In this document: in pieces, positions 1 to 55,986 of the stretch
How positions within the stretch are numbered: the first letter of the stretch is position 1
Layout: each line of letters begins with the position of its first letter
NCBI GenBank assembly: GCA_013821455.1
Contig: JACDGS010000026.1
Location: forward strand, 1-55,986
Source of the DNA: Chthoniobacterales bacterium
GTDB taxonomy: Bacteria; Verrucomicrobiota; Verrucomicrobiia; Chthoniobacterales; UBA10450
Direction: 5' to 3'
DNA: 55,986 nt
Program-made: the position numbers and the translations under genes
The notes under the pieces: model-generated
What the model saw: only the letters and a program-made list of their open reading frames with translations
What the model was told of the DNA's origin: nothing
The model's database searches: none

Positions 1-206
1 GATATTCCCAGGACGTCCGGGTTCGCCAGCACTTTTTGGATGGCATAACCGCCAGCGCCCTTGAGTGAAAAGACGCCGTGTGGGACCTGTGCCTTCGTTT
101 GCGCGGTAAGCAGAGCAAAAAGGAGGGACGAGCCAAGCAACAAAGGCCGTCGGCGTGTTGCTTTAAAGTGTCCTGAATGGAGGAAGCTGGGGAGAAGCAT
201 AATCAT
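1..206 (-). CDS. N-terminal part of a secreted protein, cut by the window edge
   Basis: Read leftwards from ATG at 206-204 (a second in-frame ATG is at 200-198), the frame stays open to base 1. The first ~40 residues look like a long signal peptide: a basic stretch (KATRRRP) followed by a hydrophobic core (LLLGSSLLFALLT) and a likely cleavage after AQTKA. The visible mature start (VPHGVFSLKGAGGYAIQKVL, then ANPDVLGI) is reminiscent of TIM-barrel hydrolase-like secreted proteins in which a conserved 'VLANPDVDGISI' stretch opens the domain. That assignment rests on memory of the motif and is weak. The rest of the gene lies outside the window. Confidence 0.6.
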   Translation of the reverse strand, partial: MIMLLPSFLHSGHFKATRRRPLLLGSSLLFALLTAQTKAQVPHGVFSLKGAGGYAIQKVLANPDVLGI

Positions 207-341
207 GTCATGTTTTTGAGTCCAATAACGAGCGTCTCAGGAAAAGCCGGGCTACGATGACGATCGGCTGGGAGGGTGTCCAGAGTTATTTAGCGCTTCA
301 GATCGCGCTAGACCAACCAAGGGAAACAGGGGCAAGCCCCG

Positions 342-812
342 CTAAGTCTGGAGCGAGCGCACCAGGTCGCGGACCTTCTCGGCGCCCGGAGTATTCCAAA
401 AGATAACGTCGGCATCGTCGGTGGCCGCGGAAGAGAATTCCACCGTCCCGATTCCGAGCAGTCCGCTGAAACCTCGGACCCGCAGGTTCATGCTGCGAAT
501 GTCCTGAATCCGGACTTCGTTCGAGGTCCGACTGACGAGGCCAAATTCCACACTCACTCTGCGGTTAGTGACGGCATACTTGCGACGGCTGCGATCCAGT
601 TGAATCCAGCCGAGAACAAGCAGCGCGACAATGAGCAGCGCAGCGCGACCGCTCCAAATAAATACCGGATCGAGCGGGAGGGTGAACCAGAAGCTGGCGA
701 CGGCCGCGGCCACAAGGAGAAATACGAAGCACCATTTTCCGGCGTAGTGAAGCTGCGACACAGTTCCTTGCCAAACGGTATGTTCGGTCGTTGTGGGTGC
801 CGGATCATTCAT
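342..812 (-). CDS. bPH (PH-like) domain membrane protein
   Basis: 156 residues. Two hydrophobic segments (about residues 27-43 and 52-70) are followed by a soluble C-terminal domain with the bacterial PH pattern: RKYAVTNRRVSVEFGLVSR, then EVRIQDIRSMNLR and GLLGIGTVEFSSA, as in YdbS/YdbT-type proteins. The family is membrane-anchored; molecular function is not established and nothing in the neighbourhood narrows it. The start codon directly follows a stretch with no other gene. No disruption seen. Gene solid, function unknown. Confidence 0.8.
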   Translation of the reverse strand: MNDPAPTTTEHTVWQGTVSQLHYAGKWCFVFLLVAAAVASFWFTLPLDPVFIWSGRAALLIVALLVLGWIQLDRSRRKYAVTNRRVSVEFGLVSRTSNEVRIQDIRSMNLRVRGFSGLLGIGTVEFSSAATDDADVIFWNTPGAEKVRDLVRSLQT

Positions 813-987
813 GGGTTAAGAAGAATTGTTCCTCCTTCGAACCGTCTCCACAAAACGGCTTCTGTCGATTCTTTTTGTAGCCTAACGAGTATAGGTCTAA
901 CGGAGCTTTTCCGCGACCCGAGATTCACCACCTCTAGCCAAAGCTCTGGCCGGCGAGTCAGCGTCGGGACGGACGGAAACGGTCCGC

Positions 988-1173
988 CTAATGGCCGCCG
1001 ATGTTGCCGGCTTGGCCGCCCACGTTGCCAACGCCGGTTTCACTCGCGGTGCCGACACCGCCGGGACCGACCGCGGGCGAGCCGCTGCTCGAGCCGCTAC
1101 CGCCCTGGTTGGCACAACTGCAAAGAGAAAGAACCGCGCCTGCCGTGAGACTGAGCATGATTGATTTTTTCAT
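988..1173 (-). CDS. Small Gly/Ser-rich lipoprotein
   Basis: 61 residues. The N-terminus is a lipoprotein signal (MKK, then a hydrophobic stretch, then LCSC), with Cys20 (or Cys18) the likely lipidated residue. The mature part is only about 40 residues, almost all Gly, Ser, Ala, Val and Asn (GGSGSSSGSPAVGPGGVG and repeated GNVGG/GNIGG), so it is probably disordered. No family recognised. Similar tiny lipoproteins are common in this type of genome. Real gene likely because of the clean signal sequence; role unknown. Confidence 0.6.
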   Translation of the reverse strand: MKKSIMLSLTAGAVLSLCSCANQGGSGSSSGSPAVGPGGVGTASETGVGNVGGQAGNIGGH

Positions 1174-1297
1174 CTCCCTACCTTCGCATTTCCAAGTGTT
1201 ATTGCGCTGGTCTAATTTTCAAGTCGGGTGCGAACCCACTCTCACTAGACGGCACTTTGCCTAACGAAAGTAACTCTGCCCTTTGAAAAAATGATCG

Positions 1298-1669
1298 TTA
1301 GGCCGCGACGCGAGCGACCGCGGACCGGAGTTCTCCGAGATCGAAAGGTTTTGAGAAAATGGCGTGCACTTCCAGCCGCTCGTAGGCGGCGCGAATCTCC
1401 GGCGAGAGATGCGCGGAAAGAACGATGATCTTGCCGGGGATGCCGCGCTTGCGGATTTCGTTCACTAACTCTACTCCGGTGAAGTGAGGCATTTTCTGAT
1501 CGACAATGATCAGATCGTAAGACTCCGCCGCTGCTTCGAGCCAGATGAGAGCGGCGTCTCCGCTCTCGGCGCAACGTATTTCGTACTGCGGGCCAGCGAA
1601 GACGTACTTCAGCGATAACGTGACGGAGGGTTCGTTATCCACCGTTAGAATTCGCAGCGGTGCACTCAT
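1298..1669 (-). CDS. Receiver-only response regulator
   Basis: 123 residues, a complete CheY-like receiver with no output domain. Acidic pocket Asp11 and Glu13 (VDNE), phospho-acceptor Asp57 (IIVDQKMP), Ser85 (VLSAH) and Lys107 (FSKPF) are all present, so it should be phosphorylatable. No histidine kinase lies nearby, so it is an orphan whose partner must be encoded elsewhere. Its stop codon TAA is contributed by a copy of the window-wide GCCTAACGA motif (1295-1303). Confidence 0.88.
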   Translation of the reverse strand: MSAPLRILTVDNEPSVTLSLKYVFAGPQYEIRCAESGDAALIWLEAAAESYDLIIVDQKMPHFTGVELVNEIRKRGIPGKIIVLSAHLSPEIRAAYERLEVHAIFSKPFDLGELRSAVARVAA

Positions 1670-1844
1670 GGCCTCTGCTTAAACGAAGCATCGTTCGTAC
1701 CGGCACTGGCTCTAATCTCGCACAGAACGCCTGCTGAGTCGGCCCGAGACGAAGTTCGCGCAACGGGGCGATCGCGTTGGTTTCCATCGGGCGAATGCGA
1801 AACAACTTGGGAAGTAGCTGGGAAAGGGTAAGAGTTGCAGCCTT

Positions 1845-1952
1845 ATGGGTAACAGCCAAGGCAGGGATAACGTCAAGAAACGCGCGTCACGTCGGAAGAA
1901 GGCCGAGCGCCTCGCGCTGGCCAAGGGTGGTAAGAAGAAGGCTGGGAAGTAA
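1845..1952 (+). CDS. 35-residue highly basic small protein
   Basis: An ATG-to-TAA frame of 36 codons encodes MGNSQGRDNVKKRASRRKKA followed by ERLALAKGGKKKAGK. Fifteen of 35 residues are Lys or Arg and there is no hydrophobic segment, suggesting a nucleic-acid- or ribosome-associated peptide. It ends 17 bases before the ATG of the NYN protein in the same direction, so the two are probably co-transcribed. A purine-rich stretch (GGGAAAGGGTAAGAG, 1820-1834) lies upstream, a little far for an ideal ribosome binding site. I do not know a named family; the GRDNVKKR start looks like a conserved verrucomicrobial small basic protein, but this needs a search. Confidence 0.6.
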   Translation: MGNSQGRDNVKKRASRRKKAERLALAKGGKKKAGK

Positions 1953-1969
1953 CTCTCATCCCGACGGCG

Positions 1970-2563
1970 ATGGCCCGGAAAGACATTCAGCTTCCCCGTC
2001 GCGCCCGACTCCTGGTCCTGGTGGATGAGTCGAACGTCGGCAGTTCGGTGCGAACCGCCGGCCGCGGTTTGGACTGGCTGCGTTTGCGCGAGTTTCTTGC
2101 GGGTGAAGAGACCGGGCACGAGCTGATCGAGATGGTGGTCTATGCCGGACTGCCGCCAGCCATCCCGCTCTGGCAGGATGAGCGTGAGAAGAAGAATAAG
2201 TTTGTCCATTGGCTGCGCTCGAATGGTTTCCTGGTTGTAACCAAGGATGGCGCGCCGGCGGAGGAAGGTCATTACAAAGCCAATGTCGATGTCATGATGG
2301 CTATCGACGCGCTGGAGTTAGTGACTGAGATGCGACCGGAGATAGTTATACTCGTTAGCGGCGATGCGGACTTTGCCTATCTCGCGACCAAGCTGCGGCG
2401 GCGCGGGATCCGGGTGGAAGTAGCATCTGTCGCGCAGAATCTCGGTAATGTCTTAAAGTCGGCGGCTAACTCAGTGATCGACCTCGCGCCATTGTTTCGG
2501 ACCTTCGATTTGATGGCTGTGGCCGATGTTCCGGCTGCCTCGTCCAGGCGGAAGCGGCCCTGA
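1970..2563 (+). CDS. NYN domain (LabA/DUF88-like) putative ribonuclease
   Basis: 197 residues. NYN domains are PIN-like metal-dependent RNases. The expected acidic and asparagine residues are visible: Asp19 and Asn22 in LVLVDESNVG, Asp107 in ANVDVMMAID, and Asp132/Asp134 in VSGDADF. The KANVDV...D and SGDADF motifs are those of the LabA/DUF88 subgroup. Substrate unknown. It follows the 35-residue basic protein by 17 bases, so the pair may act together on RNA; that is inference from position only. Confidence 0.85.
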   Translation: MARKDIQLPRRARLLVLVDESNVGSSVRTAGRGLDWLRLREFLAGEETGHELIEMVVYAGLPPAIPLWQDEREKKNKFVHWLRSNGFLVVTKDGAPAEEGHYKANVDVMMAIDALELVTEMRPEIVILVSGDADFAYLATKLRRRGIRVEVASVAQNLGNVLKSAANSVIDLAPLFRTFDLMAVADVPAASSRRKRP

Positions 2564-2641
2564 GACTGAGTGGCTCCAGTCTCTCAGCAGTTGCTCAATT
2601 TTATGCTTGACGGGCAAACTCAGCCTCAATACGCATGAGTT

Positions 2642-3235
2642 ATGAACATCCCGCGCGTGGTCATTTTTCTCTTCACTAGCCTTTGGGCATTTTCCGTAGT
2701 CTCTGCCGCCGAAAAGACCCGCACGTTCGCTGATATCCCAGGTCTCTCCGATTCTATCTTGAAGCGGACGGTAAGTCCCACCATCTACCGAGAACTTCAC
2801 GTTTCTCCGGTGCAATCCTGGATTGCGGTCCAAGGGCAACTAAGTGGCACTCGAATCTTCGGAACGCGAATCCTCCACTCGGAAGGCAACGGCGCCTACG
2901 ATAAGTATGCACTGCAACTGGCGCGGGAGTGGCGGATAGCTGGGCATTACGGCATCGATAAACTTGACCCGACGACACCGGTCGTGGTCAACGTGCTTAT
3001 TTATCAGATTGCCGACGGAATCATGGCCGTCTCTTTCCCTTGTTTTAATGAGCCGGGCGGGACGCAACTGGAGTATTATGGCGCCGCTAAATTGGCGGTG
3101 CAGCAAATCGACGGCCGATGGAAAGATCTCGCTCTCCCGCAAGGTCCGCTCAAAGGGCTTTGGGCCGTCCGTTCCGGCCTGCGCAATAACTTTGAGCTAG
3201 AGATGAAGTTGAACCAGATAGAGCCTGGGCGCTGA
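2642..3235 (+). CDS. Secreted protein of unknown function
   Basis: 197 residues with a clear signal peptide (VVIFLFTSLWAFSV, likely cleavage after VVSAA). The mature protein has no recognised motif. The central part (DKYALQLAREWRIAGHYG, then TPVVVNVLIYQIADGIMAV) has the spacing of a TonB C-terminal-like fold, but the similarity is too weak to name it. Periplasmic or exported location is likely. It is separated from the NYN gene by 78 bases and points towards the anti-sigma gene. Confidence 0.6.
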   Translation: MNIPRVVIFLFTSLWAFSVVSAAEKTRTFADIPGLSDSILKRTVSPTIYRELHVSPVQSWIAVQGQLSGTRIFGTRILHSEGNGAYDKYALQLAREWRIAGHYGIDKLDPTTPVVVNVLIYQIADGIMAVSFPCFNEPGGTQLEYYGAAKLAVQQIDGRWKDLALPQGPLKGLWAVRSGLRNNFELEMKLNQIEPGR

Positions 3236-3497
3236 TTTCCCTATTGTCCCTTTCCTGCGCTAAGATCACAGGCCTCGTCGGAAGGGCGAGGGAAATGCCG
3301 AGGCGGGCACTCGAAATCTTGCATGGGGTTAGCCCCAATCTCTTCGTTTATTGGGCGCGGTGAGCCATCCTTCATTCGTTAGGCAAAGGCTTTAGGACGG
3401 CGCCAATCTTGGCTGGACGTGGTCGAAGATGCGATGAGCCCACGCCGGCGTCCGCTTGCGAGCAAAGTTAGCGCGACAAGAAGAGCTAGAGCTAGTC

Positions 3498-4193
3498 TTA
3501 CTTTCCGAGCAGAACGATCGGGCCTTCTGCTTTGGTCACGCCTCCTTTGCGCTCGAGACTGATGGCGAATCCTTTCGCTCCTCGCACTGGCGAAGCGGGT
3601 TGAAAAGGAACACTGAGCGCTTCTTTGTTGGCCACGTGGAAGACACCGCCGTCGATCGGATTTTTGTATCTCGGATCCACTAACCAAAGCTGATAATCGC
3701 GATCGGCTTCATTGCGGGGCAACTGCGTCACTTTCAAAACGCCGCGTTGCTTCTTCTCATCCCAGACCACCACCGCATTGGCGTCGGGCGCGTTTTTCAG
3801 CTTCGAGCTGAGTGAGGCGATCTGGATTTGGGCGAGGAAGTCGCGCTGCTCCAGCGCGGTAATGTGACTGCGGAGGCCGAGGCGCTCCGCTACGAGATAG
3901 GAGCAGGCGATGGCCAGGCAAGCCGCGATTGCCCAGGGCAGCCAGCTAAGTCTTTGCGGAAATGCAACCGTTTTGTTGCTCTTCACCTGTTTGATGACCC
4001 GCGCGCGCAGCTCGGGAGGGAGCGGGCGCGGCGACGCGCTGTAAGCGACGAGCGCCGCGGCTTCGTCGAGCTCATCCACAAAAGCGCGCAAGGTAACATT
4101 CGTCTCCAGCTCTCTCTCAAAGGTGGCGGCCTCCGCGCCTTCGAGCAGACCCAGGACGTAGAGTGAGGCTTGTTCTTCGAGTTCCTCGTTCAC
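3498..4193 (-). CDS. Anti-sigma factor, RskA-type
   Basis: 231 residues in three parts: an N-terminal cytoplasmic sigma-binding segment (residues 1-80, with the typical LYVLGLLEGAEAATFERELE helix), one transmembrane helix (about 84-102, LPWAIAACLAIACSYLVAE), and an extracytoplasmic RskA-like domain (YQLWLVDPRYKNPIDGGVFH, then AISLERKGGV near the C-terminus). It overlaps the upstream sigma gene by four bases (4190-4193), the usual arrangement for a sigma/anti-sigma pair. Inference: it sequesters that sigma factor at the membrane until an envelope signal releases it. Confidence 0.87.
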   Translation of the reverse strand: MNEELEEQASLYVLGLLEGAEAATFERELETNVTLRAFVDELDEAAALVAYSASPRPLPPELRARVIKQVKSNKTVAFPQRLSWLPWAIAACLAIACSYLVAERLGLRSHITALEQRDFLAQIQIASLSSKLKNAPDANAVVVWDEKKQRGVLKVTQLPRNEADRDYQLWLVDPRYKNPIDGGVFHVANKEALSVPFQPASPVRGAKGFAISLERKGGVTKAEGPIVLLGK

Positions 4194-4828
4194 GGTGAGA
4201 CCTTCCCGAGCACTTCGCGCAGTGTGAGTAGCCCGCGACGAATGCGAGCCTTGATTGTGCCTAAGGGCGCGCCGAGTTTTTTGGAAATCTGGGTTTGGGT
4301 CAATCCGGCGAAGAAAGCGAGGTCAATCGCTTCGCGTTGCGCCGCGCCCAACTGCGCCAGAGCGTTCCGGATCCGTTCCCTTTCGTCGTTGCGCGCGAGC
4401 AGGGTATCGGCGCGCTCCGCAGGCGCGGTCGCGGTGATGCCATCCGGTTCGTTCGCGACTGCTTCGGCGAGACGCGACTGGCGCTGGCGGGAACGCAGGC
4501 GATCGATCGCCTTGTGCCGCGAAATCATGACCGCCCAGGTAAAGAGGCTGCTGCGTTTCGCGTCATAGGTGCTGGTGCGTTTCCACATCTGCACGAAAGC
4601 CTCTTGGAGCACGTCCTCGGATTCCTTTTGGTCGTGCAGGATGGCGTAAATCATGGAAAACAGAGCGGGCGCAAAACGGTCGTAAAACTGGGCGAAGGCT
4701 TGTTCGTCGCCTCCGTTCATCTGGCGCACCAGTTCGGCGTCGGCCTCGTTAGGCAGGCGGACGCTGCCGCGATGACCCAGTTCCGGTCGTGCAGGTTTCT
4801 GAGGGAGACTGGAAGGTTCCATCGCCAA
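4190..4828 (-). CDS. ECF-type RNA polymerase sigma factor
   Basis: 212 residues. Region 2 (ALFSMIYAILHDQKESEDVL, then FTWAVMISRHKAIDRLRSR) and region 4 (AQREAIDLAFFAGLTQTQIS, then LGAPLGTIKARIRRGLLTLR) are both present, with nothing between them but a short linker, as in ECF sigma factors of the SigK group that pair with RskA-type anti-sigmas. Region 4 contains the helix-turn-helix for the -35 element. Translationally coupled to the anti-sigma gene. A copy of the GCCTAACGA motif encodes PNE near its N-terminus. Confidence 0.92.
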   Translation of the reverse strand: MAMEPSSLPQKPARPELGHRGSVRLPNEADAELVRQMNGGDEQAFAQFYDRFAPALFSMIYAILHDQKESEDVLQEAFVQMWKRTSTYDAKRSSLFTWAVMISRHKAIDRLRSRQRQSRLAEAVANEPDGITATAPAERADTLLARNDERERIRNALAQLGAAQREAIDLAFFAGLTQTQISKKLGAPLGTIKARIRRGLLTLREVLGKVSP

Positions 4829-5154
4829 GAGAAACGAAAGTGACGGAAGAAGTGCGTGTAAGCAAGGAGGGATCGTCCCGACCTGGGACTACTGGGCAGT
4901 AAAATTATGCTCGTGGCTTGCATCGGTCTCCCCAGAATGTCTCTCACCCACTTAAGACGCCCTACTGTCGCCAGCAGATGCATCGCTTGAGATCGCGCGT
5001 CCTTTGAGAGTGGCGGTTGACAAACCGAGGCCGTTGCCTTTCAATGCCGCGTCGGTTTGCTGCTTCGTCGGTCTTCTCCCTCGAGGCGCACCGGTTCCGC
5101 TCCCCCGCGCAACTCAGGTCTATCCGGCACTCGTTGGTCTTTTTATCCCATTCC
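4829..5154. promoter_or_regulatory. Divergent intergenic region between sigma gene and yebC
   Basis: 326 bases with no gene; the sigma operon leaves to the left and yebC to the right, so promoters for both should lie here. The best visible candidate for yebC is TTGACA at 5017-5022 with a poor -10 (TTTCAAT region, about 5039-5045). I see no convincing ECF promoter or riboswitch. Assignment by eye only. Confidence 0.3.
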
Positions 5155-5910
5155 ATGTCGGGACATAGCAAATGGTCGAAGGTGAAGCGCGCCAAGGGTG
5201 CGCTCGACGTCAAACGCGGCGCGATCTTCAGCAAGTTCGCGAAGGAAATTAGCGTGGCGGCGCGTGTTGGCGGCGGCGATCCGGAAGGCAATCCGCGATT
5301 GCGCAGCGTGATCGAGATGGCGCGCGCGCAGAGCATGCCTAACGACAACATCGACCGCGCAATCAAGCGCGGCACCGGCGAAGGCATCGACGCCGCGAGC
5401 ATTGAAGAGATTATTTACGAAGGTTATGCGCCCGGCGGGGTGGCGGTGATCGTGGAAACCGCGACCGATAACAAGAATCGGACCGCCGCGGAAATGCGCC
5501 ACATTTTCAGCAAACACGACGGCAATCTCGCGACCAGCGGGAGTGTATCCTACATGTTTCATAAAAAAGGACGGATCACCGTCCCGCGGGATGCGATTAG
5601 TGAGGAACGCCTCTTCGAGTTGGCTCTCGAAGCCGGGGCGGAAGAGTTGACAACGGAAGAGGGGACGTATGTTATCCTCACCTCCCACGATCAGCTCTAC
5701 GCCGTAGCTGAGGCGCTCCGCCAAGCCAGCGTCACCACTGATGGGACCAAGTTTACTTTCATTCCCGACACGACGGTCCCCGTCGCCGACGAGGCTGCTG
5801 CGCTGCAGGTTTTGCGCCTTTGCGACAGCCTCGAGGAGGATGGCGACGTGCAGAACGTTTATTCAAATTTAGATATCTCAGATGAATTGCTGGCCAGGTT
5901 GCCAGCGTAA
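5155..5910 (+). CDS. yebC: YebC/TACO1 family protein
   Basis: 251 residues from ATG 5155, chosen because MSGHSKWSKVKRAKGALDVK is the canonical family N-terminus; the frame is open further upstream but without similarity. Conserved blocks follow: IFSKFAKEI, RSVIEMARAQSMPNDNIDRA, YEGYAPGGVAVIVE, and SVSYMFHKKG. Full family length. YebC proteins are ribosome-associated factors or regulators; in many bacteria yebC sits next to ruv genes, whereas here it is followed by rho. A copy of the GCCTAACGA motif encodes PND in the conserved block. Confidence 0.97.
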   Translation: MSGHSKWSKVKRAKGALDVKRGAIFSKFAKEISVAARVGGGDPEGNPRLRSVIEMARAQSMPNDNIDRAIKRGTGEGIDAASIEEIIYEGYAPGGVAVIVETATDNKNRTAAEMRHIFSKHDGNLATSGSVSYMFHKKGRITVPRDAISEERLFELALEAGAEELTTEEGTYVILTSHDQLYAVAEALRQASVTTDGTKFTFIPDTTVPVADEAAALQVLRLCDSLEEDGDVQNVYSNLDISDELLARLPA

Positions 5911-5964
5911 GTGTGCACGCGCGGACGCGATTCTGTGTCCCGCCGTTGCCAGCCGGTTTCAATT

Positions 5965-7398
5965 ATGAGCGAAGAAGAAAATGTAAATAACCCGCCGCCA
6001 GTCGAGAGCGCGCCGTTTCGGCGGCGGCGGCCATCGCGTCGCCGTCCGCAGCGATTCCGCCACGACGGTCCAGCCGGTGGAAATGCCTCTGGTGAATACG
6101 GTCCGTCCGAGAAACCGGAGCGCGCTGATGGTCCCGAGATTTTGAAAGAAGATCGGAGCGATGAAGGCGAACGCCGCCGGGAAGATGCGGCCGAGTTTGC
6201 CGAAGTGGCGCATGAGTCCGGTGAAAACCAGCCGCGCGAAGAGCGCCGCGACCGCGCGCACGACGATGGCCGCAACGGCGCGGAGTTGCCGCGCGACCCC
6301 GAATTTGGCGACGGCATTATCGAGATTTCTGGTAAAGGCTTCGGCTTTCTTCGCGACGCGAAACGGAACTTCGTGCAGACGCCTAACGACATCTTCGTCA
6401 CGCCTGAGGTCGTTAGGCGCTTTCAACTGCGGGATGGCATGTGGGTTCATGGCGAAACCCGCCGCGGCAATCGTGGCCCTCAGTTAACGCGGCTCCTCAA
6501 GATCAACGACGACGAGCCGACCAAGTATCAGGACCTGCGCCCTTTCGAAGAGCTGACTACGATCAATCCGAATCGTCGGATCAAACTCGAGACAGTGCCT
6601 GATCGTTACACGACGCGCGTCATGGACTTGATGACACCATTAGGCATGGGCCAGCGCGGGCTCATCGTCGCGCCGCCGCGCACGGGCAAAACCACTTTGC
6701 TTCAGCACATCGCCGACGCGGTGGTGAAAAATAATCCGGAGATGAAACTGATCATCCTGCTCGTGGACGAGCGCCCGGAAGAAGTGACGGATTTTCGCCG
6801 CAACGTCCCGAGTGCGGAGCTGATGGCGAGTTCGAACGACAGCGACATCAAGAGCCACACCCGCATCGCGCAGCTCGCGATCGAGCGTGCGAAACGTCTC
6901 GTCGAGGCGGGCAAGGACGTCTTCATCCTGCTCGACTCGATCACCCGCACCGCGCGCGCGTTTAATAACGCCACCGGTGGCGGAGGACGCACCATGAGCG
7001 GCGGGATCGACGCCCGCGCCATGGAGATTCCGCGGAAGCTTTTCGCGGCCGCGCGCAACACCGAGGAAGCCGGCAGCCTAACGATCGTCGCCACAGCCTT
7101 GATCGAAACCGGCAGCCGCATGGACGAGCTGATTTTTCAGGAGTTCAAAGGTACCGGCAACATGGAGCTCGTCCTCGATCGCAAAATCAGCGATCAGCGC
7201 ACTTATCCGGCGGTAGATATTTTTCTCTCCGGCACGCGGCGCGAGGAACTGCTGCTTTCGCAGTTCGAGCTCGACAAAATCAACTTGATTCGCCGCGGCC
7301 TCGCGGGTCACAAACCGGTCGAAGCGATCGAACGTCTGCTCATGTTCGTGAAGAAATTTCCGACCAATGCGCAGATGCTCAAAGAGATTCCAGGATAA
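5965..7398 (+). CDS. rho: Transcription termination factor Rho
   Basis: 477 residues from ATG 5965 (MSEEENVNNPP), 54 bases after yebC. The first ~115 residues are a low-complexity Arg/Glu/Asp-rich extension (RRRRPSRRRPQRF and acidic runs), as in Rho proteins of high-GC phyla. Then come the RNA-binding cold-shock domain (GFGFLRD) and the RecA-like ATPase with Walker A (APPRTGKTTLL) and Walker B (LIILLVDERPEEV), then SITRTARAFN and the C-terminal MLKEIPG. Intact. A rearranged fragment of the same gene lies 0.9 kb downstream (8160-8458). Two inverted copies of the GCCTAACGA motif are inside the gene (6381 and 6420 outer ends). Confidence 0.97.
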   Translation: MSEEENVNNPPPVESAPFRRRRPSRRRPQRFRHDGPAGGNASGEYGPSEKPERADGPEILKEDRSDEGERRREDAAEFAEVAHESGENQPREERRDRAHDDGRNGAELPRDPEFGDGIIEISGKGFGFLRDAKRNFVQTPNDIFVTPEVVRRFQLRDGMWVHGETRRGNRGPQLTRLLKINDDEPTKYQDLRPFEELTTINPNRRIKLETVPDRYTTRVMDLMTPLGMGQRGLIVAPPRTGKTTLLQHIADAVVKNNPEMKLIILLVDERPEEVTDFRRNVPSAELMASSNDSDIKSHTRIAQLAIERAKRLVEAGKDVFILLDSITRTARAFNNATGGGGRTMSGGIDARAMEIPRKLFAAARNTEEAGSLTIVATALIETGSRMDELIFQEFKGTGNMELVLDRKISDQRTYPAVDIFLSGTRREELLLSQFELDKINLIRRGLAGHKPVEAIERLLMFVKKFPTNAQMLKEIPG

Positions 7399-7432
7399 GC
7401 CGCTGTATCTTACCGCGCGCTCCATTCCCATC

Positions 7433-7480
7433 GTCATCCCGAGCGAAGCGCCACGGGGCGGCGCGCAGTCGAGGCATCCA
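7433..7480. repeat. Single-arm copy of the GTCATCC-GAGC repeat
   Basis: GTCATCCCGAGCGAAGCG followed by a CGCAGTCGAGG block matches one arm of the intergenic REP-like family. It begins 35 bases after the rho stop codon. Confidence 0.5.
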
Positions 7481-7523
7481 GTGGAGCAACCGTGAAGCCT
7501 CCACTCGTTAGGCGCTTTTTCCA

Positions 7524-8113
7524 TTGCCTCAACGGACCGGTGCCGAGGGGCGAGTTCCCGAATGCTTCAAGGGTCCTTCGCCCGACTCCGAAAAGCTTGG
7601 AAGAGAAGTCGTGCGCCGCTGCGACCGCGCCGAATTTGATCCCGCTGTTTTCCGGCACATCCGCGTGGATGTCTGGGTCTCCGGCACCGTCACTTACATC
7701 ATCAAGGATGGAAAACCGCACTCGCGGATTTTTCTCAATCAGGAGGAAGAGGACCTGCTTAAAGGCCGCGACTTCGTCGCGCCGCAGTTTGTGATCACGC
7801 CCGGTTTTGCAAAATTCCTCGGCTTCTATGGGCCGCCGAACTCCTCGGGCCATGAGGGACTGGCGGAGGTGAAGCTCGCGGTCGACGCGACCGGGCGAGT
7901 GACGGGCTCGAAAGTCGTTTACGAATTTCCACCCAGGATGGGGTTGGCCCTGAGGTCGCGGGTCGGGTGACCGAAGCCTGTTTCGTTCCGGGATTTCGCG
8001 ACGGCAAACGCACCGCTTGCCAGTTCGACTGGCCGCTTATCTTCGACCGCTTTCCTCAGATGATCACGGGCTGGAGGCCTTCTCTCAGCCGCGCGACCGC
8101 CGGGAGAAGGTGA
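7524..8113 (+). pseudogene. Frameshifted gene with TonB-C-terminal-like domain
   Basis: A coding frame from about 7524 reads FDPAVFRHIRVDVWVSGTVT, then LNQEEEDLLKGRDFVAPQFV and VKLAVDATGRVTGSKVVYEF up to about 7935. From 7937 the sense continues in another frame (DGVGPEVAGRVTEACFVPGF, then RDGKRTACQFDWPLIFDRF) to the TGA at 8111-8113. Together they form a plausible domain of the type 'v..dG.V....v....p.......A...f.PG...G.....' seen in TonB C-terminal-like periplasmic proteins. One base change near 7935 breaks it. No good start codon or signal peptide is visible, so the 5' end may also be lost. Either a pseudogene or an indel error in the sequence. Confidence 0.6.
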
Positions 8114-8159
8114 AGGTTCCGGCTCGTGTGCGGCGCCGACCTCAGCCCGCTCAACGACA

Positions 8160-8458
8160 ACCACGTTGCCGAGAAGGGACGGCAAAGAGGTGAAATGGGA
8201 CCAGAGGTCCCCGCGGCGAAAATTTCGGCAGCGATTTAGCCTAACGACAAGCCGCGGCGCGCCGTGGCCCGGAGATTTTGCAGGATGGATCACTCGGAAG
8301 GGCAACGCCGGCGTGAAGATGCGGGTGAATTTGCCGAGGGCCTTGGTCCGCGTCCGACAACGTTCGGACAGGGTCTCGAGTTTGATCCGCTTGTTCGGAT
8401 TGATCGTGGTCGGTTCTTCGAACGGGCGGCGGTCGTGATCCAAAGAGATCCCGGGTAA
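8160..8458 (+). pseudogene. Rearranged rho fragment with an inverted internal segment
   Basis: Three blocks match the intact rho by eye. Bases 8266-8340 (+) align with rho 6132-6207, sharing GAGATTTTG, CAACGCCG and GAAGATGCGG. Bases 8361-8440, read on the minus strand, align with rho 6529-6606 at about 61 of 77 positions, including ACGATCAATCCGAA and ATCAAACTCGAGAC. Bases 8441-8458 (+, CAAAGAGATCCCGGGTAA) match the rho 3' end encoding KEIPG and its stop. The stretch 8190-8250 also resembles the Arg-rich N-terminal part. The central catalytic domain is missing, so the copy cannot make Rho. Confidence 0.7.
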
Positions 8459-8500
8459 AGGCCAAGCCATACACGTTCGTTAGGCGCACCACGCGCAACG

Positions 8501-8624
8501 TGTCATCCTGAGCCGCCGAAGGACGGCGAAGGACCCCGCAAGCGGCCTTGGACGTCGTTTCAAAATTTCATGATCGCACTTAACTTGTGAGATCCTTCGC
8601 TGTCCGTGCGGCTCAGGATGACAA
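8501..8624. repeat. REP-like long inverted repeat
   Basis: Left arm TGTCATCCTGAGCCGCCGAA with GAAGGACCCC; right arm GATCCTTCGC...GCGGCTCAGGATGACAAC. The arms are complementary over the ends and flank a non-conserved centre. Lies just before the DUF4112 gene. Confidence 0.75.
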
Positions 8625-8634
8625 CTGTCCCGTG

Positions 8635-9174
8635 ATGCCTTCGCCAAAGAAAACTATCGACGCCGAGTGGGAAGTCCTCCCGCCGGAAGAAAAACAAAAG
8701 CGCCAGGAACTCGAGCCGCTCTTCCGCTGGCTCGCGCTCGTCATGGACAATCTCCTGCGCCTCCCCGGCACGAATTTCCGCTTCGGTCTCGACCCGCTCA
8801 TCGGCCTCATTCCCGGCCTCGGCGACACCGGTTCCAGCGTCATCTCGGCGATGGCCCTCATCGCTGCCGCGCGCCGCGGATTGCCGAAAATCCTCCTCGC
8901 GCGGATGTCGCTCAACATTCTCATCAACGAATTCGTCGGCATCATCCCGATCGCGGGCGATGCCTTTTCCTTTTGGTTCAAATCAAACGCGCGCAACTAC
9001 GATCTTTTGCGCAAGCACACCGCGGCGCCGCGCCGCTCGACCACGAGCGATTGGATTTTCGTCGCGCTCGTCCTCATCGCGCTGCTCTGCATCCTCATCG
9101 TTAGTCTGGCCGTGAGTTTCTGGCTGCTCGCGCGCATCGCGCACCTCTTCACCGCTAACGCCTCAACAAAATAG
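8635..9174 (+). CDS. DUF4112 membrane protein
   Basis: 179 residues from ATG 8635. An upstream in-frame GTG at 8587 lies inside the repeat arm, so the ATG is preferred. The DUF4112 signature is clear: LVMDNLLRLPGTNFRFGLDP followed by LIGLIPGLGDTGSSVISAMA, then NEFVGIIPIAGDAFSFWFKS. A strong C-terminal transmembrane segment follows (IFVALVLIALLCILIVSLAV). Function of the family is unknown. Confidence 0.9.
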   Translation: MPSPKKTIDAEWEVLPPEEKQKRQELEPLFRWLALVMDNLLRLPGTNFRFGLDPLIGLIPGLGDTGSSVISAMALIAAARRGLPKILLARMSLNILINEFVGIIPIAGDAFSFWFKSNARNYDLLRKHTAAPRRSTTSDWIFVALVLIALLCILIVSLAVSFWLLARIAHLFTANASTK

Positions 9175-9275
9175 AACGCCTCGGGGCGAAATGGCACTGC
9201 GTATGGCGCTGGGAGTGTCGCGACGAGGGGTCGTCAGCGCGCGACTTGAACCAGATTTTCTACCGAGCGCATCGC

Positions 9276-9304
9276 AAACTCGACTGCTTAAACCAGTCGA
9301 GTTT
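9276..9304. repeat. Perfect 11-bp hairpin between convergent genes
   Basis: AAACTCGACTG and its exact complement CAGTCGAGTTT are separated by seven bases. It sits in the 225-bp gap between DUF4112 and the 3' end of glnE. It could act as a terminator for either gene, but there is no T-tract directly after the stem. The rest of this gap (9175-9399) holds nothing I recognise. Confidence 0.5.
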
Positions 9305-9399
9305 CCAAACGTTGCGGTTGTAGAAACGCGGGCGGTGGGAGACGGCGTTGAACCCTTGTGGGTGGTCGAAGCTGATCGCATTTTACGGTTGGCGGTTCG

Positions 9400-12129
9400 C
9401 TAATCGACCAGGTAACGCAGCCGCAGCGAATGGATCACCTCGCGTGCGCGCCCGTAGGGGAGACGAAATTCCTCGATCGACCGAATCTTCATCCGCCGCG
9501 CGAAAAAATCCTCTTCCGCGCGCGTCGCGGGCAATTTCGAGACGCTGCGATTCTGCCACCGGCGCAGAACCGATTCGCACGCGCGCAGGAAATCGTAGGC
9601 GCTGCGCAGACTCGCGCCGTCGGTCTGCGGGAGAATTTCCGCTGTCGTCAACTTCTCCACTGCCGCGCGGAAATTCGGTTCCCAGATTCCGTGGCGCATC
9701 TGTAAGCCCTGAATCAGGAATTCCGCCTCGATCATTCCGCCGATGCCGGTTTTGAAATCGTAGAAGTCGTTCCCGCTGCCGCGATCGTTTGCGATGCGGG
9801 CGAGCATGTTTTCGATTTGCCTAACGAGATCCGGCCGCCGCCCCGCCGCGCGCCAGACCTCTTGCGCGAGGGCGAGAAACTCAGGGCCGAGTCGGCCCGT
9901 GAGCGGGCGCGCCCGTGTCAACGCCTGTAATTCCCAAAACTGCGCCCGCTTTTCGTAGTAGGCGCGGAGGGTTTCGAGCGAAGAGACGAGCGGGCCTTTT
10001 TCTCCTTCCGGGCGAAGGCGCGGGTCGATCATGGCCAGGCTGCCCTCGGCCGTGGAGAGAGCCAGTTCGCCAATCAACTGCTGCGCGGCGCGGGCATCAT
10101 TTCCGACGAACATGACGTCGAGATCAGCTCCGTAACCAATCTCGCGCCCGCCAAATTTGCCCAGGGCGATGATCGTTAGGTCGTCGTTAGGCTGGAGAAG
10201 TTTGTGGACGAAGAGAAGGCAGGCTTCCGCGAGGTCGCACTGTTCCGCGAGCAAAGTTGGCAGCGGTGCGAGCTCAAGAACTTCACGCAGGAGAATCCGG
10301 AGCAGCTCGCGCCGGCGGTAATTTCGCACTGGATCGAGGGCGAGGGAGGTCGCGCCTAACGACTCCAGCCGTTGCCGGTGCAGGGAGACATCACGCGAGC
10401 CATCGAGCGTTCCGCTACGCGTCAACTCTTCGAGCAATTGCGGACGGCGAATGAGCAGCGTGCCGGCTGCTTCGCTCGCGTCGAAGGTGCGGGTGAGCAA
10501 TTCGAGCAGCCGCGGATTCGTGACCAGCAATTCGAAGAGCAAACTGCGCAGGCCATACGCTTCGACGAAGCGGGTGAATTGGTTGAGGGCGCCGTCAGGA
10601 TCGGCCGTTTGCGCGAGGCTGCTCAGGAGCAGCGGGCGCAGCCTGCGGTAAATCTGCCGGGTGCGTGGCGCGACGTGAAAACCGGAGGCACCTCGAGCCA
10701 GTTGTTCCATCATTTTTTCCGCGCGTGGGCGGTCGTGAAAGATGCTGAAATCCGGGGTTACAGATTCGTTAGGCGGAGCGGCTCCGACCACTCGCTCGAA
10801 GATCGCGCGCACTGTCTGCATCTGCCCATGTAACGCTGCGAGGAGCGCGCTTTCGTCGTTGAATCCGAGACTGCTTGCGAGCAGTTGCAGCGCTTCGCCG
10901 GGTTCGGGCACGGTGTGCGTTTGTTGCTCGGCCTCGATCTGCAAGCGGTGCTCGACGCGCCGGAAAAATCGGTAGGCCGCTTCCAACTTGGCCGCGTCCT
11001 CTTCCGGCAGGAACTCCAACTGCGCGATTCCGCGGAGCGATTTGAGGGTGCTCGTTTCCTGAAGGAAAGGATGCCGTGCGGCGTGCAACAACTGTAACGC
11101 CTGCACAACAAATTCGATCTCGCGAATTCCTCCCACGCCGAGTTTCACGTTTCGCTCGAGGTGTTCGTGACCGACGATGTCGCGCTCGATGCGGCGTTTG
11201 ATGAGCGCGATTTCTTCGAGCAAATCCGGCGTAGGATTTTTCGGAAAAATAAACGGCTGGTGCTGCCGTAAAAATTCGTAAGCCAATTCCCGATCGCCGC
11301 AGATCCAACGCGCTTTGATCAGCGCGAGCCGCTCCCAGGTCTCGCCAAAACCAGCGTAATAATTTTCCATGCTTTCGAGCGACCTGACGAGTGGACCGAC
11401 GCTGCCTTCGGGCCGAAGCCGCAAGTCCACGCGAAAGAGCGAGCCCGCCGGATCGGAGATCGCGAAAGTCTCAATGATTTTGTTGCCGAGCCGCGTGAAC
11501 CACTGGTGGTAGCTGAAGTTCGCGGTGAGCTGGCCTTCCTCGCCGTAAACAAAAATAAGATCGACGTCGGAGCTGTGGTTGAGCTCGCGGCCACCGAGTT
11601 TACCGAGGCCGAAGATTGTCATTTCACTCGCGGGTGAGCCCCAGCGCCGGCGGAATTCTTCGTTCCAGTGATCGAAGACTGTCGTTAGGCAAATATCGGC
11701 GAGCTGCGAAAGCTCGGTCAGCGTTTCCTCGAGAGGCGCTGCTTCCGCGACTTCGCGGAGCGCGATGCGAACCATCTCGCGCCCTTTCCAGCGGCGAAGG
11801 ACGCGGAAATTATTTGCCGCAATTGGCTGGCTGCCAGCGAGGCGGCGCAGATCGGAGAGCATGCGCCTGTGACCACGTCCTTCGGTCGCGACTTCGGGAT
11901 CAGCCAGCCAGAGGAGAACCTCCGGCTCCTGCAGAAGGCGCGCCCGGCAGATGCTGGAGACGGCGAAAAGATGGCGGACTGCTTCCTCGCCTAACGGAAA
12001 GTGCGCGAGGAGTTCGCCTAACGATGGGGCGCCTTCTGGCCATCGCTCGGCCAGCGCCGCGAGGGTCTCGCGAACCTGCGCGGAATCGAACTTCCCCGCC
12101 GGCTCGCCTAACGGGTCGGCGGGCGCCAC
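9400..12129 (-). CDS. glnE: Bifunctional glutamine synthetase adenylyltransferase/deadenylase
   Basis: 909 residues, the usual length for GlnE. Both nucleotidyltransferase halves are recognisable: the first with IFGLGKLGGRELNHSSDVDL IFVY, the second with IIALGKFGGREIGYGADLDV MFV. Each carries the G-G/S...D-x-D catalytic pattern. Linker blocks (LRLRPEGSVGPLVRSLESME and its C-terminal counterpart LRPEGEKGPLVSSLETLRAY) are conserved. The enzyme adenylylates and deadenylylates glutamine synthetase under PII control; a PII gene lies in the window at 28.0 kb. Nine copies of the CCTAACG core lie in the gene, the most in any gene here. Confidence 0.96.
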   Translation of the reverse strand: MAPADPLGEPAGKFDSAQVRETLAALAERWPEGAPSLGELLAHFPLGEEAVRHLFAVSSICRARLLQEPEVLLWLADPEVATEGRGHRRMLSDLRRLAGSQPIAANNFRVLRRWKGREMVRIALREVAEAAPLEETLTELSQLADICLTTVFDHWNEEFRRRWGSPASEMTIFGLGKLGGRELNHSSDVDLIFVYGEEGQLTANFSYHQWFTRLGNKIIETFAISDPAGSLFRVDLRLRPEGSVGPLVRSLESMENYYAGFGETWERLALIKARWICGDRELAYEFLRQHQPFIFPKNPTPDLLEEIALIKRRIERDIVGHEHLERNVKLGVGGIREIEFVVQALQLLHAARHPFLQETSTLKSLRGIAQLEFLPEEDAAKLEAAYRFFRRVEHRLQIEAEQQTHTVPEPGEALQLLASSLGFNDESALLAALHGQMQTVRAIFERVVGAAPPNESVTPDFSIFHDRPRAEKMMEQLARGASGFHVAPRTRQIYRRLRPLLLSSLAQTADPDGALNQFTRFVEAYGLRSLLFELLVTNPRLLELLTRTFDASEAAGTLLIRRPQLLEELTRSGTLDGSRDVSLHRQRLESLGATSLALDPVRNYRRRELLRILLREVLELAPLPTLLAEQCDLAEACLLFVHKLLQPNDDLTIIALGKFGGREIGYGADLDVMFVGNDARAAQQLIGELALSTAEGSLAMIDPRLRPEGEKGPLVSSLETLRAYYEKRAQFWELQALTRARPLTGRLGPEFLALAQEVWRAAGRRPDLVRQIENMLARIANDRGSGNDFYDFKTGIGGMIEAEFLIQGLQMRHGIWEPNFRAAVEKLTTAEILPQTDGASLRSAYDFLRACESVLRRWQNRSVSKLPATRAEEDFFARRMKIRSIEEFRLPYGRAREVIHSLRLRYLVD

Positions 12130-12160
12130 AGTGGGAGTTTGAAATTCGAGATTTGAAATC

Positions 12161-13003
12161 TCAAATCTCCCCAGCGCCTGTCTCCGCCATCTTCGCGCGC
12201 ACCTCGACGAGCTTGCGCCGTTCGCTGCGGGATAGGCTGCCCAGGCCGGAGCGGGAGATTTTTTCGAGGAGGGGGTCGATCTCCGCGCTCATGAATTCGC
12301 CCACTGACATTTGGCGGCGGCGCTCCGCTTTCTGCCGACGTTCGCGCAAATAGGACTGGACGAAGGAGGGCCGCCCGAAGCCGAGGAGATGCGCGTAGAG
12401 CCAGCCGGCGCAGCAGCCGCCGAGATAGGCGCTGTGACTAACGACTCCATGACGATCGATGATGAGGAGAAGTCCCGCGAGAGCGAAGAGGGCAGAGGAA
12501 AAATACTTCGCTTTGAATTTTACCGGAAAGAGAAAGAGAAACGAGCCAGCCATTTCCAACTCCGGCAGGATGGTCCCATAGGCGACGACGACCGCCGCCA
12601 CGCCGCCGCCCGCCGCGAGGAGCACGGTCGAGGAGGGCATGAGGAAGAGATGCCCAAGCTCACCGCCAGCCGCGCCGAGCAGGTAGAGATAGAGAAAATG
12701 CTTCTGGCCGAGAATGGATTCGACGTCGCGCCCGACGAAGTAGAGGACACAAATATTAGCGGCGAATTGGAAGACGGTGCCGGGAAGAAAGAGCGCGCTG
12801 AAAAATTGCCACGCATAAGCCTGGTCGATCCCGCGATAACTGAGCCCGAGATATTCCGAGATAGTTGTCGGCTCGTAGGTCTGGAGGAGAAGCTGGGAGA
12901 CGAAAGCGACGAGGTTGATCCCGAGCAGGGAGAAAAGCACGACGCGCTGGCGCGAAGTCCAGAGCGGCGCGTGGAACGGTGCTTTTCGTCCGGAAAGGCG
13001 CAT
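12161..13003 (-). CDS. Rhomboid-like membrane protein lacking catalytic residues
   Basis: 280 residues, about six transmembrane helices, and a cytoplasmic C-terminal tail ending in GLGSLSRSERRKLVEVRAKM, as in verrucomicrobial rhomboid-family proteins. The fold markers (WQFFSALFLPG, NICVLYFVGRDVE, YLLGAAGGELGHLF, SAYLGGCCAGWLYAHLLG) are present. The catalytic serine motif GxSG reads A-G-G-G (131-134), and the position of the catalytic histidine in the HLGG motif is Tyr193 (AYLGG). If my alignment is right, it is a pseudoprotease. It is separated from glnE by 31 bases and probably co-transcribed with it. Confidence 0.8.
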   Translation of the reverse strand: MRLSGRKAPFHAPLWTSRQRVVLFSLLGINLVAFVSQLLLQTYEPTTISEYLGLSYRGIDQAYAWQFFSALFLPGTVFQFAANICVLYFVGRDVESILGQKHFLYLYLLGAAGGELGHLFLMPSSTVLLAAGGGVAAVVVAYGTILPELEMAGSFLFLFPVKFKAKYFSSALFALAGLLLIIDRHGVVSHSAYLGGCCAGWLYAHLLGFGRPSFVQSYLRERRQKAERRRQMSVGEFMSAEIDPLLEKISRSGLGSLSRSERRKLVEVRAKMAETGAGEI

Positions 13004-13100
13004 GGGGCGAAATTATCGCAAAGCGCCCCGCTTGTCATTGGGAAAGGAAAAGAAGGAAGCGAAAAGGTCGCGCGCGAAGAAGATTTTCCCATCCGTTATC

Positions 13101-13245
13101 CTGCACGGACCGCAGCGCAGTCGAAGGATCCCGTGGCGTTTCCGGGAAGCGTCAGTGCGAGAGGATCCTGCGGCGACACCTCTTCAAAACGCGGCGCAAT
13201 CCCTCGACTGCGTCCCGCTCCGCGCGCCTTGCTCGGGATGACTAC
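13101..13245. repeat. REP-like inverted repeat, GGATCC subtype
   Basis: Left arm CGCAGCGCAGTCGAAGGATC followed by CCG; right arm ATCCCTCGACTGCG...GCTCGGGATGAC. Lies between the rhomboid-like gene and the lipid kinase gene and touches the end of the latter. Confidence 0.75.
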
Positions 13246-14102
13246 GGGGTCAGAACTTTCAAGCGTCGCGAGTTGATGGCGAACTCCACCGGGCACGCGC
13301 CCGCTAACTCGCCGTCAAGTTCCAGCGGCACCTCTTCCGCGCTGCTGACGCGCAGATAGCGTGTCTGGAAATACTCCACCTCGCGCGTGGTGATGTCGGA
13401 AGTGAAAATCACATTTTGTATATACTTCAGCAGATCGAGATAGCCGATCTGTTTGAAGACCAGAACGTCGAGCAACCCATCGTCGATCACCGCATGTTTG
13501 AAGAAAGGAAAAGGTCCGCCGTAAAGCCGGCCATTCCCCACGAGCACGAAGGAGCCTTCTTCCGTCAGCGCATCCTCCGACTCGATGAGGAGACGCGGCG
13601 GCCGCCGGCTGGCGACTTGTGCCGCGGAGATTAGATAACTGAGCGGACCGAAATTGCGTTTGAAAGTGAGGCTCGTTTCCTTAACCACCTGCGCATCGAG
13701 GCCGACGCCCGCCAGTTGCACAAAATGCTTTTCGTTAGCCATCGGCAGGTCGATCAAACGCGTTCGCGCCGCACGAATAATTTCCCAGCAGCGGCCGAGA
13801 TCGTTCGCGGGCAAGCCCAGCTCGTTCGCGAAAACATTCATGGTTCCCAAAGGCAACAAACCAAGAGCGGCCTCCGAGCCAGCGAGTCCATTAACCACTT
13901 CGTGAATCGTCCCATCGCCGCCTGCGGCCACGATGCGCTCGTAACCTTCCGCGACTGCGTTGCGCGCGAGTTGTTGCGCGTCGCCAGCCTTTAGGGTCGC
14001 GCGAAAAGATGCGCCGTGGCAAAGCGTGCGCAGGCGTTCCGCCGAACGCTGCGCTCTCTCGCTCCGCGCGCTCGGGTTCAAAATGATGCAGGTCTTATGC
14101 AA
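13242..14102 (-). CDS. Diacylglycerol kinase-family lipid kinase
   Basis: 286 residues with the DAGK catalytic signature: nucleotide loop IVAAGGDGTIHEVVNGL, GLLPLGTMNVFANELGLP, and the C-terminal VGNGRLYGGPFPFFKHAVID typical of YegS/DgkB/sphingosine kinase-type enzymes. It phosphorylates a lipid hydroxyl (diacylglycerol or a related lipid); the actual substrate cannot be told from sequence. Intact, standard length. The C-terminal end abuts a REP-like element. Confidence 0.9.
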   Translation of the reverse strand: MHKTCIILNPSARSERAQRSAERLRTLCHGASFRATLKAGDAQQLARNAVAEGYERIVAAGGDGTIHEVVNGLAGSEAALGLLPLGTMNVFANELGLPANDLGRCWEIIRAARTRLIDLPMANEKHFVQLAGVGLDAQVVKETSLTFKRNFGPLSYLISAAQVASRRPPRLLIESEDALTEEGSFVLVGNGRLYGGPFPFFKHAVIDDGLLDVLVFKQIGYLDLLKYIQNVIFTSDITTREVEYFQTRYLRVSSAEEVPLELDGELAGACPVEFAINSRRLKVLTP

Positions 14103-14163
14103 AGGAATACTTGTTAGGCGGCTTTCACCTTTTCTTCAATCGCGCGAGGCGTAAGCTTGCGCG

Positions 14164-15738
14164 GTGAGAAAACTCGCCCGCTTGCTGCTCTGGCTCCTGG
14201 GCGGCCTCGTGCTCATTGCGTGCATACTTTTGTTAGGCGTGAACCTCTACGTTCAATCGCAAGGCACGCACCGTCGCATTCAGCAGGAACTCAGCCAACG
14301 CCTCGGCACGCCGCTCACTTTGCGCCGGATCAGCGTCACGCCCTGGAGCGGGTTGAAACTGAACGGGATCACCATCCCGCAGGAACCCGGCAAAGTTCCC
14401 GGCGATTTTCTGCGGGCGCGAACGTTCCAATTGCGCGTGCAATTTTTGTCCCTCTTCAGCGATCGGCTCGTCATCCGGCAGGTCTTGTTGATCAAACCCG
14501 AAGTGGTCTGGGCGCAGAACTCCGCCGGGAAATGGCGGTTGCCTGAGTTGCCTCAGGAGAAAACTGCTGTGCTCGCGCCCAATCCTTCGGTCACTAACAA
14601 GGACTCGACGGGCTCGCCACCGGCAACGACTTCGGTTCCGTCGCCCGCACCGGAATTATCGCCTAACGAGAATAGGACTGAAGTCGCCGCGCCGGCGCAG
14701 ACTTTTACGCCGGAAGTGCAGCGCGTGAGTTTGCGCGACGGCGATTTCACCTTCCTTGATCCGGCCAATCGCGTGGTGGCAAAATTCAGCGGACTAGATT
14801 TCACATCGAGCTTCCGCACCGCCACCGCCGTCAAGGGCAGCGCGCGCATTGCGAAGATCTCTTTGCGCGACCGCTTCTTCATCGAGCATCTCGACTCGGC
14901 CTTACACTACGACCCAGCCTCGCTCGTTTTCTCCAACATTTCCGCGAAGTCGGCCGGAGGCGAGCTGAGCGGAGATTTTGCCATGCAGTTACAAGCGGTG
15001 GATTCCCCTTTTCGCGCGAGCGTGACGTTCCGCGACGTGCAGGCTGCCACGCTGCTGGCCAACGCGGGCGGCCCAAGCGGAATGATCGAGGGCCGGATCG
15101 AAGGGCATCTCGACGCCAGCGGCAAAACAGCCGATAGCAACGCCCTCAATGGTCGCGGCGACATCTTCCTGCGCGACGGCAAGGTCGAGCAGTACAGCCT
15201 GCTCGTCGCGCTCGGCCAGATCCTCCAGATCGACGAGTTGATGCAACTGCATCTCGAGCAGGCGGAGCTGCATTTTCACATCACTCCCGGGGTGATCATG
15301 GTCGATCAACTGCTCCTGCGCTCCGCGAATATCCGGCTCACCGCGCGGGGCACGATTGACTTCAACGGTCGCATGCATCTCGCTTCTCAACTTGCGATCA
15401 ACGACAAAATCCGGAAACAACTCTTCAGCGCGATCCGGGAAAATTTTCAGCCGCTCGACCAGCCGCCGGGTTACGCCGCGGTCGATTTCAAAATTGGCGG
15501 GACCGTCCAACAACCCCGCACTGACCTGATGGAGAAAGTCGTCGGGCACGACCTGCACGATCTCGGCGGCGTCCTCAACAGCTTCTTTGGACATGGCAAA
15601 AAACCAAAGGCGCGCGCCGCCCCGGCGCCTGCTGGCTCATCTTCGCCTAACGAGAATAAGACCGATGCGATGCCTAACGAGTCTAAGTCTAACCTGGCGA
15701 CGCCGGCGGCCTCGCTCCGGGCTGCTCCGACGCCATGA
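14164..15738 (+). CDS. AsmA-like envelope protein
   Basis: 524 residues from a GTG at 14164 (no ATG is suitably placed). One N-terminal transmembrane segment (LLLWLLGGLVLIACILLLGV) is followed by a large periplasmic domain beginning with the AsmA pattern (LSQRLGTPLTLRRISVTPW), with a Pro/Ser/Asn-rich linker (150-180) and an AsmA_2-like C-terminal part (LNGRGDIFLRDGKVEQYSLL, then IRLTARGTIDFNGRMHLASQ). AsmA proteins are linked to lipid transport to the outer membrane. The C-terminal tail is low-complexity and contains two GCCTAACGA motifs read as PNE. Overlaps rsmD by four bases (ATGA). Confidence 0.8.
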   Translation: MRKLARLLLWLLGGLVLIACILLLGVNLYVQSQGTHRRIQQELSQRLGTPLTLRRISVTPWSGLKLNGITIPQEPGKVPGDFLRARTFQLRVQFLSLFSDRLVIRQVLLIKPEVVWAQNSAGKWRLPELPQEKTAVLAPNPSVTNKDSTGSPPATTSVPSPAPELSPNENRTEVAAPAQTFTPEVQRVSLRDGDFTFLDPANRVVAKFSGLDFTSSFRTATAVKGSARIAKISLRDRFFIEHLDSALHYDPASLVFSNISAKSAGGELSGDFAMQLQAVDSPFRASVTFRDVQAATLLANAGGPSGMIEGRIEGHLDASGKTADSNALNGRGDIFLRDGKVEQYSLLVALGQILQIDELMQLHLEQAELHFHITPGVIMVDQLLLRSANIRLTARGTIDFNGRMHLASQLAINDKIRKQLFSAIRENFQPLDQPPGYAAVDFKIGGTVQQPRTDLMEKVVGHDLHDLGGVLNSFFGHGKKPKARAAPAPAGSSSPNENKTDAMPNESKSNLATPAASLRAAPTP

Positions 15739-16487
15739 GAGTCATCGCCGGCAGCGCCGGCGGCATCCGGCTCGACGTGCCGAAGAATGAGATCCGGCCC
15801 ACCATGGACCGGGTGAAAGCCGCCATCTTCTCGAGTCTCGGGGAGCGGATCATCGGCGCGCGGGTGCTCGATCTTTTTGCCGGCACGGGCGCGCTTGGCC
15901 TGGAAGCGCTCAGTCGCGGCGCTGTCTCCGCCATGTTTGTCGAAAGCGATCGGCAGGCTTTTGCAGCGATCGAGCGCAACCTCACAAAGACCAGACTAAG
16001 CGGGAGAGTGAGGAAACAGGATGTTTTCGATTTCCTCACTCACTCCAGCACGGCCGAGACTTACGACCTGATTTTCGCCGATCCGCCGTACGACAAATCG
16101 AAACTCGGCGATGCTTTTACCAAGCTGCTTCTGCGCAACGATCGCCTGCCCGCTCGCCTAACGAGTAAAGGACTCTTCGTGCTGGAAAAACGCCCGTCGG
16201 AGCGGCTGCCGGCGAGCGATTTTTGGGAAGTGGTGCGACGGAAGACCTACGGCGCGACGGAAGCGATTTTTCTCAAGGTGGCGTCAGCTTTCGGAGATGG
16301 TCTCATCTCCGCAACCAGTCATCCTGAGCGTAGCGCAGCGGAGTCGAAGGATCCCGTAGAGCTACCGGGAAACTCAATTGCGTCCGACGCTTCCCGGTTG
16401 CCCCACGGGATCCCTCGACTTCGTTCCGCTTCGCTCCACTCCGCTCGGGATGACCGCGCGTTCAAAGCATCACTTCCCCTGGGATGA
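15735..16487 (+). CDS. rsmD: 16S rRNA (guanine966-N2)-methyltransferase with repeat-encoded tail
   Basis: 250 residues; homologues are about 185. The family core spans residues 1-190: MRVIAGSAGG, RPTMDRVKAAIFSSLG, the SAM site VLDLFAGTGALGLEALSRGA, and catalytic ADPPYDKSKL. After FLKVASAFGDG the frame runs on through a complete REP-like repeat (16318-16454), adding about 60 residues (SHPERSAAESKDPVELPGN...). The repeat thus supplies the C-terminus. The TGA overlaps the ATG of waaA (16484), so the extended frame is coupled to the next gene. Confidence 0.93.
   Translation: MRVIAGSAGGIRLDVPKNEIRPTMDRVKAAIFSSLGERIIGARVLDLFAGTGALGLEALSRGAVSAMFVESDRQAFAAIERNLTKTRLSGRVRKQDVFDFLTHSSTAETYDLIFADPPYDKSKLGDAFTKLLLRNDRLPARLTSKGLFVLEKRPSERLPASDFWEVVRRKTYGATEAIFLKVASAFGDGLISATSHPERSAAESKDPVELPGNSIASDASRLPHGIPRLRSASLHSARDDRAFKASLPLG
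16318..16454. repeat. REP-like inverted repeat inside the rsmD frame
   Basis: Left arm GTCATCCTGAGCGTAGCGCA through GTCGAAGGATCCCG; right arm CACGGGATCCCTCGACTTCG through CTCGGGATGAC. The element is translated as the tail of RsmD. Confidence 0.85.
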
Positions 16488-17776
16488 TCCGCCTTCTTTA
16501 CAACCTGCTCTTTCCCCTCGCGCTGCTCGTCTTCCTCCCGGGTTATACCCTGAAAATGCTCCGGCGCGGAAATTATCGCGACCACTTTGGCCAACGGCTT
16601 GGGCTCTATGATCGCGCGACGCGACGCCGTCTCGCAGCGCATCCGCATACGTGGATGCACGCCGTCAGCGTGGGGGAAGTGATGCTCGCCCTCAAGCTGA
16701 TGCGGCGCATGAAAGAGGATGAACCCTCCCTCCGGGTGGCGCTCACGACGACGACCACCACCGGCTTTGCTCTCGCGCGCCGGGAAGCGCCGGAGTGGAT
16801 GGAAGTTCTTTACACGCCGCTCGATTTCTGGCCGGTGATGCGGCGGGCTTTCGCGGTGATTCGACCGGTGCGAATCATTCTCGTCGAGGCGGAGGTCTGG
16901 CCGAACCTGGCAGCTTTGGCGCGGAGGCGGAAAATCCCGTTCGCTCTCGTGAATGCGCGCCTTTCGCCACGTTCCGAGCGACGTTTTCGAAAGTTCAAGC
17001 GGGTCGTTAGGCCGTTCTTTCGCATGCTTGACCTGATCTGCGTGCAGGAGCCGGAAGATGTCGCGCGCTGGGAATCGTTAGGCGTGGACCCGGCTCGCAT
17101 TGAGCTGGTGGGAAGCATCAAGTTCGATCCCGAAGGCGTTGACCCTCGCCCGGAGCATCCGCGGGCGGTTCTGTCCGCTTTAGGAATCGACCCCGCGCGA
17201 CCCATTTTGCTCGGCGGGAGCACCCACCCGGGAGAAGAGGAAATCCTCGCCCGCGTCTTTCAGCAATTGCGCGAGAGTTGTCCTGATCTTTTCCTCATTA
17301 TCGCGCCCCGCCATGTGGAGAGAGCGAAGGAAATCGCGACGCGGCTGCGCGCCGCGGGTTTGCAGGTGGCCAGCCGAAGTGAGCCCGTCGAGACGCCCGC
17401 AGCGGATTGCCTTCTCCTCGATACGACCGGCGAATTGCGCAATTGGTACGCGGTCGCGACCATCGTCTTTATTGGCAAAAGTCTCACTGCGCATGGTGGA
17501 CAGAATCCGGTGGAAGCGATCGTAGCGGACCGTCCGGTGCTCTTCGGACCGCACATGGAAAACTTTGCTCGCCTCGCACAATCCCTCGTCCGCACCGGGG
17601 GCGCGTTTCAGCCTAACGACGAAGCCAGCCTCACGACGACCGCGCGAACTCTCCTGCACGACGCCGGCCTCCGCGCGCAACTCGTGCAGCAAGCTCGCGG
17701 GGTTCTCCAACCCCACCGCGGCGCGACTGGGCGGACGGCGGCGCTGCTCCGGACGTTGCGCGCGCACGCCGGGTGA
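16484..17776 (+). CDS. waaA: 3-deoxy-D-manno-octulosonic acid (Kdo) transferase
   Basis: 430 residues, GT30 family. N-terminal membrane-associated helix (MIRLLYNLLFPLALLVFLPG), glycosyltransferase N-domain (WMHAVSVGEVMLALKLMRRM, then ALTTTTTTGFALARR and VRIILVEAEVWPNL), and C-domain with LLGGSTHPGEEEILARVFQQ and GGQNPVEAIVADRPVLFGPH. It adds Kdo to lipid A precursor at the inner membrane, so the organism makes lipopolysaccharide. Third gene of the asmA-like/rsmD/waaA unit, followed by tRNA-Glu. Confidence 0.95.
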   Translation: MIRLLYNLLFPLALLVFLPGYTLKMLRRGNYRDHFGQRLGLYDRATRRRLAAHPHTWMHAVSVGEVMLALKLMRRMKEDEPSLRVALTTTTTTGFALARREAPEWMEVLYTPLDFWPVMRRAFAVIRPVRIILVEAEVWPNLAALARRRKIPFALVNARLSPRSERRFRKFKRVVRPFFRMLDLICVQEPEDVARWESLGVDPARIELVGSIKFDPEGVDPRPEHPRAVLSALGIDPARPILLGGSTHPGEEEILARVFQQLRESCPDLFLIIAPRHVERAKEIATRLRAAGLQVASRSEPVETPAADCLLLDTTGELRNWYAVATIVFIGKSLTAHGGQNPVEAIVADRPVLFGPHMENFARLAQSLVRTGGAFQPNDEASLTTTARTLLHDAGLRAQLVQQARGVLQPHRGATGRTAALLRTLRAHAG

Positions 17777-17824
17777 AATCCCTTGCCAGAGCGCAGCCGG
17801 CTCGGATATTGCCCGCCTTTCCTT

Positions 17825-17897
17825 GACCCTATCGTCCAGAGGCCTAGGACACCGCCCTTTCACGGCGGTAACACGGGTTCGAATCCCGTTAGGGTCG
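17825..17897 (+). tRNA. tRNA-Glu (anticodon UUC)
   Basis: 73 bases. Acceptor GACCCTA (17825-17831) pairs with TAGGGTC (17890-17896), discriminator G at 17897. The anticodon arm is CCGCC-CTTTCAC-GGCGG with anticodon TTC, and the T arm is CGGGTTCGAATCCCG. CCA is not encoded. The 3' 24 bases are repeated at 19944-19967. Confidence 0.95.
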
Positions 17898-18065
17898 TTT
17901 TCAATTTTCATAGGTGAATCCCGTGTAAGTAAAAGATCCACAAACTCTTTACTCCTTCTTCACGGAGGAGGCTCCACAAGGCTTAACCGTTTGAAGCTGA
18001 ATAGTACGGCGGCTCGCGGTCGGCTCCTTCACATGGTTAAATGCTTTCATGGTCGGGGTGGATGA

Positions 18066-19343
18066 TTACTCATTGTTGACGACCATTGGCGGTGCAGTCT
18101 GGCTCGCCGCAAACTGATCGCTTACCTTCTGAATCTGCGCAGCCTGCTCCTTCACCGCAGCCCTGAGGCTGTCGATTTCGCGCTGTTGCGCTGCGGCGTC
18201 GGCCCGCGATGCGTCCTGAGCGTGTTCGAGGGCTTCCACCTTGCCGTGCTCCTTCAAGAACTCATTGAGCAACATCGCGTTCACCGCTTCGTAACGAACG
18301 GTATAAGCCTTGCCTTGGTCGTCACGAGCCACTAGATCGGGATTTACTTTTTCCACTTGCTCCGCCACGAGGCCGAACTGCGGGATGCCCTTCGGGTCGA
18401 GCTCCTTCTTGTAGTGAAATGTCACTGGTTTAAGTGAAAGGATCGCTTCGCTCGCTTTGTCCATGGGTTGGATCGAATCCTTGTAACGGCCCGAGGAGGT
18501 GAGCGTCCCCAGCTGACCGTTGGCGTCGACCACCACCGTGACACCGCCTGCCACAGTGGCGCCGCTGATGCCGGCGATAAACGTCTCATGATGATAAGCG
18601 GCCGTGCCGATGCGGATAACCCCAGTTTCATCCCCCGCACCGCTGTCTAAGTAAATGTTGTGGTCGCCCATCCTGAGAATGCTTCCCGCATTGTAACCAA
18701 TGGCCACGTTGTTACTGCCCTTGCTCTTTTGGAGTGCACCAACACCGATGGCGATGTTGAATCCGCCCGTAATGCTCTTGTTAAGAGCTGAATTGCCGAT
18801 GGCGACGTTGGCGCCGCCGGTAGTGTTTGCCGCGAGGGCAGCAGCACCGGCGGCTGTATTCAACCCCCCGGTGGTATTCGAATACATCGCGTAACCGACG
18901 GCTGTATTCAGCCCCCCAGTCGTATTGGCGGAGAGCGCGGCATCACCGACGGCTGTATTCTGCAGCCCGGTGGTATTGAGTGCGAGCGCGCCAGTGCCGA
19001 TGGCGGTATTCTGAGAGCCGGTAGTATCGGCTGCGAGCGCGAGAGCGCCGATGGCCGTATTGAATGAGCTGGTCGCGATGTTGTAGAGCGCGTGATAACC
19101 GATGGCTGTGTTGTCTGCGCCGGTGGTGAGGCTGAAGAGGGCATCTTCACCCTCAGCGGTGTTTAAGGATGGATATCCTCCATCCGGTGGCGGACTCACG
19201 GCCTTCACCGCCGGCAAAATCGCCAGGCAGGCGATGGCCGGAGGGATGAGAAGAAAAGCACGCCTCCCGCAGTCGCGGGACGATCGGCGCAGTGAAGATT
19301 TTACGGATGAGACTGCCTTTGTTAACTGGATTGGATTATTCAT
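18066..19343 (-). CDS. NTAIG-repeat surface protein with C-terminal S74 chaperone-type domain
   Basis: 425 residues. A long N-terminal signal (about 1-48, FLLIPPAIACLAILPAVKA) is followed by about twelve repeats of 14 residues (NTAIGTGALALNTTG, NTAVGDAALSANTTG and so on, residues 70-235), resembling YadA-head or fibre-type beta-rolls. Then comes a peptidase S74/endosialidase-chaperone-type domain (SGRYKDSIQPM, LKPVTFHYKKE, QFGLVAEQVEKVNPDLVA, VRYEAVNAMLLNEFLKEHGK) and a final coiled coil (370-410). Likely a trimeric fibre or adhesin. In phages the S74 domain trims itself after trimerisation; I cannot verify that here. Confidence 0.85.
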   Translation of the reverse strand: MNNPIQLTKAVSSVKSSLRRSSRDCGRRAFLLIPPAIACLAILPAVKAVSPPPDGGYPSLNTAEGEDALFSLTTGADNTAIGYHALYNIATSSFNTAIGALALAADTTGSQNTAIGTGALALNTTGLQNTAVGDAALSANTTGGLNTAVGYAMYSNTTGGLNTAAGAAALAANTTGGANVAIGNSALNKSITGGFNIAIGVGALQKSKGSNNVAIGYNAGSILRMGDHNIYLDSGAGDETGVIRIGTAAYHHETFIAGISGATVAGGVTVVVDANGQLGTLTSSGRYKDSIQPMDKASEAILSLKPVTFHYKKELDPKGIPQFGLVAEQVEKVNPDLVARDDQGKAYTVRYEAVNAMLLNEFLKEHGKVEALEHAQDASRADAAAQQREIDSLRAAVKEQAAQIQKVSDQFAASQTAPPMVVNNE

Positions 19344-20112
19344 ATGGACGTTTCTTTCACTTGGTAGGTTTCAATTCCGACTACAGGTCTGAAAAGGGAA
19401 GAAGCTCCCAGGAAAAAGCGTCTGTGCCAGATCCAGATCTGTTCGACGGCAGCCATTCCGCTCCTTTTTGCCAAGCGGCGTCAAGGCAATTTGTCCACAG
19501 TCAACGACGCCCACAGCGGCTCCAAATCTAGTTGTCCAGCGCCATCAGCCGGAACTCCGGGCCGAACACGACACGATCCGCTCGCTCCTCACATTTTCGT
19601 TTCGCCTCGTTGCTACCAGAACCGGCCCGATACTAAAGGCGGCTAACGGCACGAAACAGCGGCTCGGCTCAGTTGGCAGGAAGCCTGTGATCTGGGCTTC
19701 CGCGGCGACCTTCGTGAATGGGCACGGCTCTTGGGGGCCGCACCGCGGCGAGGTTAAACCGTCGATTTCCGGCATTTTCGTTGCGCCTACGCGAAGCCAA
19801 AAAAACTTTCGGACAAATTCGGACACGAGGCCTGCGTAATTCTGCGCGAATCCCGCAGAGTGCTCGTTAGGCCATTTTCCCTCTAAGAAGCACTGCCGCG
19901 CAGGATTGTTCGGGATTCACGCAACTTCACGTATGGCCAAAAGCGGGTTCGAATCCCGTTAGAGTCGCTCTCCGTTCGGCGGGTCAGTCTTATTCTCGTT
20001 AGGCAAGGCAGAGCTTTGAAGGTGCCCCAGCCCTTAAGATCGCTCTTCTCCGCGGAGGAAAAGTGGCTGCCCTCTGGAAATCATTCGGCTTTCGCGATAC
20101 TACTCCTCTGGC
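19344..20112. other. 769-bp gene-poor region
   Basis: No convincing gene. Open frames here have no recognisable similarity or signal. It holds the second copy of the tRNA-Glu 3' end (19944-19967) and two GCCTAACGA motifs (19864 and 19996), the second in the extended form (GCCTAACGAGAATAAGAC on the minus strand). Promoters for the surface protein (leftwards) and hprK (rightwards) must lie at the two ends. Confidence 0.6.
19944..19967 (+). repeat. att-like copy of the tRNA-Glu 3' end
   Basis: CGGGTTCGAATCCCGTTAGA then GTCG; differs from the tRNA copy (17874-17897) at one base (A for G). The sequence upstream does not form a tRNA, so it is a fragment. Confidence 0.7.
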
Positions 20113-21108
20113 ATGAGTGCCGAACCCGCCGTCCAAACCATTTCCTCCGGGAGCGAGCAGCGCATGAACGTGCCGGTCGTCACGGTGGCCGGTTTCTTTA
20201 AACTCCACGCCAAGACGCTGCAGTTAAAACTGGAGAGCAGCGAAGTCGGCTTCGACCGGCGCATCCGCGAGCCGACGATCAACCGCCCGGGTCTTGCGCT
20301 CGCCGGCTTCTACACTTACTTCGCGGAGAAGCGCGTGCAGGTGCTCGGTGCGGCGGAACAATCCTATCTGAAGGATCTCTCGCCGCGCCAACGGCACGTT
20401 CGCTTTCAAGCCCTTTGCGCGCAAAAGATCCCCTGCCTCGTGGTCTCGCGCGGCTTCCATCTTTCTCCCGAGTTACTGGCAATCGCGGAGACTGCGGGCA
20501 TCGCGGTTTTTCGCACGCCCATGATCACGATGAAGTTTATCAACGCGGCGACGATCGCGCTCGAGCTCGATTTTTCCCCGGTCGTGACGGAGTTCGGCAG
20601 CATGGTCGATATCCTTGGGATTGGCGTTCTCATCCGGGGAAAAAGCGGCGTGGGAAAAAGTGAGTGCGTTCTCGGTTTGATTGAGCGCGGCTACAGTTTG
20701 GTGGCCGACGACGTGACCCGGATCAAGTCCCTCGAAGGTCGCGAGCTCATCGCGACCGCGCCGGAGCTGACTCGCTTCCACATGGAAGTCCGCGGCATCG
20801 GGATCATTAACGTGGTCTCGATTTTCGGCATCGGCGCGACCCGGATTGAGAAAAGACTCGACCTCGTCGTCACGCTCAAGGATTGGCAGGAGCTGGAGGA
20901 AGTGGACAGAATCGGACTCGACCGCGAGAATTACGAAATTCTGAAAATCCAAGTGCCGCACATCGCCATTCCGGTGCGACCGGGCCGCGATGTGGCGCGA
21001 TTGATTGAGGTTGCGGCGATGGATCAGAAATTAAAAGGGCTCGGACTGAACAGTGCGGTGCAATTTAATGAGCGGCTGCTTGGTCTGATGGAATTGAAAA
21101 CAAACTAA
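20113..21108 (+). CDS. hprK: HPr kinase/phosphorylase
   Basis: 331 residues from ATG 20113; an in-frame ATG at 20164 (MNVPVVTV) is an alternative and closer to the usual family start. Walker A is IRGKSGVGKSECV (176-183), followed by the capping segment LVADDVTRI and the HprK signature MEVRGIGIINVVSIFGIGA. It phosphorylates and dephosphorylates the regulatory serine of HPr. Its stop overlaps the ATG of ptsH by one base. Confidence 0.96.
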   Translation: MSAEPAVQTISSGSEQRMNVPVVTVAGFFKLHAKTLQLKLESSEVGFDRRIREPTINRPGLALAGFYTYFAEKRVQVLGAAEQSYLKDLSPRQRHVRFQALCAQKIPCLVVSRGFHLSPELLAIAETAGIAVFRTPMITMKFINAATIALELDFSPVVTEFGSMVDILGIGVLIRGKSGVGKSECVLGLIERGYSLVADDVTRIKSLEGRELIATAPELTRFHMEVRGIGIINVVSIFGIGATRIEKRLDLVVTLKDWQELEEVDRIGLDRENYEILKIQVPHIAIPVRPGRDVARLIEVAAMDQKLKGLGLNSAVQFNERLLGLMELKTN

Positions 21109-21416
21109 TGGGCTTGCTAAATCGACGTTCGGACGTGAGCGCCAGTGAGAAGGTGGAAAAGGAGATCACCATCCTGAACCGGCTCGGTGTGCACGCCCGC
21201 CCCTCGGCCATGTTCGTGCGGGTGGCGAGCCGGTTCCGCTGCGAGGTCTGGGTTTCGAAGGATGGCGAAGAGATCAATGGCAAAAGCATCATGGGTCTGA
21301 TGATGCTTGCGGCCGGGCAGGGTTCGAAGTTGCGCGTGCGCGCCGAAGGACCCGACGCCGCCGAGGCGGTCCGTGAGATCGAGGCTTTGATCGAATCGCG
21401 CTTCAACGAGGAATAG
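21108..21416 (+). CDS. ptsH: Phosphocarrier protein HPr
   Basis: 102 residues, slightly longer than the usual 85-90 because of a ~15-residue N-terminal extension. His29 in GVHARPSAMF is the EI-dependent phosphorylation site and Ser60 in NGKSIMGLMMLAAG the HprK site. Both are intact, so both phosphorylation modes are possible. Middle gene of hprK-ptsH-ptsI. No enzyme II gene is in the window. Confidence 0.95.
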   Translation: MGLLNRRSDVSASEKVEKEITILNRLGVHARPSAMFVRVASRFRCEVWVSKDGEEINGKSIMGLMMLAAGQGSKLRVRAEGPDAAEAVREIEALIESRFNEE

Positions 21417-21445
21417 TTGACGTTCCGGTTAATCTTCTCACCGGA

Positions 21446-23197
21446 ATGAGCGAGGAAAAACGTTTGCGCGGCGTCGCGGCTGCACCCGGCATTGCCATTG
21501 GCCTCTCCTACGTCTTCACGTTGGAATCCGACGACGTGATGCGTTACCCGATCACGCCGGGGCAGATCACAGATGAGATCGCGCGCTTCGAGTCGGCGCT
21601 GATTCAGACACGCATCCAGATTCTCGAGATGCAGCAACAGATCGCGGAAGCGATCGGCGCGAAGGACGCGGGAATTTTCGACGCGCATCTGCTCGTGGTC
21701 GAGGACCAATCGTTGATCGATGAAGTCCTGCGCAAACTGGAAGCGGATCATTGCAACGTCGAGTTTGTCTTCCAGGAAGTCGCGAATCGTTTCATCGCAT
21801 CGCTCAGCAAAATCGACGACCCGTATTTACGGGAGCGCGCGCTCGATATTCAGGACGTCACCCGGCGCGTCATCCGTAACTTGCAGGGCAAAGAGGCGCG
21901 ACCGTTCCTCTCCGTGGAGGAGCCGCACATCCTCATCGCGCACAATCTCACGCCGTCCGACACCGCGACGATGAACCGGGAACAGGTGCGCGGTTTCGCC
22001 CTCGACCTCGGCAGCCGCACCTCGCACACCGCGATCATGGCGCGTTCGTTAGGCATTCCGTCGGTCGTCGGCTTGCACAATGTGACCGAGTTGCTGACTT
22101 CCGGCTCGAATGTTTTGATCGATGGCTACAACGGCCTGCTCATCGTCGATCCGAGCGAGGAAACGCTGCGCGCCTATCGCGAGATCGAGCGCCGGCAGGG
22201 CGCGCTCACCGAGCAACTCGTTAGGCTGCGCGAGACCAAGTCCACCACTCGCGATGGAAAACACATCGTCCTCTCCGCCAACATCGAATTGCCCGAGGAG
22301 GTGGAATCAGTCCTCGGCCAGGGCGCGGAGGGCGTTGGACTTTATCGCACGGAATTTCTTTACCTGAATCAGAGCACGCTCCCAACCGAAGAGGAGCAGT
22401 TCGAGATTTATCGCAGCGTCGCGCAACGTCTCGCACCGCATCCGCTCATCATCCGCACGCTCGATCTCGGCGGTGATAAAATTTCCGACAACATTGAAAA
22501 TGGCGACGAGATGAATCCGTTTCTCGGCTGGCGCGCCATCCGTTTCTGTCTGGAGAATCTCGATATTTTCAAAGCGCAACTGCGCGCGATCCTGCGCGCG
22601 AGCGTAGCCGGCAATGTAAAAATGATGTTCCCCATGATCTCCGGCCTCGACGAGGTACGCAGCGGTCTCGCGGTCGTCGCCGAATGCAAGGAAGAGCTGC
22701 GTCGCGAAGGACGCGTGTTCGCAGACGATCTGGAGATTGGGGCGATGATTGAAATCCCGACCGCGGCCATCGTGGCCGATTTGCTCGCGCGCGAAGTCGA
22801 TTTTTTCAGCATCGGGACGAACGACCTCATCCAGTACGCGGTCGCGATCGATCGGACGAACGAACGCGTCGCGCATCTCTACGAGCCGACGCATCCTGGA
22901 GTCGTTAGGCTGTTAAAGATGGTCGCCGATGCCGCGCACGCGCATGACATCTGGGTCGGCGTTTGCGGCGAGATGGCAGGGGAAGTTTTGTTCACGCCGC
23001 TTCTTCTCGGGCTCGGGATGGACGAACTAAGCGCCGGCGCGTCGCTTGTCCCGCGGGTAAAGAGCGCGGTCCAGAGCCTAACGATGACGGAGTGCGAGCG
23101 ATTGCTTGAAGAAGTTCTCCAGCTCGACACGCCGTCTGCGGTGCTCGCCCGCTGCACTGAGCTTGCGCAAAAAAATTATCCCGAGCTGCTCAACTGA
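21446..23197 (+). CDS. ptsI: PTS enzyme I (phosphoenolpyruvate-protein phosphotransferase)
   Basis: 583 residues, full length. Phosphorylation site His194 in LGSRTSHTAIMARSLGIPSV. PEP-binding TIM-barrel motifs follow: GVGLYRTEFLYL, MMFPMISGLDE, GAMIEIPTAAI, FFSIGTNDLIQYAVAIDR and VGVCGEMAGE with its cysteine. It transfers phosphate from PEP to HPr. With hprK and ptsH it forms a three-gene unit that lacks sugar permeases here, suggesting a regulatory relay rather than sugar uptake. Confidence 0.97.
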   Translation: MSEEKRLRGVAAAPGIAIGLSYVFTLESDDVMRYPITPGQITDEIARFESALIQTRIQILEMQQQIAEAIGAKDAGIFDAHLLVVEDQSLIDEVLRKLEADHCNVEFVFQEVANRFIASLSKIDDPYLRERALDIQDVTRRVIRNLQGKEARPFLSVEEPHILIAHNLTPSDTATMNREQVRGFALDLGSRTSHTAIMARSLGIPSVVGLHNVTELLTSGSNVLIDGYNGLLIVDPSEETLRAYREIERRQGALTEQLVRLRETKSTTRDGKHIVLSANIELPEEVESVLGQGAEGVGLYRTEFLYLNQSTLPTEEEQFEIYRSVAQRLAPHPLIIRTLDLGGDKISDNIENGDEMNPFLGWRAIRFCLENLDIFKAQLRAILRASVAGNVKMMFPMISGLDEVRSGLAVVAECKEELRREGRVFADDLEIGAMIEIPTAAIVADLLAREVDFFSIGTNDLIQYAVAIDRTNERVAHLYEPTHPGVVRLLKMVADAAHAHDIWVGVCGEMAGEVLFTPLLLGLGMDELSAGASLVPRVKSAVQSLTMTECERLLEEVLQLDTPSAVLARCTELAQKNYPELLN

Positions 23198-23218
23198 GCT
23201 TTCCAAGCAGGAAGCCAC

Positions 23219-23374
23219 TGTCATCCCGACCGGAGTGAAGCGAAGCGCAACGTAGTCGAAGGATCCCGCGACCTAACGAGAAGCGCGACCTTTCCTTTTA
23301 TTCGTTAGGCAACGAAGCTTCCCGGCAGCTCCACGGGATCCCTCGACTGCGCCTTCGGCTCCGCTCGGGATGAC
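23219..23374. repeat. REP-like inverted repeat, GGATCC subtype
   Basis: Left arm GTCATCCCGACCGGAGTGAA through GTCGAAGGATCCCG; right arm CACGGGATCCCTCGACTGCG through CTCGGGATGAC. Its centre holds a facing pair of CCTAACGA motifs (23272 and 23303). Lies between the convergent ptsI and uppS genes. Confidence 0.85.
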
Positions 23375-23394
23375 AAGTGTTTTCCGTTACAACG

Positions 23395-24135
23395 CTATAA
23401 CACCCCGTAACGCCGCTGCCGTTGCCCGAAATCCCTGACCGCTTCGCATAAATCTTCCTTCCCAAAATCCGGCCAGAGTTTCGGCGTCACGTACATCTCG
23501 GTGTAGGACAACTGCCAGAGCAGGAAATTAGAAATGCGCATCTCGCCCGAGGTGCGGATGAGCAAATCGGGATCCGGATAGTAGCGGGTGTAAAGATGTT
23601 TGCTGAACATCTCGACGTCGATCATAGCGCGATCGATGTGCCCGGAATCGATCTCGCGCAACAGGCTCTTGATGCCGTCGATGATCTCGAGCCGGCCGCC
23701 GTAGCTCAGTGCGAGAATGAGCGTGAGCCCATTATTTCCCGCGGTCTGCTCGATCGATTTGTGCAGTTGTTTCTGGCACGCCGACGGCAAATCCGTTAGG
23801 CGCCCAATGGCTTGGAGGCGGACGTTTTTCTCCAGCAACTCCGGCGTTTTCTCTTTCAAAAAGCGCTCCAGCAAACGCATCAGCGCCATCACCTCGGCCT
23901 TGGGCCGTTGCCAGTTTTCCGCCGAGAAAGCATAGAGCGTGAGATATTCGATGCGCAGATCGCCGCAGGCTTCGACGCAGGCGCGTACCGCCTGTGCACC
24001 CTGCTCGTGGCCTTTGATGCGCGGCAGCCCGCGCTCGCGCGCCCAGCGTCCGTTGCCATCCATGATGATCGCGATGTGACGCGGAATTGCTTTCGGGTTT
24101 GCGGCCATTTTTTGCTCTGAAGCGCGCGGCGGCAT
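23395..24135 (-). CDS. uppS: Isoprenyl transferase (undecaprenyl diphosphate synthase type)
   Basis: 246 residues from ATG 24135; an in-frame ATG at 24108 (MAANPKAIPRH) is equally plausible. cis-prenyltransferase motifs are complete: IAIIMDGNGRWARERGLPR with catalytic Asp26, LTLYAFSAENWQRP, LALSYGGRLEI and DPDLLIRTSGEMRISNFLLW plus YTEMYVTPKLWPDF. It makes the C55 lipid carrier for peptidoglycan and LPS. UppP, which recycles the carrier, is encoded 3 kb away. Confidence 0.95.
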   Translation of the reverse strand: MPPRASEQKMAANPKAIPRHIAIIMDGNGRWARERGLPRIKGHEQGAQAVRACVEACGDLRIEYLTLYAFSAENWQRPKAEVMALMRLLERFLKEKTPELLEKNVRLQAIGRLTDLPSACQKQLHKSIEQTAGNNGLTLILALSYGGRLEIIDGIKSLLREIDSGHIDRAMIDVEMFSKHLYTRYYPDPDLLIRTSGEMRISNFLLWQLSYTEMYVTPKLWPDFGKEDLCEAVRDFGQRQRRYGVL

Positions 24136-24156
24136 TTGCTAACTCACGAGAGAGTG

Positions 24157-24240
24157 GTCCACAGATTTCGCAGATTTACACAGATTTCTGAGCGGAATAG
24201 CCAAACTTAAAATCTGTGTAAATCGGTGGAATCTGTGGAC
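24157..24240. repeat. ACAGATTTCGCAGATT palindromic repeat, copy 1
   Basis: GTCCACAGATTTCGCAGATT at the left and ATCTGTGTAAATCGGTGG then AATCTGTGGAC at the right form a long imperfect inverted repeat between uppS and purA. The second copy is at 34387-34481. Confidence 0.8.
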
Positions 24241-24264
24241 AAAACTTCCCCTCCCGGAAACACG

Positions 24265-25710
<1,446 letters not shown>

Positions 25711-25712
25711 TC

Positions 25713-25859
25713 ATGCGTACTATCCTGATTGTCATCCTGATCCTGCTTCTGATCGGCGCTTTTCCGGCCTGGCCTTACAGCTCGGGCTGGGGTTACTACC
25801 CTTCTGGAGGAATCGGTCTTGTCCTGCTGATCCTAATCATCCTCGCACTCGTCGGCTGA
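25713..25859 (+). CDS. DUF3309 small membrane protein
   Basis: 48 residues. Two hydrophobic helices (TILIVILILLLIGAFP and IGLVLLILIILALVG) flank the signature WPYSSGWGYYPSGG. This pattern matches DUF3309, a widespread tiny membrane protein of unknown function. Diverges from purA. The frame ends at TGA 25857-25859. Confidence 0.85.
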   Translation: MRTILIVILILLLIGAFPAWPYSSGWGYYPSGGIGLVLLILIILALVG

Positions 25860-25906
25860 TGCAGTTCCAGGCAGTGCGAGAGTTCGTTAGGGGGATCCGT
25901 TAGGCA

Positions 25907-26647
25907 TTAAGGCAGCAGCGTGGTGGAGCGGTCCAGCCCGGGCAAGAGCGGGTTAGCTGCCACGGCTGGCCTTGTCGTTAGGCTATTCTCGGCCGCAGGG
26001 AATTGCAGCGCGCGGGCACAGGCAAACAAGCCATTACACGCGGCCGGCGACGATCCGAGGTGGCGATGGCTGGCGATGAATTTGGTGGGGTCGTAATAAC
26101 AACTGAAGTCGCACGGGAAAGCGGCGCGGTGGATGCCGATGTCGAGATTTTTGCGGATCTCGAAATGCAAATGTGCGGAGTGGATCCCGTGCGCTGTCCC
26201 GACGGTGCCGATTTGTTGTCCACGCGCCACCTTCTCTCCGCCGCTCACCAGGACTGTGTCGAGGTGCGCGAAGAGTGCGTCCACGGTTTGCACCCCGCCG
26301 CCCTCGCGGAATTGATGGCGCACGATGACGATATTCCCCCAGCCCGAACGCGCATCCCGCGCCAAACCACCACGCCGTCGGCAATACTGCTGACCGAATC
26401 GCCGAAATCGCTCTCGCCGCCGCCGCTCCCGTCCCAGTCTTCGCCGGGATGATTGCCTAACGAAAAGCCACGCGCTTTGTAATAACCATCCGCGTTCGGT
26501 TTACCCGACGGGAAAATCAAAGGCGTCGGCCAGCAGCGGGATCGGCACGGCGTGAGCAATCGCCTGACGACCGGCTGCGACTTGAGCGTGAACGCGGCCG
26601 GCAAGAATGGCCAGGAGGAACCAGGGGAGGGCTGGGCGGAGGGACAT
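25907..26647 (-). pseudogene. Secreted M23-type peptidase with two compensating frameshifts
   Basis: ATG 26647 opens a signal peptide (LRPALPWFLLAILAGRVHA) and runs to a TAA near 26504. The sense continues in a second frame (GKPNADGYYKARGFSLGNHP, then GEDWDGSGGGESDFGDSV and SIADGVVVW) and after about 26363 returns to the first frame (RDARSGWGNIVIVRHQ, then AHLDTVLVSGGEKVARGQQI, then GTAHGIHSAHLHFEIR). G(N)HPGEDW and HSAHLHFE supply the M23 metal-binding histidines and aspartate. Two single-base indels in short runs (CCC near 26505, AAA near 26363) break it. Decay or sequence error; otherwise a murein hydrolase. Confidence 0.75.
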
Positions 26648-26706
26648 CGCAACCCGGTTTTACTCAGCACGGGCGGTACAAAGCAAGCCAAAAAAAAGTC
26701 TTCTCG

Positions 26707-27114
26707 TTAGGCGTTAGGCTGTTTCACTTCGAGCACCGGCAGCGGGAAACGCAGCTTGAGCTCGTCGCCCAGATAAATTTCCACGTGATGCAGACCGAAT
26801 TGTTGGAACTGCACTCCGCCGAAGTAGTGGACGTTCGTCGCGTGGCCTTCCATTTCCTTGAGCGCAAATTCTACTTCGGCTTGCGCGAGAGTTTGCGTGT
26901 CGTCGGGTCCGACAATCTTCGAGCGCTGACGAAATTTCCCCGAGCCACTGCACCAGCGGGTCCAGATGCAGAGGCGCATATAATTAACCGGCAGTTTCGG
27001 TGTCGGGATGACGTTGAGCACACCGACAAGGGTCTGCATGCCGTTGAATTCGCAGCGCACATCTTCGCAGAGCACGCAGCTCTGCAGATCGGGTAGGATA
27101 GTCTCTTCGGTCAC
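26707..27114 (-). CDS. DUF6941-like protein
   Basis: 135 residues, soluble, no signal. The opening (LPDLQSCVLCEDVRCEFNGM followed by QTLVGVLNVI) and the C-terminal half (FGGVQFQQFGLHHVEIYLGD) resemble DUF6941-type proteins, whose role is unknown. The stop codon lies within a tandem double copy of the CCTAACG motif (26705-26718), which also encodes the last residues PNA. Lies 27 bases downstream of uppP on the same strand. Confidence 0.6.
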   Translation of the reverse strand: MTEETILPDLQSCVLCEDVRCEFNGMQTLVGVLNVIPTPKLPVNYMRLCIWTRWCSGSGKFRQRSKIVGPDDTQTLAQAEVEFALKEMEGHATNVHYFGGVQFQQFGLHHVEIYLGDELKLRFPLPVLEVKQPNA

Positions 27115-27141
27115 GACGGTGGGACTGTAGCTGCTTTGTTC

Positions 27142-28008
27142 TCAGCGGCCAATGAGCCCGCGACTGAGCGCGAAAAGAAGCGCGGCGCCGAGCACGATTC
27201 GATAAATGGCGAACGGCGTGAAGCCATGCCGCCGCACCCAGCGCAAAAACCACGCGACCACCGCAAAGGCCACGACAAACGCAACGCCAAAACCGATCGC
27301 CACAAGCAACCAGAGATGCGGAGTCATCGTTAGGGGAGCAATCGCCTCGGTGGGGTGATGGGGCTTGAGCGTCTTCAGCAAGTCGTAACCCGTCGCGGCG
27401 AACATCGTGGGGATGGAGAGGAAAAAGGAAAACTCCAGCGCCGCCTCGCGCGACAGGCCCGCGACCTGACCGGCCGCGATCGTGCACATGGAGCGCGAGG
27501 TTCCCGGGAAAATGGCGGAGAGCGTTTGCACGGCGCCGATCCAGATCGCAGTCGGCAGCGAAACCTGCTCCATCCTTTCGACTCGCGGCCTAACGAACAA
27601 AGCATCAACCACCCACATCACGATGCCGCCGATGAGCAGCGCGATGGCCATGACCCAGAGATTCTCCAGGTTTTTCCCGATCAGCTTGGTCAGCAAAAAG
27701 GCCGGCACCGCGGTGACAACAAAGGCGACAAAAACGAGGCCGAGCGGATGGGTGAGAAAAGTGCGATCGCCGGTTTCTCCTTTGGGAAACGTCCCGAGGA
27801 ACTTTAGGATGCGCCGCCAGAAATAAGCGGTCAGCGCAAGGATCGCGCCGAGCTGGATGACAATGCTGTACATCTTCCAAAAACCACTCTGCAGATCGAG
27901 GCCGAGGAGCGCCTCCGCGATGCGCAGATGCGCTGTGGAACTGACCGGTAGAAATTCAGTCAAGCCCTCGATCACGCCGAGGAAAACCGAGACGAGATAG
28001 TCGTTCAT
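27142..28008 (-). CDS. uppP: Undecaprenyl-diphosphatase
   Basis: 288 residues with about eight transmembrane helices. The two BacA/UppP active-site motifs are present: GVIEGLTEFLPVSSTAHLRI near the N-terminus and IFPGTSRSMCTIAAGQVAGL in the middle. It dephosphorylates undecaprenyl diphosphate outside the inner membrane, recycling the lipid carrier that UppS makes. It is 25 bases downstream of the PII gene. Confidence 0.96.
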   Translation of the reverse strand: MNDYLVSVFLGVIEGLTEFLPVSSTAHLRIAEALLGLDLQSGFWKMYSIVIQLGAILALTAYFWRRILKFLGTFPKGETGDRTFLTHPLGLVFVAFVVTAVPAFLLTKLIGKNLENLWVMAIALLIGGIVMWVVDALFVRPRVERMEQVSLPTAIWIGAVQTLSAIFPGTSRSMCTIAAGQVAGLSREAALEFSFFLSIPTMFAATGYDLLKTLKPHHPTEAIAPLTMTPHLWLLVAIGFGVAFVVAFAVVAWFLRWVRRHGFTPFAIYRIVLGAALLFALSRGLIGR

Positions 28009-28033
28009 CTTTGCCTAACGAGTAAAGGAGTGA

Positions 28034-28381
<348 letters not shown>

Positions 28382-28486
28382 CTAGAACCCGCCGACTAAA
28401 GCGCAAGAAATCGGTTTTGACTTGTCTTTGTGTCGGCCATCCATGCAGGATAGCGAACCACTCATGGCCGCTCAGGCTTATCTCTT

Positions 28487-29635
28487 ATGAAACACTCACG
28501 CTCATCACAGACTGGCCTTTTCCATCCCGCGCGCTTTTTCACCAATGCTTCGAGGTGCTTTCTCGTCGCCGCGAGTCTTGCTCTGATCGTGGAGCCGGTC
28601 GCGGCTGCTGCGCGCTTTATCGTTTCCGGCAGCCTAACGAGTGCGCGTTCCTCGCACACGGCGACTTTGTTGCTGGATGGCCGTGTGCTTGTCGCGGGCG
28701 GGACGGTTTTCCCGCACGCCCTGCATAGCGCGGAGATTTACGATCCTGCCACTAAAACCTGGAGTGCCACAGGCAGCATGCTCTTTTCGCGGACAAACCA
28801 AATAGCCGTTCTTCTGCCAAACGGAAAAGTCCTGGTTGCCACCGGCGCGACTTCGCCCGCAGGTTACTTGAGCGCGGAGTTATACGATCCTGCTACCGGC
28901 GTTTGGAGTGCTACCGGTAATATGATGGTCGATCGCCGGCATGCGGCTGCGACATTGCTCGCGGACGGCCGGGTGCTCGTCGCCGGCGGATACGATCGCA
29001 CCGGAACAGGGCTGACCTCCGCGGAAATCTACGATCCGGCGACCGCGAGTTGGAGCTTTACCGATAAGCTCAATCGATCTCGCTATGATTTCACTCTGAC
29101 CCTGCTCTCCAGCGGCGACGTCCTGGCGACCGGGGGAAGTCAGGTTTATTCCGAAACAGAGTTATACCATACCGTCACCGCGACTTGGACTTTGACTGGG
29201 AAGCTAAACACCGCGCTCTCCCTTTCGGTTACGGCATTGCTTGTCGATGGCACTGTTCTCAACGCCGGTGGCTTTAGTCAGTCCAATACGTCGTCGGCGG
29301 AAAGCGAAGTTTACGATGAGCAAACGGGCGATTGGACCTTAACGGATAGCCTGGCCATAGGCCGGCACTTCCACGCGGGCGCGTTGCTGCCCAACGGCCA
29401 GGTCCTTGTCACTGGTGGGCAAACCTTAACCACGTGTGGAATCACCAGCGCCGAACTGTTTCAATCCTCGACGAAGACGTGGGTGAGTGCGGGAAATATG
29501 CGTTATCGACGCGAGCTGCACACCGCGACACTCCTGCTTGATGGCAGCGTTCTTATTGCTGGCGGCATCTACCTGGATGAAAACGTCTCGAGGCAGCGGT
29601 CGGTCTTACCGACGGAGATATATACTTCTCGTTAG
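28487..29635 (+). CDS. Secreted Kelch-repeat protein
   Basis: 382 residues. N-terminal signal (LVAASLALIVEPVAAAA), then about six Kelch motifs of the type HTATLLLDGRVLVAGG...SAEIYDPATKTWSATGSM, predicting a beta-propeller. There is no sign of the galactose oxidase copper ligands, so an enzyme call would be unsupported. The copy of GCCTAACGA at 28632 encodes LTS at the start of the first repeat. Stand-alone gene, divergent from glnB. Confidence 0.87.
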   Translation: MKHSRSSQTGLFHPARFFTNASRCFLVAASLALIVEPVAAAARFIVSGSLTSARSSHTATLLLDGRVLVAGGTVFPHALHSAEIYDPATKTWSATGSMLFSRTNQIAVLLPNGKVLVATGATSPAGYLSAELYDPATGVWSATGNMMVDRRHAAATLLADGRVLVAGGYDRTGTGLTSAEIYDPATASWSFTDKLNRSRYDFTLTLLSSGDVLATGGSQVYSETELYHTVTATWTLTGKLNTALSLSVTALLVDGTVLNAGGFSQSNTSSAESEVYDEQTGDWTLTDSLAIGRHFHAGALLPNGQVLVTGGQTLTTCGITSAELFQSSTKTWVSAGNMRYRRELHTATLLLDGSVLIAGGIYLDENVSRQRSVLPTEIYTSR

Positions 29636-29691
29636 TTAGAGGGGCGGAAGTGTCGCGCGACTTCGGTTCCCAGCCCGGATAGGAAAGACGT

Positions 29692-29720
29692 GTCATCCCG
29701 AGCGAAGCGAGGGACCCCTC
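29692..29720. repeat. Single-arm copy of the GTCATCC-GAGC repeat
   Basis: GTCATCCCGAGCGAAGCGAG then GGACCCC, one arm only, between the convergent Kelch and gmd genes. Confidence 0.6.
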
Positions 29721-29760
29721 CTGCCAAAGAGGACGATCTCCCAGCCTAAGACTAACTATC

Positions 29761-30759
29761 TCACTCGACCTCGGGTCCGAGAGCAGCCAATTCCGCTTCC
29801 ACCATTTCACGGACTAATCCGGAGAACGAAGTCTGCCCTTCCCAGCCCAAAACACGCTCTATTTTCTCCGGTGAACCTACAAGCCTGTTAGGCTCGTTAG
29901 GCCGCTCAAAGGCGGGGTTGTGCTTCACGTGTTTCTCCCAAGGCAAATCTACGACCGCGAACGCCTCCTCGACAAAGTCCTGCACCGAATGAGTGACTCC
30001 CGTCGCGACCACATAGTCATCCGGCTCATTATGTTGCAGCATGAGCCACATCGCCTCGACATAGTCGAGAGCATAACCCCAATCACGCCGCGCCGAAGTA
30101 TTCCCCAGCACTAACTCATGCTCCAAGCCGCGACTAATCCGCGCGACCGCGCGCGCGATCTTGCGCGTGACGAAATTCTCGCCCCGCCGCGGAGACTCAT
30201 GGTTATAAAGAATCCCATTACAAACGAAGAGTCCGTAAGCCTGCCGATAGACCCGCGCCAACTGCGTCGCAAAAGCCTTCGCACACCCATACGGACTGGT
30301 TGGCCGGAGCGCGGTCTCCTCCGTCTGCGGCGACTCGTTAGGCGCGCCGAAAATCTCCGAGCTGGAAGCGTGATAGAAGCGCAGCGGCTGCTTCTGATCG
30401 CGCGAGATTTCTAGCAAGCGCAAAGTCGCCATCGCGACTTCTTCCGAAGTCGATTCCGGAATTTCGAAACTTAGTCCCACATGGCTCTGACCCGCGAGAT
30501 GATAAACTTCCGCCGGCTCAACCTGCGAAAAAATGCGCCGCAAAGTCGTCCCATCGGATAGGTCGCCGTAGTGGAGGAAAAGCCGGCTTCCATAGACTGA
30601 CTCATCCGCGCGCAGATGCTCGATGCGCGAGCGCACGACATTACTCGTGCGCCTAACGACACCATGAACAGAGTAGCCTTTACCGAGGAGTAACTCCGCG
30701 AGATAGGAACCATCCTGTCCGGTGATGCCGGTGATAAGGGCGCGTTTCGCTTCAGGCAT
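29761..30759 (-). CDS. gmd: GDP-mannose 4,6-dehydratase
   Basis: 332 residues, extended SDR fold. NAD(P) loop GITGQDGSYLAELLLGKGY, the Gmd marker VVRRTSNVVRSRIEHL, GDLSDGTTL, YHLAGQSHVGLSFE, Ser-Ser-Glu at ASSSEIFG, and catalytic SPYGCAKAFA (Tyr, Lys). YNHESPRRGENFVTRKI is strongly diagnostic. It makes GDP-4-keto-6-deoxymannose for deoxysugars in surface glycans. The usual fucose synthase partner is not adjacent. Confidence 0.93.
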   Translation of the reverse strand: MPEAKRALITGITGQDGSYLAELLLGKGYSVHGVVRRTSNVVRSRIEHLRADESVYGSRLFLHYGDLSDGTTLRRIFSQVEPAEVYHLAGQSHVGLSFEIPESTSEEVAMATLRLLEISRDQKQPLRFYHASSSEIFGAPNESPQTEETALRPTSPYGCAKAFATQLARVYRQAYGLFVCNGILYNHESPRRGENFVTRKIARAVARISRGLEHELVLGNTSARRDWGYALDYVEAMWLMLQHNEPDDYVVATGVTHSVQDFVEEAFAVVDLPWEKHVKHNPAFERPNEPNRLVGSPEKIERVLGWEGQTSFSGLVREMVEAELAALGPEVE

Positions 30760-30841
30760 TACCGATCAATCCATGAAGCCGCTCTCGCGCACAAGCAGGA
30801 AAGTTAGATTATGCAGCGCTATTCTCGCGAACGGTTGGCTT

Positions 30842-30933
30842 GTCATCCTGAGCGGAGCGTAGCGGAGTCGAAGGATCCCGCCAACTTACCTTAAAGGTAT
30901 GTCACGGGATCCCTCGACTTCGCTCGGGATGAC
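30842..30933. repeat. REP-like inverted repeat, GGATCC subtype
   Basis: GTCATCCTGAGCGGAGCGTA through GTCGAAGGATCCCG, then CACGGGATCCCTCGACTTCG through CTCGGGATGAC. The most compact complete copy (92 bases), between the aldo/keto reductase and gmd genes. Confidence 0.85.
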
Positions 30934-31015
30934 TGGTAACCGCCCAGTATGACTCTAATCCCGCTTACGACCAGTGCCCCGTATTCTCAGAATCATAGGT
31001 ACCAGCATTTCACGC

Positions 31016-32002
31016 TCACCATGAGTAAGCCTCCGGTGCAGAACCGCCCGGACCCGGCCAAATCTCATCGAGCGATGAAAGCGTCTCCGGCGAAAGGCTG
31101 ATCTCGATGGAACGAAGAGATCCTGTTAGTTGCTCCATCGTCCGCGGACCAATGATCGGAGATGCCACCGCCGGGTTTTGCAGCAACCATGCGAGCGCGA
31201 TGTCAGCCGGACTTTCTCCCAGGTCGCGGGAGAGAGCTTCGTATTTCTCTAACTGTTCCCTCTTATCTGCGATGCGCTTCTCTACTTCCTCGCTGCCGCG
31301 GCGGCCTCCCGCTTGTTTCGCCAGCGCCCCGCCGAGCAATCCACCCGCCAGCGGACTCCATGGAATGACACCCAGCCCATAGTGCAAACAGGCCGGTAGC
31401 ACTTCCAATTCTACCGTCCGTTGTTCCAAATTGTAATGACTCTGCTCACTAACGAGACCTGGAAAATGCCGCTGCGCTGCGACTTGCTGAGCGGTGGCTA
31501 TATCCCAGCCCGCGAAGTTACTCGATCCGACGTAGATAACCTTCCCCTGGCGCACGAGTGTCTCCATCGCTTCCCAGATTTCGTCGAACGGACAAGTCCT
31601 GTCGATATGATGCATCTGATAAAGGTCGAGATACTCAGTCTGCAAACGCCGGAGGCTATTCTCGCAGCAAAGGATAATTTTTCGCGCCGATAAGCCGTGA
31701 CCCAAATTTGGATCAATCATATTAGCGAGCTGCATGTTCCCATAGACCTTGGTCGCGAGCACAACGCTTTCCCTCCGCCGTCCGCCTTGGGCAAACCAGC
31801 GTCCTAGAATTTTCTCCGTGACGCCTTCCCCCGGTTCCCAACCATAGACATCCGCGGTATCGAAGAAATTGATGCCTAACTCCAAGGCCTTATCCATAAT
31901 CGCGAAGCTCTCCTGCTCCGTGGTGTGTGGCCCGAAGTTCATCGTGCCGAGACAAAGACGTGAAATTCTAAGTCCGCTTCGTCCGAGGTGCGTGTATTTC
32001 AT
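31016..32002 (-). CDS. Aldo/keto reductase
   Basis: 328 residues from ATG 32002 (MKYTHLGRSGLRISRLCLGT), preferred over an upstream in-frame start without similarity. The catalytic tetrad is in place: Asp and Tyr in FFDTADVYG, Lys in VLATKVYG, His in LYQMHHID. The NADPH-binding C-terminus (ASPIIGPRTMEQLTGSLRSI) is typical of the YajO/Tas group. It reduces carbonyl compounds with NADPH; substrate unknown. Confidence 0.92.
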   Translation of the reverse strand: MKYTHLGRSGLRISRLCLGTMNFGPHTTEQESFAIMDKALELGINFFDTADVYGWEPGEGVTEKILGRWFAQGGRRRESVVLATKVYGNMQLANMIDPNLGHGLSARKIILCCENSLRRLQTEYLDLYQMHHIDRTCPFDEIWEAMETLVRQGKVIYVGSSNFAGWDIATAQQVAAQRHFPGLVSEQSHYNLEQRTVELEVLPACLHYGLGVIPWSPLAGGLLGGALAKQAGGRRGSEEVEKRIADKREQLEKYEALSRDLGESPADIALAWLLQNPAVASPIIGPRTMEQLTGSLRSIEISLSPETLSSLDEIWPGPGGSAPEAYSW

Positions 32003-32116
32003 CGTGCTAACATTACACGAGTAGGAAAGAATCCGCCCCGGCTTTCTCAAAAGCCGGTGCCGTCAGAAGAAGATATTTTGCTTAACGATGAGACGACGTA
32101 ACTGGCTACATCCCTT

Positions 32117-32237
32117 GTCATCCTGAACCGGGGAAGCGCGGTGAAGGACCCCACAATTGTAACTGAACGTTTCGGATAAAACTGGCCGCCAAATTGCATA
32201 GAGGGGTCCTTCGCCGTCTCCGCGGCTCAGGATGACA
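32117..32237. repeat. REP-like inverted repeat, GGACCC subtype
   Basis: GTCATCCTGAACCGGGGAAG with GAAGGACCCC, and GGGGTCCTTCGCCGTCTCCG with GGCTCAGGATGAC. It occupies most of the 307-bp gap 32003-32309 upstream of the aldo/keto reductase; nothing else is visible there. Confidence 0.8.
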
Positions 32238-32309
32238 ACGCTGCGCGATTACGCTTCTGACTAACCACCGACGACGTGGTTATCATCTAAGTCCGACCAG
32301 CTAGCCCGA

Positions 32310-32867
32310 TTAGTAAACGAAGGGGATAACTCTGTAAGTTTCGCGGGCGTATCTAACGTAGCGCTCCCCGAAGTTTGCGCGCAAAGCCATCTCCTCGACG
32401 TGAATCCGCCAGAGAAATGCCGCGCTGATCGGTATTAGAAGCGCCACCAGCGAGAAGAAGTTTTGGAAACAAAGAGCAAACCCGAGGAAGATCAGGAGCG
32501 AGCCGCTGTACGAAGGATGACGCACATAGCGATAAGGTCCAGTCGTGATCAACTGATGATCTTCGGCAATAGCTACATTCACGGTAAAGAAGCGACCGAG
32601 ATAAACGATCGCCCACCAGCGCAGGATCAGGCCGGCGGTGAAGAGACACAGTCCGACAAGATAACAAGACAAAGGATGTGGCATAAGTCCCTGCGGAAGC
32701 CGAGCGCGCAGCTCGAAGGCGAGGCAGAGGCTCAAGCCAATAACCAACCAAAGGAGAGGGAGCGTCGCGCGATCCTTTTTGCCTGAGTGAGAGCGCTTCG
32801 CGAGCGCAAGAGTCAGCTCGGAGCCAACCAATAACCCGCTTAAGACTGCGATATTGGGAAGGAACAT
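32310..32867 (-). CDS. Isoprenylcysteine methyltransferase-like (ICMT/PEMT) membrane protein
   Basis: 185 residues, about five transmembrane segments. The ICMT-family signature is intact: ITTGPYRYVRHPSYSGSLLI, then EEMALRANFGERYVRYARET. These enzymes use SAM to methylate small-molecule or lipid substrates; bacterial members have no prenylated protein substrate, so the target is unknown. Stand-alone gene. Confidence 0.85.
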   Translation of the reverse strand: MFLPNIAVLSGLLVGSELTLALAKRSHSGKKDRATLPLLWLVIGLSLCLAFELRARLPQGLMPHPLSCYLVGLCLFTAGLILRWWAIVYLGRFFTVNVAIAEDHQLITTGPYRYVRHPSYSGSLLIFLGFALCFQNFFSLVALLIPISAAFLWRIHVEEMALRANFGERYVRYARETYRVIPFVY

Positions 32868-33203
32868 GATGAGTTAGAAGCGATCATCCTACCCGGTGCA
32901 CGACTTATAACCCGGACAGGCGCAAACGAAAGATGCGCTTCGTGTCCAGACTTAGCGGCTGGGGGATTGTGCGCAAGGTAGCGGTTGGTGGATAGGTCGG
33001 AGAGTTAAAGCCATGGAGTGCGCGAGGTCTCCGGGAACAATGAAATGATTCGCGTGGCGCGAACGAGCATATGTTCCCGCTACCTTCATCACAAAAGATG
33101 TAACGCTGGTATACTCGGTAAATTGTGAGCCGCGATAAATTGCTCCGCCGCTCACAACATTGCCAACGTAATCCGCGGAGCCGCCCAGCGAAGAGGATCG
33201 GTT
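32868..33203. other. 336-bp region without a recognisable gene
   Basis: No open frame with coding character, no REP-like element, and no CCTAACG motif seen. It separates the 3' end of threonine synthase from the start of the ICMT-like gene and should contain the promoter of the latter. Confidence 0.5.
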
Positions 33204-34367
<1,164 letters not shown>

Positions 34368-34386
34368 GAGTTGGTAGATAGGATTG

Positions 34387-34481
34387 GTCCACAGATTTCG
34401 CAGATTTTCACAGATTAACCAAAAGGAAGAATCATTCCTTATCCTCTCCCTAATCTGTGTAAATCTGTGTAATCTGTGGAC
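34387..34481. repeat. ACAGATTTCGCAGATT palindromic repeat, copy 2
   Basis: GTCCACAGATTTCGCAGATT at the left and AATCTGTGTAAATCTGTGTA then ATCTGTGGAC at the right. Same family as 24157-24240. Sits in the divergent promoter region between thrC and the symporter gene. Confidence 0.85.
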
Positions 34482-34492
34482 GACATATCCGA

Positions 34493-35809
34493 ATGAAGTA
34501 TCGCCCGTCTCTTACTACGCAGATCATGCTCGGCCTGGTCGTCGGTGGATTTGTCGGCTGGCTCCGGCCGGACTGGGGTAACTCGGTTTATTTTCTGCGC
34601 GATATTTTTCTCAACCTCATCAAGTCAGTCATAGCGCCGCTCGTGTTCTCGACTCTGGTCGTTGGCATCGCGGGTGGCGGCGACCTGCGCAAGGTCGGGC
34701 GCATGGGTGTGAAGGCGCTGATTTATTTCGAGATCGTAACTACGGCTGCCCTCTTCATAGGTCTGGCGGTGGTAAATTTCACCAAGCCAGGCGTCGGTGT
34801 TGTCCTGGCTGCGAGTAACACAGGCATCATTCAGAAAATAGGACAGACTCATCCTAAGACGTTGATCGAAACCATCGTCCACGCTTTTCCCGCGAGCGTA
34901 GTGGAAGCGATGGTGCAGGGGGACGTGCTACAGATCGTTGCCTTCGCGGTGCTCTTCGCCATGGCTGTCTCTGCGGTGGGGGAGAAAGGCAAACCTATCC
35001 TGCGCGCGATGGAAAGTCTTTCGCAGGTCATGTTCAAATTCACTAACTACGTGATGATGTTCGCGCCGATAGGTGTCGGCGCGGCGATGGCACATACCAT
35101 CGGCTCGCAAGGACTAGGTGTCCTCACTCATCTCGGTAATTTGATTCTTTCACTCTACCTTGGATTAACTCTGTTCGTCGTCTTTGTTTTCGGCACGGTC
35201 ATTTTGCTCCTGCGCATTCCGCTGCGTCAGTTCGTTAGGGCGGTGCGCGAGCCGGCGGCGATTGCATTTGCTACCACGAGCAGTGAGTCAGCGTTACCGA
35301 AGGCGATGGAAGCGATGGAACGCTTCGGTGTGCCTCGACGCATTGTCGCGTTTGTTATGCCGACGGGCTATTCTTTTAACTTGGATGGCTCAACGCTCTA
35401 TCTCGCGCTCGCTGCGGTCTTTGTCGCGCAGGCGGCGGAAGGCACGACCGGGCAGCACCTCGGTTTCGGCCAACAGATCGTGATGATGCTAACTCTTATG
35501 ATCTCTTCGAAAGGCGTGGCCGCAGTGCCGAGGGCGTCGTTAGTTATTTTGCTTGCTACTTTGAATACCTTCCTTCCGGACGGGTTGGGTCCGATAGGGG
35601 TAGCAGTTATTTTTGGCGTGGATGAGCTGATGGATATGGGCAGGACATGCGTGAATCTTATCGGTAATTGCCTCGCGACCGTGGTGGTCGGGCGCTGGGA
35701 AGGGGAGTTCGACGAGAAACGCGCGCGTCTCTTTGGCACGGCCGAGGAAGCGCGCTTACACCGGGCAGAAGGCGACCCGGCTTTCGCGGAAGCGACCGTG
35801 CAAAGATAG
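34493..35809 (+). CDS. Dicarboxylate/amino acid:cation symporter (DAACS family)
   Basis: 438 residues, about eight transmembrane helices plus re-entrant loops. Family motifs: NLIKSVIAPLVFSTLVVGIA, the serine-rich loop AIAFATTSSESALPKAME, PTGYSFNLDGSTLYLALAAV and SSKGVAAVPRASLVIL. Uptake of glutamate, aspartate or C4-dicarboxylates with Na+ or H+ is expected; the exact substrate is not readable. The stop codon is directly followed by the next gene. Confidence 0.92.
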   Translation: MKYRPSLTTQIMLGLVVGGFVGWLRPDWGNSVYFLRDIFLNLIKSVIAPLVFSTLVVGIAGGGDLRKVGRMGVKALIYFEIVTTAALFIGLAVVNFTKPGVGVVLAASNTGIIQKIGQTHPKTLIETIVHAFPASVVEAMVQGDVLQIVAFAVLFAMAVSAVGEKGKPILRAMESLSQVMFKFTNYVMMFAPIGVGAAMAHTIGSQGLGVLTHLGNLILSLYLGLTLFVVFVFGTVILLLRIPLRQFVRAVREPAAIAFATTSSESALPKAMEAMERFGVPRRIVAFVMPTGYSFNLDGSTLYLALAAVFVAQAAEGTTGQHLGFGQQIVMMLTLMISSKGVAAVPRASLVILLATLNTFLPDGLGPIGVAVIFGVDELMDMGRTCVNLIGNCLATVVVGRWEGEFDEKRARLFGTAEEARLHRAEGDPAFAEATVQR

Positions 35810-36145
35810 GTGACTTGGGTGGATGAGTTTCATCATAGCGTCTATGTCATCCTGCTGGATGAGGCTGTGCTCAAACATCCATCAGTGCTTCGCCTGAATC
35901 GGAAACGCCATCCTTCGAAACCCTGCCTCTATGTCGGCATGACGGGCCTTCCGGTAGAGCATAGGTTCGAGAATCATAAGCATGGTTATAAGTCAGCCTG
36001 GGTGGTGAGGAAGTATGGCGTGCGTCTCCTACCTGAGCTCTTCGCCCACCTAAACCCGATGCCATTCGAAGCCGCGGTGCAGATGGAGATGGAATTGGCG
36101 GAGGATCTCCGGGCCGAGGGCTATACCGTAACCGGTGGAAAGTAG
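35810..36145 (+). CDS. GIY-YIG nuclease-like small protein
   Basis: 111 residues, GTG start immediately after the symporter stop (TAG GTG). VYVILL, then CLYVGMTGLPVEHRFENHKH, gives the 'Y-V-I ... Y-V-G' pair with downstream Arg and His seen in GIY-YIG endonuclease domains, and Glu71/Glu-rich helix AAVQMEMELAEDLRAEG could supply the metal ligand. Compact size suggests a stand-alone domain of the UPF0213 kind, but the insert between the two motif halves (KHPSVLRLNRKRHPSK) is unusual. Function inferred only. Confidence 0.55.
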   Translation: MTWVDEFHHSVYVILLDEAVLKHPSVLRLNRKRHPSKPCLYVGMTGLPVEHRFENHKHGYKSAWVVRKYGVRLLPELFAHLNPMPFEAAVQMEMELAEDLRAEGYTVTGGK

Positions 36146-36197
36146 TTGGACCGTAGCCTAACGAGTAAGGGAGCCGGGTCATCTCATAAACGGGGAA

Positions 36198-36321
36198 GGC
36201 GTGTCATCCCGAGCGGAGCGAGGGACCCCGCAAGCGTTTTTCCGGCGTTGTCTTCGAGCGAGAGTCTATGGGACGTTTGCGGGGTCCTTCGCCGCGCTGC
36301 GCCGGCTCAGGATGACACGCC
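36198..36321. repeat. REP-like inverted repeat, GGACCC subtype
   Basis: GGCGTGTCATCCCGAGCGGA with GAGGGACCCCGC, and GCGGGGTCCTTCGCCGCGCT with GGCTCAGGATGACACGCC. Nearly perfect ends of 12 or more bases, between convergent genes. Confidence 0.85.
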
Positions 36322-36343
36322 TTTTTTCTGTAGCGAGCTGCTT

Positions 36344-37657
36344 CTACTCAAAGATCTGGCCGTGATTGAATCGCCAAATACTGAAGATGTTCACGACTGC
36401 GGCGATGCCCAGTAGGATGCCGAGTGTCGGGAGCAATTCCAGCGTCGTGCAGTTAGCCCATAGGACTTGAAGAAATCCTTCGATCGACCAATAGACGATC
36501 GTGAGCTTACTCAGATGCTGAATGAACTCAGGCATCAAGCTGGTCGGAAACCAGGCGCCGCCAATGGCGCTCATGGTGAGAATAAGAAAAGTTCCCATGC
36601 CGTTAGCCGCGGTGGACGTTGGAGCAATCGCGGCGAGCAGCATTCCGAAAGCCACACACGCGCTCGAAGCAGCAAAACAGATAAGGATAAGATTGCCAAG
36701 GTTAGTCGTGATATCTATCCCAAAAAGGAAATGACCGGCGGTAAAGAGAGCGCCTAACTGCACCAGCCCGACCAGCATGCCAAAGAGATACTTACTCCAA
36801 AGGATATGTGTCCGACGCACCGGCGCGGAGAGGAGGCGCTGGTAAAGGCCTACTTTCTTTTCGTCGAAGAGCGAGGTAGCAGCGCCTGAGAGTGAGAAGA
36901 GAAGGAACATCATCGCCCAACCTCCCACGCTCCGTGTCGCCATCGGGCTCTTCACCTGCGCGCCTGTTACCTGCTCGGAATCGATCTTGATTAACTTATC
37001 AAGGAATGAGTTACCGGAGGTCGAGGACGCGCCGGTGTTTGTGGGCAGGGTGCCTTTGCTAATCCGCGCATAAGTCTCATTTGCGTCGCCACCAAAGGCT
37101 TTGGTGATCGCTTCGGCTAACGAGTGATTGAATTGATCGAGATTCGGCTGGCCGATCGCCTTTGACGCGCGCTTTTGCAGAGAGGCGAGGAATGCCTGCG
37201 GCGCCGAGGTGAAAATCGTCTTCTCCAGAAGCCCGCGGACGGTCTGAGTCTCGATCTCGTTGCGCGGATTCTCGAGGAACTTCAGCCTTACTCCGAAACG
37301 GTCATCACTCTCAGTGTCCGGCGGAAAGATCAGGGCAAAGCGGAGCGAGCCCGCGCGCAGGCGCTCGCGCACTTGCGCTTCGCTAAGAGGTTTCGATTCC
37401 TTCGCCTGAGTGTCCGTCGTGATGATTCTAAGTGCCTTTTCCTTTTGCAAAGCAGCGGTGATGGTGGCCGCGACCGGCGCATTCGTTTCGCTCACGACCG
37501 CGAGAGGAATTCCGCTCGGTCCGTCTCCGCTCACGCCAAAAACGTGGCCGAAGATATAGATCAACACGATTGGCACGAGGAAGGTGAGCGAAAGTCCGGA
37601 TTTATCTCGGAGAAAGCGACGAACTTCGCCTTCAAGAAGGATGAAAATAGTACGCAT
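36344..37657 (-). CDS. ABC-2 type transporter permease
   Basis: 437 residues. One N-terminal transmembrane helix (LSLTFLVPIVLIYIFGHVFG), a large extracytoplasmic loop (45-240), then five C-terminal helices starting at GGWAMMFLLFSLSGAATSLF. The motif DEKKVGLYQRLLSAPVRRTH is the typical coupling region of NatB/YhfE-like ABC-2 permeases. Works with the ATPase encoded 34 bases upstream. Substrate unknown; export of a drug, lipid or Na+ are possibilities in the family. Confidence 0.9.
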   Translation of the reverse strand: MRTIFILLEGEVRRFLRDKSGLSLTFLVPIVLIYIFGHVFGVSGDGPSGIPLAVVSETNAPVAATITAALQKEKALRIITTDTQAKESKPLSEAQVRERLRAGSLRFALIFPPDTESDDRFGVRLKFLENPRNEIETQTVRGLLEKTIFTSAPQAFLASLQKRASKAIGQPNLDQFNHSLAEAITKAFGGDANETYARISKGTLPTNTGASSTSGNSFLDKLIKIDSEQVTGAQVKSPMATRSVGGWAMMFLLFSLSGAATSLFDEKKVGLYQRLLSAPVRRTHILWSKYLFGMLVGLVQLGALFTAGHFLFGIDITTNLGNLILICFAASSACVAFGMLLAAIAPTSTAANGMGTFLILTMSAIGGAWFPTSLMPEFIQHLSKLTIVYWSIEGFLQVLWANCTTLELLPTLGILLGIAAVVNIFSIWRFNHGQIFE

Positions 37658-37691
37658 GAAGTCCTTTATTCGTTAGGCGTAGGCTCTTACG

Positions 37692-38612
37692 TCAACCATC
37701 CCGCAGAGACTTCCCGGTGCGATGCAGAAAGACGTTCTCCAAACTCGGCCGCGTAACCGTGAGGTGGCGATAAGGGACATCGACCCGTTCCATGGCAGCG
37801 AAAAACTCTGAGAGATGCAAGCCAGCGCGCGGCTGTAGGATATAGGCATCATCGCCCGTCGACACCTGCCCGAATTGTTGGAAGATAGCTTCATGCGGCG
37901 AAGTTGCGTCGTTGCGCGCGATCCGGATTTGTTCGGTAAAGGGCAGCTCCGCGAGTAACTCATCGAGCGTGCCGATCGCCAGCAATTTCCCGTGGTCGAG
38001 AATACCGATGCGCGAACAAAGACGAGTCGCCTCCTCCATGTAGTGAGTCGAATAAACGACCGTGGTCCCGGCGGCGTGCAGCTTTTCCACGAACTCGAAG
38101 ATCGCGTTGCGCGATTGCGGATCGACACCCACGGTCGGCTCATCGCATAGGAGTAACTTTGGGTGATGCATTACGGCGGCGACGAGGTTAAGGCGTCGGC
38201 GCATTCCGCCGGAGAACTTCCTTACTTGTTCGGCGCGACGCTTTTCGAGTTGCGCGGCGCGGAGACCTTCCGCGACTCGTTCGCGCAGGAGCGCACCACT
38301 TAGTCCGTAGAGCTGGCCAAAAAGGCGCAGGTTTTCTTCGGCAGTCAGGTCCACATACAAGGCCAGGTCTTGCGGCACATAGCCGAGCTGTGCGCGTTGC
38401 TCGATGCGTTCGGGAGAAAACCTTTCGCCGTTGAAAAAGATCTCACCCGCATCCGCCGGACGCAGTCCGGCAACGAGCGACATAAACGTGGTCTTACCGG
38501 CTCCGTTAGGCCCGAGTAACCCAAAGAACTCGCCTGGTTCGAGCGAGAAGGAAACGTCCGCGAGCGCAATCCGTGGCCCGTAATGTTTGGTTAGGTCTTG
38601 AACCGTGAGCAC
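37692..38612 (-). CDS. ABC transporter ATP-binding protein
   Basis: 306 residues. Walker A GLLGPNGAGKTTFMSLVAGL, signature VRKFSGGMRRRLNLVAAVMH, Walker B KLLLCDEPTVGVDPQSR and switch His in VVYSTHYMEEATRL. The C-terminal 80 residues are the usual extension of DrrA/NatA-type exporters. First gene of a two-gene operon with the permease. Confidence 0.94.
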   Translation of the reverse strand: MLTVQDLTKHYGPRIALADVSFSLEPGEFFGLLGPNGAGKTTFMSLVAGLRPADAGEIFFNGERFSPERIEQRAQLGYVPQDLALYVDLTAEENLRLFGQLYGLSGALLRERVAEGLRAAQLEKRRAEQVRKFSGGMRRRLNLVAAVMHHPKLLLCDEPTVGVDPQSRNAIFEFVEKLHAAGTTVVYSTHYMEEATRLCSRIGILDHGKLLAIGTLDELLAELPFTEQIRIARNDATSPHEAIFQQFGQVSTGDDAYILQPRAGLHLSEFFAAMERVDVPYRHLTVTRPSLENVFLHRTGKSLRDG

Positions 38613-38642
38613 GTGGTGGGATATCTGATCAGAACCTCTCGA

Positions 38643-39020
38643 TCAAGCGCGGCCTCTCGCAGGCGGTGAAATTTTGAGGAGCGTGGCCGCACGGCGCAGG
38701 CTTGTGTCACGGGTCCAAAGTTGCGCTCCCGCGGAAAGGCAGGAGGCGAGAATCCGGATGTCGCTCCAGCCGAGGCCGCGGCCCCAAAGCCTCTTAGCTT
38801 CGATAAGACGCAACGTGGTTCCCGCGCTCTCTTCTCTTATACTCGTTAGGCGAAGGAGCTGCGTGAGAAAGTAGTCGCGATTCCTGATCGCTCCGCAGGC
38901 TAGTTCGCCGATGACTACCGGATGGGTACAGACCGCGCCGAGTTCGAGCAGGGCACGCAATTGTTTGTCGGAGCGATGGAGGTGATCGATCCAGATTGAT
39001 GTATCGATCAAGACCTTCAC
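38643..39020 (-). CDS. PIN-domain toxin, VapC-like
   Basis: 125 residues. Acidic catalytic residues expected of PIN RNases: Asp6 in VLIDTSIWIDHL, Glu in VIGELACGAI, Asp in GWSDIRILAS and a final Asp in LWTRDTSLRRAA. Preceded by a small antitoxin gene with a 9-base gap in the VapB-VapC order. Probable tRNA- or rRNA-cleaving toxin kept in check by its partner. Confidence 0.88.
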   Translation of the reverse strand: MKVLIDTSIWIDHLHRSDKQLRALLELGAVCTHPVVIGELACGAIRNRDYFLTQLLRLTSIREESAGTTLRLIEAKRLWGRGLGWSDIRILASCLSAGAQLWTRDTSLRRAATLLKISPPARGRA

Positions 39021-39029
39021 CGTTTTCTA

Positions 39030-39218
39030 CTAGTGTCTACGGCGCCGTCCGGCCGTCGCGTTCGGATCCTTACCCCCAGTCTCGGCCAAGTGGCGCGCGG
39101 CTTCGCGTTGGACTAACGCCTCCAGCCCGAGATGAAGGAGACGGGTTTTCTCCCTGATGCCGGTGCACGCTCGAGCGGTAGCAAGGAGATCGTCATCCAG
39201 GTTGAGGGTGGTTCTCAT
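39030..39218 (-). CDS. VapB-like antitoxin (DUF2191 type)
   Basis: 62 residues from ATG 39218 (MRTTLNLDDDLLATARACTG). The beta-strand/helix start MRTTLNLDDDLL and GIREKTRLLHLGLEALVQRE form a ribbon-helix-helix DNA-binding module; the basic tail (GRRRRH) would contact the toxin. It should bind the toxin and autoregulate the pair. Confidence 0.85.
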   Translation of the reverse strand: MRTTLNLDDDLLATARACTGIREKTRLLHLGLEALVQREAARHLAETGGKDPNATAGRRRRH

Positions 39219-39290
39219 GCAGATCAAAATGCGCTTTCCGTCTGCATGGGTCAACCGCAGAGTTTATGAGCTGTTTCATTCCCAGACAAG

Positions 39291-39410
39291 TATGTCATCC
39301 CGAGCGAAGCGAGAAAGCCCGCAGGCGTGTATCGGCATCGTTCTCGAGAGTGACGTCAACGGTCGCTCGCGGGGTCCTTCGCCGCGCTTCGCCGCCTCAG
39401 GATGACATGG
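39291..39410. repeat. REP-like inverted repeat, GGACCC subtype
   Basis: TATGTCATCCCGAGCGAAGC at the left; GGGGTCCTTCGCCGCGCTTC with CCTCAGGATGACATG at the right. The left GGACCC block has diverged (GAAAGCCC). Lies between vapB and the end of the oxidoreductase gene. Confidence 0.8.
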
Positions 39411-41003
39411 TTATTCGTGAGATGACCTATTAATTGCCTGCAAGACTTTTTGCGCGGCATTGTGGCCGGGGATGCCGCTGACCGCTCCGCCGCGATGTGC
39501 GCTGGAACCGCAAAAGAAAACGTTCTCGAACTCAGTCTCTACGCCCCACGTTCCTACTTGCTCTGCTGCGGTGGCGAAGGGGAAGGTGGGCGCTGATTGG
39601 AAAATATTGCCGTGGAAAAGTCCTAACGAGTCTTCGATATCGACGGGACTTTTGCTTTCCAGGCAAAGGCTCCCGTCCCGTGCCACGGCCAGACATTCCT
39701 CCAGCGGCTCCGCCAGCCAGTGATTGATGCCGTCGAGGAATTTTCGCTGCGCTTGCTGGGAGACGGTCTTATTATCCGAAGCGAAGAGTGACCATGGGGT
39801 GTCGATGCCAAAGAGAGTCAGGGTGTGAAAGCCCTCGGTGCGCAACTCAGGAGAGAGAATGCTATCGTCAGTCAGCGTGTGACAGTAAACTTCGGAAGGT
39901 AACTTATCGGGTAGGTGACCGGCCAAGGCCTGCTCATAGCTGAGGTTCATCTCGGCATAACCTTCATCAATGTGGAAGGTGCCGCGAAAGGCTTCGTCTG
40001 CCGGGTAATGAGTTGCTTTCAATCTCGGCAGGCGTTTGAGCAGAAGATTGATTTTGAAGACGGAGCCTTCATCAGTCTTATCGGACTCGTAGGTCTGGCC
40101 GACTAACTCTGAGAGGACGTTCCGGCCGAAATTGACGAGAAGGAATGTGGTATCGACCCGCTGAGTCTTACCGTCATGCTCAAAGGTGACACAGTGTTGT
40201 TTCCCTCCTAACTCTAGTGCACTTAGCTTTACCAAAGTGAGCATCCCGGCGCCGGCGGCGCGCGCGGCTTTCTCTAGTTTGCCCGCGACCGCGCCCATGC
40301 CGCCGACCGGGACTTTCCACTCACCAGTCTTATTGCCGATGAGGTGATAGAGATAGCAACGATTTTGTAGCAAAGTAGGATCATGCGGATGGGTGGAGAC
40401 TCCTATCTTTGCGTCGGTAAAGACGAGTCCGCGGAGCAGGTCGTGGTCGAGGTAACCCTCGAGGGAAACGCCCAAAGGTTCTTCGGCCAGACTGCGCCAT
40501 GCCTCCTGGCTCGTGGCGTCACCTTGGAAGCGACCACGCATTTCTTCTTTGGAGACCAGCGGCTCGAGCATGCTATCCCAGACCTTCTCGGCGAAGACGC
40601 GAGAAAGACCGTAGAACTTTTTCATCTGTTCCCATTCACGCTCACTTCCCGTTAGTCGCACGATCGATTCGCGACTGGTTTCTTCCGAGACGTTGCTCAA
40701 GAGGAGGCCGTCATGGTGTCCGTTCTTTTCATAAGGCGTGAAGGAGCCCGTGGTCCGGCGCCGGAGTTCCAATTCGAGGCCGAGGTCGCGAATGATTTTT
40801 TCGGGAAAAAGACTAACGAGATATGAGTAGCGTGAGAGGCTGGCGTCGTAGTCAGGAAAGACTTTCTGTGAGGTAGTCGCGCCGCCGATGTAGTTGTTTT
40901 TTTCCAACATGAGGACACTTAGGCCGGCGCGGGCCAAATAGGTCGCGGCGACCAGGCCATTGTGACCGGCACCGAGGATGACGACGTCGTAGCAGGCTTT
41001 CAT
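39411..41003 (-). CDS. FAD-dependent oxidoreductase of the phytoene desaturase/PYROXD2 type
   Basis: 530 residues. Rossmann FAD-binding motif VVILGAGHNGLVAATYLARA with Glu in MLEKNNYIGGATT, and a C-terminal FAD motif (FFCGSSAHRGGAVSGIPGHN). This layout is typical of carotenoid-type dehydrogenases and the PYROXD2 group. No carotenoid genes are adjacent, so a PYROXD2-like enzyme of unknown substrate is the safer call. The motif TCGTTAGGC lies 13 bases upstream of its start. Confidence 0.87.
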   Translation of the reverse strand: MKACYDVVILGAGHNGLVAATYLARAGLSVLMLEKNNYIGGATTSQKVFPDYDASLSRYSYLVSLFPEKIIRDLGLELELRRRTTGSFTPYEKNGHHDGLLLSNVSEETSRESIVRLTGSEREWEQMKKFYGLSRVFAEKVWDSMLEPLVSKEEMRGRFQGDATSQEAWRSLAEEPLGVSLEGYLDHDLLRGLVFTDAKIGVSTHPHDPTLLQNRCYLYHLIGNKTGEWKVPVGGMGAVAGKLEKAARAAGAGMLTLVKLSALELGGKQHCVTFEHDGKTQRVDTTFLLVNFGRNVLSELVGQTYESDKTDEGSVFKINLLLKRLPRLKATHYPADEAFRGTFHIDEGYAEMNLSYEQALAGHLPDKLPSEVYCHTLTDDSILSPELRTEGFHTLTLFGIDTPWSLFASDNKTVSQQAQRKFLDGINHWLAEPLEECLAVARDGSLCLESKSPVDIEDSLGLFHGNIFQSAPTFPFATAAEQVGTWGVETEFENVFFCGSSAHRGGAVSGIPGHNAAQKVLQAINRSSHE

Positions 41004-41032
41004 CTTGGGCTTTGTTCGTTAGGCGAACCTCT

Positions 41033-41317
41033 TTAGCGGCCCAAAATGCGGACGGCCGGATCAGTGAGCAGGGTCTCTTGAATCGTGAGACGTCCCCGGC
41101 CGTCGATCTCGCGCCGGCTGAATATGCGAAGAGGCGAGACCGTGGCGGTTCCAAGCGCGCGCAACTCAACGCGCTGCGGGATGAGGGAGCCGGTGACAAA
41201 AATCAATCTCTCCTCACTCTTATGGCCGGCGGGTAAGGTCTGTTCGGCGTGAGGCCGGGCGAACACGCTTGTTCCGAAAGTGAGAACGAACCCAACTGCC
41301 AAGAGCAAAGTTTTCAT
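41033..41317 (-). CDS. Small secreted protein resembling a lone TonB-receptor plug segment
   Basis: 94 residues with a signal peptide (LLLAVGFVLTFGTSVFA). The mature part reads LIFVTGSLIPQRV, then TVSPLRIFSRREIDGRGR and TIQETLLTDPAV. This parallels the start of the plug domain of the adjacent receptor (VIVTGSNIPTAEEV, then PVLSYNRASFEKSGERTAEE and FLRNLP). It has no barrel. It is downstream of the receptor on the same strand with a 142-bp gap. Homology is by eye; function unknown. Confidence 0.6.
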   Translation of the reverse strand: MKTLLLAVGFVLTFGTSVFARPHAEQTLPAGHKSEERLIFVTGSLIPQRVELRALGTATVSPLRIFSRREIDGRGRLTIQETLLTDPAVRILGR

Positions 41318-41459
41318 ACCTCAGCGTAGAGTCGTGTCGACCGGCCGGCAACCGCGGGCGTTAATCCAATGGGCCGCGGACTTAGGAACCGCGAAAGGCT
41401 CCGTCCCTAACCCGACACTCTTCCAAACTCAGGCCGAGATCTGATGTCTTGTCGAAACG

Positions 41460-44400
41460 CTAGAACTTCTTCGTTAGGCGCACGTAAACGAACCGGCCGG
41501 TGGCATCGTAGGTGAAGCCCGGATAGCCGACCGCATTTCCACCTTCGCCAGAGGCAAATGGCGGATCGTCGTCGAAGAGATTAGTGCAGCCAACGGTAAT
41601 GACTGTGCCATCGAGCAAACGCGCCCCGAAAGAATGGTCAATCACAGGGGAAGAGGCGGCTGCCGTCCTGCTACCACTCTTAGCGTCTTTGGAATAGCCG
41701 GGCACAGGTTTGCTCTCGACCGGAATCAGGGAAGTGAAGTCATACGATGCCTGGAGATCGAACCTAACTGTATACTCAACGTGGCGCGGCACGAGATTGG
41801 GATCGAGTTCGTCGAAGCCATCGATGTAATGCACGGTCGCTACCACATCGAAGCCCTTCCAAGCCCAATCAAGGCTGCTATCGGCCTTCCACTCATAGAA
41901 ACCTTCATTAGAGGCGCCGGGGTTAGTGGTCAAACCCACGAGGTTACCAGAACCCAGACCCAAACCTACCGCGGTCTCACCTTGCGGGAATTCGAAGTTA
42001 TATAAGTAGGTCGCCTGAGTCTCTGAGGTGAAAGTGCCCCACGATGTGTCTTTTTGGTAGAGGAAGGTGAAGTCAAGGCCATTAGCCTGCTGCGAACCGA
42101 GGTTACGGTTCTGCGTGACGATGCGAGTGATGCCACCACCGGCGTCGCGCTCGACGGACTCACCCGGCAACAGGGTTCCCGTGACCTCGCGCGCCAGGAC
42201 TTCATCGGCCGGAGAAGAGCCGATGACTTTGTCACGGTTGATGCCCCAGGCATCAATGGAAAAGGTTAAGCCCGGAAGGTACTTCGGCGAATAAACAAGA
42301 CCGACGTTATAGGAATCGGATTCTTCGGGCTGAAGGTTCCTATTACTTAGCACGAGCACATTAGTCTCCGGTTCGAAAGCGCCACCGTTCAAAGGATCGT
42401 GCGAAAGTTTGAGTCCCGAGATCGGCGCGGCAAATAGCTCCTCCAGACTCGGCTCGCGAAACCCCTGGCCCCAGGTTGCGCGCAAGGTTAATTCGTCGTC
42501 AAACGGTTGCCAGCGAATGCCTACCTTCGGGACAAGCGCGTCGGTGTTATTATTACGGAACGACTCGTAGCGACCGGAGGGAGTAATGCTGAGAGCATGG
42601 AACCCGGGGATCGCGTTGGTCGGGCTGAAAATAGGAATCTCAGCCTCAGCGTAGAAGGCATAGGACTTCCTCCCACCATTTACCGCCGGCACGGGCGAGT
42701 TACCGGCAATATCGCCGGCCAGGTTTAATGCGTCGGGATTCTCGGAGAGATCTTCCCGGCGAAACTCACCACCGACGGCCAAGCCGACGCCGCCGCCCGG
42801 CAGTTCGATGAGAGAGGTCGTGTAGATCTTAGCATCTACGGTCGCGAGCTTTGACGTGTCTTCGTCTTTGGGATGAACCGTCGCATAAGCCACGGTGGCG
42901 GCATTCGCTGGGATAGGGACGCGATAATCGCCGAAAGGATTAAATGCGACCGTGGTGCCGATGTACTCGGAGGAAGTCGGATCGAAGATCGGATCGGCTT
43001 GGTTGAGAATGCGATTGAAGCGCGAGATGGAAACCTGTTTTCCTGTCGTGACATTCTTGACCTGGCTATAGCGGAAGCCCGCGTCGTAACCCCAGGTGCC
43101 GTTGAAGAGCTTGTCGCCTTTGAGCCCGATCGTGGTGAGAAAGGCATCGGTCTCGCTATCGAAGACCCGGTTCCCAAACTCAGCCAGACGGGCGCGGCTG
43201 CCGCCAGAGATGATCTGATTGAAAGGATTGAAAGGATTGAACGCGCCTGGAGTCACACCCGTTTCCGCATAGGTCGGCCCACCGAAGGGAGTGGTTCCGG
43301 CGAGGTTCGGCACCCGCGGTGGAATCGCCAGCGTGACTTGGCCCGCGGTTTCGAAAGACCCAGTTGCTGGCGGAGCCAGTTCATTCGTGCTCTTGACGTT
43401 TTGATACAGGATGTCGCCATAAACCACGGCTTGTTCGCCATAGAACTTATGCTCGAAATGCGTGTAGCCGCCGTAGCGCTCGGTGGAAGGAAACGAGAGG
43501 GAAAACTGATTGAAATTAAAGCCCGCGGCGCCTGCTCTGATGCGCGAATCGCTATATAGATAGTTGTTCGCCGGCGCCAACCCGTTCGTAAAATCGGGCG
43601 CGGTGGCAAACTGAATTCCAGTATCCGTGGGGACGACCGTGCCGCCGGCCTCAGCCACGGCCGCGTTCGATAACTGCAAATTGTACGGGCTCGCATTTGA
43701 ACTTAGAAATGGGGGAATCGCCGAGTAGCTGCGGTCGCGGTTGGCGATGGCGTTGCGATGATAATAGTTCAGGACGCCGGTGATCTCTGTCGTGCTTGTG
43801 CCAACGCCGTAAACGATGGAAGCGGAAAAGACGCCCGAGTCCTTTTCGGTCGTGTTGCCGTATTCGACCGTCGCCTGGCCGCCATCAAAATAATGACGCG
43901 TCTTCAGGTTCACGACTCCAGCCACCGCATCCGCACCGTAGGTAGTGGAGGCGCCGTCTTTGAGAATCTCAATGTTCTCGATCGCAGCTTGAGGAATTGA
44001 GTTTAAGTCAACGAACATCGCGTTGACCGAGCCAGGATTATTTCCAATCGGATAGGGAGCAACACGGCGCCCGTCCAAGAGGACGAGAGTTGCTCTGGAA
44101 TCGAAACCGCGCAACGCAATCGCGGCGGCCCCGACCGCAGTATTGGACCCGTTCTCATTGTTCGAGACCGGCACGCCATTCGCGTTTGCGATCGGCAGAT
44201 TGCGCAAAAACTCTTCCGCGGTGCGCTCACCGGATTTCTCGAAGCTGGCGCGATTGTAAGACAAAACCGGGTTGGGTCCTACTTCCTCAGCGGTGGGAAT
44301 ATTCGATCCTGTCACGATGACACGTTCGGCGGTGGCTTGCGGGCTGCTGTCCGGAGTCGCCTGGGTGTTGGCAGGTACGACCTGGGCTTCGGGAACGGCT

Positions 44401-44558
44401 GGGGCCGCAGCTACCGGTGCGTCCGCGGGCGCCGCGGCTGGTCGTGGGCCGGCAGCGACCTGGGCGATCGCGCCGGAGGTCGCCACGCATAATATCGCTC
44501 CGCTAACGATCAAGACTCTGTGCATTAATCCCACCTTCGAACGGCTTGGTTTATTCAT
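41460..44558 (-). CDS. TonB-dependent outer-membrane receptor
   Basis: 1032 residues from ATG 44558 (MNKPSRSKVG); the frame is open further upstream without similarity. Signal peptide (VLIVSGAILCVATSGAIAQ), an Ala/Pro-rich linker (25-75), a plug domain (VIVTGSNIPTAEEVGPNPVL, IALRGFDSRATLVLLDGRRV, IPQAAIENIEILKDGASTTY, GADAVAGVVNLKTR) and a long beta-barrel ending in Phe (VYVRLTKKF), the outer-membrane assembly signal. It should import a large nutrient using TonB energy; the ligand is unknown. No SusD-like gene is adjacent. The only CCTAACG core in the gene is at its very 3' end. Confidence 0.95.
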   Translation of the reverse strand: MNKPSRSKVGLMHRVLIVSGAILCVATSGAIAQVAAGPRPAAAPADAPVAAAPAVPEAQVVPANTQATPDSSPQATAERVIVTGSNIPTAEEVGPNPVLSYNRASFEKSGERTAEEFLRNLPIANANGVPVSNNENGSNTAVGAAAIALRGFDSRATLVLLDGRRVAPYPIGNNPGSVNAMFVDLNSIPQAAIENIEILKDGASTTYGADAVAGVVNLKTRHYFDGGQATVEYGNTTEKDSGVFSASIVYGVGTSTTEITGVLNYYHRNAIANRDRSYSAIPPFLSSNASPYNLQLSNAAVAEAGGTVVPTDTGIQFATAPDFTNGLAPANNYLYSDSRIRAGAAGFNFNQFSLSFPSTERYGGYTHFEHKFYGEQAVVYGDILYQNVKSTNELAPPATGSFETAGQVTLAIPPRVPNLAGTTPFGGPTYAETGVTPGAFNPFNPFNQIISGGSRARLAEFGNRVFDSETDAFLTTIGLKGDKLFNGTWGYDAGFRYSQVKNVTTGKQVSISRFNRILNQADPIFDPTSSEYIGTTVAFNPFGDYRVPIPANAATVAYATVHPKDEDTSKLATVDAKIYTTSLIELPGGGVGLAVGGEFRREDLSENPDALNLAGDIAGNSPVPAVNGGRKSYAFYAEAEIPIFSPTNAIPGFHALSITPSGRYESFRNNNTDALVPKVGIRWQPFDDELTLRATWGQGFREPSLEELFAAPISGLKLSHDPLNGGAFEPETNVLVLSNRNLQPEESDSYNVGLVYSPKYLPGLTFSIDAWGINRDKVIGSSPADEVLAREVTGTLLPGESVERDAGGGITRIVTQNRNLGSQQANGLDFTFLYQKDTSWGTFTSETQATYLYNFEFPQGETAVGLGLGSGNLVGLTTNPGASNEGFYEWKADSSLDWAWKGFDVVATVHYIDGFDELDPNLVPRHVEYTVRFDLQASYDFTSLIPVESKPVPGYSKDAKSGSRTAAASSPVIDHSFGARLLDGTVITVGCTNLFDDDPPFASGEGGNAVGYPGFTYDATGRFVYVRLTKKF

Positions 44559-44706
44559 ATGTTTGTTAGGCTTGCCGACCGTTTTAAACTTTACGCAAAA
44601 GCCGACAAGACTTTTTTTCGCGTCTGAAAAATTATCTTTGTGGATTTGCGAAATCTCGTCCTCCGGACCCTGCTTTGGCCTAACGAGAGAACCCGGAGGC
44701 AAGATT

Positions 44707-45321
44707 TTAGCGACCGGCGGCGAGCCGCTGTAGCGTTAGCCTAACGAGATCTTCCGCCGTCAGCGCGGCTGTCTTTCCCTGCTGCACTTCGCGCACCGCT
44801 TTGTGCGCGTCGACCTGTTTATAGCCGAGCGCGATCAACGCGAGGACGGCTTCGTTAGCCTGTTCCTGTTCCGGCGTCGGCGCGTGCGCACCGCTCGCTA
44901 CTTCCCAGGCCGCGGCTACTCCAAGCTTGTCTTTCAATTCCAGGACAATTCGTTCCGCGGTTTTTTTTCCGAGCCCGCTGATTTTCGAAAGTGACGCAAC
45001 ATCGGAATTCACCACCGCGGTTTTGAAATAGCTCACACTCATTCCGCTCAAGACCGCGAGCGCAAGTTTTGGCCCGATGCCGCTGACATGATTCACCAGC
45101 AGCCGGAACAGATCGCGCTCCGCCGCCGTCATAAAACCGTAAAGAATCTGCGCGTCCTCGCGCACATGCAGATGCGTGAGAATTTGCACCGCCGCTCCCG
45201 GTTCCGGCAGTTTGTCGTAGCTCGAAAGCGGGATGAAAACTTCATAGCCAACGCCGCCGACGTCGACGATCGCCTGCGTCGGGAGCGAACTCGTTAGGCG
45301 GCCGTGCAGAAAAGTGATCAT
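44707..45321 (-). CDS. ruvA: Holliday junction branch migration protein RuvA
   Basis: 204 residues from ATG 45321, where the canonical start MITFLHGRL begins; an upstream extension of the frame is the shadow of the glycosyltransferase. OB-fold domain (VDVGGVGYEVFIPLSSYDKL), helix-hairpin-helix repeats (LLVNHVSGIGPKLALAVLSG and LSKISGLGKKTAERIVLELK) and the C-terminal RuvB-binding domain (EAVLALIALGYKQVDAHKAV) are all present. It overlaps the upstream glycosyltransferase gene by four bases. Neither ruvB nor ruvC is adjacent. Confidence 0.96.
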   Translation of the reverse strand: MITFLHGRLTSSLPTQAIVDVGGVGYEVFIPLSSYDKLPEPGAAVQILTHLHVREDAQILYGFMTAAERDLFRLLVNHVSGIGPKLALAVLSGMSVSYFKTAVVNSDVASLSKISGLGKKTAERIVLELKDKLGVAAAWEVASGAHAPTPEQEQANEAVLALIALGYKQVDAHKAVREVQQGKTAALTAEDLVRLTLQRLAAGR

Positions 45322-46862
45322 GTGTTTTTCATAATGAGCGTGAGGTCCACCCAACGGCCATTGGCAAGGTCGAAACCGCGGGTGGAAAACTTCCGATAAC
45401 CGCTCGGCAGCCTCGGGTAAAGTCGATCTGCCACACCCGTCGGCAGGACGACGAAATGGGGACCCGCGCGGGCGAGAAACGATGGCACCTGATCGGGCTG
45501 CATCGCCGCGACATCGCGACCGATCGCCTGGTTGTAGAAGAGCCAGCCGTGCACGCGGCGACGGAAATTCCAGACGAGGCTCGGCGCGTCGGAATCGAAA
45601 GCGGCGAAATCCATTTCCGGCTGCAGATAAGGCTCGGCCTTTTTGAAAAGTTCCGCGGAAGGAAAAAACCAGGGCGTGCTGAGCGGCAAGACGATGAGCG
45701 CGAGCGCGAGCCAAAGGACGGCGGTCGCGACTGACCAGCGCCGGAGCGTGGTCGTCGTCACCCCCTGCGCGAGCCAATGGCGCGCCAGCAGCAGCGCGAG
45801 CAACGGCAACGCCGGCAGGATGTAGTGCGGCAGCTTCGTCTTCACGATCGAAAAAATAACGAAGATCACAGCGCCACCCGCGATGAGATAAAGATCAAAA
45901 GCGTCGCGTTTCGCCCAGAGCCGACGCGCGAGCCACGGCAGCTTCACCGACCACGGCGCGAAGCTCAGGAAGACCGTGAGGAAATAATATGGCAGCGTGC
46001 CGAGGGCGATCAGGATCGACTTGCTGCCGTGGCCTTGCATCGTGCCAAAGGAACGGCCGATGACGTGGCGACCGAGACCGATGGTAAAAAACCTCCCGTG
46101 CGTCCGCAGGAGCGCGGGCACACCCCAGAGTCCGACGAGGACGAGGACGAGAAGCATTCCCCTAACGAAAAGAAAACGGCGCGCGAAATGCGGGACCGGC
46201 CGCAGATATTGGCAAACCGCGACCGTGCCTAACGACACCCAGCCGATCGGTCCCTTGGCCAAAAAGGCCAGCGCGAGCGAGCAATAAAAAAGCCACCACC
46301 AAATCCGGAGATCGTTAGGCTGCAGGACCACACTGCGCCAGGTGCCGGCGAAACGATCGCGCCATAATTCGTAGCCGGCCCAATGCGACAGGGTCACGAA
46401 AAGCACCAGCCACATGTCGGCCACCGCGGCTTTCCCGTGGATAAAAATTTGCAGGCAGAGACTGAAAATAACCGCCGCCCAAAATCCGGCGCGTGCCAAA
46501 TCGAGCCGTCTGCCCCAGGCGAAAATTACGAGCGCGGTGAGAGCGGCGGCGATCGCTGTCGGGAAACGCGCGGCGAAAGCGTTCTCGCCAAATACGCGGA
46601 AGCTCGCGACTTGGAACCAATAAGTGAGCGGCGGTTTGTCGAAGCGATAACGATTGTTAAAAAACGGCACGACGTAATCGTTGCGCTCGATCATCTCGCG
46701 CGACGCTTCCGCGAAGCGCGGCTCGTCGCGATCGACCAGCGGCAGCGACCAGGTGCCCGCGAGATGGAAAAGCAACGTCGCGAAGAAGAGCAGCGCGAAA
46801 TTGCGGGTTGCAGCTTGCAAGCCGCGATTGAAAGATGGCGCTCGCCGAAAAACAACCGGCAA
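45318..46862 (-). CDS. GT39/ArnT-like membrane glycosyltransferase
   Basis: 514 residues, about ten transmembrane helices. The catalytic first loop shows LPLVDRDEPRFAEASREMIE, with Asp-Glu, then NDYVVPFFNNRYRFDKPPLT; this is the ArnT/PMT pattern. Such enzymes transfer a sugar from a polyprenyl-phosphate donor to lipid A or protein. Substrate cannot be assigned. It is upstream of ruvA and overlaps it, with the divergent PAP2 gene 7 bases beyond its start. Confidence 0.9.
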   Translation of the reverse strand: MPVVFRRAPSFNRGLQAATRNFALLFFATLLFHLAGTWSLPLVDRDEPRFAEASREMIERNDYVVPFFNNRYRFDKPPLTYWFQVASFRVFGENAFAARFPTAIAAALTALVIFAWGRRLDLARAGFWAAVIFSLCLQIFIHGKAAVADMWLVLFVTLSHWAGYELWRDRFAGTWRSVVLQPNDLRIWWWLFYCSLALAFLAKGPIGWVSLGTVAVCQYLRPVPHFARRFLFVRGMLLVLVLVGLWGVPALLRTHGRFFTIGLGRHVIGRSFGTMQGHGSKSILIALGTLPYYFLTVFLSFAPWSVKLPWLARRLWAKRDAFDLYLIAGGAVIFVIFSIVKTKLPHYILPALPLLALLLARHWLAQGVTTTTLRRWSVATAVLWLALALIVLPLSTPWFFPSAELFKKAEPYLQPEMDFAAFDSDAPSLVWNFRRRVHGWLFYNQAIGRDVAAMQPDQVPSFLARAGPHFVVLPTGVADRLYPRLPSGYRKFSTRGFDLANGRWVDLTLIMKNT

Positions 46863-46869
46863 ATTCCTA

Positions 46870-47466
46870 ATGAAACGAATCGCGCCGCGCTGGAAGTGGT
46901 TGCTCCTCCTGCTTCTCGCCGCGATTGCGATCGGACTCGCCTTTTATTTCGACGGCGCGCTACGCACCTGGGTCGTGAATCATCCCAATCGCGCGGCGAA
47001 AAATTTCATGGGCAACGTCAGCCGCTTCGGCGACTGGCCGTATCACATTCTCGCCGGCCTACTCCTGATCGCACTGGCGTATTGGCGCGGGAGCAAACAA
47101 TGGGTGCGTCTTGGCCTAACGATGGTGCTCGCGTGTGCGCTTGCGGGTATCGCCGCGCGCGGAGTGAAAATCGCGACCGGCCGCGCACGGCCTTCGGTGA
47201 CGCGCGAAGCCGGCTGGCACGGCCTGGAGCTGCGCGCGAAATATAATTCTTTTCCGAGTGGTCACACCGCGGCGACGACCGGTTTCTTCGGCGTCCTCCT
47301 CTTCGCGCGTCGTCGCCTTGGACTTTGTCTTCTGCCCATCCCGCTCCTCATTGCGGCGTCGCGCATTTACGTCGCTGCGCATTATCTATCCGACGTCGTC
47401 TGCGCCGCGGTGCTGGGAATTTTCTGCGCCTGGCTCTGCGCGCGCCTCGCGCAAGTGAGTCGTTAG
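46870..47466 (+). CDS. PAP2 family lipid phosphatase
   Basis: 198 residues from ATG 46870. N-terminal signal anchor (WKWLLLLLLAAIAIGLAFYF) and about five transmembrane segments. The three PAP2 motifs are intact: KIATGRARPS, YNSFPSGHTAATTG and SRIYVAAHYLSDVV, with both catalytic histidines. It hydrolyses a lipid phosphate or diphosphate, perhaps undecaprenyl diphosphate or a lipid A phosphate. The stop TAG is supplied by a copy of the TCGTTAGGC motif. Confidence 0.92.
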   Translation: MKRIAPRWKWLLLLLLAAIAIGLAFYFDGALRTWVVNHPNRAAKNFMGNVSRFGDWPYHILAGLLLIALAYWRGSKQWVRLGLTMVLACALAGIAARGVKIATGRARPSVTREAGWHGLELRAKYNSFPSGHTAATTGFFGVLLFARRRLGLCLLPIPLLIAASRIYVAAHYLSDVVCAAVLGIFCAWLCARLAQVSR

Positions 47467-47476
47467 GCCCTAACGA
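47460..47476. repeat. Head-to-head pair of the CCTAACGA motif (17-bp palindrome)
   Basis: TCGTTAGGCCCTAACGA, two facing copies of the 8-base core sharing one central base. It covers the stop of the PAP2 gene and precedes the 3' end of the convergent tRNA-Ser. Inverted pairs of uptake sequences often serve as terminators in Neisseria and Haemophilus; here the loop is too short for a simple hairpin. Confidence 0.6.
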
Positions 47477-47495
47477 AAAACTACGAGACCGCTTT

Positions 47496-47583
47496 TGGCG
47501 GAGGGGGTGGGATTCGAACCCACGAGGGCTTGCGCCCTGCCAGTTTTCAAGACTGGAGCCATCAACCGCTCGACCACCCCTCC
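47496..47583 (-). tRNA. tRNA-Ser (anticodon UGA)
   Basis: 88 bases with an encoded CCA end (47496-47498 on the minus strand). Acceptor GGAGGGG pairs with CCCCTCC, discriminator G; anticodon arm CCAGT-CTTGAAA-ACTGG with anticodon TGA; long variable arm (CAGGGCGCAAGCCCTC) as expected for a class II tRNA; T arm GTGGGTTCGAATCCCAC. Confidence 0.95.
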
Positions 47584-47720
47584 GGTGGCGGATTGAGAGT
47601 GTAGTCTGGCATTGCCAGAGCGAGGAGCAAGGCGCGGCGCTGGACAGAGGGCGGTGTTCACATGAACGTATACCCGTGAACGGTGCGAAATCGGAGTTCG
47701 ATGAAACCTTGGAGCCGATC

Positions 47721-48785
47721 ATGGCGCCTCCGCCGCCCTTGCCGCTCCATGGTCGCGGGGCTTCGGCCAATCCTGCGAACCGCTTCGAAGCGCTCGCGTT
47801 TGAGCCCGACGCCGAAGATTTGCCTAACGATGAAGAACGTCCGCGCCTAACGACGAAGTTTTATCGCGATTTCAGCCGCACCATCATCGCCCATAACGAC
47901 AGTCCCGATGTTGGTTTTGAGTCGAGCCTGAACCCGTACCGCGGCTGCGAGCATGGCTGCATTTATTGTTACGCGCGCCCGACGCACGAGTTTCTCGGCT
48001 TCTCCGCCGGACTGGATTTCGAGAGCCGCATCATGGTGAAAGAGAACGCATCCGAACTCCTCGCAGCGGAACTGGCGAAACCCGGTTGGAAGCCGCAGGT
48101 GCTGGCGATGAGCGGGGTGACCGACCCCTACCAGCCGGTCGAGCGTCGCTTGAAAATAACCCGGGGCTGCCTCGAAGTGCTGGCGCGCTTTCGCAATCCG
48201 GTCGGCATCATCACGAAAAATCAATTAGTCACGCGCGACATCGATTTGTTAGGCGAGCTCGCTGCTTATCAGGCGGCGGCGGTGAATATTTCCGTGACTT
48301 CGCTCGATCCGAAAATGCAGCGCATTCTCGAACCGCGCACTTCGACGCCGCGGGCGCGGCTCGATGCGATTGCGCAGTTGCGCGCGGCGGGCATTCCGGT
48401 GGGCGTGATGGTCGCGCCGATTATTCCTGGCCTGACGGATCACGAGGCCCCCGCAATTCTGCAGGCGGCGGCGGAAGCCGGTGCGCAGTGGGCCGCTTAT
48501 ACAGTCGTTAGGCTGCCCCTCGCGGTGGCGCCGCTTTTCGCGCGCTGGCTGGAAGAGCATTTCCCCGAGCGCAAAGAAAAGGTCCTTGGGCGGATTCGCC
48601 ATCTGCGCGGTGGCGAACGGTTGAATGATCCGCGTTTCAAATCGCGCATGGTCGGCGAAGGAATTTTCGCGGAACAAATCGCGGCGCTTTTTGCAGCGGG
48701 CTGCAAGCGCGCTGGGATTGGTGGGAGGGCGAAGCTTTCGACGGCAGCGTTCCGCCGGCCTAACGAACAGTTGGCGCTGTTCTAG
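47721..48785 (+). CDS. Radical SAM protein, PA0069 type (SplB-like)
   Basis: 354 residues from ATG 47721 (MAPPPPLPLHGRGASANPAN). A longer frame runs upstream through the antisense tRNA-Ser and is not used. Cluster motif NPYRGCEHGCIYCYARPTHE supplies CxxxCxxC. Following blocks (DFESRIMVKENASELLAAEL, then MSGVTDPYQPVERRLKITRG) are those of the PA0069/spore photoproduct lyase-like group. Reaction unknown. Five CCTAACG cores lie within or immediately downstream of the gene (47823-48793). Confidence 0.9.
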   Translation: MAPPPPLPLHGRGASANPANRFEALAFEPDAEDLPNDEERPRLTTKFYRDFSRTIIAHNDSPDVGFESSLNPYRGCEHGCIYCYARPTHEFLGFSAGLDFESRIMVKENASELLAAELAKPGWKPQVLAMSGVTDPYQPVERRLKITRGCLEVLARFRNPVGIITKNQLVTRDIDLLGELAAYQAAAVNISVTSLDPKMQRILEPRTSTPRARLDAIAQLRAAGIPVGVMVAPIIPGLTDHEAPAILQAAAEAGAQWAAYTVVRLPLAVAPLFARWLEEHFPERKEKVLGRIRHLRGGERLNDPRFKSRMVGEGIFAEQIAALFAAGCKRAGIGGRAKLSTAAFRRPNEQLALF

Positions 48786-48829
48786 CGCGCGGCCTAACGA
48801 GTTTCCCGCCATGAGCCTCAAACAACTTT

Positions 48830-48857
48830 GTCATCCCTCGACTTCGCTCGGGAGGAC
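48830..48857. repeat. Degenerate REP-like remnant
   Basis: GTCATCCCTCGACTTCGCTC then GGGAGGA, joining a GTCATCC end directly to an ATCCCTCGACTTCGCTCGGGA-type arm, as if the middle were deleted. Confidence 0.5.
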
Positions 48858-48936
48858 TTGATCTCCGCGGACGTGGTGATTTTGAATTCGTTAGGCCGCG
48901 GTCGAATAAAGCGCGCCCTGTGATAGTCTCTTCTTC

Positions 48937-49782
48937 ATGCGCGCGATCACTTGGGAGGTTGATGGAAACAGCATCGACCTAACGAGTCGCGGCATGATCA
49001 TGGGCGTACTCAATGTCACGCCCGATTCCTTCTCCGATGGCGGGGAATTCTTCGCCACTGAAGCCGCGGTGGAGCACGGTCTCAAGATGGTCCGCCAGGG
49101 CGCCGATATCATCGACATCGGCGGCGAATCGACCCGGCCCGGCGCAGAACCGGTTTCGCCTAACGAGGAACTCGATCGTGTTTTGCCGGTTGTGCAAGCG
49201 CTGACAAAATCCACGAAAGCGCGAATCTCGATCGATACCTCGAAGGCAGCGGTCGCACGCGCAGCAGTTGCGGCCGGCGCGGTCATCATCAACGACGTCA
49301 CCGGCGGGCGAGGGGATTCCGGAATGTTCGCGCTCGCCGCGGAAACGCGCGCTGCGCTCATCATCATGCACATGCAGGGAACGCCGCAGACGATGCAGCT
49401 CAATCCGGTTTATCGAGATGTCGTCAGCGAGGTGGCGGATTTTTTTCGACAGCAATTCGAGCTGGCCGTACGCTCGGGCATCGACCCGCAGCGCCTTGCC
49501 TTTGATCCTGGAATCGGTTTCGGCAAAACAGTCGCGCACAATCTCGCGTTGCTGGCTAATCTCGAACGGCTGCGCGTTGACGATCGTCCAATAGTCGTGG
49601 GTGTTTCGCGCAAATCTTTCCTCGGCAAAATCTCGAACGAATCGTTAGGCAAAACGAGTGCCACCGTGGCCATGACCTCGCTCCTGCGCGAGCGCGGCGC
49701 GCAGATTCTGCGGGTGCACGACGTGGCCGAAAATGCCGACGCTCTTCGCACTACTGAAGCTCTTCTTGCCGCCACCCGATGA
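48937..49782 (+). CDS. folP: Dihydropteroate synthase
   Basis: 281 residues, full length. Pterin and pABA site motifs: MGVLNVTPDSFSDGGEFF, IIDIGGESTRPGAEPV, ISIDTSKAAVA, AFDPGIGFGKTVAHNL and VVGVSRKSFLG. It condenses 4-aminobenzoate with the pterin diphosphate. It overlaps cdaA by four bases (ATGA), the folP-cdaA order seen in several phyla. Confidence 0.96.
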   Translation: MRAITWEVDGNSIDLTSRGMIMGVLNVTPDSFSDGGEFFATEAAVEHGLKMVRQGADIIDIGGESTRPGAEPVSPNEELDRVLPVVQALTKSTKARISIDTSKAAVARAAVAAGAVIINDVTGGRGDSGMFALAAETRAALIIMHMQGTPQTMQLNPVYRDVVSEVADFFRQQFELAVRSGIDPQRLAFDPGIGFGKTVAHNLALLANLERLRVDDRPIVVGVSRKSFLGKISNESLGKTSATVAMTSLLRERGAQILRVHDVAENADALRTTEALLAATR

Positions 49783-50657
49783 CCTTCCATCAAATCACGC
49801 AGATTTTTTTCGAGCGCTGGCGCAGCGCGTTCGAGATTCTTCTCCTCAGCGTCGTCGTCTATTACGGCTATCTCTATTTTCGCGGAACTCGCGGCGCCAA
49901 AGTGCTGACCGGTCTGGCGATTGTTTTTCTCACCCTCACCCTCGTCACGCAGTTGCTGAACCTCGTCGTGATCAGCTTCATCATCCGAAGCTTTTCCGTC
50001 TTCATCGCCGTCGCGCTGGTGGTGATTTTTCAACCGGAATTGCGCCGCGGTCTGGCCGAGCTGGGGGGACATCCGATTTTTTCCCTAACGAGTGAAAAAC
50101 GCGAGACGGTCCATGATCTGGCGGAGGTCGTAGCTCAGCTCGCGAACAAACAATTCGGCGCTCTCATCGCGATCGAGCGCGATACTTCGATCAAGGTTTA
50201 TGAGGAAACGGGCGTGATCGTGGACGCGGCTTTTTCGACGGAGTTGTTGCTTACTCTTTTTCATCCGAAGTCCGCCCTGCACGATGGCGGCGTGATCGTG
50301 CGCGACGGCCGGATCGCGGCGGCGGCTTGTATTTTCCCCGTGAGCCAGCGCGAGACGCTCGACCGCAGTCTCGGTTTGCGGCATCGCGCGGCGCTCGGGA
50401 TCACGGAAGAATCGGACGCGGTCGCGGTCGTAGTCTCGGAAGAGACCGGTGGGATTTCGCTCTGTTATCGCCGGCGACTCGAACGTAATTTTACTCCGGA
50501 ATCATTCCGGCAGCGGCTCGGCGAAGTGCTCCTCCATCGCAATTATGAAGAAGATGATCCTGAACAACTGGCGCGCGAAGGTGATCTCCCTCCTGCTCGC
50601 GACCGCGCTCTGGTATCTCATCAAAAAGAACATAGCAACGACTCCCTCGCCGTCTGA
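49779..50657 (+). CDS. cdaA: Diadenylate cyclase CdaA
   Basis: 292 residues. Three N-terminal transmembrane helices (AFEILLLSVVVYYGYLY, VLTGLAIVFLTLTLVTQLLN, VVISFIIRSFSVFIAVALVV) and a DAC domain beginning at QPELRRGLAELGG. The catalytic motif is ALHDGGVIVRDGRIAAAACI (DGG here, DGA in many homologues) and the second is LGLRHRAALGITEESDAVAV (RHR). It makes c-di-AMP from two ATP at the membrane. The 3' end overlaps a small second gene. Confidence 0.95.
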   Translation: MTFHQITQIFFERWRSAFEILLLSVVVYYGYLYFRGTRGAKVLTGLAIVFLTLTLVTQLLNLVVISFIIRSFSVFIAVALVVIFQPELRRGLAELGGHPIFSLTSEKRETVHDLAEVVAQLANKQFGALIAIERDTSIKVYEETGVIVDAAFSTELLLTLFHPKSALHDGGVIVRDGRIAAAACIFPVSQRETLDRSLGLRHRAALGITEESDAVAVVVSEETGGISLCYRRRLERNFTPESFRQRLGEVLLHRNYEEDDPEQLAREGDLPPARDRALVSHQKEHSNDSLAV

Positions 50658-50694
50658 TCTCAACCAGGCTCCGGTGGCAGAGGAGGTTCGTTAG
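50545..50694 (+). CDS. Mini YbbR/CdaR-like membrane peptide overlapping cdaA
   Basis: 49 residues: MKKMILNNWRAKVISLLLAT followed by ALWYLIKKNIATTPSPSDLN and a short tail. This is exactly the N-terminal membrane helix of YbbR/CdaR proteins (N-x-x-x-K-x-x-S-L-x-x-A-x-x-L-W), but without any YbbR domains. It starts inside cdaA in another frame and overlaps it by 113 bases; YbbR/CdaR normally follows cdaA and modulates it. The stop TAG comes from a TCGTTAGGC motif. Intact small partner or a truncation; cannot be told here. Confidence 0.65.
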   Translation: MKKMILNNWRAKVISLLLATALWYLIKKNIATTPSPSDLNQAPVAEEVR

Positions 50695-50738
50695 GCGGGG
50701 CAAATCGCTTTTCGTTAGGCGAAAGAATCGCGCGCGTC

Positions 50739-52778
50739 ATGGTCCGGTTGCTCAAGCTGCTTCTCTGGCTCGGCATCGGTGCGCTCGGCGCGGCGGCCGT
50801 GGCGTTGGTCGCGCTGGCGCGGAGCGAGCCGGTGAATGCGCTTTGGATTGTCACGGCCGGTCTTTGTGCGACCGCGATCAGCTATCGCTTCTACAGCAGA
50901 TGGCTCGCGACCAAAGTGCTCGCGCTCGATGACAATCGGGCCACGCCCGCGCTCGTGGTCGATGATGGAAAAGACTTCGTCCCGACGAATCGCTGGATGG
51001 CGTTTGGTCATCACTTCGCGGCTATCGCGGGACCGGGTCCGCTCGTCGGGCCGGTCCTCGCCGCGCAGTTTGGTTACCTGCCGGGGACGCTTTGGATTCT
51101 GATCGGGGCAACGTTAGGCGGCGGGGTGCACGACATGATCGTGCTTTTCGCCTCCGTGAGGCGGCGCGGGAAAACGTTAGGCCAAATGGTGAAGGAAGAG
51201 ATTGGCAGCGCGGTCGGTGCGCTCGCGATGGTGAGTGTGCTCTCGATTATGATCATCCTGCTCGCGGTCCTTGGCCTCGTCGTCGTGCAGGCGTTGGCCA
51301 AAAGTCCGTGGGGCGTTTTCACCATGGCGACGACGATTCCCGTCGCGGTCATCATGGGGATCGGCCTGCGCTCGGGCCGGGTCGGGGTCGGATGGATGAC
51401 AGTCTTTGGTTTGTTAGGCCTGATCTTCGCAGTTTGGGGTGGACAATTTTTGCACGGATTCCCGGCGCTCGAAAGCTGGTTTCAACACGATCAGAAATGG
51501 CTCGCCTGGGCGGTCATCATTTACGGATTTGCGGCTTCCGCCTTGCCGGTGTGGCTACTGCTGACGCCCCGCGATTACCTGAGCACGTTCCTCAAACTCG
51601 GCGCGGTCGCGGCGCTCGCGGTCGCCGTGCTCATCATTCACCCGACGTTACAAATGCCCGCCCTCTCGCGCTTCATCGACGGCACCGGCCTCGTTTTCGC
51701 CGGTCCGGTTTTTCCTTTCGTCTGCATCACGATCGCCTGCGGCGCGGTCTCTGGTTTTCATTCGCTGATTGCTTCCGGCACGACGCCGAAAATGATCGAG
51801 CGTGAAGCGCGGATTCGTTCCATCGGCTACGGCGCGATGGTCACCGAAATGATGGTCGCGCTGATGGCGTTGATCGCGGCCAGCGTTCTGCAGCCGGGCG
51901 AGTATTTCGCCATCAACGCGAAAGGCACACCGAGCGAAGTGGTGGCCAAAGTTTCCGCCGCCGGATTTCCGGTGAGCGAGGTCGAGATGCAGCAGTTGGC
52001 GACGAACCTGGGCGAGAGCACGATGTTCAACCGCGCTGGGGGCGCGCCGACCTTCGCCGTCGGGATGGCGCGGATGTTTTCGCGCGTGACGGCAAACCCG
52101 ACCGCGCTCGCGCTTTGGTATCACTTCGCCATCATGTTCGAGGCACTTTTTATTCTGACCACGCTCGATGCCGGGACCCGGGTCGGGCGATTTTTGCTCC
52201 AGGATTTGTTAGGCCAGCTCTGGCGGCCACTCGGCAACACACGCTCCTGGGGCGCGAATCTTCTCGCGAGCGTGCTGCTCGTCGGCGCCTGGGGTTGGTT
52301 TCTCTACCAGGGCGTGCTTGACCCGTTAGGCGGGATCAACAGCCTCTGGCCGCTTTTCGGGCTCGCGAATCAACTCCTCTCGGTCATCGCGCTCTGTCTC
52401 GGTACGACGATCCTGATCAAGATGGGCAAAACGCGTTACGCCTGGACGACAGTCGTTCCTCTCATTTTCATGATCGTCGTCACGTTCTCGGCCGGTTACC
52501 TGAAAATCTTTTCGCCCGATCCGAAACTCGGTTTCCTGAGCGGAGCGCGGATGTTGGAAGCGAACGTGGCGGCGCAAGTCACGAATGTGGACTTCGCGCG
52601 GCAGGCAGTCATTTATCGGCTCAATGCGCTCGTTGCTTTGGCGTTTTTGGTTTTGGTCTTTCTGATCGTGGCCGGTTGCGCGCGGGAATGGTGGCGACTG
52701 CTGCGGGGGACGAAACCGGTCGTGCTGCACGAGAGCGAGTTCGTGCCGCTGGCGCATGTCGCCGCGGCAACTCGTTAG
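50739..52778 (+). CDS. cstA: Carbon starvation protein A (peptide/pyruvate transporter family)
   Basis: 679 residues with about 15 transmembrane helices. CstA blocks: DFVPTNRWMAFGHHFAAIAG followed by PGPLVGPVLAAQFGYLPGTL, LGGGVHDMIVLFASVRRRGK, GAVSGFHSLIASGTTPKMIE, and LDAGTRVGRFLLQDLLG. Members take up peptides or pyruvate. Same strand as cdaA but 44 bases past the mini gene; co-transcription is possible. The stop TAG lies within a TCGTTAGGC motif and a second copy follows 13 bases on. Confidence 0.95.
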   Translation: MVRLLKLLLWLGIGALGAAAVALVALARSEPVNALWIVTAGLCATAISYRFYSRWLATKVLALDDNRATPALVVDDGKDFVPTNRWMAFGHHFAAIAGPGPLVGPVLAAQFGYLPGTLWILIGATLGGGVHDMIVLFASVRRRGKTLGQMVKEEIGSAVGALAMVSVLSIMIILLAVLGLVVVQALAKSPWGVFTMATTIPVAVIMGIGLRSGRVGVGWMTVFGLLGLIFAVWGGQFLHGFPALESWFQHDQKWLAWAVIIYGFAASALPVWLLLTPRDYLSTFLKLGAVAALAVAVLIIHPTLQMPALSRFIDGTGLVFAGPVFPFVCITIACGAVSGFHSLIASGTTPKMIEREARIRSIGYGAMVTEMMVALMALIAASVLQPGEYFAINAKGTPSEVVAKVSAAGFPVSEVEMQQLATNLGESTMFNRAGGAPTFAVGMARMFSRVTANPTALALWYHFAIMFEALFILTTLDAGTRVGRFLLQDLLGQLWRPLGNTRSWGANLLASVLLVGAWGWFLYQGVLDPLGGINSLWPLFGLANQLLSVIALCLGTTILIKMGKTRYAWTTVVPLIFMIVVTFSAGYLKIFSPDPKLGFLSGARMLEANVAAQVTNVDFARQAVIYRLNALVALAFLVLVFLIVAGCAREWWRLLRGTKPVVLHESEFVPLAHVAAATR

Positions 52779-52811
52779 GCGAATTCGTTAGGCGGTTTCC
52801 GGCGAGGGCCG

Positions 52812-53219
52812 TTAGTGACGGTGCAAAGGCACGACCACTTCCCCGCCTTGATAGCCGAGCACGACCTCACCATCGCGAATCGTCTCCACCTTCACCTGAT
52901 AGACCTGCGCTCCCATCTGCAATCCGAACTGCTGGCCTTCGCCGACGATTTTCCCGTTGAGAATCGCGAAGTGCGGACCGCTGCCGATGGTCACAGAAGT
53001 CAGGTTAAAGGACGCAGGCGAAATAAGCGGTGCCGCCTGGTTCGCGTCGGCATTTTTTGGATTCGGTTTCACATACCCGATGGGCCAAAACGGGTTGTGC
53101 GTCTGCTTGGGATCGAAGGCCGATTTCTCCCTCGCCCCGATGGCCGCCGGCGGCGCCTCCGCCGCGCGCGCGAGAGGGACGAGACTCGTTAGGCAAAGGA
53201 TTAGGAAAATCGCTTTCAT
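52812..53219 (-). CDS. PilP-like periplasmic pilus-assembly protein
   Basis: 135 residues from ATG 53219. Signal peptide MKAIFLILCLTSLVPLARA, a proline-rich linker with RNPFWP-like NPFWPIGYVKPNP, then a small beta domain (FNLTSVTIGSGPHFAILNGK, VGEGQQFGLQMGAQVYQVKV) of the PilP/GspC homology-region kind. Last gene of a pilM-N-O-P-like set; it would link the inner-membrane complex to the secretin. The secretin gene is not in view. Confidence 0.75.
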   Translation of the reverse strand: MKAIFLILCLTSLVPLARAAEAPPAAIGAREKSAFDPKQTHNPFWPIGYVKPNPKNADANQAAPLISPASFNLTSVTIGSGPHFAILNGKIVGEGQQFGLQMGAQVYQVKVETIRDGEVVLGYQGGEVVVPLHRH

Positions 53220-53785
53220 TGGGCAAGCAAGGCAATCTGCACGTTGAGTTTGACCTCTTGAAATTGCTGCTCCTCCGGCAAGGTGCGGATCGCAATTCTT
53301 TGCACGGCCAGCAGAGGTTCCTGGTTTTCCAGTTTTGCGATCGCGTTGCCCAGCGTGTCGTATCCGCTTAACGGCAACTCGATCGCCCAGGTGTCGCGAA
53401 TCCAATCGGAGAGCTCAGGCTGCTTGTAGCCTCCGCTCGAATCCAGCTTCACGTTCGCTTTTTCAATCCCTTGTGCGGCGAAAAAGTTGCGCATCTTCGG
53501 CGGAAACCAGGCGATGGGAGCGCCGGGCATAGTCATCGCCTTCAACGCCGCGTAATGACTCGTGGCCGCTTTCGCCTGGAGCTCGAGGTTGGCGGTTTTC
53601 TTGAGCTCGCTCTTGGAGGACGCCGTCTTGGCCTGCGTATCGGCGATCGTCTGCGCCATCAAGACGCGACTGCGATCCAGTGGACCGAGGAAGAAGGTAA
53701 AATAGCAATAAATCAGCGCGATGAATCCGATTATGCTCAGGACGATCTTCTGGATCTGATCCTTGTTCATTTTCTTTATCTTCAC
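53216..53785 (-). CDS. PilO-like inner-membrane pilus-assembly protein
   Basis: 189 residues. Short cytoplasmic start, one transmembrane helix (IVLSIIGFIALIYCYFTFFL), a coiled coil (40-75) and a ferredoxin-like periplasmic domain (IELPLSGYDTLGNAIAKLEN, then PLLAVQRIAIR). This is the PilO plan. It overlaps the PilP-like gene and the PilN-like gene by four bases each, indicating tight coupling. Confidence 0.82.
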   Translation of the reverse strand: MKIKKMNKDQIQKIVLSIIGFIALIYCYFTFFLGPLDRSRVLMAQTIADTQAKTASSKSELKKTANLELQAKAATSHYAALKAMTMPGAPIAWFPPKMRNFFAAQGIEKANVKLDSSGGYKQPELSDWIRDTWAIELPLSGYDTLGNAIAKLENQEPLLAVQRIAIRTLPEEQQFQEVKLNVQIALLAQ

Positions 53786-54438
53786 TTCGCGGCCTCCTTC
53801 GTTTCGGGCGTCACCGGCGCGGCGTTTGGCTCGGGCGGTTTTGGATTAAAGGAAACATTGAGGATGAAACGCGCCTCTGGCGTCGGCACGCCGGCGAGGT
53901 TCACGGATGTATCCATCTCTTCCAGACTGCGAAATTCCACTTTCACTTCGCTGTAATTCTTCATCAGTTGTTGGCCGAAGAGACGGCGGAATTCCTCCGC
54001 GGCGGCGCGCGGTTCCCGGGCTGCGCCGACGCCCTCGAGAGTCAAATGGATGGAGCTGTTGTTCTCCATGACGTTCCCGTCGAAGGCGAGCAATTGAATG
54101 TTAGGCCCGACGCAGCCGGCGAGTTTCGAGAGAAACGGCGCCCAGTAAAAGCGGGCCTCGATGATCCCGTCGAGGACCTTGCTGCTGTCGATGATTTTGC
54201 GCAGTTCGTCCGCGCGTTTTTGCGCTGCGGTCACTTTCGGCTCGACCTTTTGCCACTCGGCTTGGGCTTCGTTTAGCTCTCGTTTGATTTCAAGCGTGCG
54301 ATAGGCATTCCAGCCGTAGTAGAGAAAAAGGAGGGCGCCAAAAGCGCCCAGCGCCATCAACCCGAGCTTGAGCGGATCGCGCTGGCGCTGCCGATGCGCG
54401 GCAATTTCTTCGTGCAGAAGGTTGAGTTGCAGGGCCAT
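53782..54438 (-). CDS. PilN-like inner-membrane pilus-assembly protein
   Basis: 218 residues. Cytoplasmic start MALQLNLLHEEIAAHRQRQR containing the PilM-binding 'xNLL/xNLLP' segment (LNLLHEE), a transmembrane helix (LGLMALGAFGALLFLYYGWN), a coiled coil and a periplasmic domain, followed by a proline-rich tail (NPKPPEPNAAPVTPET). PilN normally docks on PilM by this segment. Two bases after pilM, sharing the motif copy that ends pilM. Confidence 0.85.
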   Translation of the reverse strand: MALQLNLLHEEIAAHRQRQRDPLKLGLMALGAFGALLFLYYGWNAYRTLEIKRELNEAQAEWQKVEPKVTAAQKRADELRKIIDSSKVLDGIIEARFYWAPFLSKLAGCVGPNIQLLAFDGNVMENNSSIHLTLEGVGAAREPRAAAEEFRRLFGQQLMKNYSEVKVEFRSLEEMDTSVNLAGVPTPEARFILNVSFNPKPPEPNAAPVTPETKEAAK

Positions 54439-54440
54439 CG

Positions 54441-55505
54441 TTAGGCAGCTTTTAGGAATGAAATCGCGGCGCCGCAGGCGACGTTGAGAGAGACGAACTC
54501 CTGCGCGAGCGACTGGCGTTTCGCAGGCGGGAGCGCGACTTCGCAGCTTTCAAGTGGATCCCAAATCTCACAGGGCAAACTGAGTTCGTCGCTCAGGACT
54601 TGCAGGATCATCTCATTCCGCGCGAGGCCGCCGGAAACGAAAATGCGATGAATGCTTTCTTCCTGCTGGCCTTCGAAAAATCCAATGGAATTGCGGACCT
54701 CAGTAGCGAGGCGGAAGAGCGAGCTGCGACAGATATCGGACATGCCGGCGTCTCCCTGTTCGATCAGCAGACGAGCGGCCGTGGGATCGACCCCGCCATG
54801 AGCAACCAGGTCCTCGCTGAAAATTTTTCCGCCGTAATCGATGCTGCGCACGAGCGCGAGTTCGTTTTTGTTTCCGATGAGGACGGTGCTTTGCTCGTGG
54901 CCCATGTCGAGCAGGAGAAAAGCTTCGCGCGTAAACACATCCGGGTAGGCAAACTCGAAGGCATTGTAAGAACAGATCGGTGCGAGCTGAAGGACGTTGC
55001 AGGCGCGTTTGGCTTTCGCCATCGCTTCAGAAATTTGTTTCACCGCGGGCCGAAGCATCCCTCCGACGACATAACGCGTTTTGCCCGAGCGCGGCGCACT
55101 TTCCGCGGCCTCGCCGTCGGGAGTGACGGGCGTGAGGGTGACCGCGGAAACGGCCGCGCAATCGAGCACGAAATCCTTGCATTCCTGGTTGAGCACAGCG
55201 AGGCCGTTGAGCTTCAACGCGCTGCGCAAAAGTTGCACCGGCGTAGTCGGCTGCTCGATGATGCGCAGGAGTGAATCGGGATCGGAGGCCGCGATCGCAC
55301 AGGCTTTCGCGCTTCCGCCCATTTCCTTCAGGAGCAATTTTAGCTGGGCCGCGAGCGCTTCGGGAGTGTTGAGGTCCTCGGGCACAACACGCGAGGCGTA
55401 GTTGGTGAGGACGAAACGCTCGTCGCCCTTGCGCTGGAGCAGGACGCTTTTAAAGACATGCTTTCCAAGGTCGATGCCAATGACGGAGTTCGCGGGTTTG
55501 GCCAT
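54441..55505 (-). CDS. PilM-like actin-fold pilus-assembly ATPase
   Basis: 354 residues. Actin-like nucleotide loops: VIGIDLGKHVFKSVLLQRKG at the start, LLDMGHEQSTVLIGNKNELA in the middle and FVSGGLARNEMILQVLSDEL near the end. This is the PilM/FtsA-like arrangement. PilM sits on the cytoplasmic side of the type IV pilus (or type II secretion) inner-membrane platform and binds PilN. First gene of the four-gene set; its TAA stop lies within a GCCTAACGA motif shared with the gap before pilN. Confidence 0.88.
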   Translation of the reverse strand: MAKPANSVIGIDLGKHVFKSVLLQRKGDERFVLTNYASRVVPEDLNTPEALAAQLKLLLKEMGGSAKACAIAASDPDSLLRIIEQPTTPVQLLRSALKLNGLAVLNQECKDFVLDCAAVSAVTLTPVTPDGEAAESAPRSGKTRYVVGGMLRPAVKQISEAMAKAKRACNVLQLAPICSYNAFEFAYPDVFTREAFLLLDMGHEQSTVLIGNKNELALVRSIDYGGKIFSEDLVAHGGVDPTAARLLIEQGDAGMSDICRSSLFRLATEVRNSIGFFEGQQEESIHRIFVSGGLARNEMILQVLSDELSLPCEIWDPLESCEVALPPAKRQSLAQEFVSLNVACGAAISFLKAA

Positions 55506-55619
55506 GGTGTTAGCCCTCCTAAAGCGAAAACCGTGCCGATCGGCGCAGCCATTCCGAAAAATTTTGGCGGGGCGATTTCCGCCGCCTAACGAACCGCCGC
55601 TGGTGCGACTTGCGGCGAC

Positions 55620-55986
55620 TTAGAGACGGACCCGCTCCGCGCTGTTCGCGGGAATCCAGCCACGTAAATCGTTAGGCAAAGCGGCGTAGCTCCATTGCCC
55701 GCGCGTGCTCAGGATTTTCACCTCGCTCCCGGGCGGCAGGACGAGGACGGTGCCGGCGTTTTCCGCGGTCGCGAGGCGAGCCTGGACCTTTGGCGCGATG
55801 ACGATTGCGGCGTCGCGGCCATTGCGGCCGTTCTCAAAGGCCGAGATGGCAAAGACCGAGCCGCCCGCGAGCGAGGCCAGCAATAACAAAGTGAAAATCC
55901 AAACGACCGGCCGTCGTCGCGCAAAAAGAAGTCCACCGACGATGAAAACCGCGGACCAAAAAGCGATCGCAGCCGTAACGGTGTAC
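55620..55986 (-). CDS. C-terminal part of a membrane protein with SH3-like domain, cut by the window edge
   Basis: The frame is open from base 55986 to the stop at 55620. The visible part has two transmembrane helices (AAIAFWSAVFIVGGLLFARR and FTLLLLASLAGGSVFAISAF) and ends in an SH3-like domain (ENAGTVLVLPPGSEVKILST, then GQWSYAALPNDLRGWIPANS). BatE-type aerotolerance proteins combine TPR repeats, membrane helices and such a C-terminal SH3, so that is a candidate; the upstream part is out of view. A GCCTAACGA motif encodes PND within the SH3 domain. Confidence 0.65.
   Translation of the reverse strand, partial: YTVTAAIAFWSAVFIVGGLLFARRRPVVWIFTLLLLASLAGGSVFAISAFENGRNGRDAAIVIAPKVQARLATAENAGTVLVLPPGSEVKILSTRGQWSYAALPNDLRGWIPANSAERVRL

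Follow-up and report, generated by a model that had tools for sequence, protein, structure and literature searches.

The window, i.e. the entire stretch of 55,986 nucleotides of Chthoniobacterales DNA that was analysed, contains an intact rho gene that is separated from a downstream gene encoding a DUF4112 protein by a spacer of 1.2 kb. The following features were identified at this locus:

5911-7398, plus strand: intact rho (Pfam Rho_RNA_bind, 1e-15; ATP-synt_ab, 6e-26), the type of gene from which the rho pieces below stem
7433-7504, no strand: interspersed repeat CGTCATCCCGAGCGAAGC..., other window copies of which lie at ∼13.1, 16.4 and 23.3 kb
7536-8044, plus strand: decayed gene for a TonB_C-domain protein, with a frameshift near 7943 (tblastn with the homologue of the relative G004, E 2e-30, in two frames)
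8082-8205, plus strand: frameshifted piece of a Ku gene (residues ∼19-59), 73% identical over 114 columns to the genome's own Ku gene on contig C75 and 75% identical to Ku of G004
8207-8339, plus strand: rho piece 1, N-terminal linker region (residues ∼55-98), with indels (repeat search, local alignment)
8341-8441, minus strand: rho piece 2, residues ∼206-240, inverted; 78% identical to the own rho over 91 nt, and 66.7% at the amino acid level over 33 residues
8441-8456, possibly to 8466, plus strand: rho piece 3, the 3' end of rho (KEIPG), identical at 15/15 positions to the rho end of G002
8486-8638, no strand: REP-like interspersed repeat with inverted arms, with many copies in the genome and a similar repeat after rho in some relatives
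8587-9174, plus strand: DUF4112 gene, likely start 8635 (Pfam DUF4112, 8e-29), the usual downstream neighbour of rho as judged from synteny in relatives

The presence of rho-derived sequence in the spacer was recovered independently by a repeat search and by local alignment. In the latter, the N-terminal-region block at 8245-8337 aligned in direct orientation with rho 6108-6203 (74% over 97 columns, E 2e-10 in the window), extending to 8209-8338 when aligned with rho of the congener G003, and the inverted block at 8349-8439 aligned with positions 6617-6527 of the own rho (E 1e-15). The scores of 39 on the plus strand and 51 on the minus strand compare with a top score of 23 when the spacer was dinucleotide-shuffled 300 times. 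The 3'-end block is weakly similar to the own rho, with a score that was reached by 18 of 500 shuffles, whereas the match of AAAGAGATCCCGGGT to the rho end of G002, which belongs to the same genus, was reached by none of 500. The two longer blocks are the only similarities between a gene and a spacer in the 56-kb window apart from interspersed repeats, and a Pfam search revealed no open frame in the spacer that keeps a rho domain. These data bear out the layout given in a preliminary description of the locus, in which N-terminal and 3'-end blocks of rho in direct orientation flank an inverted internal block. The inverted block is longer than the 61 of 77 matching bases reported there (71 of 91). 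The extent of 8160-8458 proposed for the scrambled rho holds for about 8207-8456, or possibly 8466, the first part (8160-8206) being instead a portion of the Ku piece.

The three rho pieces adjoin one another with essentially no intervening sequence, and the Ku piece directly abuts them. The mosaic nature of the spacer, with a TonB_C gene and a Ku piece upstream of the rho pieces, had been missed in the preliminary description. The best matches of the TonB_C remnant in relatives are at 51-52% amino acid identity, the closest being in other genera; its homologues match Pfam TonB_C, one of two scoring above the curated cut-off, and in the relatives listed they sit on contigs other than that listed for rho. 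Two intact Ku genes are present elsewhere in the genome, on contigs C75 and C45, and the intact own Ku gene matches Pfam Ku (1e-43). Over 124 columns the Ku piece is ∼64% identical to the Ku genes of its own genome, G003 and G004, whereas identity among those three genes is 77-82%, a pattern that fits a remnant undergoing drift. The repeats that flank the pieces belong to two interspersed families with GTCATCC[CT]GAGC cores, members of which are found at 7433-7504, 8486-8638 and ∼13.1, 16.4, 23.3, 32.1, 36.2 and 39.4 kb; the second family (8486-8638) has some 40 matches genome-wide.

Next, the locus was compared with its counterparts in related genomes. The gene order yebC-rho-DUF4112-glnE is common to relatives with contigs that span the locus, the exceptions being G012, G016 and G031, members of three other genera in which an extra gene of ∼0.8 kb (L029, L042 and L043), methyltransferase-like in appearance when inspected by eye, lies between rho and DUF4112. 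No DUF4112 gene was found after rho in G026, G032 and G020. In four genomes of the same genus, whose rho genes share 84-89% identity with the own rho, the space after rho is ∼60-245 bp and often holds a GTCATCC-type repeat. Rho pieces downstream of rho were absent from 21 of 21 relatives examined. A second rho-like gene elsewhere in the genome (G000:C5:7445-8599, L040), which shares 51% identity with the first along most of its length, likewise occurs in genomes of the same genus.

Taken together, the 1.2-kb spacer is probably a non-functional scar, composed of pieces of a same-genus rho, a TonB_C gene and a scrap of Ku, for which the likeliest source of the rho pieces is a duplicate of the own rho; a probability of about 0.6 is attached to this reading. 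According to this scheme, the rho pieces would have reached the site beside rho within the organism's own lineage, at about the age of the species splits of the genus, and the TonB_C-domain gene and the Ku scrap would have come to lie there together with them. The duplicate would later have been reduced by deletions and one inversion, the copy presumably having lacked function from its origin or shortly afterwards and having drifted neutrally since. A reduced duplicate would explain the order of N-terminal piece, inverted middle and 3' end, as well as the resemblance in layout downstream of the two rho ends. A GTCATCC-type repeat follows each of these ends (7398 and 8456) within ∼50 bp, an arrangement also seen behind rho in some relatives and in keeping with duplication of the rho end. 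The short space after rho in same-genus relatives, with no rho pieces there in any of the 21, is likewise in favour of duplicate-derived debris. However, simple tandem duplication would not be expected to yield the abutting piece of the unrelated Ku gene, which counts against the duplicate.

The close apposition of the Ku, N-terminal, inverted and 3'-end pieces with essentially no spacer could also be explained by a patchwork insertion, in which stretches of ∼15-130 bp from several places, namely ku and rho (the latter in either orientation), became linked during end joining or template switching at a single break, in the manner of filler DNA, such that a full second rho never existed. The two Ku genes in the genome, and the lack of any other gene-to-spacer copy in the window, speak for such an origin, which is regarded as possible if somewhat unlikely: a decaying duplicate subject to deletions and an inversion leaves abutting pieces too, the TonB remnant of ∼500 bp is far longer than the other pieces, and the junctions are too old for microhomology to be read. 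The narrower proposal that a single templated end-joining event in this Ku-bearing bacterium inserted short ku and rho pieces, in either orientation, at a break next to rho appears distinctly doubtful. Templated insertions at end-joined breaks resemble the spacer in comprising short pieces from elsewhere that abut directly in both orientations, but the pieces described here are old and diverged (22-36%), one of them is ∼500 bp long, their junctions are unreadable, and nothing indicates that they arose in a single event. A comparable process is the short-patch double illegitimate recombination of Acinetobacter. A literature search on rho duplicates, short-patch recombination and gene remnants found nothing of direct relevance.

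The kinship of the pieces was examined in a tree built from the spacer pieces and 16 rho genes, in which the pieces fall within the genus plus G005 (support 99/97). Grouping of the pieces with the own rho was not rejected (p 0.38), the corresponding values for G004 and G003 being 0.38 and 0.16. A more distant donor, G017, which gives the best BLAST hit for the pieces, was rejected in the same test (p 0.003). The preliminary description had offered two origins, an old tandem duplicate of rho or fragments brought in from a related rho; the tree test thus removes the far donor and is compatible with descent from the own rho, the two readings not being cleanly separable. The identity of the pieces to the own rho is no higher than that to rho of other species, and the pieces would be roughly as old as the species splits within the genus, in keeping with the earlier view of an old, scrambled second piece of rho as opposed to a recent copying error.

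Conceivably, the pieces are left over from DNA that was acquired from a congeneric species, natural transformation being one possible route. At 29 sites where the own rho differs from a state shared by G003 and G004, the pieces match the own state at five, that of the relatives at 14 and neither at 10, an excess of G003/G004 states that would favour import; since the pieces share so few of the own states, a donor outside the lineage, or a copy made before the own rho changed, accounts for them no less well than the duplicate of the own rho, against which this count speaks. The proximity of the TonB remnant to homologues from other genera points in the same direction, as does the presence of both a strongly enriched word that resembles uptake signals (described below) and a ComEC-family homologue, although many bacteria have one of the latter. 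Import is nevertheless considered unlikely, given that the tree test does not reject kinship with the own rho, and that codon positions 1 and 2 would be expected to differ less than they do had the rho long been maintained in functional form elsewhere. In this regard, the inverted block differs from the own rho at 6, 7 and 12 sites at codon positions 1, 2 and 3, respectively, compared with 1, 1 and 15 between the own rho and that of G003, both of them functional. In a comparison of an unconstrained copy with a constrained parent, positions 1 and 2 are each expected to show about half the changes of position 3. The observed pattern fits this expectation, albeit at few sites, suggesting that constraint was lost in the copy alone, at around the time when it was made; these small codon counts are as expected if the inverted block has been free of protein constraint since about then.

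A further suggestion in the preliminary description was that the inverted block might act as an antisense RNA to rho, by imperfect pairing with rho mRNA; a functional element of this kind would tune Rho levels. Pairing is indeed predicted, with a computed duplex energy of -129.7 kcal/mol compared with a mean of -48 for shuffled sequences and -192.5 for a perfect match. However, such pairing is expected whenever part of a gene is copied in inverted orientation, and the strength of the duplex here follows from the derivation of the block from rho. The regulatory role proposed fares poorly: a scan of the spacer for sigma-70-like promoters found none, an Rfam scan returned a single chance match (17 bits, the threshold being 50), the element is absent downstream of rho in the 21 relatives, and complementarity to the own rho has not been kept better than that to rho of other species. 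A functional antisense element is therefore highly improbable, and the block is read as debris. The rho pieces align significantly with a functional gene, their frames are disrupted (rho truncated, inverted and with indels, Ku and TonB_C frameshifted), and coding constraint has been lost, as judged from small numbers of sites, features that typify pseudogene remnants; conservation of the element or of its pairing, a hallmark of antisense RNAs, was not observed.

On the basis of these sequence comparisons, the spacer appears to be non-functional gene debris, ordinary in kind, as opposed to a working gene or regulator. Decayed intergenic pseudogene remnants in bacteria similarly comprise partial pieces with frameshifts and relaxed constraint that are confined to one lineage; this example differs in that it joins fragments of several unrelated genes, one of the fragments being inverted and situated beside an intact gene of the parental type. 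The importance of the finding is modest, namely that remnants of several genes, among them a core gene whose intact copy lies alongside, are stitched together in this spacer, and it serves as a warning to annotators that neither genes nor antisense RNAs should be called in this spacer. Were related genomes to contain more patchworks of this kind, these would provide a record of short-DNA capture in these soil bacteria.

Finally, the word TCGTTAGGC is hugely over-represented genome-wide, and mainly within the family, with copies at, for example, 6381, 6411, 7506, 8239 and 8478. The window contains 84 copies of CGTTAGGC compared with 1.4 expected, of which 61 lie in predicted genes, and the genome contains 887 copies of TCGTTAGGCNAA compared with two of the reversed control. 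Enrichment of TCGTTAGGCNAA extends throughout the family, to varying degree, and the word is nearly absent from other families of the order. No paper on the octamer was found in a literature search. The GCCTAAC/GTTAGGC words resemble attC core sites, but an integron attC reading was dropped, the 84 copies being scattered across the window and mostly inside predicted genes. In its density the word resembles uptake-signal or HIP1-type words. Two of the copies, at 6381-6419 within the coding sequence of rho, form an inverted repeat, GCCTAACGAC ... GTCGTTAGGC, the arms of which are ∼30 bp apart.

Follow-up and report, generated by a model that had tools for sequence, protein, structure and literature searches.

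Cis-mobilisable elements (CIMEs) have been described as decayed ICEs or IMEs (PMC5704250). In that account they retain the sites at both ends while the integration genes are gone, and they take part in tandem accretion. In Dehalococcoides, islands at the ssrA gene lie in tandem with 20-bp repeats of the RNA gene 3′ end as their borders, and 15 of these islands, which contain no integration module, were suggested to be cis-mobilisable (PMC3146451). Tycheposons, reported at 4-200 kb, combine a tyrosine recombinase, a tRNA target and cargo genes (PMC10872708), and CALINs (cassette arrays lacking integron integrase) are composed of cassettes without their integrase (PMC11389934).

The window, which is the whole stretch of 55,986 nucleotides analysed here, belongs to a draft assembly of 117 contigs from a Chthoniobacterales bacterium (genome G000), and all genomes compared with it are fragmented assemblies. 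Behind a tRNA-Glu(TTC) gene, the window contains a 2-kb segment that is close to the CIME concept and forms a CIME-like island in structure, with cores at both ends and no integration gene. Tandem accretion has counterparts among the relatives as well: G059 shows an array with two tRNA-Glu cores 2.4 kb apart (L134 18-38 and 2422-2442), and G061 has two right ends behind tRNA-Glu(CTC) (L183 245-381 and 2903-3033), the inner of which runs into a Glu(TTC)-like 3′ end. The complete relatives look more phage-satellite-like, however, and an ICE or IME origin of the kind given for CIMEs (PMC5704250) is not part of the assignment. The Dehalococcoides islands combine a serine recombinase with ssrA (PMC3146451), whereas a tyrosine integrase and tRNA genes are involved here. 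Tycheposons share the tyrosine recombinase, the tRNA target and the cargo genes with the present elements, but the window segment is smaller than the reported range and has no recombinase (PMC10872708). CALINs resemble it in having cassettes without an integrase, but follow integron chemistry (PMC11389934) in place of tRNA 3′ ends and arm-type repeats. Of the hallmarks of a tRNA-integrated island, the restored tRNA and the displaced 3′ end are present, and an integrase of its own is absent. A literature search, with subscription papers mostly outside its reach, found no paper on this element family. The segment is probably a stranded derivative of a small tRNA-Glu(TTC) element of the tyrosine-integrase type, from which the integrase was lost. 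The features of the locus, in window positions, are as follows.

16484..17776, plus strand: Kdo-transferase gene (waaA-like), left chromosomal flank; adjoins tRNA-Glu in most relatives inspected
17824..17898, plus strand: tRNA-Glu(TTC) (ARAGORN), integration target; the discriminator (last tRNA base) is 17897
17874..17897, plus strand: proximal attachment-site core, tRNA side; composed of the T-arm, acceptor strand and discriminator of this tRNA
17906..17945, plus strand: left-end remnant (TTTCATAGGTGAAT...AAAAGAT), beginning 8 bases downstream of the core; no left TCGGACA pair
18066..19343, minus strand: gene for a 425-aa surface protein with a signal-peptide-like N-terminus (by eye), NTA.G repeats and, at the C-terminus, an S74 chaperone domain
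19344..19804, no strand assigned: no recognised gene; an ORF at 19468-19839 (plus strand, 123 aa) extends into the right end
19807..19944, plus strand: element right end (nhmmer E=1.9e-26; sequence model R1 E=1.5e-20)
19809..19825, plus strand: TCGGACA repeat pair within the right end; distance to the distal core 138 bases
19944..19967, plus strand: distal attachment-site core, a displaced tRNA-Glu 3′ end with one mismatch
20113..21108, plus strand: hprK (HPr kinase), right chromosomal flank

The two cores agree at 23 of 24 bases (96%), which confirms the one-mismatch repeat reported in a preliminary description of this DNA. By chance, about 2e-6 occurrences of a 24-mer with no more than one mismatch would be expected on both strands of a genome of this size, and the core matches these two sites only in the whole assembly (117 contigs, 4.3 Mb). 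The same description had named a decayed second tRNA gene and a wide dispersed repeat as other possible sources of the repeat. Both were examined, nothing was found in favour of either, and their probability is close to nil. The 53 bases upstream of the distal core are only 0.30 identical to the tRNA body, compared with 0.91-1.0 in true tRNA-Glu genes, so the distal core is not a decayed tRNA; the restriction of the core to two genome sites excludes the dispersed repeat. The repeat is an attachment-site duplication at the tRNA 3′ end, as had been proposed, and this is borne out by the element right end that precedes the distal core with fixed spacing. Among the relatives, 12 of 58 genomes (the window's included; at most two mismatches) have more than one match of the core pattern; the second match in G046 has a different sequence, resembling another tRNA. 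A hand count gives two matches in 14 of 83 genomes, where a second match on a separate contig may not always be an element end. On the tRNA-Glu contigs of G000, G002, G009, G016, G019, G057 and G081, an extra core lies downstream on the same strand in all seven cases.

The stretch before the distal core is conserved among relatives, with fixed spacing. An nhmmer model built without the window's right end (25 right ends listed, of which 21 passed the end test and were used) matched 19807-19944. Sequence model R1, made from 25 right ends and again leaving out that of the window, has this stretch as its one match in the window genome. Across the family it finds 53 right ends in 28 of 83 genomes, a count that includes most of the 25 behind the model. 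The right end contains two TCGGACA copies located 10 bases apart and about 138 bases 5′ of the core, and the motif occurs nowhere else in the segment. These repeats are likely arm-type integrase sites. A second right-end type, with GTGACAAA repeats at the equivalent position, is found in the integrase-bearing G016 element, in a 1.08-kb cassette of G002 and in G024. Among the 55 right ends in the fetched loci, 39 extend to the 3′ end of the model, and for 30 of those the sequence continues into the 3′ end of a tRNA, allowing up to 3 mismatches in 20, namely 13 of Glu(TTC), 11 of Glu(CTC), five of Gly(TCC) and one of Asp(GTC). Random positions in the same loci do so in 39 of 20,000 cases (five such 3′ ends tested; real sites included). 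In viral contigs the right-end pattern has no match; relatives of the integrase occur there at 11 loci, the best with 37% identity over nearly the full length.

The left end is only partly preserved. Four left ends of integrase-bearing elements, selected for their common spacing, went into a position weight matrix, which ranks 17906 as the top of 111,894 window positions; G009, G019, G057 and G061 scored poorly. The left-end HMM alone is weak over the window (E=0.68). The 8-base offset between core and left end also occurs in G008, G016, G066, G081 and G085. The TCGGACA pair expected after 17906-17945 is absent there. The segment retains intact cores and an intact right end together with a partial left end. 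Separately, in G009, G027, G074, G078, G094 and G099 tRNA-Glu is followed by left ends of a third kind, which have paired GCATAAC-like repeats, at these loci.

L039, L053, L137, L140, L142, L153: GCATAAC-like left ends, just after tRNA-Glu

Complete elements of 9.3-9.7 kb, each with a distal core, are located at tRNA-Glu in G016, G019 and G057. Their tyrosine integrase genes lie about 100 bases after the tRNA and are oriented like it. In G019 and G057, TCGGACA pairs are present at both ends, the left pair being 11 bases apart and following the tRNA. The G019 element also encodes a DnaB-like ATPase, an ERCC4 nuclease and a terminase-small-subunit-like protein. That of G057 encodes a fused BsuBI/PstI-type restriction-modification protein (L040 6552-9140), likely a defence cargo, and in addition an excisionase-like protein, an HNH endonuclease and part of DNA polymerase A. 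The preliminary description had suggested looking for the same core next to integrases elsewhere in the genome; the core is confined to its two sites there, and lies beside integrases in the three relatives.

Its statement that the segment contains no integrase agrees with our searches. PF00589 has no match on the window contig (C31), and the integrases of the relatives give a best tblastn hit of only E=0.47 in the window. Integrases close to the type beside the tRNAs (E below 1e-100) were detected at five loci across the 83 genomes; two stops interrupt one of them, and none is present in the window genome. Seven integrase-less cassettes, the window segment among them, lie on one contig with their tRNA, and another fragment is located at the end of a contig in G073.

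Cassettes at Glu(TTC): G000, 2.07 kb; G002, 1.08 kb; G009, 6.4 kb; G081, 7.8 kb
Cassettes at Glu(CTC): G066, 1.05 kb; G085, 1.5 kb; G061, 6.5 kb

None of the seven carries the integrase, excisionase or replication genes of the integrase-bearing elements; the two groups have only their ends in common, plus one lipoprotein-like gene (G009 and G019). The cassettes encode a GT25 glycosyltransferase, a PglD-like acyltransferase, a PLP-dependent decarboxylase and S74 proteins, as well as an arginase-family enzyme, an amino-acid permease and an L,D-transpeptidase. In three of the seven a single gene was recognised, for the GT25 glycosyltransferase, the PglD-like acyltransferase and the S74 protein, respectively.

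These cassettes bring in another explanation, in which they form a standing class of two-ended, integrase-less, non-autonomous units with one or a few cargo genes, moved in trans by related integrases. This is possible, at a clearly lower probability than decay. The 53 right ends far outnumber the five close-integrase loci, and the absence of leftover integration or replication genes from all seven one-contig cassettes is cleaner than piecemeal decay suggests. The single recognised gene in three of the seven points the same way, as does the 1.05-kb G066 cassette, where one acyltransferase gene lies between arm pairs retained on the left and on the right, with a mutation in one of the left copies. 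Against movement in trans, the left arm pair is missing in most of the cassettes, the window's included, the window genome has no close integrase, and neither a closed circle nor a polymorphic site nor an identical cassette at two places was seen. The stranded derivative remains the preferred reading of the window segment.

The single long gene between the cores encodes a protein in which Pfam Peptidase_S74 (PF13884) was recognised at E=7e-11. No solved structure matches it by sequence at E 0.01, and the 123-aa ORF beside its gene has no Pfam match. The preliminary description had suggested a phage tail-fibre gene as the cargo of a satellite. This suggestion is disfavoured by the N-terminus, which by eye resembles a signal peptide, and by the size of the family, with 15 matches in G000, 38 in G003 and 22 in G004 (two congeners); multiple copies favour a host surface protein over a phage part. 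PHROGs tail-fibre and spike families do match the repeats and the S74 part, which is expected because the architecture is shared. Phage packaging, replication and capsid genes are absent from the segment, which contains the S74 gene alone.

S74 homology lies within 1 kb of five of the 55 right ends (G000, G003 twice, G016 and G078), a weak pattern, and is absent from 1,040 kb of hprK neighbourhoods. In G000 and G009 it occupies a place between the tRNA and the distal core; in G078 it comes within 3 kb of the tRNA. A strong link between S74 genes and tRNA-Glu was considered and rejected, the cases in G000, G009 and G078 being about what we estimate by chance for a multicopy family. In G003, each of two truncated right-end copies (L154 6494-6660 and L287 505-680) has the 3′ end of an S74 gene about 22 bases away, and the two places have about 846 bases in common at 77% identity. 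The S74 gene could also be a mobile unit itself, whose many members inserted near old element ends independently. This is unlikely. The copy numbers, the contrast between right ends and hprK neighbourhoods and the opposite orientation of the S74 gene in the G009 tRNA-Glu cassette speak for it; however, the two G003 cases among the five are duplicated DNA, the numbers are small and the control regions are rich in core genes. Moreover, no transposase and no flanking repeats besides the cores surround the window gene. Within the decay reading, the gene may have arrived as element cargo or by later insertion.

To the left of the tRNA, the order rsmD, waaA, tRNA-Glu is conserved in most relatives inspected, whereas gene order to the right varies among genera. 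The congeners G001, G002 and G003, together with G005, have a large tail-protein-like operon (named by eye) at this position, and other relatives have a common gene set. The gene directly behind tRNA-Glu encodes a membrane transporter (cluster c31) in G020 and G079, and in G077 the start of this gene is found there before the contig ends. These arrangements allow a comparison with uninterrupted sites, which the preliminary description had proposed to look for in related genomes. The flank of the distal core in G008 is identical to the uninterrupted tRNA-Glu flank at 0.87 (G079) and 0.83 (G020) over 300 bases, compared with 0.31 for the tRNA flank of G008 itself. In addition, the place at which G001 and G003 have tRNA-Glu close to the tail-like operon is occupied in G002 by its 1.08-kb cassette, whose one gene encodes a GT25 glycosyltransferase. 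An uninterrupted locus is available for these relatives but not for the window's own junction, as tRNA-Glu joined directly to hprK occurs in no genome examined. In the congeners where hprK could be placed it has a different location (in G004 on the same contig, 64 kb apart), which is why the comparison did not reveal an empty site for the window, and rearrangement has therefore also affected the window locus. By hprK, the nearest named records are MAGs from soil and other environments assigned to Chthoniobacterales, Spartobacteria and Candidatus Udaeobacter, which places the window genome in Verrucomicrobiota.

That hprK is not beside tRNA-Glu in the placeable congeners, along with the draft state of the assembly, lends some weight to the view that rearrangement or assembly produced the repeat accidentally, without site-specific integration. 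We regard this as very improbable, given that the two ends of the element occur with the correct spacing and that hprK follows soon after the distal core in G008 and G081, which belong to another genus, as well.

Two further kinds of repeat were noted in the window. Dispersed GGATGAC/TCATCC-type repeats are located at 16318-16455, 23239-23377, 29682-29718, 30842-30953, 36193-36317 and 39284-39407. A 9-mer, TCGTTAGGC/GCCTAACGA, has 75 copies in the window compared with 0.44 expected (for example at 17004, 17075, 19864 and 19996), and TCGTTAGGC occurs 4,605 times in the window genome compared with 62 for the reversed control. It is also dense in the four congeners and in G005 and G014, modest in the other family genomes inspected and rare in 21 genomes from other families of the order. 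The 9-mer looks like a DNA uptake sequence; a limited literature search found no paper on such a sequence in Verrucomicrobia.

For the preferred reading, a stranded derivative, we propose the following course. A small element would have integrated at the 3′ end of tRNA-Glu(TTC) by means of a tyrosine integrase, restoring the tRNA on one side and displacing the 24-base 3′ end to the other. The integrase module and the left arm-type repeats would later have been lost, by internal deletion or replacement, leaving about 40 bases of the left end, one S74 gene and about 138 bases of the right end between the cores. The segment should now be immobile, but its cores could still recombine with a newly arriving element of this type.

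More broadly, the soil Verrucomicrobiota of the Candidatus Udaeobacter-type family may, as a tentative and less probable extension, maintain a standing set of tiny integrase-less cassettes, made of two ends and a tRNA 3′ core. Rare autonomous relatives would move them in trans, shuttling single surface or envelope genes among Glu(TTC), Glu(CTC), Gly(TCC) and Asp(GTC) tRNA genes, and the window segment would be one of them with a damaged left arm. If true, this would be a tRNA-based analogue of integron cassettes. For uncultured soil Verrucomicrobiota, a defined element family that targets tRNA genes is now available, and because its ends can be recognised, remnants can be counted and dated even without an integrase. 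The excess of ends over integrases turns into a testable question, whether the cassettes are dead remnants or are moved in trans.
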